Of a stretch of 64,000 bases of DNA, positions 1 to 64,000 are shown one piece after another. The stretch is from Patellaria atrata CBS 101060 (lineage: Eukaryota > Ascomycota > Dothideomycetes > Patellariales > Patellariaceae): contig MU006095.1 of assembly GCA_010093705.1 (NCBI GenBank), forward strand, positions 304,517 to 368,516, written 5' to 3'. The translations under genes and the position numbers were made by a program. The notes under the pieces were generated by a model. That model was not told where the DNA came from. It did no database searches and saw only the letters and a list, made by a program, of their open reading frames with translations. Position 1 is the stretch's first letter, and every line of letters starts with the position of its first letter.

Positions 1-1087
1 CGTTCGAGCGTTCGAGATCCGGTGTGCCCATACCGCCGCGTTCATTTTCCGGCTGTGGTGTACCAGCTTGACTCCCACCGAGAGCGGCAAGTTTCGCTTT
101 TGCGTAGACAGCCTCGTTAATGGCAGCATCCCTCTGTTTTTCAATCTCAGCCACTTTATTCGCAGAAGCCACCGCTTGAGACTCAATTGAACTTTGCATA
201 TTGGCAAGTTCGGACCTCATTTTCAGCAAAGCTTCTAGTAGGGGCCGATCATCCTCTTCGAAGACTTCGGAGAAACGTTGGTCTGGAACGGGAGAGTTGT
301 TGGTGCTTTGCTGATGGCCGGATTTTCGTGCTATTGCGAGCTCAGAAGCATACCAGGCATTTTTACTTCGTAGAGTTTCCAACTCTTTCAATAGCAAATC
401 ATGTTGCTGACCTAGCGCGGGGGAAGAACCAACTCCACTGTCCACGGGCATATTGGAATCACCGCGGGTTGCGCCCAGTGGTCCATCTACTGATGGTCTA
501 GGAGTTCCACGTTCGATGCTGTCCAGTGAATTCTGCTGCCGTGTAGATCTGGAATCATTCCGGGAGGGAGCGGTTTGAGCACTTTCCGCGACGGATCTAA
601 CTGTATCCATGGATTGTTTCGGAACTGCAGAACGATTCACGTCAGCATAATTCATTTGCCGTGAATCACTTGAGTTCTGCGTTCGCAACGATGGACTATT
701 TCGTAGATTATTTTCCTGCTGTACCGACTGGATCTGACCGGAGTTTGGGGAGTTATTGTCGCGTTCGAATGAAGCGTTTCGACTCGTATCAATCGCAGGA
801 CCAACCCCTCGTTCATTCTTAGTAGGAGTCTTACTTCGCGGTCCAAAGTTACCCTGAGCCGCACCATTGGACCTGGGTTGCGGTGCTTGTTGTTGAGGAG
901 GGGGTCCTGAAGGCGCCTGACCAGCCGCAACCCGAGGAAGCCTGGAACTCAAAGGTCCAACTTCCGGTGCTCGACCTGCTAATGGTCCACCTACACTCTC
1001 TCTTGCCATTAACTTGCCTTGAGGGATGCCACTTCGTTCACCGCTCCCCTTTCGAGGTGGTGGTCCTCTGGCAGCATCTGCTGCAAT

Positions 1088-1118
<31 letters not shown>

Positions 1119-2646
1119 GCTGCCGTAGGCGGGTCCGTTGTAGGATACCTGATCTTAGAAGTATCTAGGACGTACGCGAAACCAAGTTCGCCCGGATCAC
1201 GTGGGGTAGAGCTTGGTTCACCAGCGAGAACCACGATGTACTTTCCGTACGATGTCATGCTATGTCCGGAACGAGGTGATGGTGATAGGCCCATATTTTG
1301 GAACATGTACCAGCGCCTTGATGGGATTTTGAAAGCAGCGAGGTCTCCTAGGTCGTTTCCTTCCTTGGTTCGGCCACCAAATACATACATCGTGTCACCG
1401 ACAATTGCAGCTGCATGACCTTCTCGTGCAAATGGAATGTATCCTATGCAATCAAGGTCTTCCCACTTGTTAGTTCGGGGGTCATAAGTCCATACATCAT
1501 TAAACCAGTTTACGCCATCGGTTCCACCGAACCTGGGAAAATTATCAGATGTGTAAACTGCCATACCGGATTACGAAACTTACAGATAAATCCTATCATT
1601 CCATGTTACGATTGAATGATTTGTCCTAGCAGGTGGAACCTTTTCCTTTGTATAACCTTCTCTACTATTAGGAATTAATACTTCCCATCTATTACTGGGT
1701 GTTTGGAGGGCATTAAGATCAAAAGCTATCAAATCATTATAAAAATCTCTTTCTACCTGACCTCCAAAAATGTAGATTTTGGAACCTAGGATGTTAAGAG
1801 TGTGACCATAACGACCGGATGGTCTTGGCCCTGCCGGCAAAGCTCTTGACCATTGCTTCGTAGCTGCGAAACGGTTAGTATATTGAAAAGACAAAACAAT
1901 TAAATATCTTACAGGTATTCAATAGATATAGTGTATCATCCAAAACATCACCATCATCAACTTTTGTATCGCCTCCAAATACTATGAAGGCGTTTCCGAC
2001 TAGTAGACTTGCATGGCCTACGCGAGGTCCTGGTCCTTCAGATGTTGTCGCTACTTGATAACAGGACATGCTCCCCGCAGTAGACTCAACCATCCATAGA
2101 TCACCTTTGACCGTAGATCCATTGATTAAGCCACCCATCATATATATAGAGCCATCCTTGGAGGCGACAGCATTAACAGCAGCGCCATATCGAGGAAATG
2201 GGCTAACAGGTGAGGTGAAGTTAAGTCGAAGCTGCGCCCATGGGTATGGTGAATCTGCAGGACCTCTCGCAGGACCACCATTTCGGCCATTCTGCTGGAG
2301 CCATAGTCAGTGGTCTTGATTCTTCGTCGCGTTTTGAGATTTCTTATAGAAGAATCTCAAGTTTTAAACTTACCTGCAATTCCGAATCTGCCCTTCCTCG
2401 CAAGCCTTTTGTTGGGTCGGGACTTGCAGTGCCTAACGCACCTTGTAACGAGTTCAAAGAATTGTTCACGCTGCTACCCGGTGTCGGGGTTTGATTGGGA
2501 GCAGGACTCGATACGGCATCTCCTCGTCCGGCAAATCCATTCACGGTAGGTATTTGAGATGTATGTCCATGTGCGGAGGAGAGATCTCGTGAAGCAGCAG
2601 GTAGCGCGGAGTGCTGATGTTTTTTAGATTTGAACAAAAACGACAT
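1..2646 (-). CDS. TEA1: Kelch-repeat cell polarity protein (Tea1/Kel1-like), 5' part
   Basis: Four exons are visible: 2646-2374, 2294-1913, 1863-1584 and 1532-1, about 822 residues, and the frame is still open at the window edge. The N-terminus is short and polar. Kelch repeats follow from about residue 120 to 440, recognisable by double-glycine blades (YMMGG, IVFGG, IYIFGG, YVFGG) with the usual downstream Tyr/Trp. A Ser/Pro/Gln-rich linker begins with ten consecutive Gln, all CAA codons, near residues 451-460. From about residue 685 the sequence turns helical and charged (LLKELETLR and later), the start of a coiled coil as in Tea1 and Kel1. Known Tea1-family proteins mark growing cell ends through microtubule plus ends; I infer the same hyphal-tip role here. 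Intron 1 ends in tandem acceptors (CAGCAG), so one Gln may be optional. Family assignment is good; orthology to Tea1 is likely. Confidence 0.82.
1088..1117 (-). repeat. CAA trinucleotide repeat (poly-Gln tract)
   Basis: Ten uninterrupted CAA codons (TTG on the plus strand) inside the fourth exon of the kelch gene encode a ten-residue Gln run between the kelch propeller and the Ser/Pro-rich linker. The tract is pure, so its length is likely to vary between strains. Confidence 0.9.
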
Positions 2647-5310
2647 GGCGACAAAGCGCCTGAACGGTGGTCAGGACGGATTTCTCAAAGGTAAAGATCG
2701 TTCATCCGGTGAAAATCAAAGATGGAAAATCGTAGAAACGGCGAAGGTCGTATGTGAGACCCGAAAAGTGTTGTGGAATGGTATGAGGCGCACGGGGGTC
2801 GGGGCGTGTGGGTGACGGGTCGATCTGGCTCGCGACCATTGACGAGGAAGAAGATGCCAGGAAGGTTGAGACCGGTTGTAGGAAGAGGACCGGTAATGCG
2901 CAAAGGTTTGTATGGAGATCCAAAAGTTTCTGGTGGTTTTGGTGTGGAGTTTGTGATACACTGGATTTCAGGAATTGTGGTGTTGAATAATCGGGGCTTG
3001 AATTTAGGGATTAGGGAGACTCGCGGGTTGTTTGAGGATTTCGGGCAGGGATCAAGCAGCTGCAGGAGAGCAGATCACTGGAACCAACTCACCACGGAAT
3101 GATGGGAACCTTTGACACTGCAGTTTTGGTACTTTACAAGTACGCATAAGTTTACATTAATATGTTGAATTCAAACCTTACGGATTGCTGGGCAGCGGCG
3201 ACTGCTGACTTGAGATGTGGCTTTAAACCCAGTTTATATGGGATGGAAGCTCAAGAATGACTTTCTATTAACGTTGACGAAGTGGATATATCTTGAATCG
3301 TCTCCTCTATGACTATATCATTCCTGTATTGCTATCATCCTCATTACTCATCTCTATACACTGCCGTCTTCAGAATCTCTTTTCTTTCTTTCTTGACTTT
3401 TTCAGGTTTCCCCTGATATTTTATTTTTGCTTGAATTTCCCAGTCGACGGATAGAAATCTGCGGCTAGCGATTGGCATTGAATGATTCGCTATATTCTAT
3501 GCATTGACCCCTTAGTCCACCCCCAGGTTTCCATTTCCGGCTTTTGCTGGAATTAAAACTACACCCACCTTTCTATATATCTATGTATCTATAGAATAGA
3601 TTGAAAGGATCCATTCGTCTCAGCTCTCTGCACCTCCACTTGTATTCACCCCTCATGCATCAATTGTACCCGCACCGACAAGGATGTGGCTCACTTTGCT
3701 GGGAACCACTGGGGCCAGAATACAAATACACCTTCTGTCCCACCACAGTAGGCTCCTGCAAGCATGGGAGTTTGTATATTAGGTGAAAGAGATATACAAT
3801 ATCATTCTATTCCGTGAATAGCTAAAGTCTATATGAGACTATCATGAGCCCATAAGAGAGATATTATGGTTGTGTGATCCGTACTGTACTCAAGTCCTTC
3901 CATGTCAAAAGTCCCCGCACCTCACGCAGCCTGACTGCATTCAGTGCTTTGTCACCCTCTACATGTCCACGGCGTTAGGAGACATTTATCTTCGAATCCA
4001 TTATAGGGAGTATCTTTCAATCCACTCGTGCGTCCATCTTCGTATCCTTTGTCTTTATTTGAACCTAGACTGTCCTTGTTGTTGGATTGTCACCGAAGGA
4101 CGTGAGCCGAATCACAGCATCCAGTAACTTGAAGGACGAAGGACAGAGCAAACAGTTCTTTGTCATCTAATAAACTATAGCGAGATGGAATCATACGCTC
4201 TGGAATCCACTCATACCTTTTATCTGGTACGAATGAAGTTGCACTCAAGGGGACACTTCGTCTCATCACAGGTGCTATTAGACATGCTCTCATCCCACGT
4301 TGACAATACACCTCACCAACCCTTTTTACAGCGTTTGCCACGACGTACATCTATCGTTTGTACGGTATCACCGGTGACGAATCCCACTCCTCATCTCATT
4401 GCATCTGCTCTTTATAAAAGCGATGGGAAAATACTCCTTTGAGTCAATATAGGGTTAGGAGGCTGCTCTATGAAGCTTCACTTCTATTAATACGTATACT
4501 TCATAGAAACCGGAAAACCCCCTCATCCAGGTTGTCCGTATTCTTCCGCATTGAGATTCCGTAGGCGTATCTTCTATAGAACTCCAAGGACAGCTTTTAA
4601 ATAGCTCGGGTTTACGAGGTTAAGGTAGTGTAGTGAGAAGGTTGGAAAAAGGCTTAAGGCCAAGGCCTGGTCGAAATATTTGTTGCTACGCAAAACGAGT
4701 CGATGATTTCAAATGCTGATAACTAAGTACCAAAATTTTTTATAAAAAGATTTTGGTATCGTTAGAAAGAGCGTATCGTAATCAGCTATCAGAAGTCTTT
4801 CAATATTATTCTCGAGACCTGCGTTGTATTGAAATAAAGTTAAACTCAATCAATCTTTTTTTGTTTTTGGTAATTGCGGCAAGCAATTTTTCGGGTAGGC
4901 CTAGGCTTTCATATTCTGTGAGGATCACGTGCGGGGCTAAACTTCACCGGCGTTCAGTTGTTTACCCCTTGCACTACGCTAGGATATAGCTCACCTATAT
5001 GCTATTAAAAGTTCAGCGTATTATTAGCCTAAATATAATTATTATTATTATTATAAATTTATAAAGGGTTATTATTTAAAAAATTAATATTTACTTTTTA
5101 ATTTAATATATATTACGGCTATAAGTTGTAGGAATATACAGTCGACGAGTGAGGGGTGTGACGACGTGTCACGATGCTGATTCCGTATTTCCTATGCTGA
5201 GTGTTTGGTTTGTTTGCAAGAGATCTTTGCCGGGTCGGACGCGGAAAAGATCTCTGAGCGCTGATTAGTTAAACGGAAGACAGTCGGGCCGAGGCTTGGC
5301 AAGGCGGGAC
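2647..5310. other. Intergenic region upstream of the kelch gene
   Basis: I see no supportable gene in these 2.7 kb. Open frames are short, without domain signals or plausible splicing. The part next to 2647 should hold the kelch gene promoter and 5' UTR. Composition changes toward the right: 4990-5110 is strongly AT-rich (many TTA/ATT runs) and directly precedes the LTR-like palindrome. This looks like the edge of an AT-rich repeat island. Confidence 0.6.
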
Positions 5311-6514
5311 TGTTATGTGCGGGTATTCGGCCCACGATATTATTGTTCCTTAACTTAATCTCCACACTTAGTAGTTAGTAATGGAGATAGTTAAAATACG
5401 ATTACTACAGCTATACTACATTGTCACAAGGGGAAGAAAGGAGGACCACTCGGGAGAACTGCGGGTGACACTGGCGATCAGGGTCACGTGACTTGGACGT
5501 TTGGACGCGTTGGTCGTATGGTCGCAAGTGGAACGACCGAACGACTAGGACGACTAAGCGACTAGGAGAATGGACGTTTAAACGCGTTAGTCGTACGGTC
5601 GTAAGTAAAACGACCGAACGACTAAAACGACCAAACGACCACCAAGTTAAACTATAGAGAAAGAAGAATATTTAAGGACGGTCTTTCCCTTATATATCTA
5701 GATTCTTCGTAGTTACTCTTACCATTAATCTTACCCATAGATTTGGATGTTACGGTTTTAAACTTGACTTCACTTGTCACGCTGTTTCTATACAGTACGT
5801 CTTGTCTCATTATAAGCATTACCCGAAGTTAAGGAGTTAGCAAGTTATATCGTCAACTTGAAGTGCCTTTGTTATACGTATCCTATCACTTTGCCAAACC
5901 TACCCTAGTGGTTAACCACGTTAAGTGAGAAGCTAGGCGCGTTTCTAGACTTATCCTATTCTATCTCGATAAGTTGTTACAACGGGAGTCTATACTTATC
6001 GAGACGGAACAGGATAAACCTAGAAACGCGCCTGGCTTCTCACTTAACGTGGTCAACCACTAGGGTAGGTTTGGCAAAGTGATAGGATACGTATAACAAA
6101 GGCACTTCAAGTTGACGATTCAACTTGCTGACTCCTTGACTTCAGGTAATGCTCACAATGAGACAAGACGTACTGTATGGAAACAGCGTAACAAGTGAAG
6201 TTAAGTTCAAAACCGTAACATCCAAATCTATGGGTAAGATTGATGTAAGAATAACCACGAAGAATCTAAATACATGAGGGAAAGACCGTCCTTAAATATT
6301 TCTATCCTCCATAGTTCAATTTAGTCGTTTCGTACTTTTGGACGTGGTGGACGTTCTGGACGTAACATCCTTTTTGCGTCCACTGCGTCCGCTGCGTCCG
6401 CTGCGTCCACATCACGTGACCCTGACACTGCTATTTTTCCGTAGTTGTGCCGTGTGGTCCTCCTCTCTCCCCCACTTGCCAACTACATGCTTCCTACGAT
6501 CTGTGGCCGTAACA
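5311..6514. mobile_element. LTR-like 1.2 kb imperfect palindrome (inverted solo-LTR pair or foldback element)
   Basis: The two ends are inverted copies starting TGTTA(T/C)G. The right end, read on the minus strand, begins TGTTACGGCCACAG, a form common at Ty3/gypsy LTR ends. The arms match over hundreds of bases (for example CACGTGA near 5484 and 6414, AAGGACGGTCTTTCCC near 5676 and 6290, AACCTACCCTAGTGG near 5897 and 6070) and meet around 5975-5995 with only a short spacer. The left arm is longer because it carries a direct duplication of about 68 bp. Arm differences are mostly transitions. No coding sequence, reverse transcriptase or transposase is inside. I found no clear target-site duplication (5' flank GGGAC, 3' flank CTTAA). 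Reading: two degenerate LTRs joined head to head, or a foldback element; the first is preferred. Confidence 0.7.
5497..5640 (+). repeat. Two ~68-bp direct repeats in the left arm
   Basis: Copies at about 5497-5563 and 5572-5640 both begin GGACGTTT and contain AACGACCGAACGACTA. They differ almost only by transitions: GG to AA at three places, one G to A, one C to T, one T to C. Several fall at CpA/TpG sites. The pattern is what RIP leaves behind. Confidence 0.75.
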
Positions 6515-7102
6515 CTTAACTATAGAGTAGCTATTATAGATATTTATACTCCCTAGCATAATATATTCAGTTACACCTAACCTATTAGTATAAAGTGCTT
6601 AGTAACCGTTATAAGTAAAATAAAAATTTCTTATAATATATTATTAAAATTTTTAAAATGGATTAAATTCAATTATAAATTATTATTAATAATAATTAGC
6701 AAAATTTTGAAGGTAAAAGAAAAATAATTGAAAATACTTTTTAAATATATTTTTAGTAACTTTAACGTACATAGTAAAGTCATATATTTAGTTTCAGCAA
6801 TACGCCGAACTTTTAGCACCGCGCTACTCCGGGTGGCTTGTCATCACCGGGTGGAGCTCCACAGTGGAAGTGAAGCTTCTTTGACCGACTATCAGCTACA
6901 TCACGTTTTGTACATTTCTGTCTTATGTATCACTGAATCACACCAACACTCGAGGTCACACAAATATTGCCCACTCACTCTACCTACAAACGATCTCATC
7001 ACCTTCACCTTCGCCCTACAAACTACAACCCAACACCTCGAACTGCAACATGGATTCTAACCTAATATCTTAATAAGGTGAGTATCAAGATCCGAAGCTA
7101 AC
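6515..7102. other. AT-rich spacer and KOG1 upstream region
   Basis: Bases 6540-6780 are very AT-rich with repeated TTATTA/AATAAT runs and no gene, mirroring the AT-rich left flank of the palindrome. From about 6790 composition returns to normal; this stretch leads into the KOG1 start and should contain its promoter and 5' UTR. A GTGAGT at about 7078 could be a donor of a 5' UTR intron, but I see no decisive acceptor. Confidence 0.5.
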
Positions 7103-10100
7103 ATGGCACCCTCAATGTCAAAACAGAAAGGCCCGCAACCTAAATTAAGCCCGTTGGAAACTGATGGAGAAGCTTCCGCCGTAATCACCTACTCACGCCC
7201 TCCATCCGCCGGTACTACCCTGCGACCTCAATCTGCGGTGAAGGGTGAAGTTCTGCCTGACAGGACGAGGCCAAACACTTCGACCTCGAGACCGGAGGGA
7301 CGTCCGCAACTATCACGCGCAAAAACAGACGTAGGACCTCGTCGCGAGGACGTAAAGCAAGATGCGGAAGAGGAAGTCAAACAGAATGGCGACGACGAGT
7401 GGAAGATTCGTCATGGGTTTGAGAATCAGCTCTTATCGGAAGAGTACAATAATCTGTTGAATTCCGTAAGTCATTGGCAATCTGTTAGAGTCAGAGGAGA
7501 TCCCTGCGCTGACTTTTACATATGCCAGACATTTTACATGTATTTCACAGAGAACACTCACGAAACTGGCGGTAGGCCGAAGGATGAGAAGGATCAATAT
7601 CCCTTACAAGAATGGCGGATGCGCGATCGACTAAAGACTGTATCTGCAGTTCTAGCATTATGCTTGAATATTGGAGTAGATCCTCCGGACGTTATCAAGA
7701 CCAGCCCGTGTGCGAAGGTGGAATGCTGGATTGAACCCAATGCTACCAGTACACAGTCAGGCCAGAACATGATTAACCAAATCGGAAAAGCCTTACAAGG
7801 TCAGTACGAACAATTGAGCATGAGGACTCGATATAAGCAATGTCTGGATCCTACCGTAGAAGAGACTCGAAGATACTGCTCCACATTGCGCAAAAACGCT
7901 AGGAACGAACGAGTTCTGTTTCATTATAATGGACATGGTGTCCCTCGACCTACTCCGTCGGGGGAGATCTGGGTCTTCAACAAGAATTATACACAATATA
8001 TCCCCATTTCCTTGTACGATCTTCAGAATTGGCTCACGGCTCCAAGTCTATTCGTATATGACTGTTCAGATGCCGGGTTGATTATCCAGAACTTTAACAA
8101 GTTTGCCGAGAAGCACCAACAGGAGTATCTGGAAGCAAGAAGGACGAATCCCCAGGCAGAAGTACCGGATTTTAGTGATTGCATTCATCTTGCAGCCTGT
8201 GCGGAGAAGGAATCATTACCTACTAATCCGAATCTACCGGCTGACGTTTTCACCTCATGCTTGACAACTCCAATCGAAATGGCAGTTCGATTTTTCATCT
8301 TACAGAATCCCCTACCGAGCAATATAACTTTGAATGAGGCCAGCAACATCCCAGGTCGGGTTTCTGAGCGTCGCACACCCATTGGTGAACTGAATTGGAT
8401 ATTTACCGCCATAACTGACACCATTGCGTGGAATTCACTGTCAAAACCTTTGTTCAAGAAACTGTTCCGTCAAGATCTGATGGTTGCTGCTCTCTTCCGA
8501 AATTTCCTCCTCGCACAGCGAGTAATGAGGGTCTATCATTGCACACCGCAGTGCTACCCTGTAATACCACAAACGTACAATCACCCTCTATGGAAGAGTT
8601 GGGATCTAGCTGTCGAGATGATCTTGGCTCAGTTACCTGATTTATTGGCCGCCGAAAGAGGAGACAAGCCCTACGAATACCAGCATTCCGACTTTTTCGC
8701 CGAACAACTGACGGCATTCGAGGTCTACCTGAGTCAAAGTGCCGCCGAACAAAAGGCACCTGAGCAACTTCCAATTGTGCTACAAGTTCTTCTCAGTCAA
8801 GTTCATCGATTAAGAGCTCTTATCCTGCTTAGCAGATTCCTAGACCTGGGACCCTGGGCTGTCAACTTGGCTTTAAGTATTGGGATTTTTCCTTATGTAC
8901 TCAAGCTTCTGCAGTCTCAAGCTATCGAGTTGAAACCGGTGATGGTCTTCATCTGGGCTCGCATATTGGCAGTGGACCAATCTTGCCAGAGTGATCTTCT
9001 GAAAGATAATGGATATCAATATTTCATTAATATCTTACACCCTTCGACAAACATACCTATTGGTAACGCGAGTGAGCATAGAGCCATGTGTGCTTTCATA
9101 GTTGCAATGTTTTGCCGCGACTTCAAGCAAGGCAAGCATGTCGCTCTCAGCCAAGACCTGATTGAAAGTTGTCTTGCTAACTTGGACGACCAACTAAATC
9201 CGCTGTTACGTCAATGGTCATGTCTTTGTATAAGTTTACTTTGGCATGATTTCCCAGAGGCCAAATGGCTCGGCATTAGATGTGGAGCGCATCAACGTTT
9301 ATGTGACTTGGTTCTTGATCCTGTCCCGGAGGTCAGAACGGCCATGTTACATTCTTTAACAAGTTTCTTGGGAATTCCCGATCTTACGGCACAAGTTGCT
9401 CAAGTCGAGGAATCAATAGCATCGATGGTGCTCATTATGACAACAGACGGAAACACTATGGTACGCAAGGAGCTTTTAGTTTTCTTTTCCACGTTTATTG
9501 AACGACATCGGAATAAGTTCACAGTCGCAGCATATGAACAGCTTGTTGAAGAGCAGGAATCATTGTATACGCAAGATGACCAGTATGATGGAGTCAACGA
9601 GAAAGGAAAAGGACGAAGCTCTCTACCTACTAGAGACAGTCAGCGAGACTTTCTATCCCATAACACTGTATTTGCGGCTATTTGGAAGGAGATCCTCATT
9701 ATGTCAGTAGACCCACATCCTGAGATAGCAGAAAACGCTTCAGGAGTTGTGGATTTTGTCTTTGCTGGACTTTTGGGTTCTCCACTGGCGTCAATGGCTC
9801 TCCCTATGCTAGATGAAGTATTCCGAAATAATCGTCTTCGTTCCTCCACACGTCAATCAAGCTTGGATTCTCTTCCGAATCACAATCAACTATCGCATCT
9901 GTCCCAGCCACCGACCCCGACGAAGCAGGATGGATATTTATCAGCAGGCTTCAAACGTACCGCCAGTGTTGCAGCATCTTTGAAGAACCTTGCCTTTGGT
10001 ACCTCTACACCTTCCACACCCCAAGATGCCTCACAAGCGCTCAAAACCCCCTCGAAATCCGCACATCCAGACCGTCTCCCTGGGCAGCGTAGTACCGTAC

Positions 10101-11545
10101 CGAATGAGTGGAACCGTCCTCTTGATGACCGAGACCAGCACAGCATGTCCGGCTCGTACCAACCCACCAGAACGCCCCTACCGCGCGGTTTCAAACGAAG
10201 TAACTCATTAGCAATACCCAAGATGCCGCTCAAAAGCCGCTTCTTTGAGTGGTCTACCGAATACTTCCGCGAACCCCAGATGAAACCTCAAGAAGCCGAA
10301 GAGCCTGGCAGCACGGACTATAATGAGCGTCTATGGCGGAGAAATAGGAATGATCGGATAATCGCGAAGACGCAGCCGCAAAAGGAAATTGCGGGAAGCA
10401 ACAAGTGGGATAAGCCACGCGGGTTCTTCAATAACGGAAGTCAGCCCATGAAAATGGTATTCCACCAATTCGAGAACCACCTCATCGTCACCGACGACCG
10501 TGACATCGTCAGGTAAGTTCCCCGCCGTCCAGTTCCCCACCCACTCAATCACACACTAACCCCCCGCAGCGTCTGGGACTGGAAGCACCAATCCCGCCTC
10601 CACCGCTTTAGCGCCGGCAACCCCCCCGGTTCCCGCATAACAGAAGTCAAATTCATCAACGAAGACGACCAAGCGCTCCTCATGACCGGCTCCTCCGACG
10701 GCGTCATAAAGCTCTTCCGCGACTACGAAACCCCTCCCCGCGCTTCCCTCGTCACCACTTTCCGCGCTCTCACCGATCTCGTTCCCTCGAACCGCAACGC
10801 CGGCCTCGTCTTCGACTGGCAGCAGGGCCGCGGCACCATTCTCGTGGCCGGCGACGTCAAAGTCATCAGAGTCTGGAACGCCGGTACGGAAATATGCACC
10901 GCGGATATCTCGGCGCGGTCCGGGTCGTGTATCACGTCTCTGACATCCGAGCAAGTCGAAGGCCACCTCTTCGTCGCTGGTTTTGGGGACGGCGCGATTA
11001 GGCTTTATGACCAACGGCTCAAGCCCATGCAAGCGATGGTGCGCGTGTGGAAGGAACACAGACAGTGGCTCACTAACATCCACCTTCAGCGCGGCGGGCA
11101 GCGCGAACTCGTGTCCGGCTGTCGCAGCGGGGAGGTGAAACTGTGGGATATACGACATCCGGCTAGTGTCGCGACTATTGACACGAGTTCATCTATCTCC
11201 AACGCTACTAACACTTTCTCCAATCCGCCACCGATCCACTCAACCACCAATCCCCACCATACTACTAACCCCTCCAATTCGACGCTCAGAACTCTATCCG
11301 TCCACGAACACGCGCCCGTCTTCGCAACAGGGTCCAATAAGAGGACCGTCAAGGTGTGGAATACGAACGGCACTTTCCTCAGTAGTTTTGAGCCGTGGAG
11401 CGGGTTTTTGAGATCCCTGACCCCGGTTGCGGCGTCGGCCTTTCATCCGCATAGACTTATGGTTGCGGGCGCGGCGGTGGGGGATGGGCATGTTAATGTT
11501 TTTGGGGTTAGGGATGGGAAGGGGAGGGGTGGGGAGGAGGTGTGA
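7103..11545 (+). CDS. KOG1: Raptor/Kog1/Mip1 homologue, TORC1 scaffold subunit
   Basis: Two exons, 7103-10512 and 10570-11545, joined by a 57-nt intron (GTAAGT...CGCAG) that splits a Ser codon; 1461 residues, usual for ascomycete Raptor. After a disordered N-terminus, the Raptor N-terminal conserved domain runs from about residue 95. It has the caspase-like core: GHG at about 277 and DCSDAG at about 319, remnants of the His/Cys dyad kept in all Raptors. The middle third (about 560-880) is helical, HEAT/armadillo-like. After a Ser/Pro linker, WD40 repeats begin at the splice junction (DIVSVWDW) and continue to the end (VIRVWNAG, VKLWDIRH, VKVWNTNG). Raptor presents substrates to TOR kinase at the vacuolar membrane. 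The frame is intact and clearly functional. The WD40 exon is visibly more GC-rich than the first exon. Confidence 0.96.
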
Positions 11546-11887
11546 TTTGGTGAGGTTGGGAGGCGGAGAGGTTTAGTTTTCGTTGGGGGGAGGGGTTGGA
11601 GGAGGGTAATGGGAGGCGAGAAGGGATAATGCGAGATATGATGGGACGAGGTGCGAGGTTGAGGTTGAGGTTGAGGTTTTGGGTTTGCATTTCATCGTCG
11701 GTGGGTCTAGTCATTGATTTCACGGGACTATCATATCATAGCACGGCGCAGGAATATCTGTTCACGACATCACGATTCATCTCCGGCGCGGGTATCAGGT
11801 AATTTCAATCCGTTTATTGTAATTGTGCTCTAGGTATTGGGTATTAATGAGTTAAGCACCTAGATTCTACATTAAACTAGTTGATGT
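11546..11887. other. Spacer between convergent KOG1 and Gemin2 genes
   Basis: This 342-bp stretch lies between two facing 3' ends and should hold both polyadenylation regions. It contains a short GAGGTT repeat near 11650-11675 (four imperfect copies). No gene is seen. Confidence 0.6.
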
Positions 11888-13519
11888 CTACACTTCGGTC
11901 TTGATGCCGTCGACGCGTTCGGCGTCCCAGTTTTCCCGCCACTCGAGGAGGTCGCGCTGGCCGTAGAGGTCGGCTGCGACTGTGATGATCATGTCGAGGG
12001 TTGCGAGGGTATTTGCGTCCGGGTATGCGTCGGGTTCTTCCGGCGTCGTTCCGGGGAATTGGTTTCTTATTGGCCCTTCGCGTGCGGGAGGGGGGATGTC
12101 TTCGTCTGAGTCTTGCTCCTTTTTCAGCTCGAGGTGCTGGGTAGACATGGCTGCTTCATCTGGGGTGGGCTGAATTGCAATTTCCGCGTCCAGTTGCGCG
12201 TGTATATCCGCCTTCTCATCATCCGGCTCTTCTTTCACCTCCGGGTCTGCGTCCTCATCCTCATCCTCATCCTCGTCTCCATCCCCTTCGCTGCCTCCCA
12301 ACGCCATCGTTCCCTCCCTCAGATCTGAATTCAGTCCACACCTCACCCACACCGCTCTCTTGCCCAACTCGCGCACCACGTGCACCTGCTCGTTCACCAT
12401 GACCCCCGCTTCCGGCAACCTGGCCAGTAGTCCCCAGAGCCATCTACTCAAGCTCGGTGGGAGGTTCTTATCGCGTTTCATGCGGTTTTTGATCAGTGAG
12501 AGGATGCGAAGCGTGGTGTCGACGTCCATAGCAGCCAGTTGTGCCGGGACGGGAGAGACGGTGCGCAGGATGTGCACCCAGGCGGTGTGGGCGGGGTAGT
12601 GGTTTCGCGGCATGGTTATAGGTTGATTTTCAGTGAGGGCGGAGAGGGAGGCTGCGGAGGGGGTACTGTGGAGAGTTTGTCGGAGGCGCGAAAACATGGT
12701 GAAGAGACGGGTGTAGTAGGCTTCTTGGGGGTAGATGCGAGGGGGAACGGCGGGGTCGAAGTTGTAGTCGGAGGCCTCTTCGGGTAAAGAGGGATGGACG
12801 GGTCCAATGGTAACGGTGGGAGCGGCAACGTACGCACCGTCGGAGTAGTAGCCGCGAGCGTCACCGATGCCTGAGTTGTAGAGGTCGTCGTCTATGTCTG
12901 ACGTCGTGGTGGGTGCTGCCTTGAGCACGCTTGGGACGGTAGCGGCTTCATCTCTGGTATGACTAAGTTAGCATTGGTTCCGATATGTGTGAAGAGTGTA
13001 CATGGAGGATGGAGGATAGTGATGATTCGACGAGATTTGATGAGAAGGATAGCTATAGGATAACAACTGTATAGAAGTACTAAGTAAATGCAGTTCACTC
13101 CTCTCGGAAATGGAGACTCACCTCACAGCTCTCAAATATGTCATCGCATCGTCTTCCTCAGCCTCTCTTTCCTCATCGCTCCCAACGTTTTCCAAAACTG
13201 GGATGAAGCCATATTGACCGTAATGTGTATTGAACTGTGCATTGAAGCGGGCGCCATGACGCTTATTTTTCCATTTCGGAGCTTCAGGGAAACCAGGAAT
13301 ATCTGCTTCAAGCGTTGATGCTGCATTGTCGACTCCAGGGTTTTCGTCAACACCAGTTTGAGGTTGTATTGCTTTGGGATGGTCATTTGCAAAGCTCCCA
13401 TAATTATCAGGTCGTTGTAATTTATTATATGGTGCACCGTCCTTCGTGACTGCGAGATTCACACCGAGAGTAGCATCCTCGGGATCTAACTTCCTCTTCT
13501 TGTTCGACAAGGCATCCAT
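11888..13519 (-). CDS. Gemin2/SIP1-like SMN-complex protein (spliceosomal snRNP assembly)
   Basis: Exon 1 is 13519-13122 and exon 2 is 12953-11888; the 168-nt intron starts GTGAGT and rejoins an Arg codon; 487 residues. The N-terminus carries a basic NKKRKL stretch. The conserved Gemin2 core lies in exon 2: the helical segment around RNHYPAHTAWVHIL and the family hallmark LPPSLSRWLWGLLARLPE near residue 310. Near residue 360 is an acidic Asp/Glu run (GDEDEDEDED). The C-terminal block YGQRDLLEWRENW matches the conserved end of the family. Gemin2 binds the Sm protein pentamer and helps load it on snRNA. I chose the Met at 13519; another Met lies two codons upstream (13525). The gene is convergent with KOG1. 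Family call is firm, although fungal members are divergent. Confidence 0.85.
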
Positions 13520-13750
13520 AATCAAGGTTTGTTGTTTTGCGGGGAAAGGAGGAAGTCGAGGTAGGAGATTGAGGTGGTGAATGAATTTCCCAGAGTGACG
13601 TTGTTAGCGTTAGGGTCCATAGGTGGGTGGCTCTATAAATTTATAACTACCTTAACTCCCGCTCACTCACATGTAAACACTTCAAACATTCAGTTTTCAA
13701 AACAAACCACCTCCATAGGATTACGACCATTGACTCGGATCCATTCGTTC

Positions 13751-15185
13751 ATGACATCCTATATTACAAACTTTGTCCGCAGCATAAGCCGCGCAAGCAG
13801 CTACAGTTCCCTTCGAGAAGAGGAAGAAGATGTAGAATCGGAGGCAGATTATATCTATCTCCCCAATGAACTGGTACTCTCAATCATATCCTACATTCCT
13901 AAGAGTCCGGCATCTCAGTCAACTCTCTACAACATCTGTCTCGTAAACCGTCAATGGTACCAAATCGCAATAGCCAGGCTCTATGAGGATCCTTATATCA
14001 CAGGCTCGAACTACGACCTACTTGTCCGAACACTGTGTCCGTCTATCAACGCGCATATACGAAAGTCTCCGTTGACTCGTCTGGTGAAGCGATTAGATCT
14101 GAGCCGTTTAGTACATCATAGCAGCAAGAGCACCACCGCCCGTCTGCTCGGCCGCACGAAACCGAGTCTTGAGGTATTCTGTGCACCTCAAGCTAGCTTT
14201 GCCATCAACTGTCTTGCCGCACTTAGCAAATGCTCAAACTTGAGAATCTTGGATCTTTCACTAATCAGCGAGGCAATCAACATTGCAGACCTCTTCCATG
14301 CACTCTCAAAGCTTCCAGAGATCACAGACCTCAACTTTCCACGCTCCGCAAGCCTTGGCTGTAGTCTAGATCCATCAATGTTACAATGGCCTCCAAAACT
14401 GACGCGCCTCGGATTCTCTGGCGGTATCAAAGATCGATTTCTTAACAAGCTGTCCAACGATCAGCAGACTAAACTTCCAACGACGCTGAAGTCAGTGCGC
14501 ATGGAATATTGTCCCTTCATAGCCCCATCCACTTTTATCCAATTTGTCAGAACTCTACGTTTCCAATTAGAAGAGCTATCAGTCGCCAACATGCCGCGCT
14601 TTTCTAACGGCACCTGCGATTACCTTCTTTATGTCTTGCAGAAGCTAACTCATCTCTCCGTCTCTATGGACTATATCACTAGCCTCATAGTTTCCCCAAT
14701 CACAAGCGGTAAAGAACCCCTGCTTGTGCACCCGCTTGAGATTCTCACCATTAGTTATTCGGGCGGTACACTTGCCGATGATACTTCAAGACTCAATCCC
14801 GGAGACATTAGAAAAAGCGTAGTCAAAGGATATCTGCCTAATCTCCGCACAGTCATTGTCGCTGAGCACCTTGGTTGGGACAGGATGTACTCCGAACAAC
14901 AAGGTTCGGATGAGCTGACTGATTTGGACGAGGTACTCTTCGAAAGGGAGGAGATACGACGCGGGCTTATAAAGGAAGGGGAAAAAATGGGGCAAGAAGA
15001 GAGACTAAAGTGGCGAGTAGAAGAAGAGGCGATGTGGCCTGATGTGTTACCCGTGGGATACCATGAGGTTGACGGGTACGTTTCTCGATTAAATTTGTCT
15101 CCTACCATAAGCTTGTGGATCGCTGGCTGATGTATATTACAGAGACGCTGTGTATGAGCTCACCAGATATGTTCTGACCCCTTAG
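13751..15185 (+). CDS. F-box-like protein with leucine-rich-repeat-like C-terminus
   Basis: Exons 13751-15075 and 15143-15185 with a 67-nt intron (GTACG...TTACAG); the short last exon adds 14 residues, giving 455 in total. After a Ser-rich leader and an acidic patch (REEEEDVE), an F-box-like segment lies at about residues 35-80 (YLPNELVLSIISYI ... LCLVNRQWYQIA pattern). The rest is Leu/Ile-periodic (LRILDLSLIS, ITDLNFPR, LTRLGFSG, LEELSVANMP), consistent with irregular LRRs. Such proteins often recruit substrates to SCF ubiquitin ligases; the substrate is unknown. An in-frame ATG at 13574 exists, but a TATA-like CTATAAATTTATAA lies at about 13632, downstream of it, so I prefer 13751. It starts about 230 bp from the divergent Gemin2 gene, so the two may share a promoter region. 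Confidence 0.72.
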
Positions 15186-15733
15186 AGATGATTGTAATGA
15201 TATCCAGACGTCAATGGGAAAGGTAGGTGCATTGAACACGAATGATGACTTAATGGTATGATGATGGAGCGCGGAAAAGCTAGATGGGTACGGATTTGCT
15301 TAGGTTTGTACAATATGAACGACGACTCGAATTGTACAATAAAAGGAGAACTGAGGCTCCACTTATTGATACTGAATATTAAACCGATCAGTGTCAAAAG
15401 CTGTCTGCCACTCCTTTTATGTGAATTTGCGTTGAGGTACATAAGGGTAGTAGAACTACCTTTGAGAGCAGTGACTATTTCTAGCCGCCCTAAAGTTCCA
15501 CCCCTTAAACTGGAACTACCACTAGGACTGTAATTGTCAATATCAATATCTATTAAAAGTAGAAATTACCCCTATGTTCCGCGCGGTCACGTGAAGCGTT
15601 TTATAGCGCGAATATTACCGACGCGTTGCGACCAACAACATCAACCCGGAACTCCTCTAAACGTTACATTTCTAAACAACACCACCTCACTCATTACTAA
15701 GGGAGCGAATACAAAACATAATCGGGCGACACC
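15186..15733. other. Spacer upstream of the CENP-O gene
   Basis: These 548 bases separate the F-box-like gene from CENP-O on the same strand and should contain the terminator of the former and promoter of the latter. A CACGTG E-box-like site lies in GGTCACGTGAAG near 15585. No gene is recognised. Confidence 0.5.
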
Positions 15734-16704
15734 ATGGACGATACCAACCTCCCCTCAGACCTGGATGCCGAAATCTCTACCCTCCGCTCACAAAGTTCGT
15801 CTCCCCTCAAATAAAAACCCCACCACAACCCCCCTAACTCCCCCCTCCAGTCCAACACCTCAAAACTCGCCGCGCAGTCCTAACAACCGCCCTCCTCTCC
15901 TCCCACCACACTCTCCACAGACTCGAACGCGCTGCATCCAATCCCCGTCTCCGGACCCACAAAACCCCCATTGAGTCCGCCCTCGCACTCACCCGCGCCC
16001 AACGCAAACATAACGAACAAACAACCCACCGCCTCTGCGCGGGCGCAACCGCTTTCGCCGTCCGGGACCCCGACCCCCGCGCCGCGGACGGCGGAAGGGT
16101 GCTCGGCGTGCGGATCGAGGTGCCGGTCCGGGATCAATTATTGCCGGCGTATTATGTGTTGCTGAAGCGAGAGGGCGACGGGGACGGGGTGAGAGTGAGG
16201 ATGCGGGTGTGTAAGCATACGGTGCCGGCGTGTGTGTCGGTGGAGGGGTTGGCGGCGAGGTATCTCCCAGGAGAGGGCAAGAGGCAGGATTTGGGGATGT
16301 TTGTGAAGAGGCTGAGGAGGGAGATTGTGGGGTGGCATTGCAGGATTATGGCTGTGGAGGGGTTGAGGGGGGAGGTTGGTTTGGAAAAGGGAGGGGATGT
16401 GCATACGGATGTTGGGGCGCTTGGGGGATGGGTGGCAGATGGGGATAGGGGGAGGGAAGCTGGGAATGGTGGGAAGGGGGGCATTGTTGATGTTGGGGTT
16501 ACGGATTTGAGTGTCCGCGAGCTGAGGATGGAGTGGGTAGATGGGACAAGGGCAAGGATTAGGATTTCTGCGCACGGGTGTGTGGAGAGAGTTGTTGTTA
16601 GTGTTGGAGAGGGTGGGGATCGGTCTACTGCCGGAGAGCTAAGACGCAGGATAGAGGGTGGGGACGGGAGGATCGAGGGGATTGTTAAGAGGATCTTGGC
16701 GTGA
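15734..16704 (+). CDS. CENP-O/Mcm21-like inner kinetochore protein
   Basis: Exons 15734-15794 and 15851-16704 with a 56-nt intron (GTTCGT...CTCCAG) give 304 residues. The N-terminal 75 residues form a predicted coiled coil with short arginine-rich helices (LDAEISTLRSQI, LKTRRAVL). The rest fits the CENP-O RWD-type domain: LGVRIEVPVRDQLLPAYYVLL, then the hallmark CKHTVPACVSVEGLAARYLP and the helical FVKRLRREIVGW. CENP-O (yeast Mcm21, fission yeast Mal2) belongs to the COMA/CCAN complex at centromeres. The coding sequence is extremely GC-rich in third positions with long GGG runs in its 3' half, unlike the neighbouring F-box-like gene. The middle loop (about 225-255) is Gly-rich and probably disordered. 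Family call rests on motif order. Confidence 0.78.
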
Positions 16705-17179
16705 AGCGTTCAGTTTCGGATGGAGATCATATCTCGCAATATCAGGACTATATCTGATGAATGGTCCAAGCATAAGACCTACTGAACTCTTATACTCCTG
16801 TCATTCTCCGCTCATTCCTCAGATAAGTACTTGTTAGCCAATGTATCTATCACAGCCAATATTATTCGGTCACTTTACGATTACCTTACGGGTGCTCTAC
16901 AAAATCGTCTGAACCCACCGTATATAAGGACGACCAGAGAAAACAAACAACGCATATCTGAATGAACGGTTGTCTTTGATCTTGAAAATCCAACTAGATT
17001 CCGTATTCGAAGCTGTGGGATTAAGTTTATTATACCTACAAGCGTTTAGCAACCGACAAGCACAGTTGTAGAAAGGAAAGAAATTGAAGGATATCATATG
17101 AGGTGAAAACATACTTATTACCGGAAAATCAAATAGGTCCTTATACATAAAATTTTGGTGGAAACGGTAATCATATAAA
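16705..17179. other. Spacer after CENP-O
   Basis: No gene is supportable in these 475 bases; the open frame on the minus strand here has no recognisable features. It ends where the tRNA-like promoter motifs begin. Confidence 0.5.
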
Positions 17180-17363
17180 TCCACGCGGTGGTCAAGTGGT
17201 GTGAGCCTCAGGTTCGCATCAGGTCACCCAGCGTTGTGGTCTCCCCGGCGCCAGTCAGGTTCGACTCCAGGCCTTGCTAAAGGCCAAAATGAGGGGAGGG
17301 GACTTAGAATAGTGACCTGAGATAATACGGAGGTGCGGACTATATAAGATGATTTTTTTTTTT
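17180..17363 (+). mobile_element. tRNA-derived SINE-like element (Pol III A and B boxes)
   Basis: TGGTCAAGTGGT at 17189-17200 fits the tRNA A-box consensus, and GGTTCGACTCC at 17258-17268 is a perfect B box; their spacing of about 70 nt is usual for a tRNA promoter. The downstream body of about 80 nt has no tRNA 3' acceptor end and stops in an 11-T run at 17353-17363, a strong Pol III terminator. I cannot fold it into a clean cloverleaf, so an ordinary tRNA gene is unlikely. A tRNA-head SINE or a decayed tRNA gene both fit. A single copy in this window cannot prove mobility. Confidence 0.45.
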
Positions 17364-17479
17364 AAATTTAATAAATATTTAATACAAAACCACCATTTCT
17401 TCCTGTACATCTCCGTATACAACATCACACTGGTCAATCCTGCCCGCTCCAACCCTCACATACCCCTCTCCCATATCTA

Positions 17480-19496
17480 TCATGATGTCCTGCTTTGCCG
17501 CACGTCTAAGGATAAGCACATTCGGAATGATTTCCGGATCCTCCAGCACCCAAAGCGCACAAACTTCCCTTCGCTATCAAAATCTAATGTTGCAACCCCA
17601 AGCTTATGATCAGGATTATAGTAATCCAGCATAACCCAGTCAAGGGTATCGTAAGCCCTGGTGTAACCCGGATCCGATAGTTGCCTTGACCGTGGTTCCG
17701 TTCTTAACTTCAGCGGCACCATTCTGCCCGGTAACTCCAATGAACCCCTTTGAGCTCACCATTGGGATCTGAGCCGCGGGGAAACAGCGAGACACTGACG
17801 AGTTCGATTCCGCTCTCCTCCGGCTGAAGGTTTGGCAAATGGAATAAAGTGTAGTCGTAGTTGATAGGGCCTTCGTAAGCAGCCTAGGATGCAGAAGGGG
17901 CGCGCCACTGTACCGCCGGGGGAGGGAAGTGTTCACTTGGTACACGAGACCAGAGAAGCTGACGGTGAAGCGTGTGGGACCAGAGACCTGCCAGATAACG
18001 ATTTGGCGACTAGGGAGACTGTATAGGGAGGAATTGGAAGTCGCAGGAGGCCGCGAGGAAGGTCACGAGGCCGGATATCGCCGGAAGTCTGTCTGTCGGA
18101 TAGATGAAAAGGCGATGACTGTAGTTGATCACGGTTTTGATCCAGCAGTAGTGAAAGTTGTGATCTAGAAATGTCGGTGATTTGGATGGGATTTGAAGTG
18201 CTTCGTTTGAAGGAGTAGTGAAATGTCGTAATAGTGGAAGAGTCCGACCAAACTCGATTTCTGGTCTATTGTCACCTGGATACGACGAGCGTCCAACTAA
18301 TTGCCGATGCACAAGTCCATCTTCTAGCTTGGCGTGTTCGTTGCATTTAAACACCAACCGTTCGTAACCACAATGCAGAAGCCTCGTTGAGAGAATGCGT
18401 TCTTGGAGACACCAGCGTCGTTTCGATAGAGGTCCGAAGAGAGTTCCGAAGAGACGGGAGGAATTTTCGGAAAGTGTCACCCTCCAGACACCTTGACCGG
18501 GAGAGAGCATATCTAATGTTAAAGACTCACCTCGTAAATGAGCTACTCCAGGAAAGCAACCACTGTTCTTATCATTACCCGCAGATGTGCAGATAGTGAT
18601 ATAAGCGTGCTTGAAGATATGACTCATTTTGCAAGATTCCCGCTCCCACTCCGAACTGTTATCCGCATCTTGAAGGATACACAGCGCATCGATAAAAAGC
18701 CACCGCTTCTCCAATGCACGTGTGATGATAACCGCATCTCGGTAGGTCTTTGGGAGTGCGGAGACTTGTATCTGAGCTTTTCGGCTAGCAAAGCTTTTAG
18801 TATTTGTAGTCACCTCAGGTGAAAGACCGCAACAGTAGCTCAGATATATATATTCCCTGATAGCACTGCGTGCTCTACAAACCGGATTGTGCCTGACAAC
18901 TCAGCTTCGAACAGATCTAACAATCTCGACGGCAATTTGAGCGGATCTGTGACGCTCTTGACAGTGCAGTTGGTGTGCTGCTGAACGCACTCACTCACGT
19001 ATGGTTTCACTGAGTTCAACACAGTTTCGTCTCCAGTATAGGGGATAATTTTCGGTTAATGAAAAGATTCTGGAGAGGGTTGTCTTTGATCGATGTCAGT
19101 TTGCAAATTGTAGATTCCTCACCGAAGATGAAATTCCTACCTCGCTCTACATATAATGCTATCCTTGTAATTGCTGGTCGTATTTCAACAAAAATCCATT
19201 GATGTGCTAAAGCTCCATCAGCGAGTCTTTGACTGCGTTCAGGTATAATTCTGACAGATGCATCGTCTTATATATATTCAGAATCAATATAATCCACTCC
19301 TGTCCTTCCGGAGAATAAAATCATACAAAGGGCAATATGTAGCGTTATTGCTTAAAGTTCCGTCTGATGAATGAATATATGGTGCTTGGAGGATCTCGAA
19401 AGATATTGACCTGCAGTTATTACAGAAACTCGGGTTCAGTTCCCCTATATTTCTACTATGGATCTCTAACTTGGAAGTTTTCTTGACTGAATTCAT
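17480..19496 (-). pseudogene. Broken HET-domain (heterokaryon incompatibility) protein gene
   Basis: Pieces of one HET protein lie in order on the minus strand in several frames. Near 19430-19310 is the N-terminal CNNC ... CPL motif, with the second Cys of the usual CPLC replaced by Tyr. Near 19240-19080 follow FVEIRPA, IALYVERG and FGEESTICKL. Near 19022-18850 comes the linker VQQHTNC and LPSRLLDL. The HET core itself spans 18860-18010: YLSYC with Cys in place of the Trp of the usual SYCWG, LPKTYRDAV, RWLFIDALCI, GPLSKRRWCLQERILS. C-terminal fragments continue to 17480. The break before YLSYC is a frame change at an AT repeat, and at least two more frame changes follow 18010. HET proteins trigger cell death after fusion of unlike hyphae; this copy cannot make a full-length product. 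Confidence 0.82.
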
Positions 19497-20356
19497 GTTC
19501 TGTTTGATCTGAGAGGAATCGTTTACTGAAGACTAAGATATAGCAATCAAGGGAACTACTATTCGACGAAGCAAAGAAACCTTATACGGTACCTTATATT
19601 CATATATTACGCTATAATGTTGAATTTGAGGAGGGAAGCCTTATTCTCGTCAATACCGGTTGGGGTCAAACGATAGAGCTATCAGTTGTAGAAAGACAGT
19701 CTATAGAGGAGTAGAGCCAGTGAAGAAGGAGAATTAAGAAATAGTCATCAGAATGCGGTAAGATGATTAGATATAACAAAAGTTTCCTATATCTTGTATT
19801 CTGTGTTCTGGTAGATTAGGTTGAGTTAACGATGGGAGGCTGTGGTGAACAGAGGTCTAAAAAGGCTTCCGTCCGGGGGAGGTGGGTCGCCCCAGAACGT
19901 CGAAATCGCCCTATTAACAAGACCTTTGACTGTAGAACTAAGATTTTAAGCGAAATATCTTGACCAATACTGCTCTAAATTTATTGCTTTCAGTGTTATT
20001 ATGCAGCTATTTGTATGCTCTATGTTACTAGGTATAGTATAATAGTATTCCATAATGGTCAGATGACCATAGAGGTATGTTAACTCTACGTGATACTCTA
20101 CCTAATACTCTATAAAACACCCCGTAAACACTTCTACATATAGTACGGGCTATAGCCTTCATATGTCTATAGTTAAGCACGTTATACGGTGAAGGGATGA
20201 TGGGGATTGTCAATACGACCGCGAGAGGCGCTCCTGCGACCTGACATTGTGAAAAGAGAACGCTCGAACTTGCTAGGAATTGGGACGGCGGATCAGAAAA
20301 TAATCTGGACGGGATTTCATTTTTCATTTTGTGTAAGTTATTAGAAGTTAGTTCAT
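19497..20356. other. Spacer without recognisable gene
   Basis: These 860 bases carry only short frames with no domain signal. The region could contain the lost 5' part or promoter of the HET relic and the 3' end of the next gene. Confidence 0.5.
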
Positions 20357-21057
20357 TCATACCACGATCTCGCGTTCTGCCATAAGATCGTATGTAGGAG
20401 TCGTCTCAGTCCACTCTTCGAATCTACCCTCATCCTTCTTTCTTTTAGCGTATGAGCTGCTTTTGGCCTCGATGAATGTCCAATCAGTAACGGAACTGTC
20501 ACCTTCTCAGATGTTAGCTGCAGAAATATTTCAGCTTAATATGGCCCTTACTTAATATTTTATCCCGTGCTAACTGCTGCATTGCGTTCCTTATCCAAGT
20601 AAGACATGTCCATTCTGGATTCTATCAGACATGTGTCAGGTATAGAACTGATGGTGCGGAGACCATGAGATCTTACATCTTGAACTATCGGTACCCTTTC
20701 TAAAGACCTTTCAAAGTTATACTGCGAACTCTTGATCTTGCCGATCAGCACCTTGACCAGAAGCCTTGCATTTTTGGTTTCTAGGAGTGGGTAGTGTTCG
20801 AATTCCCACGTAGACTTCAATGTACCATCGCGTTTCACCAGCTTGTTCGTCGCATGGTACCTATTTGTGCTATCCGGATTTGCGTCTTTGGAAGATGCAA
20901 GTAAAGCCCAGTGATTTCTAGGCGTCAGAAACATAAGTAGACCATTTTACAATGAAGGGCTGTAAAGGTAGCACAATATGAAATGCGGAACTTACTCCCC
21001 TTCTCGTTTGTGATGGTAAAGGGCAACATACAATCGATCCTTATTTCGGGATATCAT
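20357..21057 (-). CDS. Small four-exon gene, conserved fungal protein of unknown function
   Basis: Four exons join cleanly: 21057-20996, 20917-20677, 20621-20552 and 20502-20357, 172 residues. Introns are 78, 55 and 49 nt, each starting GTAAG. The product begins ISRNKDRLYVALYHH, then NHWALL, a WEFEHYPLLETKNARLLVKVLIGKI block, WTCLTWIRNAMQQL, and ends KKKDEGRFEE ... PTYDLMAEREIVV. This order (basic start, HWALL, WxFE, VRVLIAKV-like, WxxxVRxAL, KKxxGRF, PTxDLL) recurs in short ascomycete proteins of unknown function, as I remember the family. No signal peptide or membrane segment is seen. Unlike its neighbours the frame is intact over all exons. The last acceptor is a tandem GAG/AAG site, allowing one extra residue. 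The best-defined part is exon 2; function is not known. Confidence 0.68.
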
Positions 21058-21688
21058 GGCGTGGTGTACAATGAAAACGAGAAGTATCAAACATAAAGTA
21101 GACTTACCTTAGATTATTTAGTCTGGTGCACGGGCCGGGTGATTAATAAAATAGACTAAAAAGAACAAATTTGGTAAGGAAGCGTAATAGAAGGGTTACT
21201 TAGGCACAACTTATGTACCCCTTACATGAAATTCTAACCTGGCTAACAACAACTTAATAGCGCAGTTTACGATATCCAAAGAATTCAGACTACGTTGCGT
21301 CCATAGAAAATACAGGTTTCGCACAACGTAAGATATCGTTGTCGTCAGGTTATCCCGTCGTCGTACCTATGTATCTAGGTCAGCTGTACTGTGCTGTACA
21401 ACAGTATGATCTGCCGGGTTTTGGCTCATGCCATGCTTTGTTTATATCTCTTACATACCGCGGGCTCTATCTTGACTGTACCGATACACTTCTCAGGAGA
21501 GCTGAGATGGAACAACTCTTTTACCCCCTGCAGGACGCTTTACTGATGAGATATAATAGCGCGGATCCTGATAGACATTCTCGTTTCTTAGAATCTCTAT
21601 ATCCAAAGTGATTCGGAATGTAAGTTTCATGATGGAGTCCAACAAAATACTTAATTGCCGCAGACTTGAAGGTCGGCAAATATCAAAG
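21058..21688. other. Spacer with an unexplained open frame
   Basis: A 90-codon plus-strand frame (21339-21611) is present but has no domain, codon or splice support and I do not call it. The right part may contain C-terminal debris of the phosphotransferase relic on the minus strand. Nothing else is seen. Confidence 0.4.
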
Positions 21689-22265
21689 TCAAGCCCTAGT
21701 AATTATACTCGGTCTTGCTTTCGCTATGACAGCCTCAAACAAAGATCGTCTATTCTGGGTACCAGTTAGGTGTATCCTAGCCACAATCCCTGCCCCTCTG
21801 TCTCCGTCAACGAGGATATCTTGCTCAAGTCTCAAACACGTTGTGTACTTTGAATTCTCATACATCGTAATTAATTCATTGATGCCTGGAAACCGGCCAG
21901 GATATCTCTTGCGATCGTTGATAAGGAAGGAATGGAAATCCCGGATAGTATCGAATGGTCCAAATCCACGTACGCCACGAGGGACGCGCATAGAGCCATC
22001 CACACCCACAACATTGCCGTGGGAGGCTTCAAAGTATGCATTTCCTAAATGTAGTCCCTCAGTTGCTCCATAGGTCTTGGATTGGTTAGATCGTCGAGAC
22101 GAATTCTGGTCAATTGGCGAACCAAATAGACGACATGACAATATAGGTGACACCCTTCCTCTCAACTGCACAGTAAACCTCTGGTATCGGTATTGACGTG
22201 TTTGATGCAATGAACTGCGTGGCGTAGGCCTCGGAGAGGTGTTGGAATGTATCGCATATTCGGCC
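21689..22265 (-). pseudogene. Decayed aminoglycoside phosphotransferase (APH)-like kinase gene
   Basis: Minus-strand fragments follow the order of fungal APH/choline-kinase-like proteins. Near 22240-22130 are EAYATQFIASNT, IPIPEVYCAV and TYIVM. Near 22080-22030 is QLRDYI followed by an in-frame TAG and then EMHTLKPP. After another frame change come GFGPFDTIRDFHSFL (about 21975-21930) and DILVDGDRGAGIV (about 21820-21780). The catalytic HGDxxxxN loop expected before ILVDGD is not recognisable. At least one nonsense codon and two frame changes mean no functional kinase. No intron arrangement I tried removes all breaks. Confidence 0.72.
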
Positions 22266-22621
22266 TGTGAGAAATAGGACAGACGACCGTCATGATCGAA
22301 AGCGCTTTAAGATTTTTAATTGCCGCAAGGGTAGTTCTAAGGTTGCGCCGTACCCAAGTATTCTTGCTTGTCAGGAGGCTGATACAATATAGGATTAGGC
22401 ATTGCGTGGGAGTAGCAAGAAACTCTTGAGGTAGATCACAGAATGTAGAATGTACGAGTACGCCGTGACGTTAAGATTCGGCGAAGTATCGGAAAGCCAG
22501 GACACTAGAGCAGCCCGTTTAAACACCGGAAGTCCGAAGCTTCTAAGGTTACCTTATCACCTCCGGCTCAGTATTTAGCAAGAGCATCACATGTAGTATC
22601 TTTCCATCATTATATTGCAAG
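22266..22621. other. Spacer upstream of the dienelactone hydrolase gene
   Basis: About 356 bases with no gene; the right half should be the promoter of the hydrolase gene, including a short TATTTAG stretch near 22571. The left edge may hold unrecognised N-terminal debris of the kinase relic. Confidence 0.4.
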
Positions 22622-23503
22622 ATGTCTTGTCCTGATTGCTTCAAGGGTGCCATTCATGACCATGCGACCCCTAAGGGTGAGGAATCAACTATCCACGGCA
22701 TTCGCACCTACATTGCATCCCCTCCGGTCTCATCAGGATCAAATTCCACAATCATATATATCTCTGACGTTTTCGGGTTGCGACTGGTTAACAATAAACT
22801 TCTCGCTGACGAATTGGCTGCCGGAACTGGTCACCGTGTCCTCGTTCCTGACTGTGTGCCTGGGGGAGGCATGGACATCAATGCAATGAACTATGTTGAC
22901 ACATTCACCACTCCGCCAGTGTGGTACGACGTGATCGGTCAATTCAAGCGCATTATGGCGCTTTTACGTGCAGCAATGCTGTTCATCCCCTTCATGATAA
23001 ACGCGGCTCCGCCAATCGCATACCCTAACGTCCTCTCATATTCACGTGCAGTCAAGGCGGATTTACCACAAGGGGCCAAACTTGGCGTATGTGGGTTTTG
23101 CTGGGGTGGATATCTATCCACACAGCTATGTACTGAGCCTTCCGTGGAGAATGGTAATGAAAGACTGATCGATGCACAATTCTGTGGCCATCCTTCCTTC
23201 CTCAAGACCCCTGGGATGATCGTTGATGCGATCTCCAAATTCAAGACTCCCTATTCCGTTGCTATAGGTGACAAAGATTTTGTCTTCCCGTTGAGGGAGA
23301 TTCAAAAAACGGAGGCCGCATTGAGGGAAAAGGTCGGGAGAGGAGAGGGTGATGGTGGATATAACTACGAAATAAAAACATACAAGGGCTGCAGACACGG
23401 ATTTGTCGTTCGATCAAGACCTGGGGACAAAAACGAGTCGGAGAGAGCTGAAGAAGCCAAAGAGCAAGCAATTCACTGGTTCCAAGCATTTATGAGGTCA
23501 TGA
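22622..23503 (+). CDS. Dienelactone hydrolase family protein
   Basis: A single exon encodes 293 residues, starting at the ATG that begins the family-typical MSCPDCFKGAIHDH. The alpha/beta-hydrolase fold is complete: the nucleophile elbow GFCWGG gives Cys160, the acid is Asp219 in GDKDFVFP, and the base is His259 in GCRHGF. A Cys-Asp-His triad is the dienelactone hydrolase signature. Bacterial relatives open dienelactone rings in chloroaromatic breakdown; most fungal paralogues have no proven substrate. There is no signal peptide, so a cytosolic enzyme is expected. It stands intact among relics, and three perfect 12-bp repeats begin five bases after its stop codon. Family is certain, substrate is not. 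Confidence 0.93.
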   Translation: MSCPDCFKGAIHDHATPKGEESTIHGIRTYIASPPVSSGSNSTIIYISDVFGLRLVNNKLLADELAAGTGHRVLVPDCVPGGGMDINAMNYVDTFTTPPVWYDVIGQFKRIMALLRAAMLFIPFMINAAPPIAYPNVLSYSRAVKADLPQGAKLGVCGFCWGGYLSTQLCTEPSVENGNERLIDAQFCGHPSFLKTPGMIVDAISKFKTPYSVAIGDKDFVFPLREIQKTEAALREKVGRGEGDGGYNYEIKTYKGCRHGFVVRSRPGDKNESERAEEAKEQAIHWFQAFMRS

Positions 23504-23508
23504 AGGCT

Positions 23509-23544
23509 AAAGAAAGGGCTAAAGAAAGGGCTAAAGAAAGGGCT
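23509..23544 (+). repeat. Three perfect 12-bp tandem repeats
   Basis: The unit AAAGAAAGGGCT occurs three times head to tail right after the hydrolase stop codon, in its 3' UTR. Probably a simple minisatellite. Confidence 0.85.
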
Positions 23545-24868
23545 CAATGGGCATACATATTAACGAGAAGCGCTCGTCCCAACGTCTCTTCAATCTAGCT
23601 CTTGATTCTGCAATAATATCCTGGAGTCAGAATGATTGGAACCCAACTTACTTTCTATTGAAGACTACCAAGGAGTAGGCTACAACATCGATAGCTTTAC
23701 CTACCTGAGGTAGCTCCTCGGAACTAATCAGAACTCTATCCAGTCAGTCTCGTTCTATCCTGCATGCTAAACATCCAGAGCGTGTTTCACACTGTGCAGA
23801 ATTGCAGATGGCAGGGGAGAGTACATACAGTAAGGTATTTATAGCCCAAGGCGCACGCAGCGGTACGTAACAACGAATGCAGCTTGTGATATTTCTCGTC
23901 GATCACCATGGTCGTAAAAGCTTTTTCTCTCCACGGCATAGCAAGTACGGAGTAATAATGAGGTCAGGTAGTTTGAATCTCCCACCGGCCCCCACACCTT
24001 CCACCACCAACCCCTCTCCCATGATTGCCCTCCGCTTAAACGGCTACCACACAAACCACAGCTTAATTAATTAAATTCCCATCCTAACGGCACTTACTAA
24101 CCCTAGGGGGAATAGTTTAGCGTTCCTGGATATCTAAATTTGGCGCTCGTCGAGGAACGTTTGACCAGCCAAGCAGACAGCGTTCTCGCCAAATTCAAGG
24201 TCTGACCAGATGATAGGTGATGTATTAAGGCTCTTAACACCAGAGACTGGGATAAATCCTTGATCGAAGGCTGAGTTCGTCAAAAGCGGGATGGCCCGGG
24301 GGCTGATTCTTCGACGACATGGCTGCAGATGGTTGGGTTTTAAGGGAAGTCTCTTCGCACACCGCAGAAGGTCATGATTTTGATAGATATCTCCAGTGGT
24401 GGTGTTATTCTGGGGTTGCATTTGTGTGACGAACCTACTAAGATAGAACTACCAGCAAGGTGCGACAGCCCATAGCCGAACGGAGGCAGACACGCTCATT
24501 TATCAAATATATTAAAACTCGTTCCGGAGCCTGGTAGCTGGCGTAAATCATGCGTCTCCTGGAATAAGTGACGGTGAGTTGGATCTTTGCCATGTTATCG
24601 GGTCGTCTTTTTATCTAGACTCTTTTCAAATGCAATATATTTCACGAGTATGCCCCTGGTAATCTCTCCCTACAAAGCTTCTTACCGTGCAGTCGATCTC
24701 TTTGATGTAGTGTTGAGAGATATTCAGAATACAATATTGACACATATTTATCCCCTGATATTGTCCATGTTGCTGATTCAGATGCATTGTCCAGAACATT
24801 CGTTCCATTCAGCTAAACAATTCGAGAGATTCACTGTCGTTAAATCATTATAAGACATTCTTCTAGCC
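23545..24868. other. Spacer without recognisable gene
   Basis: 1.3 kb with several short frames. The longest, 24134-24421 on the minus strand, shows no known motif, and I do not support it as a gene. The last 200 bases should hold the promoter of the secreted-protein gene that follows. Confidence 0.45.
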
Positions 24869-26631
24869 ATGCCCGAGATGAGAACTGGGCAATGTGCGTC
24901 AATTCGAAGTATAACTCTGTCGTTACTTGTTTACTCGGCACAATTTGTGCATGCGCTCCCTCCACCATGTGAGGCTCCTATATATCCTTCGTTATGAGTA
25001 AGAGATGACTAACATCAACAACAGCAGCACAGTTTTCAAATCACAGCACATCACCGCCGTCAGTATGTACACCAAGCTGTCAAGTTAACGTTGCTCCAAT
25101 AAGTATCCTAGAATGGTTCCCAGTGAACTTCACTACGACTATTACTGCAGCTGTTGTGTGGTATACAATACGGCCTCAGCTATTCGAAACTTTCACGGCC
25201 ACAGACACAGAATATCTTACCTTACCAAGTGGATTCACCTTGCCAGCCACAAACTCGCTGGGAACCGTAGTGACAACAATTTCCTTCGGCGGAGAAAGAG
25301 GAGCTTCAGAGACCGTAATGTAAGAGCAATCCCGTGACATGATATCAATATCTTTGGATACTTATTGTTGAGAAAGTGCATATCCGACGGGATACACACA
25401 GTATCCAAACAGTTATGAGTGGAGTGGTACCCTTCCTACAAACATCAAAAATCATTCGACTTGTTTTACAGCAACGGATAGCATTCCCTTGGAGCTCCCT
25501 ACTCCTGAAGTACCAACACAAACTTCATTCCCTGAACGGACAGATAACGGCCAACTCTATACACCCTATTGGCGAACGGTCACGCAAATAGGGCTTAATG
25601 AGATCGACTTCCCAGAATTGTATCCCAATGAGGATGCCCTGTCGCTTTGCTCATACGATGTTACATCTTCCGATCCGACTCCCAGTCCAGTTGTGAATGC
25701 CGCATATTTTTATACGGATACTTTTACAACTACTATAACTGACGACCGAATTGCGCATTCGGAAAGCACAGAGACGTTTATTGATTTACCAACTGGACCG
25801 CCACCGCCGTACAAAACCACGACTACTCGCCCTCCGCACCATTACACATCTCGAAGTAAACCTTCTCACACGAGCGAAACACCCACACCTATAGCTGCAC
25901 ATCAGGAGTTGACTGAAACGGCCGCTGACTTACCCACACCAGCCAATACTGGAGATCCACATTTGGCTCATGATGAGATGACTCAAACTTATATAGATCT
26001 CCCAAGTCCAAGGCCGATTGATCAAAATCCAAGCCCAGGACCCGCTGAGCAAAACCAAAGCCTAAGCCCAGGATCTGCTGTACAAACCGAAAGACCCGTA
26101 TCCAGTAACCAGAACGGAAGGAATACTGATAGACCCACCGGACCGCAAGGACGCTTTACCATCACTCGAGTCGATGCGACCGCACTACCAATTAACGAAG
26201 GACCACACTCATCTATTACCAATGCCCCCGATACTAGACCACAGTTTACGGCTACTAGTGCAGGTTTTATAGGCAGTGAAGACTTACCACCTGAAGTGAC
26301 AGGCGGATCAGCGACTGCGAACCAGCAAACTAATGCAGTGGTGATCACCTTGACAGAACTAGACGGTGATAGCACTATTATAAGTGCTACTCCATTCGAA
26401 ATGACGAACGCTCAAGGCAGTTTTGTCCTCACTACGCTTCTTCCGTCCATAACAACTGACAGTGAGGGTTCCACCGTGGTAGTCTATGGAAGCAATACAT
26501 ATCGAGCTCCTGCGAGTGGTACATTTAATGTAGAACCGCCTTTGTATACGGGTGGCTCTGCTCGCTCGAGGTACATTGATAAGTGCTTACGGGCTTTAAC
26601 TTTCGTACTGCTTACGATGCTCTTGATTTAA
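24869..26631 (+). CDS. Secreted Thr/Ser/Pro-rich protein, probably GPI-anchored
   Basis: Three exons, 24869-24968, 25025-25319 and 25377-26631, give 549 residues; introns are 56 and 57 nt. A signal peptide is clear (SITLSLLVYSAQFVHA, cleavage near residue 29). Exon 2 supplies a Cys pair (VCTPSCQV) and beta-rich Thr repeats. In exon 3 three copies of a motif AH-x-E-x-T-x-T-x-x-DLP occur (AHSESTETFIDLP, AHQELTETAADLP, AHDEMTQTYIDLP), followed by a Pro/Ser/Gln region. The C-terminus ends in a hydrophobic tail (ALTFVLLTMLLI) after small residues GGSARS, as in GPI signals. I infer a heavily O-glycosylated wall or surface protein. No catalytic domain is seen. The first intron has tandem CAGCAG acceptors. 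Function is unknown. Confidence 0.75.
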
Positions 26632-27232
26632 GGTTCCAAAACGAATGATGGAGGGATTTTATGAGTAATTAGGTTTTTCTCAACGTGGTATATAAAGGGT
26701 GGGGTTTTGTTGCAATTGCGATTATATAATTTTAGGATAATTATTCAAATACACCTCAAGAATCAGCACCTTAGGGTCAAGTTAGAGGCCGTGTGCCTAG
26801 TATGTTGGCTAGTCTGCAAACCTTCACATTTGGAAAGCGCAAGCGATCTGTTAAATTACGACACAGCTCCCTCTGTTAAGGTTCTCGTTCAACCTCAATG
26901 AGATCTATCTTTTTCACATTTCCTTTTGGCTCGCGTCAATGACTGTTTCGTCCATTACCTTCTTGAAAAATCTCATCTGTAATCATGGCAGCCTTCAGGG
27001 AAACGTTCTTTTCGAAGTCATGTCAATATATACCCCTAACCTTATTGGATATGAAAATCCACGGCAAATCTTTGATGTGGCGGACAAGGCAACGAGGCAG
27101 TTAAGGTAAGGTAGGAAGGCTGCCTGGATGTCAGCAAGGCTGAGTGGTACGGGAATCTTCTCGACCTAACCTTCTTTTATCGATGTCTCTCGCATTGAAC
27201 TTCTTCTCAATCACTCGCAGTCCTCAGCCGCG
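26632..27232. other. Spacer without recognisable gene
   Basis: About 600 bases with no supportable frame. It holds the 3' region of the secreted-protein gene and whatever promoter the STAND-leader relic once had. Confidence 0.45.
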
Positions 27233-27422
27233 ATGGACGTTGCAGCTAGTGTTGTTTCATTCATCAGTGTGAGCTTGCAGCCGGCCGAAAATATCTTCAA
27301 GATCGTTCCAAGGGGTCAAAGATGGTTCAGAGCAAGCCTAACAGCTTGCATCAGCCTTGCAACGCTTCAAGAAAATTCTACAACAGCTTCCGGTCCTCCT
27401 CTCTTCTTCTGGTATTGCTCTC
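27233..27422 (+). pseudogene. N-terminal fragment of a fungal STAND/NLR-type protein
   Basis: The frame opens MDVAASVVSFISVSLQ and AENIFKIV, a pattern typical of the helical leader domain found at the N-terminus of fungal STAND and ankyrin proteins. It then changes frame: VKDGSEQA, an in-frame TAA, and QLASALQRFKKILQQL continue the same helical pattern. Homology stops abruptly near 27420, where minus-strand GMC oxidoreductase sequence begins. No nucleotide-binding or repeat domain follows. This is a truncated relic; domain identity is from memory of the family and moderately sure. Confidence 0.5.
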
Positions 27423-27810
27423 CAGGTATATTTGTCATCTCGATACGCTTGTTCTAGATCAGTGTAGTGATTCACAAAGAACTCCTAGGACATGGTAGGG
27501 TCTTCCGAGGACTTATCTGACCTGTTCGTTATCGTCAATTGATTGGAATCTGAAGGTTTTGGCGAATATTTGAAAACATACATCATAGGTATACGTTTAA
27601 GTAAACTGTCGCTATTGTCCTCTCCAGCTTCCAAAAGTAGAACGGAGTGACCATGGCGGGCGAGGTTTGCGCTACACACATGAGATTCTATTTCAAGCAT
27701 TCGATTAATTCACCTTACGCTAACGGTCCACCCCCAGGACCAGAACCAACTACGATATATTCGAATTCCAGTCCGGAAAATCTTGCGGTTAAACTGTGTG
27801 GTATCTAGAG
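27422..27810 (-). pseudogene. N-terminal fragment of a GMC oxidoreductase gene
   Basis: On the minus strand, EYIVVGSGPGGGPLA (about 27770-27725) is the FAD-binding GxGxxG start of a glucose-methanol-choline oxidoreductase. A clean intron (GTAAGG...GTGTAG) leads into ANLARHGHSVLLLEAGED. After a probable second intron come SEDPTMS, an in-frame TAG where Trp is expected (a TGG to TAG transition), and EFFVNHYTDLEQAYRDDKYTW. The homology ends near 27422 at the junction with the STAND fragment, so the substrate domain and the His active site are missing. The relic cannot work. Confidence 0.7.
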
Positions 27811-28497
27811 CAGGAAAATGACAAGACAGGGAATATAAAACTTGAACACGGAATACATAGAGACGCTATATTCAACTTCTTTTCGAATAGGACTTTGTGC
27901 AACATTATATGTATAATATACTGTATGAGAAGATGTGGAGAGATTGCTAAAGACTCAAAACGCTGAAATGTGAGTGACCCTTGAGGGATGAGGAAAAGCA
28001 GTAATGTCAGAGTAGGAGTAAGGCATTAACTGCTAAGGCAAGATAAATAAACTGTTGAACAAGATTAGACTGCACTGAATCTAAGGAAATTCATTTTGAA
28101 AATATACCTTGACTGTTACTATGAGGAATAGTGTAGCTAAGACTCTAGCTGATATCCCAACAAATACTCGAGGAGATGTTCCAAGAGATGCTCGGAGAGG
28201 TAGTTAAAGAAATACGCTAAGAGATGCCCTAAAGAGATACTCTATGACAGACGCAGTAGCAAAGATGTAAACGCTACTATAGTACGTCTTGGCTGCATTT
28301 TTATGCGATTACCCCACTTGAAGTTTGAACAGTTATACCTGCTGTCCCTTTTGTTCCTAGATATGAACCTCTTTGCTAAAGAGCTGGGACACATAGGAAG
28401 ATACGAGCCTACCTACCTAGAACGCTGACGTCCTAATCGATAGCCGCATAGGATACTGTAGCCTAAGGTATATTCTTTCAAACCCAAGTACATCAAC
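27811..28497. other. Spacer upstream of the class II aldolase gene
   Basis: Contains a degenerate 12-bp tandem repeat array (28149-28246, separate entry). The rest shows no gene; the right end should be the aldolase promoter. Confidence 0.5.
28149..28246 (+). repeat. Degenerate 12-bp tandem repeat array (~8 copies)
   Basis: Consecutive units such as GAGATGTTCCAA, GAGATGCTCGGA, GAGGTAGTTAAA, GAAATACGCTAA and GAGATGCCCTAA differ at several positions but keep a 12-nt register from about 28149 to 28246. One unit has 13 nt. Period 12 keeps reading frame, and one frame gives tetrapeptides of the type (D/N)-x-x-R broken by one stop. Confidence 0.6.
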
Positions 28498-29385
28498 ATG
28501 GCGCCGTCAGCTATCAACCAGAGTGATCAAGCGATGGCGATCCGCCCTAAGAAAGTGGAAGAGCAAGCTCTTGAGAAGACGCCATTGCAAGTCATGGGAA
28601 CTGGGGTTTCACTCCCAGGAATCCCAATCTTCAACAATGTCGAGAAGCATCGCCAGTGGATGCTTGAACATATGGCGGGAGCATTTCGAGTCTTCGCTCG
28701 CAAAGGCTTCACGGAAGGCATCAGTGGCCATATATCTGTCAGAGATCCAGAAAATCTTCATGCATTCTGGACAAATCCGCTAGGAAAGCACTTCGGTTTG
28801 CTTAAGGCATCCGACATGATACTTGTGGATTACGAGGGTAACGCAATTGGTGGAAACACTAGTAGACCAGCGAATGCTGCTGGTTTCCTGATCCATAGTG
28901 CACTTCATAAAGCATATCCGCACGTTAATGCTGCATGCCATACACACTCGAAAGCTGGTAAAGCATGGAGCGCCTTCAGCAGGCCACTTGAGATGCTGAA
29001 TCAAGATGTAACATACTTCCATGGGGATGCCCAAGCTGTATATACAGACTTTGGGGGAGTTGTGTTTACAGAAGAGGAGGGAAAACGTCTTGCTGCTGCT
29101 CTAGGACCAAAAGGAAAGGGGATGATACTCCGCAACCATGGTCTCTTAACAGTTGGGCATACTGTTGATGAGGCAGCATTCCTGCATACACTCATGGAAC
29201 GAAGCTGCGAAGTTCAGTTAATGGTCGAAGCAGCAGCGGCCAACGGTATTCCAAAGGTATATGTTGACGATGAGGCCGCTGAATACACATTCAGAATGTC
29301 CAGTGATCCCCAAACACTGTACGAGGAGTTCCAGCCAGACTTGAATTTTGAGGATGAGATGACGGGTGGAGCGTTCAGAAAGTGA
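28498..29385 (+). CDS. Class II aldolase/adducin-domain protein
   Basis: A single exon of 295 residues. The aldolase II domain spans about residues 60-270: GFTEGISGHISVRDP near the start, ACHTHS with zinc-ligand histidines 148 and 150, and ILRNHGLLTVG with a third His near 215. The N-terminal 55 residues are polar and unrelated to the fold. Bacterial relatives cleave fuculose- or rhamnulose-phosphate; many fungal members have no assigned substrate and some may bind rather than cleave. No targeting signal is seen. It ends only 60 bp from the facing DUF1989 gene, so the two 3' ends nearly touch. Fold and metal site are intact; reaction is unknown. Confidence 0.9.
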   Translation: MAPSAINQSDQAMAIRPKKVEEQALEKTPLQVMGTGVSLPGIPIFNNVEKHRQWMLEHMAGAFRVFARKGFTEGISGHISVRDPENLHAFWTNPLGKHFGLLKASDMILVDYEGNAIGGNTSRPANAAGFLIHSALHKAYPHVNAACHTHSKAGKAWSAFSRPLEMLNQDVTYFHGDAQAVYTDFGGVVFTEEEGKRLAAALGPKGKGMILRNHGLLTVGHTVDEAAFLHTLMERSCEVQLMVEAAAANGIPKVYVDDEAAEYTFRMSSDPQTLYEEFQPDLNFEDEMTGGAFRK

Positions 29386-29445
29386 ATGAAAACGTTGAGA
29401 TGAAAAATTCAGCCACCGAAATACCTGTACTGTCATAACAAATAC

Positions 29446-30121
29446 TTACGGGTATATCTCTACAGCGATATCTGTAATAGTGCCTCCATTTACTCCATTT
29501 ATGTCGTAAGGGCAGGAGCTGACTGCACAAATGGTATCATCAAGGGCTTCGAATTCGATAAAATCCCCTGGCTTGCTGCTGCGTAATCGCTTCAAAGAAT
29601 AATTCGGGGTGTTTTGAAAAATATTGAAAGGATCCACAACAGCTATTTCGATCGTACTCTTAACCCCGTATTTCTCCATCACCTCAAATATGTTTTGCGC
29701 ACAGCTTCGATGATTCTTGTATCCCATATCTGTGTATAACTTTGGATAACAGGACATATATGTCATGTCGTGGACTCTAACAGTATTCTTAGTAATCCTT
29801 AAGAGAGGTCTATCGGCGTTTGTGTACAGGTATTCACCAATAGCAGGTGTTACTTCTGAGAGATGGTAACGAGTGTAGGCCATGGAGACCTTTTCCGTGA
29901 GGTTGGTGTGGGCGGAATCGGGTGATGGTAAGTGAGCCCAAGCCATGAAGTCGACTATTTGTTCCCCGTGGAGGTCAACTACTCGGAATCTGGTTCCGAT
30001 TTTTATTTCGAACGAGTAGATAACTTCCTGGAACAACGTTGTGGTACGGCTTTTTGGGGCCAATTGGAACTTGGCCAAATGTCAACGGGGGATCGAACGT
30101 TGGCGCAACAGGAACTCGCAT
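29446..30121 (-). CDS. DUF1989 (urea carboxylase-associated) protein with an apparent 5' frame break
   Basis: From about 30000 to the stop at 29446 the frame reads a good DUF1989 domain: GTRFRVVDLHGEQIVDFMAW, TRYHLSEVTPAIGEYLYTN, RVHDMTYMSCYP, HRSCAQNIFEVM and VVDPFNIFQNTP. Upstream this frame has no ATG before its first Met at 29946, inside the domain (166 residues). The only good upstream ATG (30121) opens another frame, MRVPVAPTFDPPLTFGQVPIGP ending near VVPGSYLLV, which also resembles the family N-terminus. The two frames meet near an A-rich run at about 30000, so a one-base indel (real or sequencing error) is likely. Relatives sit near urea carboxylase or act in amino-group metabolism; function here is unproven. 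Treat as possibly broken. Confidence 0.65.
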
Positions 30122-32051
30122 AGTGTAATATTGATACAGTTATAACTCGATTGAGAATATGTTACGTGAAATTCTGACTTTCAGGACAATGAAGGTCAAT
30201 TTAAATTGAGATAGTAGTGGCGCAAAGTGATAAGCCGAGGGTGTGATTAGACGCGGAACAAGTCTTTCTAGTTTACCGTAGCCGTAGAACTACCCTGTAC
30301 TGTACGGAAGACTGACGAAGTTACGTTGTGGAATAGACGTGCTGACAAAGGCATCCTCATCAGGAAACTTTTATAATTTAACGTCAATTCACCAGTATCT
30401 TTCAACCCAATGCAAAATAGCGACCGCATCTCATCATATCTCAAGAGAGAAACTCTCAGGCTGCAGATATTACCTTTTAGTTCGAGCAGGTTCATATACT
30501 GAATTATTCCGCCATGGGAATAGACCGCGATCCTTTTAACGCCAGATGGAAGACTCTGCCAGTTAGCCAGATACAAACGTTACTCGTCTCCTATTTCCAC
30601 TCATTGAACTCGCGGACATGAACTTGAAAGATTCTATAGTATTCGGTTACCTGAACCATGGACGATTGATCATCTCATGCGTGTCTATTTATTAGAACTG
30701 GACCATCAGCTATACACATATCATCTGCCTTCATGTGAAGTAAGCTGGTTTCTACCGCTCTGTCTCCATACTGTCTTGTGGTTGGGCTGCGCGAACATAG
30801 GTCAATCGTGGCCAGCGAGCAAGGTCACAATGAACTAGAAGCATGATGTCACCCAACGAAACCTATAAACATGACCTGGCCATTTCAGTTGAAGGACTTC
30901 GTTCGATGTTAAACACACGTCAAGAGACCTCTTGCTTGCGTTGCATTCTGCTTCTGAAACCTTTCGGTGTGACTCAATTACTGATTGCCGTGTAGGTCTG
31001 TCTGCCGAGTGAGGAATTTTTCTTCTTTGGTGTAATTTGGTACTGTATGTCGGATCCTCAAGGTTCACGCTTACCGTCGATCTTTATAAGACAATTCTCA
31101 CTAGACCATAAAGTCTTCATATTGGAAATATAACACTCCCTCTCTCTTCATTTCTTATCTCAGACACCGCATATTGATGTTTCTGCAGTTTCACTAAAGA
31201 ATAGATCCCTCATCATGGGTGCAGAATTCTACATCATGACCGGATGAGCCCGTTGGAGGCATCAGCAGCTCTATGTAGATAGCGATATCTGTTTACACGG
31301 AATAGGCCTCCGAGATTGCGTAAAAGATGATCGAACAATCAGGGTAAAAGTGCCTTAAGAATTTCACTCCCCGCCGTGACCACTCAAACATACGGTCAAC
31401 GTTACAGCATAATTCGGGCGCTAAAGTATACATGATGTGACGTTTTGCTCCTCACTAATAGCCTACAGAGTACATCGCCATCATTTTTCGTTATAGCTTC
31501 TGACTACTGTTTTTGATATATTTACCCGGCGTAAGGACTTTAGCCGAACAGATTAATATCTTCCTATGGTGCACGCCTAAACTTAGTCTAGAATTCTACT
31601 AGATCTTGTAAAGGAAGAAGAGGCGTGGTTGACAGGGATCTTTCTGTACGCGGACCGAAATTTATCGAAAGGAAGATTTACAACGCCGAGATCGATCTAC
31701 CTTTTGCGTAACTTCTGGGTCTGATTTATGGTTCCGTAATATATATTCCTCCTTAATTCATTGGATAAAGGCAAGATTGGATCGTCAATCAGCTCATCTG
31801 CGTCGCTAGGCAAGAGCCTTGACCTTCTAGTCAACGTGGAATAGATTGGTACCACCCTAAAGGTTCTCTCTACTATCTTAAAATTTTGACATTCGTGCTT
31901 GTGAATATGTAACTATTCCCTATCAGGATGTACGGCGCCACCACGTTGTGTTGGTGTTCTCTCTGAGAGCCCTATATCACCGGAGTGAAGGCCACAGTGG
32001 AGGAAGCATGTTAGTTTGTGTGTCAGTCGTTCGAATTTCAACCTCCCTTTG
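30122..32051. other. 1.9 kb spacer without recognisable gene
   Basis: The minus-strand frame 30268-30576 (102 codons) is the longest; it has no known motif and no supporting exon. Nothing else is supportable. The right end should contain the tyrosinase promoter. Confidence 0.45.
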
Positions 32052-33515
32052 ATGGCGGTTTTTATTCGCCTCCCCACCCTTTTAGGGGTTTGGGGTGCTC
32101 TCGTTTTACTTCTTAACTTAGTACAAGCAGATGCGGTCGATGATCTCGCCGCGAAAGCCTTAACGAATGTCTATGCTATACTTGATGGGACACAGTCTGA
32201 TGGGGCCACACATACAACATGCACGAGGGACAAACTCATAATTCGAAGAGAGTGGTAAGCCGCTTGTGATATATTGGCGTCTGATACTTATACTGAATCC
32301 ATAATCTAGGGGAAATTTCACCACAGCGGAACGGACCGACTATATCAAAGCCGTCCTTTGCATTCAAAGTAAACCAACGAAGTACTCTACGTCCGTTATG
32401 CCAGGGGCAAGAAACAGATATGATGACTTCGTCGGTGTTCATGTGAGTTCTCATCAAATTCGGACCACGACATATCTTAACAAATTCATTAGATCAACCA
32501 GACTATGAGCATCCATAACACAGTATGCATCATTGCATTATCTTCAAGGAATTATACTCATGTCTACAGGCGAATTTTCTTTCCTGGCATAGGTATTTTA
32601 CTTGGCAGTATGAGCAAGCTTTACGGAACGAATGCGGCTATACAGGGGCGCAGCCTGTAGGTGGTCAACAGTGTAAAATAGGAGCCATTTGCTAACTTAC
32701 TTGCAGTACTGGGGTTGGAACAAGTACTCTAATCCAATGACTAGCCCTATCTTTGACGGAAGTGACACATCAATGGGAGGAAATGGAGAGAAGGTGCAGC
32801 ACGCAGGATCGGCCGTAGGTGGAGGTGGTGTTGTTGTTCCAGCAGGTCAGGGCGGAGGTTGTGTGCGCACCGGTCCTTTCAAAGAGTATGTTTGTCGATC
32901 TTGGCTTTCGTTCACCCACTAAAGCCAGATCTAGTATGCAAGTGAACCTTGGACCGGTTTCGCCCAGTACTTCGGTCTCAATTCCCAGGAATCCTCAACA
33001 GAATGGGTACGGGTATAATCCACGCTGTCTCCGTCGGGATGTTTCAGATTACTTCACTACACAATATCTTCGCACGCAAGATGTTGCAAATCTCATCACT
33101 TCAAGTTCTAGTATCGCGGACTTCCAAGGTAAAATGCAAACAGATACGCGACAAGCGTTCGGGGTTCACAGCGCCGGTCACTTCACAATTTGGGGCGATC
33201 CAGGTGGTGATTTCTACACGTCTCCTGGTGACCCAGCGTTTTGGCTTCATCACGGTAAGCTGTACCCTAAACCCCCGGCATCATTGCTTGGACTAATTCT
33301 TTTTCTTTGAAGGTATGATCGATCGCACATGGTGGATATGGCAAAATCAACAACCATCTAGCCGTGTCGTGACGATTGCAGGCGGCACTTCAATGTTCGG
33401 AGGTGCTCAGGGGAAGTTGACCGATATTGTAGATCTTGGGGTTGTTGGCCAACGTTACCAGATTCGAGACCTAGTGAGCACGACAGCAGGACCTTTCTGC
33501 TATGTTTATGCATAA
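32052..33515 (+). CDS. Secreted tyrosinase-like copper enzyme
   Basis: Seven exons: 32052-32254, 32310-32442, 32493-32522, 32570-32656, 32707-32885, 32929-33254 and 33313-33515; introns are 43-58 nt and the product has 386 residues. A signal peptide is present (LLGVWGALVLLLNLVQA). The CuA site lies across exons 2-4: HINQTMSIHNTANFLSWHRYF holds three His. CuB in exon 6 reads VHSAGHFTIWG ... DPAFWLHH and continues HHGMIDRTWWIWQ over the last junction. Exon 3 is only 30 nt. Tyrosinases oxidise phenols and catechols to quinones, and the secreted short form without a long C-terminal cap is common in ascomycetes. All six copper His are present, so the gene looks functional. Physiological substrate is unknown. 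Confidence 0.92.
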
Positions 33516-34765
33516 AAGCTTAGACTTTACCCGCTTGAACATATCCATCTACAGTAATATTCTCAAAATTATTGTGGGAACTGAACAAGCACACAAGATC
33601 AAACCTACTGTGTGTTCATCTCAAAGCATGCGTCCGAAAAACGCTTATTATCGGCTCCGCTTAATACTAGCGTAAATGCGAAGACTGTTAACAACAGCAC
33701 GCCTTTTCTTTTTTGGTTCAAACTGAGAAGTTTACCTCAAAATCTTAGTTTTAAAGGATTGCAGTACACATTCGTGTAATCTAAACAGCGGGACGGACTG
33801 TCAGACGACTTACACATCTTGCTACTTAGAGATCGCGTCGATTCCTCGAGGTCAAACTAGGGTAAATTGACAATATAAGGCAACATTCCTAATACTCTAT
33901 TGCTAGTATTACCCTGTCAAGTTGACTACGGAATATTAATCAGTCTTCTTTGATTGGAGTCGGCTTTCATATAGGTGCCTGGTTAAATTAAGTGTATCCT
34001 AGACCCACGAGGTCCCGCTTACCCCAGACTAATATAAAGACCTGGCTGAGCAACGATAACCTCCATCTACTTCTCTTGGCCTACTCTCTATCCACGAAAT
34101 TCTATGATATCGATGCTTAATTATTGAAACAACCTCCACCACATGGCAATCTTGTATGAGGACGTGGGAGATAAGTAGCATGCATGGCACTACTGCAGCT
34201 CGAAGGTATCCAGATCACCCTCTTATTGAGGGAAAACAGGAACTCGGGCACCAAGAAAGCTTCGATAAGATCGGGAGAAGCTTCTTTCCATAGGGAGCCA
34301 GCCGCCGGTCCGCATGAGAATTGTATGGATATGCTCTGAAGATTAGGCCCCTATTCATTCTATACTCAACTCGATTGAAAACGCCATCTTGTTCCTAATG
34401 TCCTTGTCCCTTGATCTGGGGATGCCACAAGCTGGAAAACATGGAGAATAGTCGGCCATGTAGCAAGCATCGCATACGCCGCCTTTCATAAACCCATAAG
34501 GATACCCCGCTACAATCTAGGACCTTTACCTATATAGTTCATGAGCAGGGATCGGGCCACATGGAAGGTCGTGTAGCTCATTTACATACAGCCAGTACGC
34601 GTGCTCTCGTTTCAAAGGAGATATTTGCCGGATGAGCGTACCGCCAAGACCATTGAGGGAGTTCAGATATCACTCAATAGAAAAGAGGAGTCTGCCTTCA
34701 AACTGTGATTTTGTTCTTTCGCAGTCTTCACCTCTCCAAAAAAAAAAAAAAAATAGACCCTCACC
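33516..34765. other. Spacer between tyrosinase and dioxygenase genes
   Basis: 1.25 kb with no supportable gene. A 14-A run at about 34739-34752 lies just before the dioxygenase ATG, in its 5' UTR or promoter. Confidence 0.5.
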
Positions 34766-36057
34766 ATGTTCAGAGTCATTGGCGCTATTGCCCTTGCGGC
34801 AGCGCTTCTCTCAAGCACATCCTTCGCTCATCCGGGTCATGATCACAAGCATGAAGCTGCTCAGCGCCGGGAATATATCGAATCGTTAGAGCAGAAAGAT
34901 CTTGGCCATTGTGCAGAGACTCTTATGGCAAACGGTCACTATGAGAGAGCTATCAAGAGACGGGCAGAAACAGTGGCCAGGTTGAGGCGTGAGGCGGGGA
35001 TTGATCATGCCCCTATGCTACATGCTCGGGATATCAACAAGGTCCTGAATACCAACCACAGGTCGAACAACCCCTGGAATGCCCAGACTCCTGACAGCAC
35101 CGTCTTCGGATCTAACAAGTCCTGCATTCTTGCTCCAGAGATTATTGAAGGGCCATATTGTAAGCTTCTTGCTCTCACTATCCCACTCCGTATACTGATC
35201 AGTTCCAGATGTATCGGGTGAGGTAATGAGAACGAACATAGTCGAAAACGAGAAGGGTGTTCCTCTTACTCTCGATCTGCAACTGATCGACACCACCACA
35301 TGCCAGCCCATCCCAACGGCACACCTCGAGATCTGGAGCTGCAATTCCACCGTAAGGTCAACATCCATGGGCTCCTTTTTCAAATTCTTACAATGTATAG
35401 GGTGTCTACAGCGGCGTTGCCGGCCAAGGAAACGGAAATGCCAACGACTTGAACAATCTCAAGAACACCGCGCTCCGTGGATTCCAAGCCGCCAACTCAG
35501 ATGGCGTCGTTACTTTTGACACCCTCGTCCCAGGTCACTATGCCGGTCGTGCCAACCATATCCACGGTAAGCCAAGCCCAACTTGACCCATCTTTACCGT
35601 ACTAACATCAACCCCTCAAGTCGTTTCTCACATCGGCGCCACCATCCGCGCAAACAACACCCTCCAAGGCGGCACAATCTCCCACATCGGACAAATCTAC
35701 TTCGATCAGTCTCTCATTGACAGCATCAACACCATCGCACCATACAGCACAAACCGCATTGCCAAGACGCCCAACCGTTCCGACAGCTGGATGGCGCAGG
35801 GTGCCGCCACCGGCGACGACGACGTTATCAACTACGTCGTTCTCGGTAACCAGGTCCAAGAAGGTCTCTTCGGGTGGATCACGCTCGGTATGGATCCGAG
35901 GGCCTCGAGGAGAATAACGCCTGCTGCGTGGTACGGTGAGGGCGGTGGGATCAAGAATCCCGCCGGTAGCCAACCGGGTCCGGTTTGGCCACCACCGTGG
36001 GGCGGTGAGGCGGAGAATAGGGAGGCTGAAGCCGAGAGCAAGGTTTTGGAGGGTTGA
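34766..36057 (+). CDS. Secreted intradiol ring-cleavage dioxygenase
   Basis: Four exons, 34766-35159, 35209-35351, 35401-35566 and 35621-36057, give 379 residues; introns are 49, 49 and 54 nt. A signal peptide (FRVIGAIALAAALLSSTSFA) is followed by a His-rich HPGHDHKHE. The dioxygenase core starts with SCILAPEIIEGPYYVSGE, rebuilt across intron 1, which contributes one Tyr ligand. GHYAGRANHIHV supplies the second Tyr and both His ligands of the Fe(III) site. The C-terminus is Gly/Pro-rich. Family members cleave catechol rings between the hydroxyls; the extracellular subfamily is common in wood and leaf fungi and may act on lignin or tannin fragments. It lies 1.25 kb after the tyrosinase on the same strand. 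Intact. Confidence 0.92.
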
Positions 36058-37128
36058 GGGAGTTGTGGTGAAATAAAGCGCTGGAAAGATGTTTACGATG
36101 TTGTGCTCCTATCACATAGAAATGAAGATATTGCATTTTGGTATTAATTAACCCGTTCTCTCCGCAAGGGAAAACAACATCCGTTTGCACATTCCTCGTG
36201 AGTCTGTGGAGATTGACATAAACTCAGAACTCATTCTTATGTAGGCCTCAGAATCAAAACCTCAGGCAGATATCGTGAACTCTCCACGTATGTCCCACTC
36301 GGTCTCGATGAACAAGTCAACGCCATTTCAAGCTTTTATCGCCGAGCAAAAGTGTAGGGGAGAGGCTTTTATCGCCGAGGAAAACTGTAGGGGGAGACCC
36401 TAGATCTGAAGATTAAGGTTACACTGACCACATTTCCCATATCACGGCCAAGTGCGCTCGGACCGGATTAAACGAAACTTTAAACGTGCTTTATATTGCG
36501 GATCGCCGGGAGCAGGGATTGGAGGTGGGGGGAATGTGGGGGAGTAAACTGTTAAGAACCCTGTCTTTAGGGAAAGGAATAGTAGGAAGATTCATGGTGG
36601 AAGGGTTGAGAGAGGAAATATGTTTGAAGGAGGGAAAGGGGGAAGAGAATTGTGTGGACGAGAATTGTAAACGGCGGGGGTACGGAATGGGTGTGTTGCT
36701 ATACACGTCATCCATATTGCTTCCTACATATCTCGTCAGATGTCTCATATTCTGCTAAAGAAGTTTTGGAAGATGCTTCTTCTTTTGATCTAGGGATATT
36801 GTCCTATTGTATTTTTTAGGGTGGTAAGATGAGCTTTTTAAAGACCGAAAAGCTGACGACAAATGAGAACACGCGAATAATGAATATCAGCCGATTAAGA
36901 AGGCATCCAGCCTTACACAGTTCACCGGAAATACCTAGTAGTTATTGCTGTGAATTCGAATAAGCGGAATACTAAGGTATTTTGTAGGAGCTTGACAGCA
37001 ATTGCAGTTGAGTGTAAATTGAATAGTTGTAATTGTCATCCATGTAGAACCAGTCCAGATTCTGGATCAACATTACCATCGTCAACTTTTGATAGAAACA
37101 TTAGCCTAACTCCGACTCTCCTCATCAC
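36058..37128. other. Spacer between dioxygenase and MFS genes
   Basis: About 1.1 kb without a gene; open frames at 36486-36758 show no motif. A 33-bp direct repeat is present at 36332-36397 (separate entry). Facing 3' ends of both genes fall here. Confidence 0.5.
36332..36397 (+). repeat. 33-bp direct repeat, two copies
   Basis: GCTTTTATCGCCGAG occurs at 36332 and again at 36365, each followed by a similar AAAA(G/C)TGTAGGGG stretch. Copies differ at a few bases. No known element is recognised. Confidence 0.7.
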
Positions 37129-39063
37129 CTATAGAATTATCCGCCAAGATGCCGTTGTATGCCTAATATTCGCCCCGAACATATATAAAGGTATGGCCAG
37201 GATGATCACGGCCGTGTAAACACCAGCTTGGGTGCCGAAGCAGTCGATATAGCCGACATTTGTAACCCAAGGAACGACGCCGTGGAGAAAACCGAATGCA
37301 ACTGACCAAAGTATCAGTATCTCTTGCTAAACGCGACCTTACTGAGACTTGTTTACCGATATTTTTCAGACCATTGACGAGTAGCAGTGCATCCGGCGCC
37401 ACCGGAAAGTAGCAATCAGATACATACGTCAGGGTTGCTGTTGGTACCTTTTTTCATTATTCCCTATTAGCATCTACGTCCCTACATACTCAATTATTCG
37501 ACTTACTGCAGTCAGGCCGAACGATATCATTCCATAGCCAAAGAACATGGTGGTCCAATGCATCGTATTCTCTACTCCATAACCGAAAAGTAAGCAACCA
37601 GCAGGGACGATAAGAATAGGCAACATGAGTAAGACCAGCCGTGTTTCCGGTACAAATGTGCCATTATTACGGCGAGTCCGGTAGTCAGAGTAGACATCCA
37701 CAAGCCAGCCACCAGCGTAAGCCCCAAGAAGATTGCCAATGAGACCGGGAATGTTGATGAGGCCATTGATTGACGGTCTCCATGAATAAGGTGGCGCTTG
37801 TAGGACAAAAGAGTTCAAGATATTGACCGCTACGACCCAAGCCAGGCTTACAGCATAGCCGAGAAATGCAAAAATGACCGCTGGATACACGATCATAGGG
37901 AGAGGTCGAACAAACGTTTTCAAGATATTCGTGTCCTTTGCTACTCCAGACCATAGACTAAGTTCTTGAAGATATGATTTCTTCGGAATGGAAATGCTGG
38001 ATGGCAGAATCTCTCTCGCGTCGACTGGGCTGTTCTGCTTGGTCTCTGTCTCGGCATTGTATAATGCTGGAAGTGACGTGTCAGATGCGGTTGGTTCTAG
38101 GCTCTTGGAAACGTCTCGAGCATATTGAGTTTCTGGGACGAAGAAAAGGATGGCAAGAAAGTTAATGCCGGATAGAATTACGGCAAGACGTTTATGCCAC
38201 CTCCAACCCAGATCTTTGATCGTTATCATAACTCATTCTGGAGAGGCAATATAATGACTTACCTTCCACGATGAAACCACAAATTAAGGGTCCGACCGTA
38301 TTTCCACCAGAAATCGAATTCATATAGATACCCATCTTAGCACCTCTTTCATGAAGAAAGTACACGTCCTTGAAGAATGTTAGTCAGATTTCTGACACTC
38401 AGGGCCGGTTCTTAACCGATATTCATGGACATGACCAGGGGTATAGAAGACGTACATTAACAATTGCGGCACCAAGGGTTTCCGTAGAAGACCCAGCAAA
38501 CGCTGCTAATATACTTGACCAGAGAAGTGACCTAAAGTTGCTGGCTTCCGCACCCCAGATATACGCAATGCACAATATCAGGGAGGAAAATACAAATACA
38601 GGTCTTTTTCCAAGGCAGTTCGCCAATGGAACCCAAACAAAGTTCTAAGGATAATTAGAAAATTCACTCAACGACAAGAACGTAGTTGTTTTTCCTCACA
38701 AAAACACCAAGGACGAGAATTGGCCACAGCAGCAAGTCGCTTGTCTGTGTCATTGATTTTCCAAATTCCTGACTGAGAATGAAAAATGCGGGCGCCATAC
38801 CGCCGATTCCAAAGTTAGTGAGAAAGGTGAAGGCACAGACTGAACCAAATGCGACATGTTTCTTCCATACAGGCCATCGGAGTGGGTCATTGGGATCATC
38901 TGTTGAAGGGTGTGGAATCAGGACGAGTTTTGAAAAATTGTCAGCTTCTGTTATCATGTCAGTTTCTGTAAGTTCTTCAATGATGAAATAAATGCACCAT
39001 ACGTTGTCGGAGCTGTACAGTTCCTTCGGTGCGATCGAGCTCGTTGAGGGCCTGAAGACGCAT
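37129..39063 (-). CDS. MFS transporter (DHA1-like, 12 TM)
   Basis: Seven exons on the minus strand: 39063-39003, 38947-38700, 38644-38456, 38368-38263, 38213-37507, 37447-37357 and 37301-37129; 524 residues. The cytosolic start reads ADNFSKLVLIPHPS and DPNDPLRWPVWKKH, a typical entry into TM1 of fungal DHA1 transporters. The MFS loop signature is present as ANCLGKRPVFVFSS, and LGWRWHK with VPETQY follows TM6. Loop 6-7 is short and charged. TM7-12 are intact, ending MFGANIRHTTASW. All splice sites are GT-AG and every join keeps frame. I infer export or uptake of a small solute at the plasma membrane; substrate unknown. The gene faces the dioxygenase gene. Confidence 0.9.
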
Positions 39064-41010
39064 CTTGACCACCTCCTAATGTCGGCCTTTCACACTATAG
39101 TAACTGGTCAGAAACTGCGATTGGAGAGATATATCTCAAAAAGAAAGATGCTATATCAGATATTGTTCGATAATTCGATTCGCCATTAGCTGGAGTTGGT
39201 TCATATAATCCTCTACTCTACCCATCATCCCGAAAATACAGATAAGGCCCCTTGTCGAAAGCAGAATCTGAGTCTGACACCTCCTGGCTTTTGGCCGTAT
39301 TGGGCTCAAATAATCCCGGGTCACGCAGAGACGGCTAATTGGCAGTATACAGCGTTTCGGCACCCCAACATAAGCCGATCTGGAAGATGATATCTAACTG
39401 TTCTGTATCAACAATATCATCTCGAACCATCATTAGAACAGACAACTTTTGCGATGGTTTACTCAAAAGACAAAAGTTGTGACTAAGGTATATCTTGTTA
39501 ATGGAAATCCTGCTTCCTAAGGTAATTGATTCTTAAATCTCTGAACGTTGAAATTTTGTGACCTGAAAGGAGATGAAGCCAAGAGCTTGAGATCTGCAAC
39601 TAGTTGCTTATTAAGATATGTACGTAAGTTAGAACTAGGACTGGTGAGGTATAGTACAAAGTTCCTTAGGACTAGCTCTAGTTTGCTTTTGACACTATTT
39701 AATGTTTTGAACAAGTAGTTCTACCTTACCGTAAGGTACCTTGTATCTCATCAAAGATTCAATTTCCAAGGTAAAATTCTGAAGTCTCACAATCCAGGTA
39801 ATTTCTATACTTAACCCAAGCATGTCAATAGTACAGTACCAGATCAAAGAGTCCATGACATGCACACAGGGGAGAGAAGGACAGATGTTGTGGACAGCTC
39901 GCTTCAAGGTTCCATCTCAAATTGGACGACGACAAGTCCTTTCTTCCGTTCAACTTCATCCAACCACAATTTACTTCCAGCCTCCACCTTTTCCGTTGTT
40001 GAGAGAGGCTGGACTGTGTAACAAAATGATTCCGACTACGATAAGTCTGTTCGGGATCTCTCCCCGACTTCCATCAATAAGATGCGAATTTTTCCTCGCG
40101 ATGCACCAAGTTGGACTCTGATCTTTCTGGTCAGTTTAAATTTAGCTTCAACACGGGAAAAGTATTCTACCTATTACGAACTGTAGTGATGGTAAGTTAG
40201 TCGTTCCATGTGGAGCGAGAATGAACACAGTACACTGCTATTCAGTATGCGTCCACATGGGTTTCATGGCTTTATGACAGCACGAGACGCGGCCTTTTCC
40301 CAGAGGTGCGATTGTATGTCTCTGTCTCAAATTCCTTGCTGGTTTTACCCATTCCTCACGTCATGCAGTCACTCTCCTCCAATCCAGGCATCCTTGCATA
40401 CCACTTCGCCTCCAAAAGAATATCTACCTTCCACAACAGTATAATATGCGGATGCAACATATCCTCCTTTTTTTTTTCCCCTACGTATGCACCCTCTCAT
40501 ATTCTCCAACTTCTTATATCCACATGTAATGTGCCATCGAACGACTCTTACGGTCCTACAGTGGACTTCAATATTAAACCCCACGGGGGCTTGATGGTTT
40601 CGTCTGACCAACGGCCCCCTTGCATGGAGGTTTGTTATTCCCAGCGATGATCCATATCCGTAAACGATGTGTTTTCACGTCGAACAGCCAATCATTAGTT
40701 GCGGATTCAAGTCATATCATTGAAATAGGTCACAACCTTTCAAACAAGGTACATGATGCAGCCCTGGGCATGCCTGAGATGATCCCGAAGATACACATAA
40801 CCGCTGTATCCTAACCGAACATCTCAATTTGAGTCTACGTCCTTGATCCAGTGCCATCGACCATCCCTGCGTTGGTCCGGGTCGGGAAACTCAAATAAAT
40901 ATCGTGCAAGTAAACACAGACTATCGATATCTACCTTATCGTCAATATTCCATCTCATATATCCTATCTTACGTGAATTTGACGTTTGCTCCGCGCAATT
41001 CAATCTCAAG
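39064..41010. other. Divergent spacer between MFS and Ser/Pro-rich genes
   Basis: About 1.95 kb. Short frames show no domain. The ends should be promoters of the two divergent genes. A nine-T run lies near 40470. Nothing else is seen. Confidence 0.45.
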
Positions 41011-42348
41011 ATGCCAGGTATCAAACCCTTGGAACCTTATCCCTCACAGGAAACGTACAGTCCAGCATCTGAAAATGTCGGACCATCTGGAGAAGAATTT
41101 TACAGTAACAAGTCACCACCCTTATCACCTAGAAGTGCAGAGGAAATTTGGGACGAAGCAGTTCAAAAGGTCCATCAGCGCATAGTAAGAAATAGTCGAA
41201 AGAGTTCTACCATCATAGGATCCCCTCCGCCTCCAAAATCCAAACGCGCATCGACTGCAACAGAACTCGAAATCATCTCAAGTTATGGCCGTCGCACATA
41301 TTACGAGCAAAGAGATCCTCTATCTCCGATCATCGACCCACCACCACCATCTCCAGTTGTTAGTGGAAGCGCCAGCACAACTACTATGTTCAGATTTGTG
41401 GAGCTTGATTTTGGTTTCCTTGACCGACCTTACACCCCTTCTTCTAATGAGGACGCAATTCCAAGCCCTCTATCTCCAAATCAGCAAAACCTGGCCTCAA
41501 CAGACCTCACACGTTTACTTTCTGAAGAACAATCAAATTACCGCTATCCCCTCATGGATCCCTCCACACCCAGTCCAGCCGGGCTTCGCATCCGTCCTAA
41601 AGAGGAAACGAAATCTCCGAGCCCTAAGGACTCATCGCCACTTATTTTCATTCCCGCCGGTCAGGTTCGCAGTCCTGCCACTATTCCGCGTAAACCCCTG
41701 CCAACCGGTGCGGCCAACGCAGGAATTCAGTTCCATCATTCGCCTTACCAGCATACTCTTGGAGCTGCTACACCGCCGCAGTCAAGTAGCGGGGCAAATG
41801 GTGAGACGCTTGTCAACAGTCCCTTCTCAATCCCTAATCTACTCGTAAAAGCGCATTCGCGGTCGCATCGCGAACGTCAGTCCGTATCATTTATCAAGGG
41901 ACATTCTCGATCAAAGACAGGATCGAGAGCCGACTCTGTTCTTGTCCCACTTTCGCCAACGCGACAGGCTAGTCACACGCTCCAGGTTCAGTCGGGCTGG
42001 TATGCGGATGCCGATGATGAAGACGAAGGTAACAGGGATGATGAGAAGGCGAGACTGATTGATTATCTAGCGTTCAAGTGGGTTGGACGTAGAGGTTCAA
42101 GGTCCTCCTCAAACGTTCATGAAAACGGGAATGGGAATAGCGGCTTTTGGGTGAGGGCCAGTGAAAATGGCACATTGCTGGGAGGAGATCGTGGGGAATG
42201 TCAGAACCTATGGGGTGCACAGCTAGAGCAGGAAAGGAGACAGGAGCGGAATAGGGGTAAGGATGGCCATGGAGTGAACAAAGGAAGACGGTCAAGTTTG
42301 AGGAGCAGTCTATCGGGGTTGATGGGGTGTAGGTGTGATAGGGAGTGA
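41011..42348 (+). CDS. Ser/Pro-rich uncharacterised protein with many SP sites
   Basis: A single exon of 445 residues, started at MPGIKPLEP because upstream in-frame Met codons precede a stretch without coding character. The sequence is disordered: SP or TP sites recur (SPPLSP, DPLSPI, PSPLSP, PSTPSP, VPLSPT), which would suit CDK or MAPK phosphorylation. A more ordered segment near residue 345 reads EKARLIDYLAFKWVGRRG, after an acidic DADDEDEG patch. Basic and Ser runs (RSHRERQS, GHSRSKTGS) and a C-terminal GCRCDRE follow. No membrane segment or enzyme motif is seen. I do not recognise the family. Codon usage and length support a real gene. Confidence 0.65.
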   Translation: MPGIKPLEPYPSQETYSPASENVGPSGEEFYSNKSPPLSPRSAEEIWDEAVQKVHQRIVRNSRKSSTIIGSPPPPKSKRASTATELEIISSYGRRTYYEQRDPLSPIIDPPPPSPVVSGSASTTTMFRFVELDFGFLDRPYTPSSNEDAIPSPLSPNQQNLASTDLTRLLSEEQSNYRYPLMDPSTPSPAGLRIRPKEETKSPSPKDSSPLIFIPAGQVRSPATIPRKPLPTGAANAGIQFHHSPYQHTLGAATPPQSSSGANGETLVNSPFSIPNLLVKAHSRSHRERQSVSFIKGHSRSKTGSRADSVLVPLSPTRQASHTLQVQSGWYADADDEDEGNRDDEKARLIDYLAFKWVGRRGSRSSSNVHENGNGNSGFWVRASENGTLLGGDRGECQNLWGAQLEQERRQERNRGKDGHGVNKGRRSSLRSSLSGLMGCRCDRE

Positions 42349-43960
42349 TAGGGAGTGAAGGGTCAGGGGAGAAAGAGAACGACGAGTGTCGTGTAATGCG
42401 ATTATGGGAGATTAACGGCCGAGACGGTGGGCATGAACGTCACGATGAAATGGAGAGAGGGATATTTTCGTTTGTACGGTACGGTACGGGTGGGGAATCG
42501 GGAACGGGACGGGAGCAAACGACTAATATGCAACGGCCGGCAACCGGGTATTTACCATCCGCTCAAAAATCATTCACTCCTTGGCTACGGTACTCTCGGC
42601 TCATAAATGGCGTCTTTGTTTAAGCAAATTCTTAGTCTAATAATGTCTTTTCTTTTAAGACCCCCTTACTGACATCATATCGGTTCGTTATATTGCTGCG
42701 TTGTACCTTGTTTTTCCTGTACCTGTACACTAATGTAGATGTAGCACTCCCACAGTGAGCATGGTTGAAGCATCTTCTATGCATAAGCAATGGATCGTTC
42801 TACTACCTGGGTAGTTGCGCAATTCTGTCACTTCCCGTCAGCCGCGATGGCAAAATGTACAGCGTCTACCAGAAAATCGTCTTCGGTGACACAACGCGGT
42901 GTTACAGTGCCTGTAAGCCATACTTCGCATCGTTCTGATCTAGATTGCTGTTTGAACCCAATGTCGTCTCACACAAACTACATTTCCACTCTAGGTTTCT
43001 CTAATTTTCACAGGATGTTCCGTTCTTAAAGCACGGTCATCATCGTCATTCTCTAACAACTTCCGATCAATCACAAATACCCCTAAGCCACAACTTTCAT
43101 CACATCCACAACAGAAATTTGATATTCTTCCCGCTGAGAACTCTATGCATAACCTCTACGGAGCATAACACGGCGTAAACTATTCTCCACAATCCCACTT
43201 CTTTCTAATTTCATACTTTACGATTGAAGACAGCATTTGTGTTCTCGACGTAGTTTCACGTATGGCTGATATAGGTACCGTATGTAGCTGCCCGCTTCCA
43301 CGCGAGGAAGAAGCTTTGGAGATGCATTCGCACGTGAGATGCGGGGAATAAACTTTTCTTTCATGAGAGAGTTAGAGTTCTCCCTGAACGAATAGAATAA
43401 GGGAACCGTCATCGTGAGAAGGTGATTCGATACACCCCTATCACAAGTCTTATTGAAAGGGAATCCAAGAAGAGTGGTAGGTTGAGGCGGACGGAGATGG
43501 TATTAGGTACACTTGTGAGGATTGGACATTGGACAGCGAAGGTAAGGGAAGGAACTGCATCTTAAATGTTACAGAATATGCTTTCTTCTAACGGTGGGAT
43601 GTGCAGACGGGGAAGAAGAGTTGCATATTTTGAAGCCTTTGTTAAAGAAGCGGGAAACGAAGAAGGCGTGCGGAGAGCGCATTGCAGTTGTCATTACATG
43701 TCAGTCTAGAAAATAGCATTGTGAGTTACCCCATAAGACAATAGGGAGTAAGTTGTCCACCTCTTTCAGGAACCGCTCGTTACTATTTCATTATCGTTCC
43801 CTCCTCAGCTTTGAATTCCCACTCCTCTTTCTAGACCCTCTTTACTTCTCTCAGTAGATCTTGAGGTTTTCCTACCATTAGCTCCTATACTTTTATCTCC
43901 CAAATTGCTCCTTTTCCCTATCAAATACCAACACAGAGCCACCTTCTTTCAAACGTTAAT
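42349..43960. other. Spacer without recognisable gene
   Basis: 1.6 kb; a repeated GGTACGGTACGGT occurs near 42475-42490. Short frames have no support. The right end has pyrimidine-rich stretches (43790-43920) that may be the promoter of the next small gene. Confidence 0.45.
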
Positions 43961-44548
43961 ATGTGCCACTACACACTTCACATCGTACGTCTTCCCTTCA
44001 TCCTCACTCAGGTATCACCCCTAACCCATCAAAATCTCCCTCCAACCCGTCATCTAAACCACTGAGCTCACAACTCACCTTAGTGGACCTGCGGTGAAAG
44101 CAACTACTCGCTCGCCTCATCCTGCAGTTTCGAGCGTGCCAACAGCGCCTCGAACCCCCTACACCCCAGCATCCCTCCCATCCCACCAACACCCTGTCCA
44201 TCCCCGACTCCAGTCTCCCCTCCTCCTCCCAACCCGGCCAGGAACGAAAAGGACTACTCCACGCCACCGAAAACTTCCATCCCAAACCCAACATGCAAAG
44301 CCATCTCCCCACAAATCATCATCCCCCTAACCCTTGACCTCATAGCCCTCTCTCAGGGTCGCGTGACAGCGATGTCGGGAGTAGAAATGATGGCAAGGGG
44401 ACCGTCAGATGGGAAAGATATCCATCTTCCTGTCTCGGAGATTGGTAAGGCGTCGAATATTGAGATGAGAAAGAGGATTGGGGGTTGTAATGTTTTTGAG
44501 GTCGTATTGCATAAGAAGGAAGTGGTGGGTTGTTGGGCTTTGTGTTAA
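43961..44548 (+). CDS. Putative small two-exon protein, Cys-containing and Pro-rich
   Basis: Exons 43961-44011 and 44084-44548, with a 72-nt intron (GTATCA...CCTTAG), give 171 residues. The start MCHYTLHIVRLPFILTQ joins WTCGESNYSLASSC, resembling short ascomycete proteins that begin MC and carry a CG...C pair. A long Pro/Ser stretch (SIPPIPPTPCPSPTP) follows, then an ordered tail (GKASNIEMRKRIGG, FEVVLHKKE). No secretion signal is obvious. The second exon is open for 155 codons, which is long for non-coding DNA here, and the preceding pyrimidine-rich region looks promoter-like. Family and function are unknown; existence is only moderately supported. Confidence 0.4.
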
Positions 44549-45762
44549 GAGTCCTGTACGCAGGAGTTTGGGGCGAGGGTGAGGAGTTCTTTTAGGGGGT
44601 AGTAAGGGGGTTGTGACAAAGGAAAGAGAGTTGGACTGGAAAGGGATGGGTTTCCCTTTTTGGTGGAAGGAGAGCCTGGAGTAGTAATGTTCGGGTTCAC
44701 AGACGCAAATATACTTATAATTTCCAGGCTCTTTCTAATATTATGGCATTGATTTGGAAAAGGGATGTGTCTGATGGAGTTACATTGCCCTTGTGTAGAC
44801 GATATTCTCTTTGCGCTATGCCTATTTTGTACTAGTTCATCAACGGTTATTGATCTCTTAACGGTTTATCAACCTCTTCACTTCACTTCGTCTGATCATC
44901 CTTTCTATCTCACTCATCCGGTATATGCTACCGTTTTGCCTGTGTCTGAAGTGCATATATCTAAACTGCGATCCAGGAGCGATTTTCAAGCATTGTGTTG
45001 ACCACGAGTAGAGTCACACTAACAGTTGGTTAGGGCTGTCGTTCTGTAAACACGTAATCGTCATACTATGATGGTGAATCAATTCGATGATTCAACGCCG
45101 TTGTGTTTTCATTGATTGTGTGAGCATCGTACAAGTGCTGTTTCTTTGTTCCATTAGGACAGTACCACATGTCCTCTTTGGACAATCATCCGGCTACGAG
45201 CGTGTCGGGATAAATATCAGATATGATTCATCCATGTAGTACTAAGAATTACTCCTTACTGATGCTGGTTATCACCATTTCATGATTCAGTTTTTATCGC
45301 ATAGGTAGGTCAGATATACTTTATTCACTTTCCTGTCCCAAACAAGAGTCATTCCTGGTTGAATGATAATCATGATCATCATCAATTCTTTACTTTGTGT
45401 CAGCTTAATGCTTGTACATCATGCATGATTAATAGTGAAATAAGGTTGTCAATAGGGAAATAGTAAGGTAGTAATTATGAACACAATTTTGGCAGGTGCA
45501 ACCACCCGTAATGTGTCAGTTCTCTCTCCTATTTATCTTTTCAATGTAGAATGACTCTCTCAACGCACACATTATCTAACAACTGTTCTTACTCACCTCA
45601 TCTTTAACCCTCTAATCCTTCTTTCTACATTTCCTTTTTTGAACTCGATTCTAGTTTGAGTCGAGTTCAGTACTCACATCGCGCCATCTGGAATCTGTGA
45701 CCTCTCACTCCGCAGCTCTGATTGTATTCGAGCTTCTATCCTTTATCCAACTATTCTTCCCA
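44549..45762. other. Spacer upstream of glyoxal oxidase gene
   Basis: 1.2 kb with no supportable gene; the end should be the oxidase promoter. An in-frame ATG at 45697 could extend the oxidase by 22 residues but would bury its signal peptide. Confidence 0.45.
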
Positions 45763-48152
45763 ATGAAGACGCTACCTTGGACGCTCTTACTCACGGTGGG
45801 ACCTTCGATGGCCAATATTATTTTTCATAAAGTACAACCTTTATGTGACTTCTCTGCTGCTGGATATACAGGGTGTCTTAGCGGTCAACAGTGCGTGAGC
45901 AACAATACGTTAGTAGAAAATGTTCGTGAGATTCATATTTAAAGACTTAATACCTTCTTAGGTGTATCGTTTCTTCGCGCGATATTCTTCCTATTGCCGG
46001 ACCACTAGCTGCGGCTGCAGAACCTCCCCGAGACGATGGAAGATGCGGCCAGGATTTCAATGGTGCAACTTGCAATCCCGAGGGCGAGTACGGCAGATGT
46101 TGCTCACAATACGGGTATGTAACTGAACTTTCAGTTATTACACGTCTCTAACAATAGTGTAGCTTCTGCGGAAAAACAAGCGCCCACTGCCTAAGTTCCC
46201 AAGGCTGCCAAAGCGGCTGTCAGGACGCTCCAACGGAAACAACGTCCGAAACTCCTACCGGTACCTCTGACACTGAACCGGTCTTGGGATCTCCCGACCA
46301 AACTACTTCTCCGGAAGACGGTCCGGAGACTATGGACGGTTCTTGTGGAGCGGATAATGGTGGAGTCGTTTGTGGAACTTGGTTTCTTGGGAGCTGTTGC
46401 TCTATGTATGGTTTTTGCGGCAATACGTACGTACGCGAATTTCCTTTCAAGGTTTCTTGCTCATCTAACTTTAATAGTACTGCTCACTGTGGTGAAGGAT
46501 GCCAATCTGGTCCTTGTCTCGGCGGAGCTGTAGAGCCAGCACCGGGTCCTCAACCAGCACCTCCCCATCCTAACCCAGGTACCTTCGAAGTGACCGGCGA
46601 TTGCGGTGTCCCAGTCATGCATGTCGGTCTCCTCCCAAACGGTCGTCTCGTTTTCCTAGACAAAGTCGAAAACTTCACCAAACTAAAGCTCCCTAACGGC
46701 CAATATGCATACTCTTCTGAGTACGATCCCATAACAAAAGAAAACATACCACTTGCATACGCCACAAACTCCTTCTGTGCCGGCGGTACTTTCCTCGCCG
46801 ATGGCACATTCCTAGCGGTTGGCGGTAATGGTCCTCTAGAAGACGTCGACCCAACAGTGACAAACGGGTTCGACGGGATCCGCTATCTCCGGCGCTCCTT
46901 TGACGACGCATCACTCAATGGCCAAGATTGGGCGGAACCCGGTAACAAACTCGCCAGTTCCCGCTGGTACCCCTCCGTGCAAACAATGCCAGACGGCAGC
47001 ATCCTCGTCGTATCCGGCAGCTTGAACGGTCTCGACCCCTCCGTAACCGCGAACAACAATCCCACCTACGAAATCCTCAACCCGCAAGGCATATCCACAG
47101 GCATCAACGTACCAATGGAGATCCTCGAGCTCAACCAACCATACTACATGTACCCCTTCCTGCATCTCCTCCGCGACGGCTCCATCTTCATCTTCACATC
47201 CAAAAGCTCCCAACTCTTCTCAGTGCCCACAAACACCATCCTCCGCGCCCTCCCCGACCTCCCAGGCGGGTACAGGACCTATCCCAACACCGGCTCCTCG
47301 ATCCTCCTCCCACTGTCCAAATCATCCAACTACGACCCCGACATCGTCATCTGCGGCGGCGGGGCCTATCAAGATATCACCTCTCCGACCGACGCATCGT
47401 GCGGCCGCATCCGCCCACTCGCCCCCATCCCGCACTGGGAAATGGACAGCATGCCCGAGGGCAGGGGCATGGTCGAGGCCGTCCTCCTCCCCGACGGCAC
47501 CGTCCTCTGGCTCAACGGCGCTGAACGCGGCGCGCAGGGGTACGAACTCGCCGCCGACCCGGCACTTACTGCGCTGCTGTACGATCCCGATCAACCGCTG
47601 GGACAGCGCTGGAGCACGGCGGGCACGAGCACTATACCGCGGCTTTATCACAGCGTCGCGATTTTGCTCCTCGATGGGACGGTTTTGGTCGCCGGGAGTA
47701 ATCCCGTCGAACAGCCGGTCCTGACGCCTACGCCGGAGATGCCGTTTGTGACAGAGTTTCGGCTCGAGGTTTATACGCCGCCGTACTTGTCCGGTCCTAA
47801 TGCGGACAGGCGACCGACTGATATTTTTCTCTCGACCCGGAGTATCGGCATCAGTGAGGTATTCGAAATCAGCTTCACGGCTCCCCTCGGTGCGAAGGTG
47901 GCGCGGGTGGCGTTGTATTATGGGGGTTTCGTCACGCATTCGTTGCATATGGGACAGCGGAGCGTGGTGCTCGAACTCGACGACGAAAGTGCTGATGAGG
48001 GGTTTGTGGAGGAGGTAAGAGTCAGGGAGGGAGTTAATGTGGTAAGGGTCCTCGCGCCGCCGAGTACGGAAATCGCGCCCCCGGGCCCGTATGTGGTGTT
48101 TGTGCTTGTGGATGGGGTGCCCGGATTCGGGGAGGGGGTTGTGGTCCTGTAA
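45763..48152 (+). CDS. Chitin-binding glyoxal oxidase / copper radical oxidase
   Basis: Exons 45763-45908, 45962-46114, 46163-46426 and 46478-48152 give 745 residues. A signal peptide (MKTLPWTLLLTVGPSMA) precedes a Cys-rich segment and two hevein-type chitin-binding modules (GRCGQDFN...CCSQYGFCG...HC; GSCGADNG...CCSMYGFCG...HC). The oxidase follows: Cys288 (SFCAGG) and Tyr352 (RWYPSV) match the Cys-Tyr radical cofactor, Tyr578-His579 (LYHS) and the C-terminal His675 (VTHSLHM) match the other copper ligands of galactose oxidase. A DUF1929 domain closes the protein. Such enzymes make H2O2 from aldehydes at the wall. Intron 3 is 51 nt, stop-free and in frame, so retention would add 17 residues inside the second chitin module. 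Confidence 0.93.
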
Positions 48153-48793
48153 GGTTGGTTTTGTATAGAGGGGAGATTTTCTTTTAAAAAAAAAATAGTT
48201 GAGATGGGGTCTGGAGTTTGGGTACGGCTTTATTTGAGGTCAAACTCAGATTGAAAAGAAAAGAAAAGACATATTCTTATGCATATTTACAATACGTCTG
48301 ATGATTGGGGCACCGTGGATCGGTACGTAAGATGTGATATGAGGTCGGTACTACCTTAAACTACCTCAGAATCCCCATTCCGACCCAGTGATCTCAGTAT
48401 CTCCATCCCTCCTTTAATCCTCATTTATAACACAAAGCGCATAATATAAGAAGTCAAGTCTGATTACCAGGTCCCAAAAATATTGTCATTACTGTTTTAG
48501 GGGTTTATAAGAGTAGTAAGGGTAGGTAGATCTAGGGTGGTGGTATCCATCCAACAACAGAACTCAACTCTACGCTCCATAAAACTCCTGTCTTACACGC
48601 ACGAGCATGTGTCCAAACCCTCTATCCAAATCCAATTAACTACACAATTAAGAAATTAAGAATATAGCAACCAATCTCACGCCCTCACTATACAAAGAAC
48701 TCCCATTACTAATAATAAATCTACACTTCCTTTTCGTCTACGATATCTCTCCCACAGTCTCAAATTAAGAACCCAAGTCGCGGTACGAGTATG
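48153..48793. other. Spacer between convergent oxidase and MFS genes
   Basis: 640 bases between two facing 3' ends. A short AAAAGAAAAGAAAAG run lies near 48253-48270. No gene is seen. Confidence 0.55.
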
Positions 48794-51558
48794 CTAGAAA
48801 TGCTCGACGAAATTCTTGCGCACGGTCCACATGCGGGCGCGCTTTCCGTAGATGTACATGGGGATTGTGGAGACGAGGCAGGCGAGCTGGGCGCCGCCGA
48901 CGATGAGGAAGACGCTCTTGGGGCCCGTGTGCTCGAGCCAGTTTGCGAAGAAGAGGGAGAAGACGAGGCCGTGGAAGATGTCTGGTTTCTCGTTAGCGAT
49001 GTTCTTGTTTGGATCGTGGGGTTGGGGGGAAGAGGGTTATGGGAAAGAGGAGGCGATAAAATGAACTTACTCTTTGCGAAATTCAACGTGACGAGAGCCT
49101 CACCCGCATACTGCCTGTAACTATCCACGCAGAACGTAATGGCCGTGGTACTTCCGAGCGAGCAGCCGAAACTGATGACGCCGAAGAAGAAAGTCGGGAC
49201 GAACCAATTATTCTTCTCCTCTGCGGACCAGCCGAAGCCCATGAGCCCGATGCCGGTCGTGATGGCGACGGGAATCGCCATGACGAGTCTGAACTCTGGC
49301 TCGTAGATTCCATCGTTCTTGCGCGCCATGAAGCGGACGATGAAATCACTGACTTTACCCGCGACCGCGGTACCGAGAACACCGCCCACGAAAGGGCTGA
49401 TGTAGACGAGACCGGTCTGGATGGCGGTGAAGTTGTAGCTTTCGTGGTTACGGTAGACCAAACTGACGGACTCGGAAAGAACAATCAGCCATCCGATACT
49501 GAGGGAGTAGACGACGGTGCTCCAGAGAATGGATGGGTAGAGGAATAGGATGAAGGGACGGAAGGCGACCTTGAACCAGCTGTCTTGACTGAGGCGACCG
49601 GAGTAGGGTTTCAGGGAGGCTATAAAGGATTTGGGAGGTTGGGAGCGGTAGAAGGATGTGTATCTGGAGAGGCCCTGGCCGATTGGAGCTTGGGAGGGGT
49701 CGTGAGGTTTTTCGGAGTGCTGGTCGGATTGAACAGGGGATTGGACTGGAGAATGATGAGGCGAACGGATCGGAGAACGGATCGAGGAGCGCATGGGGGA
49801 GGAAGTGTCCTTCATTGAGGTACCTGATGCCCTAGGGCTCCTTATCTTCAAGATGGGCCGAGGAGGGGAGAGAGGTCTTGATGAGCTACTGGGAGCTGGA
49901 TGCGTTGTGGAAGACATCGCCGCTTCCTCGTCCTTTGGTGGAACAGTTGAGTCTATAGTGAAATAATCCGGATCTTTGTTGCTTGAGCCCTCATAGAAGG
50001 GAGAGTTCAAATTGTGAAGTACTGGTGTCAAGGGAGCCTGACCAGAAGGTTGTACTCTCCAAGCATCCGAGTGAGATGCAAGCGATGTCGACTTCTCAAG
50101 TGCAAGGCTTTGGCCGCTACGGTTCGGTGCCTTCGGCCCGTTGAAAATACCGGGAGAAGGGTCATCCTGGCCAGAGCTTTTAGGCGGCTCCTCGGTGGCG
50201 AAACCGACATGTGCATCTTTATTCAGGCGCCTGTGAGCTATGGACCCAGGTGAGGCCGGAAGCACAAGGTTAAAGCCCGGAACAGCATTGGGATCAGAAG
50301 TACCGTCTACACCTTGGGTACTTTTATTACTTTGATGCCGTCGAAAATGAGAAGCAAAGCTGACGCGACTACCGCCATCATGTTTGGTCTTGTGATGGTG
50401 AGGTCGTGGAGTCCTATCCCAAAACGTCTCTGGTACGAACAAAAACAGCAAGGCGAGACACAAGCCAATGACGATGGTAAGCATCCTACTGATGTCAGCT
50501 GATCGAATTTAGATAATGGAACTCTCAAAACTCACCAGAATATCCATCTCCAACCTAGTGATTCGGAAATGATAGCACTCACAAGCGGGATCAAATTCTT
50601 ACCCGAAAGTAGAAGGAGGGTGTAGATTCCCAATCGATATGCTCTTTCGTGCAAGAAGAAGATTTCGGCAATAGTGGCAGACGGAAGGCATTCTACCGGA
50701 CTGACTGCCATACCTTGGACGATTCTTGCGATGAGCATAGAGTTAAAGCTAGGAGACAAGGCACACCATACGGTGCTCAAAATGAACAGGACGGCTGTGA
50801 CGAGATATACTGTTCTCTTTCCGAATAAGATGGCAGTTGGTGATGTAATAACACTGCCAACGCCGAGACCCATCATATACAAACCAGTAGTGAGTGCGAC
50901 TCTAGGTTCGGATACGTGAAAGGCTTCGGACACATCCATGAAAGCGGCTGCTAGAATCGGTGTCGTACCTCCTCCTAGCATACAGTACAAGCCCAAAGAT
51001 AGCAAAGCGGCATCACGTCTCTTACTAGACCAGTTGAGTGGATCGTTCGGAGATTCATCGGGCTGAGGGTCCAAGATGATGGCGCCGTCCTCGGTACGTT
51101 TTGGTTGTGGATGGCTCGAAGCACGACTGATCGGCCGAGAATGGGGGTATGGAGAAGGGAAGGGCGAAGCTGACATGCGTGTTGGAACATTCTGCAAACC
51201 CAGAGGCTCATTGTGGTCTGCGGGTTTCGATAACAGAAGAATGGAGCCTGTTGCACGCGGTTTGTCAGCATGGCTGTGATCTTGGGTTGCGTCTCAATAC
51301 ACGAAGGGTAGTAGTTCTCTAGGAAAATGTCCAATTGTACATTTCCTCAAGAACAATATTAGATGCTAAAGAAGGATAATTTCACGAACCAGGCACTTCA
51401 TCGGTAAATTTATCATTCAAGATCCCTAAGTTCCATTTGGGCCGTGTCTGAGCATTGAGATCTTTCTCATTCGAGATTGTCGTGGTGGGACTAGAACTGA
51501 GCGATGGGGCAGATGGCGCAGGGGGCGCCGCACGGGATTTCCTCCATCTTTGCATCAT
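48794..51558 (-). CDS. MFS transporter with ~280-residue Ser/Pro-rich central loop
   Basis: Four exons on the minus strand: 51558-51390, 51247-50536, 50485-49071 and 48981-48794; 827 residues. The N-terminus reads RPKWNLGILNDKFTDEVP, completed across intron 1 as GSILLLS and NEPLGL, a conserved start of a fungal MFS group. DPNDPLNW-like SPNDPLNWSSKRRD leads into TM1. TM1-6 end at LGWRWIFW and FVPETFW. The loop between TM6 and TM7 (about residues 320-600) is unusually long and packed with SP sites (RSPIRSPHHSPVQSP). TM7-12 follow; the last exon completes TM12 and ends RKNFVEHF. The first donor is GTTCGT and the fourth exon replaces a read-through tail that would be Ser-rich nonsense. Substrate unknown; the loop suggests regulation by phosphorylation. 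Confidence 0.88.
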
Positions 51559-53357
51559 GAGCAGAACGAGATGTGTTATCTCTGCATATGGGGAGAGTGA
51601 GGAGGATTAGATGTCGCGAGTAGGTGACAGGATCAAGGTAAGAGGATACAGTAACTCCAGGGTCTCAACACACATAAAAATGAAGAGGAGTAGTAGGTGG
51701 GAAGGACGGATGTAGAGGGGAGGATGTTCAGATTTATGTGATATGGACTCTAGGCGATAAAGGTGGTGGACTGGAGGAGGTGTAGGTGGGATAGGATAGG
51801 GTGGTGAGGAAGGTCATCCGGACAGCTTCAGCTGCTTCTCGAGCTTCTTGGACGACAAAGGTCGAAAAGCTTATAATGGCTCCGACAAGACAAGGCTTCC
51901 GGACACTACTGGTTAATAATGAGTTAAGGTTACCTTGGTATTGTGCAGTCAGACGGGCATTTATGGGTAATTGACTGATTGTATGGGAAACGGTGACTGT
52001 GTAAGGAATGTATTCGATACACCGACACGACTGAGCGGTCATGGGCGGGGATGCGTGTACGGGAGGGATTGATCGGGAGGAATGCTGTAAGGTAGGAAAG
52101 GTAAGGAATAAGGAATAAGGAATGAGGAATAAGGAATAAGGAAGGTGCAGCTGAGATGCGGACCCGCAGTGTTGGCATTCGAGAAGCGAGAAGAATAATG
52201 GAGCCTCCCAGCCCCTCCACCAGCTCCCCATCTGTAGGATGACGTAAATTCGCCACTTTTATATCACAGCATAATTCATCAAGGCGTGATGCTGCTACAA
52301 CAACAACAACAACATGAGATGGTGTCAGGCGTATTAATATTGCAGCCTTCTCCAAAGTATTACAGCTAGGAAGACTACCTATGGAAATGAATACCAACCC
52401 TTCTTTCATCCACAACGTTCTGATACGAAGTACAGTATCTCCCAGCGAACCAAGACCCTGAATAAGTTTAAATCCCATCTATCTATAGCTTACCCCTTTC
52501 CCGCCTATTTCGTCCATGATCTGAATATATCCATGATGATTCCTGACAGATTAAACTCATAGAGTTATCACAACCGACCGGGAAATATTTAGATCCATGA
52601 TTTTAAGCTACTTTGGAATTTGTATAGAACTATGCACGGCCTTGATTCCTCGAACGACCCACGTGCCACCCTCTAACTTAGTTTATAGGCGTTTAAATTT
52701 TGAAGAAAGAAAAAAAACCCCCTCCCACCGACGGCCGCACTCCATCATCACGTCCATTGTTCTATCCGACTCCATACCTGCTGCGGCCTGCAGCATAGGC
52801 GCATACCCCCAAGAAATCCGAAGAAACCGGGGTGAGCATTATCGGCAAATCATGCCGGTTAGCCGAATGAGTTAAATCCAATGTCTATCTTCTATAGCAA
52901 ATCCCTAGCCAAACGACCCTTTCAAAATCGGGCACATGGGATGTGTGGTAGCAAAAGATGCAGAACAGTGAGGGATCAAAGGATACCATCGCTTTGGAGA
53001 GCTTGTCATAAGGTTCGGCGGTAACTCATTCCATATTCTGTCATAGCGAAATTAAGGTACCTTAAAAGGTCCCGCGCTTGAAGTTTGCGACTAGTCCGGA
53101 GCGGATCTAGCTGTGTGATATGCACGGACCATGTGGAACGGAAGAGAATCCTCTCCGTCGCGATGAATTTCTTATCATAGCTAAGGTCATCTTTAACACT
53201 TGAGAGAAAATCTGGGTATCAAGTAATAAAAAGAAGAACGTTGCCGTTCTATCCGTGAAGAGTGAGATGAGAATCCTGAAAAGAAAACTCCCCCAACTCT
53301 CCGTCTATGACTATGAGGAAGAGATCCATACCTTGCCGATGCAAAACATCGGAAATC
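51559..53357. other. Spacer upstream of MFS gene
   Basis: 1.8 kb. Holds the MFS promoter, a heptanucleotide repeat (52104-52145) and a five- to six-unit CAA run near 52297-52315. No coding sequence is supportable; frames crossing the repeats are low-complexity. Confidence 0.5.
52104..52145 (+). repeat. Six-copy 7-bp microsatellite-like repeat
   Basis: The unit AGGAATA is repeated six times head to tail, with the third ending ATG and the last ending AGG. It lies in the 5' region of the large-loop MFS gene. Confidence 0.85.
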
Positions 53358-54715
53358 CTACTTCAGAAGAATATCGTACCCGTCCTTCTCAATTCGTGTC
53401 GCTTCGGAATCGAGAGCATATTTCCGTCGGACAACTTCGAATACAATGAGGCCAGCGCTGGTGCTCGGTACCTGTCGAATCGTATTCATGAAGAAACCAC
53501 GATACAACCAGTTCCTCCACCCGCCTGCTAGCTTAGATTGTCTCTTACATTGCTCGAATGTCTCCTTGTACGCATGATAGTACAAGCGCATCACACCTCT
53601 CCGCCTCTCCAATTTAGCAGCGTAGTCCAATGATTCCAACCGTCCGAAATGGATGTTTTGTATCTCTGCTAACGGATGCTGTACCGCATGTTGCGCGATC
53701 GAAGCTCCAACTCCGGCTCCGAGTAGGAACATCGGTTCGAGCATGTAGTGAGGCCGAATCACCGGTCTGCCTTCATCGTAACTGACGGCCTTTCGTTTCG
53801 AAGCGGACGAGAAGATTGATTCGTAACTTCCATAATACCGGGTAACAAATCCATAGTAAGCTTGAGATTTAATATACTCAAATGAAGAGAAGAACACCGC
53901 CGCACCAAATGAGTCTTTGAGGAAAGACAAGGTCCAACCGGAGAATACTCCTCGAGGTCCAATCTCTCGCAATTTATGCTTTGCATACTGCCACATACTC
54001 GTATACCGTCCTTCAAGCATATCGGCGGTCTGAAAACGAACGGTCAAAGCATCCAGCGGTGCCGCAACCAAAGACTGTACTGTACCAGCCATGAAACCGG
54101 CGCCAAAGGTGTAACTTATCGGAGCCGGGGGAAACACCCGTCTAGTAGAACGAGAAGATGGTTCATGAATCAAACCGAGCGCTTGGAGATATGATGTATA
54201 TAAGACAGCACCTACGCTTCGGTGATGTTACAACAAGACCACAAACTTTCTCCGATGAAAAATAGCATACGTTACATTAGCCACCATAGGCGGGAGAACC
54301 TGCTTCGGTATAAAACCCCAGCCATGTTCTTTGACCGCATGTGCTAGCACGCCTAAAGATGTTACCCTCCACGACCACCCTTCCCCTGCTTGTATTCGTG
54401 GATTAATGGCGCGAGCATATGCCTGTTATAAGTCTCAGTAGATTTCAGAGCTCTAAAACTTTGTAGTATATACCATATAACTATGTGAAAACTGATAAGC
54501 ATAAATCTAAGATCAGATGATAAGAGAGCTTACTCTACACGAGTTCTAAAGAACGCTTTAATAGGAGCTCGAAAGTAGAATGCGATGAACTGTGAAATGA
54601 AGGCCCGTATACCAGCAGCAGAGGCACCTGTCGCCGCACTGGTTTGAGGTTTCCTTCGGGACCCATCACCGTCGTCCAGCAGATCCAGTGGGCGACCGTT
54701 GAGTGGGGAGGTCAT
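53358..54715 (-). CDS. Mitochondrial carrier family protein with a 7-nt microexon
   Basis: Four exons on the minus strand: 54715-54534, microexon 54480-54474, 54422-54271 and 54216-53358; 399 residues. The microexon TTATATG completes RTRVDYMAYARAINP; without it the frame is lost. Its flanks are normal (ACATAG acceptor, GTATAT donor). Intron 3 (GTATGC...CGAAG) completes ANVTVGAVLYTSYLQ. Three carrier repeats can be traced: APIKAFFRTR, PLDALTVRFQTAD and PLAEIQNIHFG at the matrix ends of odd helices. The usual PxDxx(K/R) signature is weak in each, so substrate prediction is not possible. It is a divergent, apparently fungal-specific carrier. The start lies 341 bp from divergent SPT16. Confidence 0.82.
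54474..54480 (-). other. 7-nt microexon of the mitochondrial carrier gene
   Basis: Sequence TTATATG, preceded by ACATAG and followed by GTATAT on the minus strand. Joining the preceding GA and following GCA gives Asp-Tyr-Met-Ala and restores the conserved order between exon 1 and exon 3. Direct joining of exon 1 to exon 3 puts the downstream exon out of frame. Confidence 0.75.
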
Positions 54716-55056
54716 CGTTCAGGGGGAGGATGAGTGTATTTTCGGAATGGCATCATAACACACTAAATGAGCGTTCTAAGTCTAGATAGTAGTTGTAAAA
54801 GAATTCCATTCTTAAGAGGGGAAGATAGAAGGTAAGGTAGAGTTAAGGTCGAAGTTCGAGCTATATTAGTTCTAGCCAAGTGACCGCGGCTAATTCCACT
54901 TCACCAAAAAGTCGCGTTCGCCTGCCGTCACCTTTGAAGACCCGCTCACTTTCTCCCCTCTCACTCTTTACACCTCTTCTTCTCCACTTACTCCATCTCC
55001 TTTCTAATAATTTTCTAACCTGAGAACTAGAATCGCTCATAATCTCAGGTCTCATC
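54716..55056. promoter_or_regulatory. Bidirectional promoter region, carrier gene / SPT16
   Basis: 341 bp separate the two divergent start codons, so both promoters must overlap here. Pyrimidine-rich stretches near 54945-55005 precede the SPT16 ATG, a common fungal promoter feature. No TATA box is obvious. Confidence 0.55.
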
Positions 55057-58000
55057 ATGTCTGACGATCAAATTGTCATCGATAAGCGTCTTTTCCACGA
55101 TAGAATAGCTTCCTTCATAGCGGCGTGGAAGGCAGACAAGCGATCCGGCGACGCGTTATTCAGTGGAATCGGCTCACTTGTTATCGTCGTCGGCAAAGCG
55201 AGCGATGGTATCTATTCGAAAAGCGCGGCATTTCAGGTATTTTGGAGTCCATTTAGTTTTGATAGTTTGTTTGCTAACTTATGTCTCTATAGCTATGGCT
55301 GTTAGGCTACGAGTTTCCCGCTACCCTTCTAATCCTCACCCAAGAGAATATCTACATTGTTACAACGAAGAAGAAAGGTATGGTCTGAGGTCATTAGAAT
55401 TAGGCATCCACTAACAGTATCATAGCCTCATACCTCGAAAAGTTGAAAGACGGCAAAACTCCCGTTGAGATATTCGTGCGTGGCAAAGATGCAGAGGAGA
55501 ATGCGAAACAATTTGAGAAATGCCTAGAAGTCATCAAGGGTGCAGGTGTGAGTCATAAAAGTGATAGCGTCATATTGAGACCCTTGACTGACATGTCTTG
55601 CAGAAGAAAGTCGGCGTGTTAACAAAGGATGCTGCAACTGGACCATTCGGCGATGAGTGGTCCAAAGCATTCGGCGAGGTCTCAAAAGATCTTGAAACCG
55701 TCGACATTTCTCCAGTTTTGTCTGGTGCCGCTCTGGCGATCAAAGATGAGAAAGAATTGGTACGTAACCCCCACAAATAGTTCTCCATCCGTTGAAAATA
55801 CTGATTTTTCGTAGCGAACAATCCGAGATGCATCTAGAGCATCAAGCGGTGTATTAGCAAATTACTTTGTCGAAGAAATGTCCGATATCCTTGATGCGGA
55901 GAAAAAGATTACACATAAAGCACTGGCAGACAAGGTTTCAGCGAAAGTGGATGATACCAAGTTTTTCCAGAAGCTCAGAGTCAGCAAGGATTTCGATCAC
56001 ATGCAACTCGATTGGAGTCTTTTCCCCACGGTACAGAGCGGCGGCAAATATGACCTAAAATTTGGCGAACCAGACGAAAACAACCTCCATGCCGGTACAA
56101 TTATCGCGGCCCTTGGATTGCGATATATGTCATATTCGTCAGTAATCGCTCGAACATACATGGTCGATCCAAACAAATCGCAAGAGAACAACTACAAGCT
56201 GTTACTTTCGATTCACGAAACTGTTCTGGCCGCAATCAAAGACGGCGTACAAGCTAAAGATGTCTACAACAAAGCGTTGAATTTCCTCAAATCCAAGAAA
56301 CCCGACCTGGAAAAGCATTTTGTCAAGAATGTGGGAGCAGGTGTCGGTATTGAGAGTCGTGATAATACTCTCATTCTCAACGCAAAGAGCACCCGTACCC
56401 TTAAGGATGGCATGACTCTCAGTATCACAACTGGATTCAGCGATCTACAGAATTCCAATCCTCAGGATAAGAAGAGTAACGTCTATTCGATGGTGATTAC
56501 TGATACAGTTCGTGTCACAGCTAGAGATACAGTTGTCTTCACCAAGGATGCCCCCTCAGACGTAGAGTCGGTTTCGTTTTTCTTCAAAGATGATGAGGAG
56601 CCGGAGGTCAAACCGAAGCCGAAGAAGGATTCAAAAGTTGGTGCCGTTGCACAAACAAACATCACTAAATCCCGGCTCCGCAATGATCGTACCACAAACC
56701 AAAACGAAGAGAAGGAAGCTGCTCGACGAGAGCATCAGAAAGAACTTCACTCTAAGAAGCAACAACAAGGTTTGGAGAAGTATGGTCCAGGTGCAGGAAG
56801 CTTGAACGGTACAGAGGAGAAGAAGTTCAAGCGATTCGAATCTTACAAGCGCGACAATCAATTCCCTCCGAAGGTAAAAGATCTTGCTGTTGTGGTTGAT
56901 GCGAAGAGTAGCACTATTGTTCTGCCTATTATGGGTCGTCCCGTTCCATTCCACATCAACACGATCAAGAACGCTAGCCATACTCCTGATGGTGATGTTA
57001 CTTATCTGAGGATTAACTTCCTCTCTCCTGGTCAGGGTGTTGGTCGTAAAGATGATCAACCCTTTGAGGATGCTTCGGCACATTTTATTCGTAGTTTAAC
57101 GTTCAAGTCCAAGGATATTGACCGCATGGAGGAAGTTGTCAAACAGATCACCGAGCTGAAGAAGAACGCCGTTCGCAGAGAGCAGGAAAAGAAACAGATG
57201 GAAGACGTCGTCGAGCAAGATCAACTAATTACCATCAAGAGTGAGTCCACCCCACATCTCCTTTTCTCACGTTACTATCTTCAAGCGTGGCAATTAACCC
57301 TTTATAAGACCGCAAACCCTACAAACTCGACATGATCTTCGTGCGTCCCGCGCTCGACGGCAAACGCGTCCCCGGGCATGTTGAGATCCACCAGAACGGT
57401 CTGCGCTACATCCATGGTCAAAACATGCAGAAAATCGACATTCTGTTCAGCAATATCAAGCACCTTTTCTTCCAGCCGAGTCAGCATGAGCTCATCGTCA
57501 TAATCCACGTCCATTTGTTGAATCCGATCATGATCGGTAAAAAAAAAGCGAAGGATGTCCAGTTTTACAGAGAGGCGACTGAGATGCAGTTCGACGAGAC
57601 CGGGAACAGGAAGCGCAAACACAGATACGGCGACGAGGAAGAATTTGAAGCAGAGCAAGAAGAACGCAGACGCCGCGCAGAACTAGACAAACACTTCAAG
57701 AAATTCGCCGAGCAGATCGCCGACGCAGGCCGCAACGAGAACCTCTCAGTCGACATCCCCTTCCGCGAACTCGGCTTCAACGGCGTCCCAGCCCGCTCTT
57801 CCGTAATGGTCCAACCGACCACGGACTGCCTGGTCCAACTCACCGAACCGCCCTTCCTTGTCCTCAGCCTCAACGAAATCGAAATCGTCCATTTGGAGCG
57901 TGTCCAGTTCGGCCTCAAGAACTTCGACATGGTCGTCGTTTTTAAAGACTTCAATCGCCCCCCCGCTCACATCAACACCATCCCCGTCGAGTCCCTCGAC

Positions 58001-58402
58001 GCAGTCAAGGACTGGCTCGACAGCGTCGAGATCCCCTTCTCCGAGGGCCCGCTTAACCTCAACTGGGCCACCATCATGAAGACCGTCACGAGCGATCCGC
58101 ACGAGTTCTTTAAGCACGGTGGCTGGAGCTTCATCGCCGCCGAGTCGGACGAGGAGGATGAAGAGGAGAGCGAGGAGGAGAGCGCGTTTGAGATTAGTGA
58201 GAGCGAGCTGGAGGAGGCGAGTGAGAGTTCGGAGGATGATAGCGAGTTTGATGAGAATGCGTCGATGGAGGAGGGGAGTGAGGAGAGTGAAGATGAGGAG
58301 GGCGAGGATTGGGATGAGCTGGAAAGGAAGGCGAGGAGGAAGGATCGGGAGGGGGGGCTGAGTGATGAGGAGAAGCCGAAGGGGAAGGGGAAGAAGAGGT
58401 AG
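55057..58402 (+). CDS. SPT16: FACT complex subunit Spt16 (histone chaperone)
   Basis: Six exons: 55057-55236, 55293-55377, 55426-55547, 55604-55759, 55815-57240 and 57309-58402; 1020 residues, as usual for the family. The N-terminal pita-bread (aminopeptidase-like) domain begins [13 protein letters not shown] and includes [15 protein letters not shown] and [10 protein letters not shown]; catalytic metal ligands are not expected. The middle domain has [23 protein letters not shown] and INFLSPGQG. The Rtt106-like part carries [22 protein letters not shown] and [29 protein letters not shown] precedes the acidic tail rich in Asp/Glu/Ser that binds H2A-H2B, then a basic end. Spt16 with Pob3 reorganises nucleosomes during transcription and replication. 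Complete and certainly essential. Confidence 0.98.
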
Positions 58403-58893
58403 GTTTGGGGTTTGACTTGAGTGCCTTACCCTTCTCTTCGTAGGCGTGACAGAATGCTTTGAATCAGTTGGGCCGGGATGGGAAAAAGTTGTTTATGCAA
58501 GCGTAGAATGGGCAATTTTCAAGTAACTCGGTATGGCGTCGGCTGATTCTGAGCTATTTGCGGACTTTCTCTTAGCCCCCATGTTCGAGCTAGTATTGAT
58601 ATGATATCATGGAATGTATAGTGGATATCGGTTTCTCAGGATCTGATGAAGTTTGTTTGAAATCAGCTTCATTAAATTCGTAATATTGAACAAATATCAA
58701 CGTGAACGGGTACGTTAGCCGGGGTGTGTATGTGCAACCTGGGGGAAATTCTCCTCTCGACTTTCCCATCCTCCCTTTCAGTCTCCATCCGAGCGCATAT
58801 GAAACAAGTAGCCAAAATTACCGACGATATGAATATGACACCGATTGTTAACTTCGCTCATCTGCCCTCCTCTCGCATCTCTCTCGAACCGTT
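58403..58893. other. Spacer between convergent SPT16 and SUR7-like genes
   Basis: 490 bases between two 3' ends. Contains an unlikely short plus-strand frame starting 58724 that overlaps the next gene antisense. No gene is called. Confidence 0.55.
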
Positions 58894-59787
58894 TTACGAA
58901 TACTCATCCTTTACGCGTCCCCTCTCCCCGTCGACAAAGCTGCCCCTCGACCTCGTGCTCCTCTTGCGCCCGAACTTGCTAAACAGGCCTCCACCACCAG
59001 ATCTTCTTCCAGAGCTGGCATAAGTGTTATCGCGTCTTCCGACGGCGCCACCGCAGCAGAAGAGGATAGTGGACAGGAAGAAGCAGGCCACGGCGGCCCA
59101 TGTGAAGCCGTAAGCTTTGACGCCGAGTTTGGCGGGCTGGTCGTTGGAGCGGAAGTGGTTGCGGCCGAGGACGGTCCAGGCGCTGTATCCAAGGTTAGCT
59201 GGGTTGAATCGACGGGGGATACGAGAGGAGGGACTCACGTCATCAAGCACGCAGCCAAAGTCTGGAAGAACAGAGCGAGCGAAGTCATCAAGCCACCCAA
59301 ATATCCCCCGAGACGGCTGAAGAGAGCGAGGAGACCGAGGGCCAACGCGCACGCCGCGAAGAAGAGCGCGATGAGGTAAAAGGCGAACATGAATCTGGAG
59401 AGGTAGAAGAAGCGTTTCGTGCCGATGAACTGGTCCGCGATGCCCTGCTCGGTGCCGAAGTTACGCGGCGGGTCGAAGGGGAGGGCTGGGACGGGTGAGC
59501 CGCAGTCGGCGTTGTGGCCGGAGGAGTCACGGCCGCAGATGGCGAAGAAGGTCCATCGGGAGGGGTTGCGCGCGCCGGGGATTCCGGACGTCGCGGCTTG
59601 CAGAAAGTAGATCCCGTCGAGGGGGGAGGAGTTTACGGCACCGGTTAGGATGACGAGGAATTGGAGGAGGATGCCGCCGGCGAGGATGACGAGGGAGAGG
59701 AGAGCGAGGATGGGACCTGCGAGTATGGGGTTAGAGGTGAAATTGGAGAATTGGAGACGAGGAGAAGGACGTACGTCCGCCGGCCAT
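58894..59787 (-). CDS. SUR7/PalI-family four-TM membrane protein
   Basis: Exons 59787-59775 (13 nt), 59716-59239 and 59182-58894 give 259 residues. The 13-nt first exon encodes MAGG plus one base. TM1 is PILALLSLVILAGGILLQFLVIL; the first extracellular loop carries NSSPLDGIYFLQA and the WTFFAICG...NADCG cysteine pair of this family. TM2-3 (YLSRFMFAFYLIALFF, GLMTSLALFFQTLAACLM) and TM4 (AAVACFFLSTILFCCGG) follow, and the tail is Arg/Ser-rich (GRKRSTRSRGS). Sur7 proteins sit in eisosome/MCC plasma-membrane patches; PalI relatives sense pH. Which one this is cannot be told. Start choice depends on the tiny exon, supported by consensus splice sites. Confidence 0.85.
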
Positions 59788-60585
59788 TATTGAGGTATTA
59801 GTGTATTAAGAATAGGATTAATGGATGAAGAGAGTTGCTGGCCCGGTTGTCTGGTCGCGGGTGCTGGCGACAGGCAGAGCTATCCAAAGACTGTTAGCTA
59901 CATAGTTGACGATCGAGAAGATGCTTGTCGAGGAAACGGAGATGTCGAATTAGATGGGTATATGGACTTACCTTGAGTATGGATGAAACACAGGGTACGG
60001 AGGATCCTGGAGTTGGAGGAGGATGGGTGCGATGGACAGGTTTTTATGAAGACCAAACAAGCTCAGGAGCCGAATAACAGTGACGTCGGGTTCTGTGCAG
60101 ATGAAAACGCGGTTGGGCGTCTGTGCGTTCTTGGGGCCACGGCCAGTTTATGTCAAAAGTAGAATACACGAATATGCTATTTTCAAGATGAATTCAATTC
60201 TTGTTCATGGGCTCTTGAATTTGAGAGTTACGATTGAGATGCATTCACCATGACCTCTCCGAAGAGTGTGAAGAGTGGTAGAAGAGGGGGTGCACGTATT
60301 TCGATGCTGTTCTATGATGTTGTGGCATATTCGTTAGTTATTGGCATAATGTCAGCATGATGCTGCATAACTTTCCGGAAATCTCGGTGTGATCGAAACA
60401 CCAACAGATCCCACACCCAAGCCACATGAATGAAGCACATGAACAAGCCACAGGTTGACGACCTCTACTGTTGATTCCCCCGTACACAAGTATCTACGGT
60501 ACGTCAGAATTCCAAACCAATTACAGGTATTTTCCAGCCGCAACTCGTTCCTTGAACGCTGCTCTTAACCATACCAACAACTATC
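59788..60585. other. Divergent spacer between SUR7-like and RAV2 genes
   Basis: 800 bases with no gene. Must include both promoters; a 5' UTR intron for the SUR7-like gene is possible because GT/AG pairs with pyrimidine tracts are present, but none is decisive. Confidence 0.45.
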
Positions 60586-61672
60586 ATGTCCGCCTCAGTC
60601 TGGCCTCCAGTAGCGCCGGATGACTTGCTCAAGGAAGAGGAAGCTTCTTTGGTACACAGACCCTGGTGATATAATACATTTTTCGAGGTCAAGTTCTGAT
60701 GAGAACGCCAGGCGAGGGAGCTGGAATGGCTGTTAGACTCCCTTCAAGATACTCTTCACTCTCTCAAAGCTGGCCTTGAAGAATGCGTTGCCCTACTGGC
60801 ACCTCGAGACCCAGGTTCAACTCTCGTATTGTCCTCGGTACGATCGGAGAGCATAAAGGGCTTTGTCACCCGCGTGGGTACTCGCATCGTCAAAGGAGTA
60901 TGTCTCTGAGGTATCAAAATGATAGGGGATGTTCAAACACCTAATCAAGTTACAGAATATCAGACTACGACTCCCAAGTCTTCCTCATCCCCGCGGCTCT
61001 CCAGGCTTTGACTTCGGCGTCGCATCATCGGCAGAAGCGCACGAGTTGATCATTGACCAGCTTATATCCGTACGCACTAGCATCAACTCGTGTCTCGATG
61101 TCGTCGACGCAAGTACATGGACAGGAGACAAGACCAACGCCAATTTTATTTCAGGTCAACTAAGGTTACTCTACGACAATCTTGAAGATGCAAGACAAGC
61201 ATTAAAGGGTGATCGAGACTCGCACAAACCATGGTGGGAGAATGCACTGGATGAAAAGGTATATCTGCGTCGCCTATTTTCTAAAAGAGGGCAGAGATAT
61301 TAAGTTGAGACCTAGACGTTCGACCCTCCTTTGCCCCCCAACCTCTCGCTCCACTTTTACATCCTCGACGCAGCACTCGTCCTTGAGGTTCGTACACTGG
61401 AACCTTACAACCCAGCAGAAGAGTCTGCCTTTAGTCTTCGTAGGGGCCTCGGGGCCGTCGTTGCTCTCGGGAGCACTAAAACCCAGCAACATGATGAAGT
61501 AAATCAGACGTTCAGTTATATGGGGCACGAAGTAAAAGTTAAAGAAAAGGTTAGAGTCGAGAGCCAGGATCCGTCTTTGATGGCTGCTATGGCTAAGTTG
61601 AATGCGCTTGAGCATGCAGTATCGTTAAGTAGAAGGGCACTGGATATTGTTATGGGAAAGGAGGGTGATTGA
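60586..61672 (+). CDS. RAV2: Rav2/Rogdi-like subunit of the RAVE V-ATPase assembly complex
   Basis: Four exons, 60586-60651, 60712-60897, 60956-61258 and 61316-61672, give 303 residues; introns are 57-60 nt. Conserved blocks of the Rogdi family appear in order: ARELEWLLDSLQDTL, LEECVALLAP, STLVLSSVRSESIKGFVTRVG and IVKG across intron 2, a helical middle, and DPPLPPNLSLHFYILDAALVLEV after intron 3. Yeast Rav2 with Rav1 and Skp1 reattaches V1 to Vo sectors of the vacuolar proton pump. No membrane segment is seen, as expected for a cytosolic factor. Every splice join keeps frame. Symbol by homology. Confidence 0.86.
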
Positions 61673-62321
61673 CGAAGGGGTGCAATGATAGTCGCATCCA
61701 TGCTTGTTGTATAATGCTAATGGTTTGATATCCTAGTGACTTACTACAATATTCCTATCACTCATCATCTTCATCTTGATGAACTTCTATTCCAAGTTGG
61801 CAGTACATCTCCGCCGTCATTGCTGCTAGAAATCCTATTGAAGACAGCGCCAACATCACCTTACATACAAATTGACCCCCAAACAAGTTATTTCTGGTAG
61901 AAGACTAAGGTGCAAAGATAGCGATTTCCATACCTATCTCCACGGAAAAGGGAAGAACAACAGATCTCCAGTTTCCCCTTCCCAATCTGAGCGGCATCTT
62001 CTTCATCCTCTTCTCCGCGGTTCGTCATTTCTCGGCCTTATCGATAGCACGGACCACACAATTTTTCTCAACCTTCTAGCTTCCGGGGTCGAATAACGCA
62101 ATATCTTTAGTTGCTTATTTTTCTACCCTCTTAGTTACCATGTATATCCTTCTGATAACGCTTTTCCCCTCCTCGTGCTTCTTCTTGTTCTACTACACTT
62201 CCTCCCATTGCATCGTTTCGTTATCAAGAAGACGAGAACCGGGGCGAAACGACTTCCCCTCACACATCCCCCACCACTCACACAATTCCACAGTAGGAAG
62301 GCAGAAAGAGTGTCGTTCGAT
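61673..62321. other. Spacer between RAV2 and MET1
   Basis: About 650 bases, no gene supported. The last 200 bases are pyrimidine-rich and should be the MET1 promoter and 5' UTR; the frame upstream of 62322 is open but lacks ATG in good context. Confidence 0.5.
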
Positions 62322-64000
62322 ATGGCACCAGCACTCCTTACTGCTGTCGATTCAAGCTCTCACGTCCACCTCATAATCGGGTCTAATCCCCTTGCTGGGG
62401 CTCGCTGTTCCCGCTCCCTCGGAGTTGGCGCCCGCGCCATCTTACTCGCCCCTGAAGATGCCTTGTTACACTATGGCCTTACAAAAAGAATTGATACTGG
62501 AGAAGTTGAGTGGTTGAAACGAGAGTTTAGGGACGAGGACTTGACAACGTTGGGAAGAGAAGAGATAAATCATGTAGTGGATGCGGTATTTGTTACTCTG
62601 GGAGGCAGACATGCGATGAGTACGTTGTAGCCCCTTTTCTATGTCCAAGATACAGCGTAGTTTACGATTATAATAGGCACACAAATATCGTCCCTTTGTC
62701 GCCGTCTCCGCATTCCCATCAACGTCGCCGACGCGCCAAACCTCTGTTCCTTCACCCTCCTTTCCCAATACTCAGACGGTCCTCTGCAGGTCGGTGTCAC
62801 AACCTCCGGCAAAGGATGTAAGCTCGCCTCCCGCATTCGGCGCGAAATCGCCTCCTCCCTCCCTTCAGAGCTCGGTCAAGCAGTTGACCGTCTCGGCTCT
62901 ATGCGCCGTCGCATCTGGGAAGAGGATCACGCCGCTGAACTGGCCTTGGACCTCGAGGCGGAGGAAGAGGACTCGGGACAGCCAGCGACATTCAATAAAC
63001 TCGTCACACCGACCGATGCGGAAGCCGCGAAAACGAGGCGCATGAGATGGCTCGCTCAGATCTGCGAGTACTGGCCCCTGCGCCGGCTCGCAAGCATCAC
63101 AGATGCAGATATTGAGATTGTCCTTAAATCTTACACCAATTCAGACAGCTCCAATCTCGATCCTACCACCCTCGATAATCGTAGACGCAGAGGTAAGATC
63201 ATACTCGCGGGCACCGGACCCGGGCATCCAGACCTACTCACAACCGCAACCCTGAAAGCAATCCAAACCGCCGACATCGTCCTCGCGGACAAACTTGTTC
63301 CGGGCCCAATCATGGATCTTGTGCCCCGCCGCACAACGATCCACACTGCGAAGAAGTTCCCAGGGAATGCGGACGCGGCGCAGGAGGAGCTACATCGGCT
63401 TGCGCTCCAGGCCTTACAGGCGGAGAAAACAGTGTTGAGGTTGAAGCAGGGAGATCCCTATATCTTTGGCCGCGGTGCAGAAGAATTCCATTTCTTCAGG
63501 GAAAAGGGGTACATACCAGTAGTCCTTCCGGGTGTCACATCCGCGCTCTCAGCCCCACTGTTCGCCAATATCCCGCCCACCCATCGCGCGGTCGCCGATC
63601 AGGTGCTTATATGCACTGGAACCGGACGGCACGGGCAACCCCCGGATCCACCAGAGCACATCCCTTCGCGAACGGTCGTGTTTTTGATGGCTTTACATCG
63701 TCTAGGTGCCCTCGTCACGTCCCTCACAGGTGAGGATAAGAGATGGCCTAAAACGACACCCTGCGCGGTGGTGGAAAGAGCGAGTTGTCCTGATCAAAGG
63801 GTTTTGCGGAGTACATTGGAGTTTGTGACGGCGGCGGTTGAGGAAGAGGGGTCAAGGCCGCCCGGGTTGATTGTTGTTGGTGCGGCGTGCGGTGTGCTGG
63901 AGGAGTTGAAGGCGGGAGAGCGGTGGAGGGTTGAGGATGGGTTTGAGGGTTTGGAGGGGCTGGTGGAGGATGGGGGGTCGATGGCTTTGAGGGAGGGTGG
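62322..64000 (+). CDS. MET1: Uroporphyrinogen-III C-methyltransferase (Met1-like siroheme synthase), 5' part
   Basis: Exons 62322-62619 and 62677 onward, open at the window end; about 540 residues are visible. The N-terminal region has a Met8/CysG-like NAD-binding fold (LIIGSNPLAGARCSRSLGVGA; PINVADAPNLCSF; VGVTTSGKGCKLASRIRREI). The C-terminal methyltransferase begins GKIILAGTGPGHPDLLT and shows ADKLV, LRLKQGDPYIFGRGAEE and PGVTSALSAPLFANIP, all diagnostic of SUMT enzymes. In fungi Met1 methylates uroporphyrinogen III to precorrin-2 for siroheme, the cofactor of sulfite and nitrite reductases. The visible part includes nearly the whole domain, so the stop should be close. Confidence 0.93.

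Follow-up and report, generated by a model that had tools for sequence, protein, structure and literature searches.

A seven-base segment, TTATATG, at positions 54474..54480 on the minus strand of the window (the whole stretch of DNA analysed here, 64,000 nucleotides long) is probably a constitutive coding exon between two ordinary short introns of a mitochondrial-carrier-like gene. We put the probability of this reading at roughly 0.85; inclusion in the mRNA, the order of splicing and constitutive use are the parts of it that we infer. The exon is very probably real and adds a further case to the ultra-short exons already known from fungi. The first-pass annotation had given the segment, its flanks (ACATAG and GTATAT) and its coordinates correctly, and its proposal of a 7-nt exon in a gene of this type comes out clearly ahead of the other local models: it scores 6.72, and the best of the single-intron models reaches -1.50.

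The gene and its product

The gene lies on the minus strand from 54715 to 53358 and has four exons, separated by three introns that are all of the GT-AG type. Its features are as follows, with the total splice score given for each intron.

54534..54715, minus strand: exon 1, 182 nt, start codon ATG at 54715-54713; encodes residues 1-60 and contributes two bases to codon 61; decoded ab initio
54534..54538, minus strand: GTAGA, which could combine with the microexon's initial T into a competing donor, GTAGAT, after removal of intron 1
54481..54533, minus strand: intron 1, 53 nt, GTAAGC...ACATAG, total -1.31
54474..54480, minus strand: microexon TTATATG, 7 nt; third base of codon 61 (D) and codons 62-63 (Y, M)
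54423..54473, minus strand: intron 2, 51 nt, GTATAT...AACAG, total -0.56
54271..54422, minus strand: exon 3, 152 nt, AYARAINP...; within the paralogue alignment from residue 85 onward
54217..54270, minus strand: intron 3, 54 nt, GTATGC...CCGAAG, total -3.25; paralogue alignment gap-free over the junction
53358..54216, minus strand: exon 4, 859 nt including the stop; holds the best Mito_carr match

Joined together, the exons (182 + 7 + 152 + 859 nt) give 1200 nt in a single frame, encoding 399 amino acids and a stop, and the junction peptide with the microexon included reads RTRV-DYM-AYARA. Skipping the microexon shifts the frame and leads to a stop after 80 residues, and retention of either intron 1 or intron 2 also produces an early stop. 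At 7 nt the segment falls well within the size limit for microexons (30 nt or less), and it has plausible splice sites on both sides, belonging to GT-AG introns of 53 and 51 nt.

Splice sites in filamentous ascomycetes are reported to pair by intron definition (PMC5639578). Under our explanation, each of the two flanking introns would be recognised across its own length, as a single unit, in which case the size of the exon between them would hardly matter. Introns 1 and 2 would be removed successively, because both sites of a 7-nt exon could scarcely be occupied at once. The microexon would then supply D-Y-M, completing codon 61, and bring exon 3 into phase with exon 1. As biology the case is a modest one; that is, a 7-nt exon poses no problem under intron definition.

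Judged from its sequence, the product is a divergent mitochondrial-carrier-like protein. It matches the Pfam family Mito_carr (2.8e-19, best at residues 146-231) and belongs to that family by score, with 69.1 bits over two stretches against a curated cut-off of 22.3. Carrier repeats are marked by the signature Px[DE]xx[KR]. Strict matches to this pattern are absent from the 399 residues, the nearest forms being PIKAFF at 51, PLDALT at 167 and PLAEIQ at 295, and we therefore file the protein as carrier-like only. NCBIfam returned no family match for it, and the clear-scoring solved relatives among PDB sequences are uncoupling proteins, with weak similarity. The paralogues in the same genome are distant. 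The best of them aligns over residues 85-230 at 30% identity; the alignment begins at about residue 85, in exon 3, and is gap-free over intron 3. This supports both exon 3 and the junction that joins it to exon 4; the alignment falls short of the microexon.

We searched viral contigs, genome contigs (with two queries) and PDB sequences for a relative covering the stretch RTRVDYMAYARA, whose order the first-pass annotation had described as conserved, and found none in these collections. The N-terminal 135 amino acids had no Pfam match either with or without VDYM, so this comparison does not discriminate between the two forms. Alignments to the carrier paralogues did not discriminate either, and an alignment to the middle repeat of the same protein was too weak for use.

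Competing splice models

We scored the locus with a small gene finder that was self-trained on the same genome and in which no minimum exon length was set. For training we took 290,220 bases, some of which read N, made up of the window together with 200 kb of contig C1 and 8 small carrier loci. Training yielded 96 genes, kept at a coding score of at least 12, and 194 introns; loci L001 and L002 overlap, so one gene may count twice. The splice-site models were built from the 128 introns whose neighbouring exons are both at least 75 nt long, and because of this rule introns 1 and 2 lie outside the final set.

For the carrier-like gene, the optimum of the decoder is exactly the structure listed above. 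At the local level we enumerated 75 in-frame models, 7 of them with a single intron and 68 with two introns (60 with another middle exon and 8 with TTATATG). The runner-up, at -1.24, uses the same microexon with a different upstream donor. Taken singly, introns 1 and 2 have middling totals, which 30% and 39%, respectively, of the 128 training introns do not exceed. Both branch points are weak: 18% and 20% of the training introns do no better in this element. Intron 3 stands at the 12% rank.

It had been claimed that only TTATATG restores the frame. The segment does restore it, and the word "only" is too strong, because two other routes are also in frame, both of which drop VDYM. One is a single intron of 116 nt (54538-54423, donor GTAGAG), the best of the single-intron models at -1.50; a gene predictor that imposes a minimum exon length might settle on it. 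This intron has its acceptor in common with intron 2, and long introns do exist in the training set, where 9 of the 128 measure at least 111 nt, some of these being possible decoder errors. Its total, however, is lower than that of any of the 128 training introns, its donor is at the 1% rank, and its interior would have to hold two well-formed introns by accident. It also loses to the microexon in all six retrainings described below, and we regard it as very unlikely.

The other route would operate as a twin intron. If intron 1 were removed first, GTAGA would be joined to T, and the resulting donor, GTAGAT, could be paired with the AACAG acceptor to excise a second intron of 63 nt, giving either the main or a minor isoform. 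The product would be RTR-AYARA, in frame and without VDYM; the 116-nt intron leads to the same product, and the two routes are inseparable by mRNA alone. The junction GTAGA|T has the geometry of a [D5,6] stwintron, a class that has already been described (PMC9024468). In stwintrons, as is proposed for the present locus, two introns are removed in order, and the locus could likewise have a donor that is divided behind its fifth base (PMC9024468, PMC5639578). Stwintrons differ in that nothing is kept between the introns, whereas here keeping the 7 nt scores better: the twin route, with intron lengths that are ordinary, reaches 2.99 against 6.72. Its donor scores 1.67, a value that all but 2 of the 128 training donors exceed; for GTATAT, 30 of the 128 score no higher. 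Twin splicing also falls behind the microexon in each of the six retrainings. We consider it quite improbable as the explanation of the locus, and minor at most as a route.

As a check on chance, we replaced the interior of the region, leaving in place the first 6 nt of donor 1 and the 20 nt at the 3' end of intron 2, and looked for microexons of 1-30 nt. A frame-restoring microexon equal to or better than the observed one arose in 64 of 20,000 dinucleotide shuffles and in 27 of 10,866 real intergenic interiors. Frame-restoring microexons of any quality were common (6,216 of the shuffles and 3,597 of the intergenic interiors), and a microexon outscored the best single intron in 3,435 and 1,653 trials, respectively. 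Since about a third of trials contain a frame-restoring microexon, frame alone proves little. What is unusual at this locus is the joint quality of both introns, not the restoration of the frame.

We retrained the gene finder six times, four times without the window and twice on all sequence with other intron penalties. The microexon beat the single-intron and twin-intron rivals in every case. With an intron penalty of -8 or -10 (four of the six retrainings), the best model for the whole gene lacks exons 1-3 and begins at the internal ATG 54092; in the same four runs the 9-nt SmB exon described below was lost four times and the 5-nt PurH exon twice. Exons 1-3 might on this account lie outside the gene, a reading with which the empty Pfam result for the first 135 residues is compatible. 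The paralogue alignment argues against such a short form, starting as it does inside exon 3 and crossing intron 3 without a gap. Moreover, 54092 corresponds to residue 156, which is inside the matched carrier repeat. We give this possibility almost no weight.

A plain intron of 111 nt (54533-54423) could also be hidden by a true frameshift or by an error in the sequencing or the assembly. Such an intron would have good ends and a total of -3.22, which places it at the 12% rank among the training introns. It would require an extra indel, however, in a gene whose other exons are intact, and its length is twice the training median of 56 nt; we think it highly unlikely.

Short exons in the literature

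Fungal exons with lengths of 1, 6, 8 and 20 nt are in print (PMC12940212, PMC1184071, PMC11121469). The closest parallel is the 1-nt exon of Fusarium CYP621A, which is reported to have RNA-read support and to be common to 20 orthologues (PMC12940212). Like the exon described here, it is fungal and ultra-short, has a length not divisible by three, lies inside an apparent intron of double length and restores the phase. Unlike it, ours is 7 nt long and is called from DNA alone. P450 genes of Phanerochaete chrysosporium are described as having exons from 6 bp upwards and frequent introns of 45-55 bp (PMC1184071), and an 8-nt example from Phanerochaete is cited in PMC12940212. These genes share with ours the placement of a tiny exon among short introns; there, however, the host is a white rot basidiomycete and the genes encode P450s, whereas the present gene is carrier-like.

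Another microexon from a filamentous fungus is that of Trichoderma virens Xlr2, which is 20 nt long, is absent from the automatic gene model and is included in a glucose-dependent manner (PMC11121469). As stated by its authors, functional microexons were previously undescribed in filamentous fungi (PMC11121469). Outside this group, MPC1 has a constitutive 4-bp microexon (PMC9929638). Here too the gene encodes a mitochondrial transporter and the length is not a multiple of three; the genes are unrelated, however, and the MPC1 exon is reported to rest on exon definition.

The first-pass annotation had further suggested that this gene is probably mis-annotated in related genomes. This is plausible by analogy with cases in print, namely Xlr2 in Trichoderma and a report on microexons in plants (PMC8831610). 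In a Cryptococcus paper (PMC3990503), the word "microexon" occurs once, as a read-mapping option. Searches combining mitochondrial carriers with microexons returned sesame and autism topics only. The junction peptide strings were absent from the literature searched, the scope of which excludes most subscription journals, and we found no prior description of the 7-nt exon among the matches listed from it.

Other tiny exons in the genome

Four of the 118 internal exons in our decoding are 10 nt or shorter: the 7-nt exon described here, one of 5 nt, one of 9 nt and a zero-length artefact. The 5-nt and 9-nt exons, together with a slightly longer one, are located as follows.

C1:247250-247246, minus strand (L026, G000:C1:240001-250000): 5-nt exon CTGCC of PurH/ADE17, encoding P104-A105 in LHPAVHAGI
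C1:242500-242508, plus strand (L026, G000:C1:240001-250000): 9-nt exon CAAAACCTC of SmB, encoding QNL near the protein start
C1:179169-179141, minus strand (L019, G000:C1:170001-180000): 29-nt exon of an M16 peptidase-like gene, residues 65-74, PHTLEHLCFM

Alignments of PurH/ADE17 with the solved structures 7mgq and 1g8m are gap-free through the 5-nt exon. If it is skipped, a stop codon falls at residue 127, and no in-frame model with a single intron does better than -7.1. Elsewhere the decoded PurH model is faulty: it includes 17 residues that are absent from its relatives and are probably an intron left in. The 9-nt exon of SmB is gap-free among the alignments shown to solved relatives, of which 9l5r is the best; skipping it keeps the frame and costs three residues. 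SmB is itself a core splicing protein, here with a microexon of its own. The 29-nt exon is gap-free against 2fge, and its peptide resembles the HxxEH metal site.

These examples suggest that ultra-short fungal exons can be called from DNA, provided that the splice model has no minimum exon length. They also suggest that such exons occur in conserved genes, as in PurH and SmB, where a predictor that missed them would leave the protein broken or shortened. Extrapolated to 28 Mb, the three exons of 5-9 nt in about 330 kb would correspond to a number of the order of a hundred or more; the error is very wide, and one of the three comes from the window, which was chosen for it. In a held-out 40 kb, none of the 21 internal exons was 10 nt or shorter.

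A broader reading would combine two of these ideas. After the loss of intron 1, the locus would be read in frame both as the microexon, with VDYM, and as a [D5,6]-like twin intron, without it, to give two carrier isoforms; in addition, the genome would use exons shorter than 10 nt fairly often in conserved genes (PurH/ADE17, SmB and the present gene). Taken as a whole, we consider this combination unlikely.

The neighbouring gene provides a check on the decoder in general. SPT16, a FACT subunit, is found at window positions 55057-58402 on the plus strand, with 1020 amino acids and 5 introns, and the model aligns with solved SPT16 along nearly its whole length, which supports the decoder. It is arranged divergently to the carrier-like gene, the two start codons being 341 bp apart.

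Several minor observations were made on other decoded genes. The zero-length exon occurs in a retroelement-like gene, copia-like by look, on the minus strand at about C1:163704-165682 (L018, G000:C1:160001-170000), which the decoder could read in no other way and which is an artefact or a degraded element. Two low-scoring genes in the window are uncertain, one at 20357-21057 (coding score 12.9) and one at 58829-59498 (29.5, with biased composition). Finally, a carrier gene in L034 (G000:C2:1080001-1090000) has a 33-nt exon, C2:1085194-1085226, that encodes part of a PLDTLKFRM stretch, and its N-terminus looks EF-hand-like by eye.
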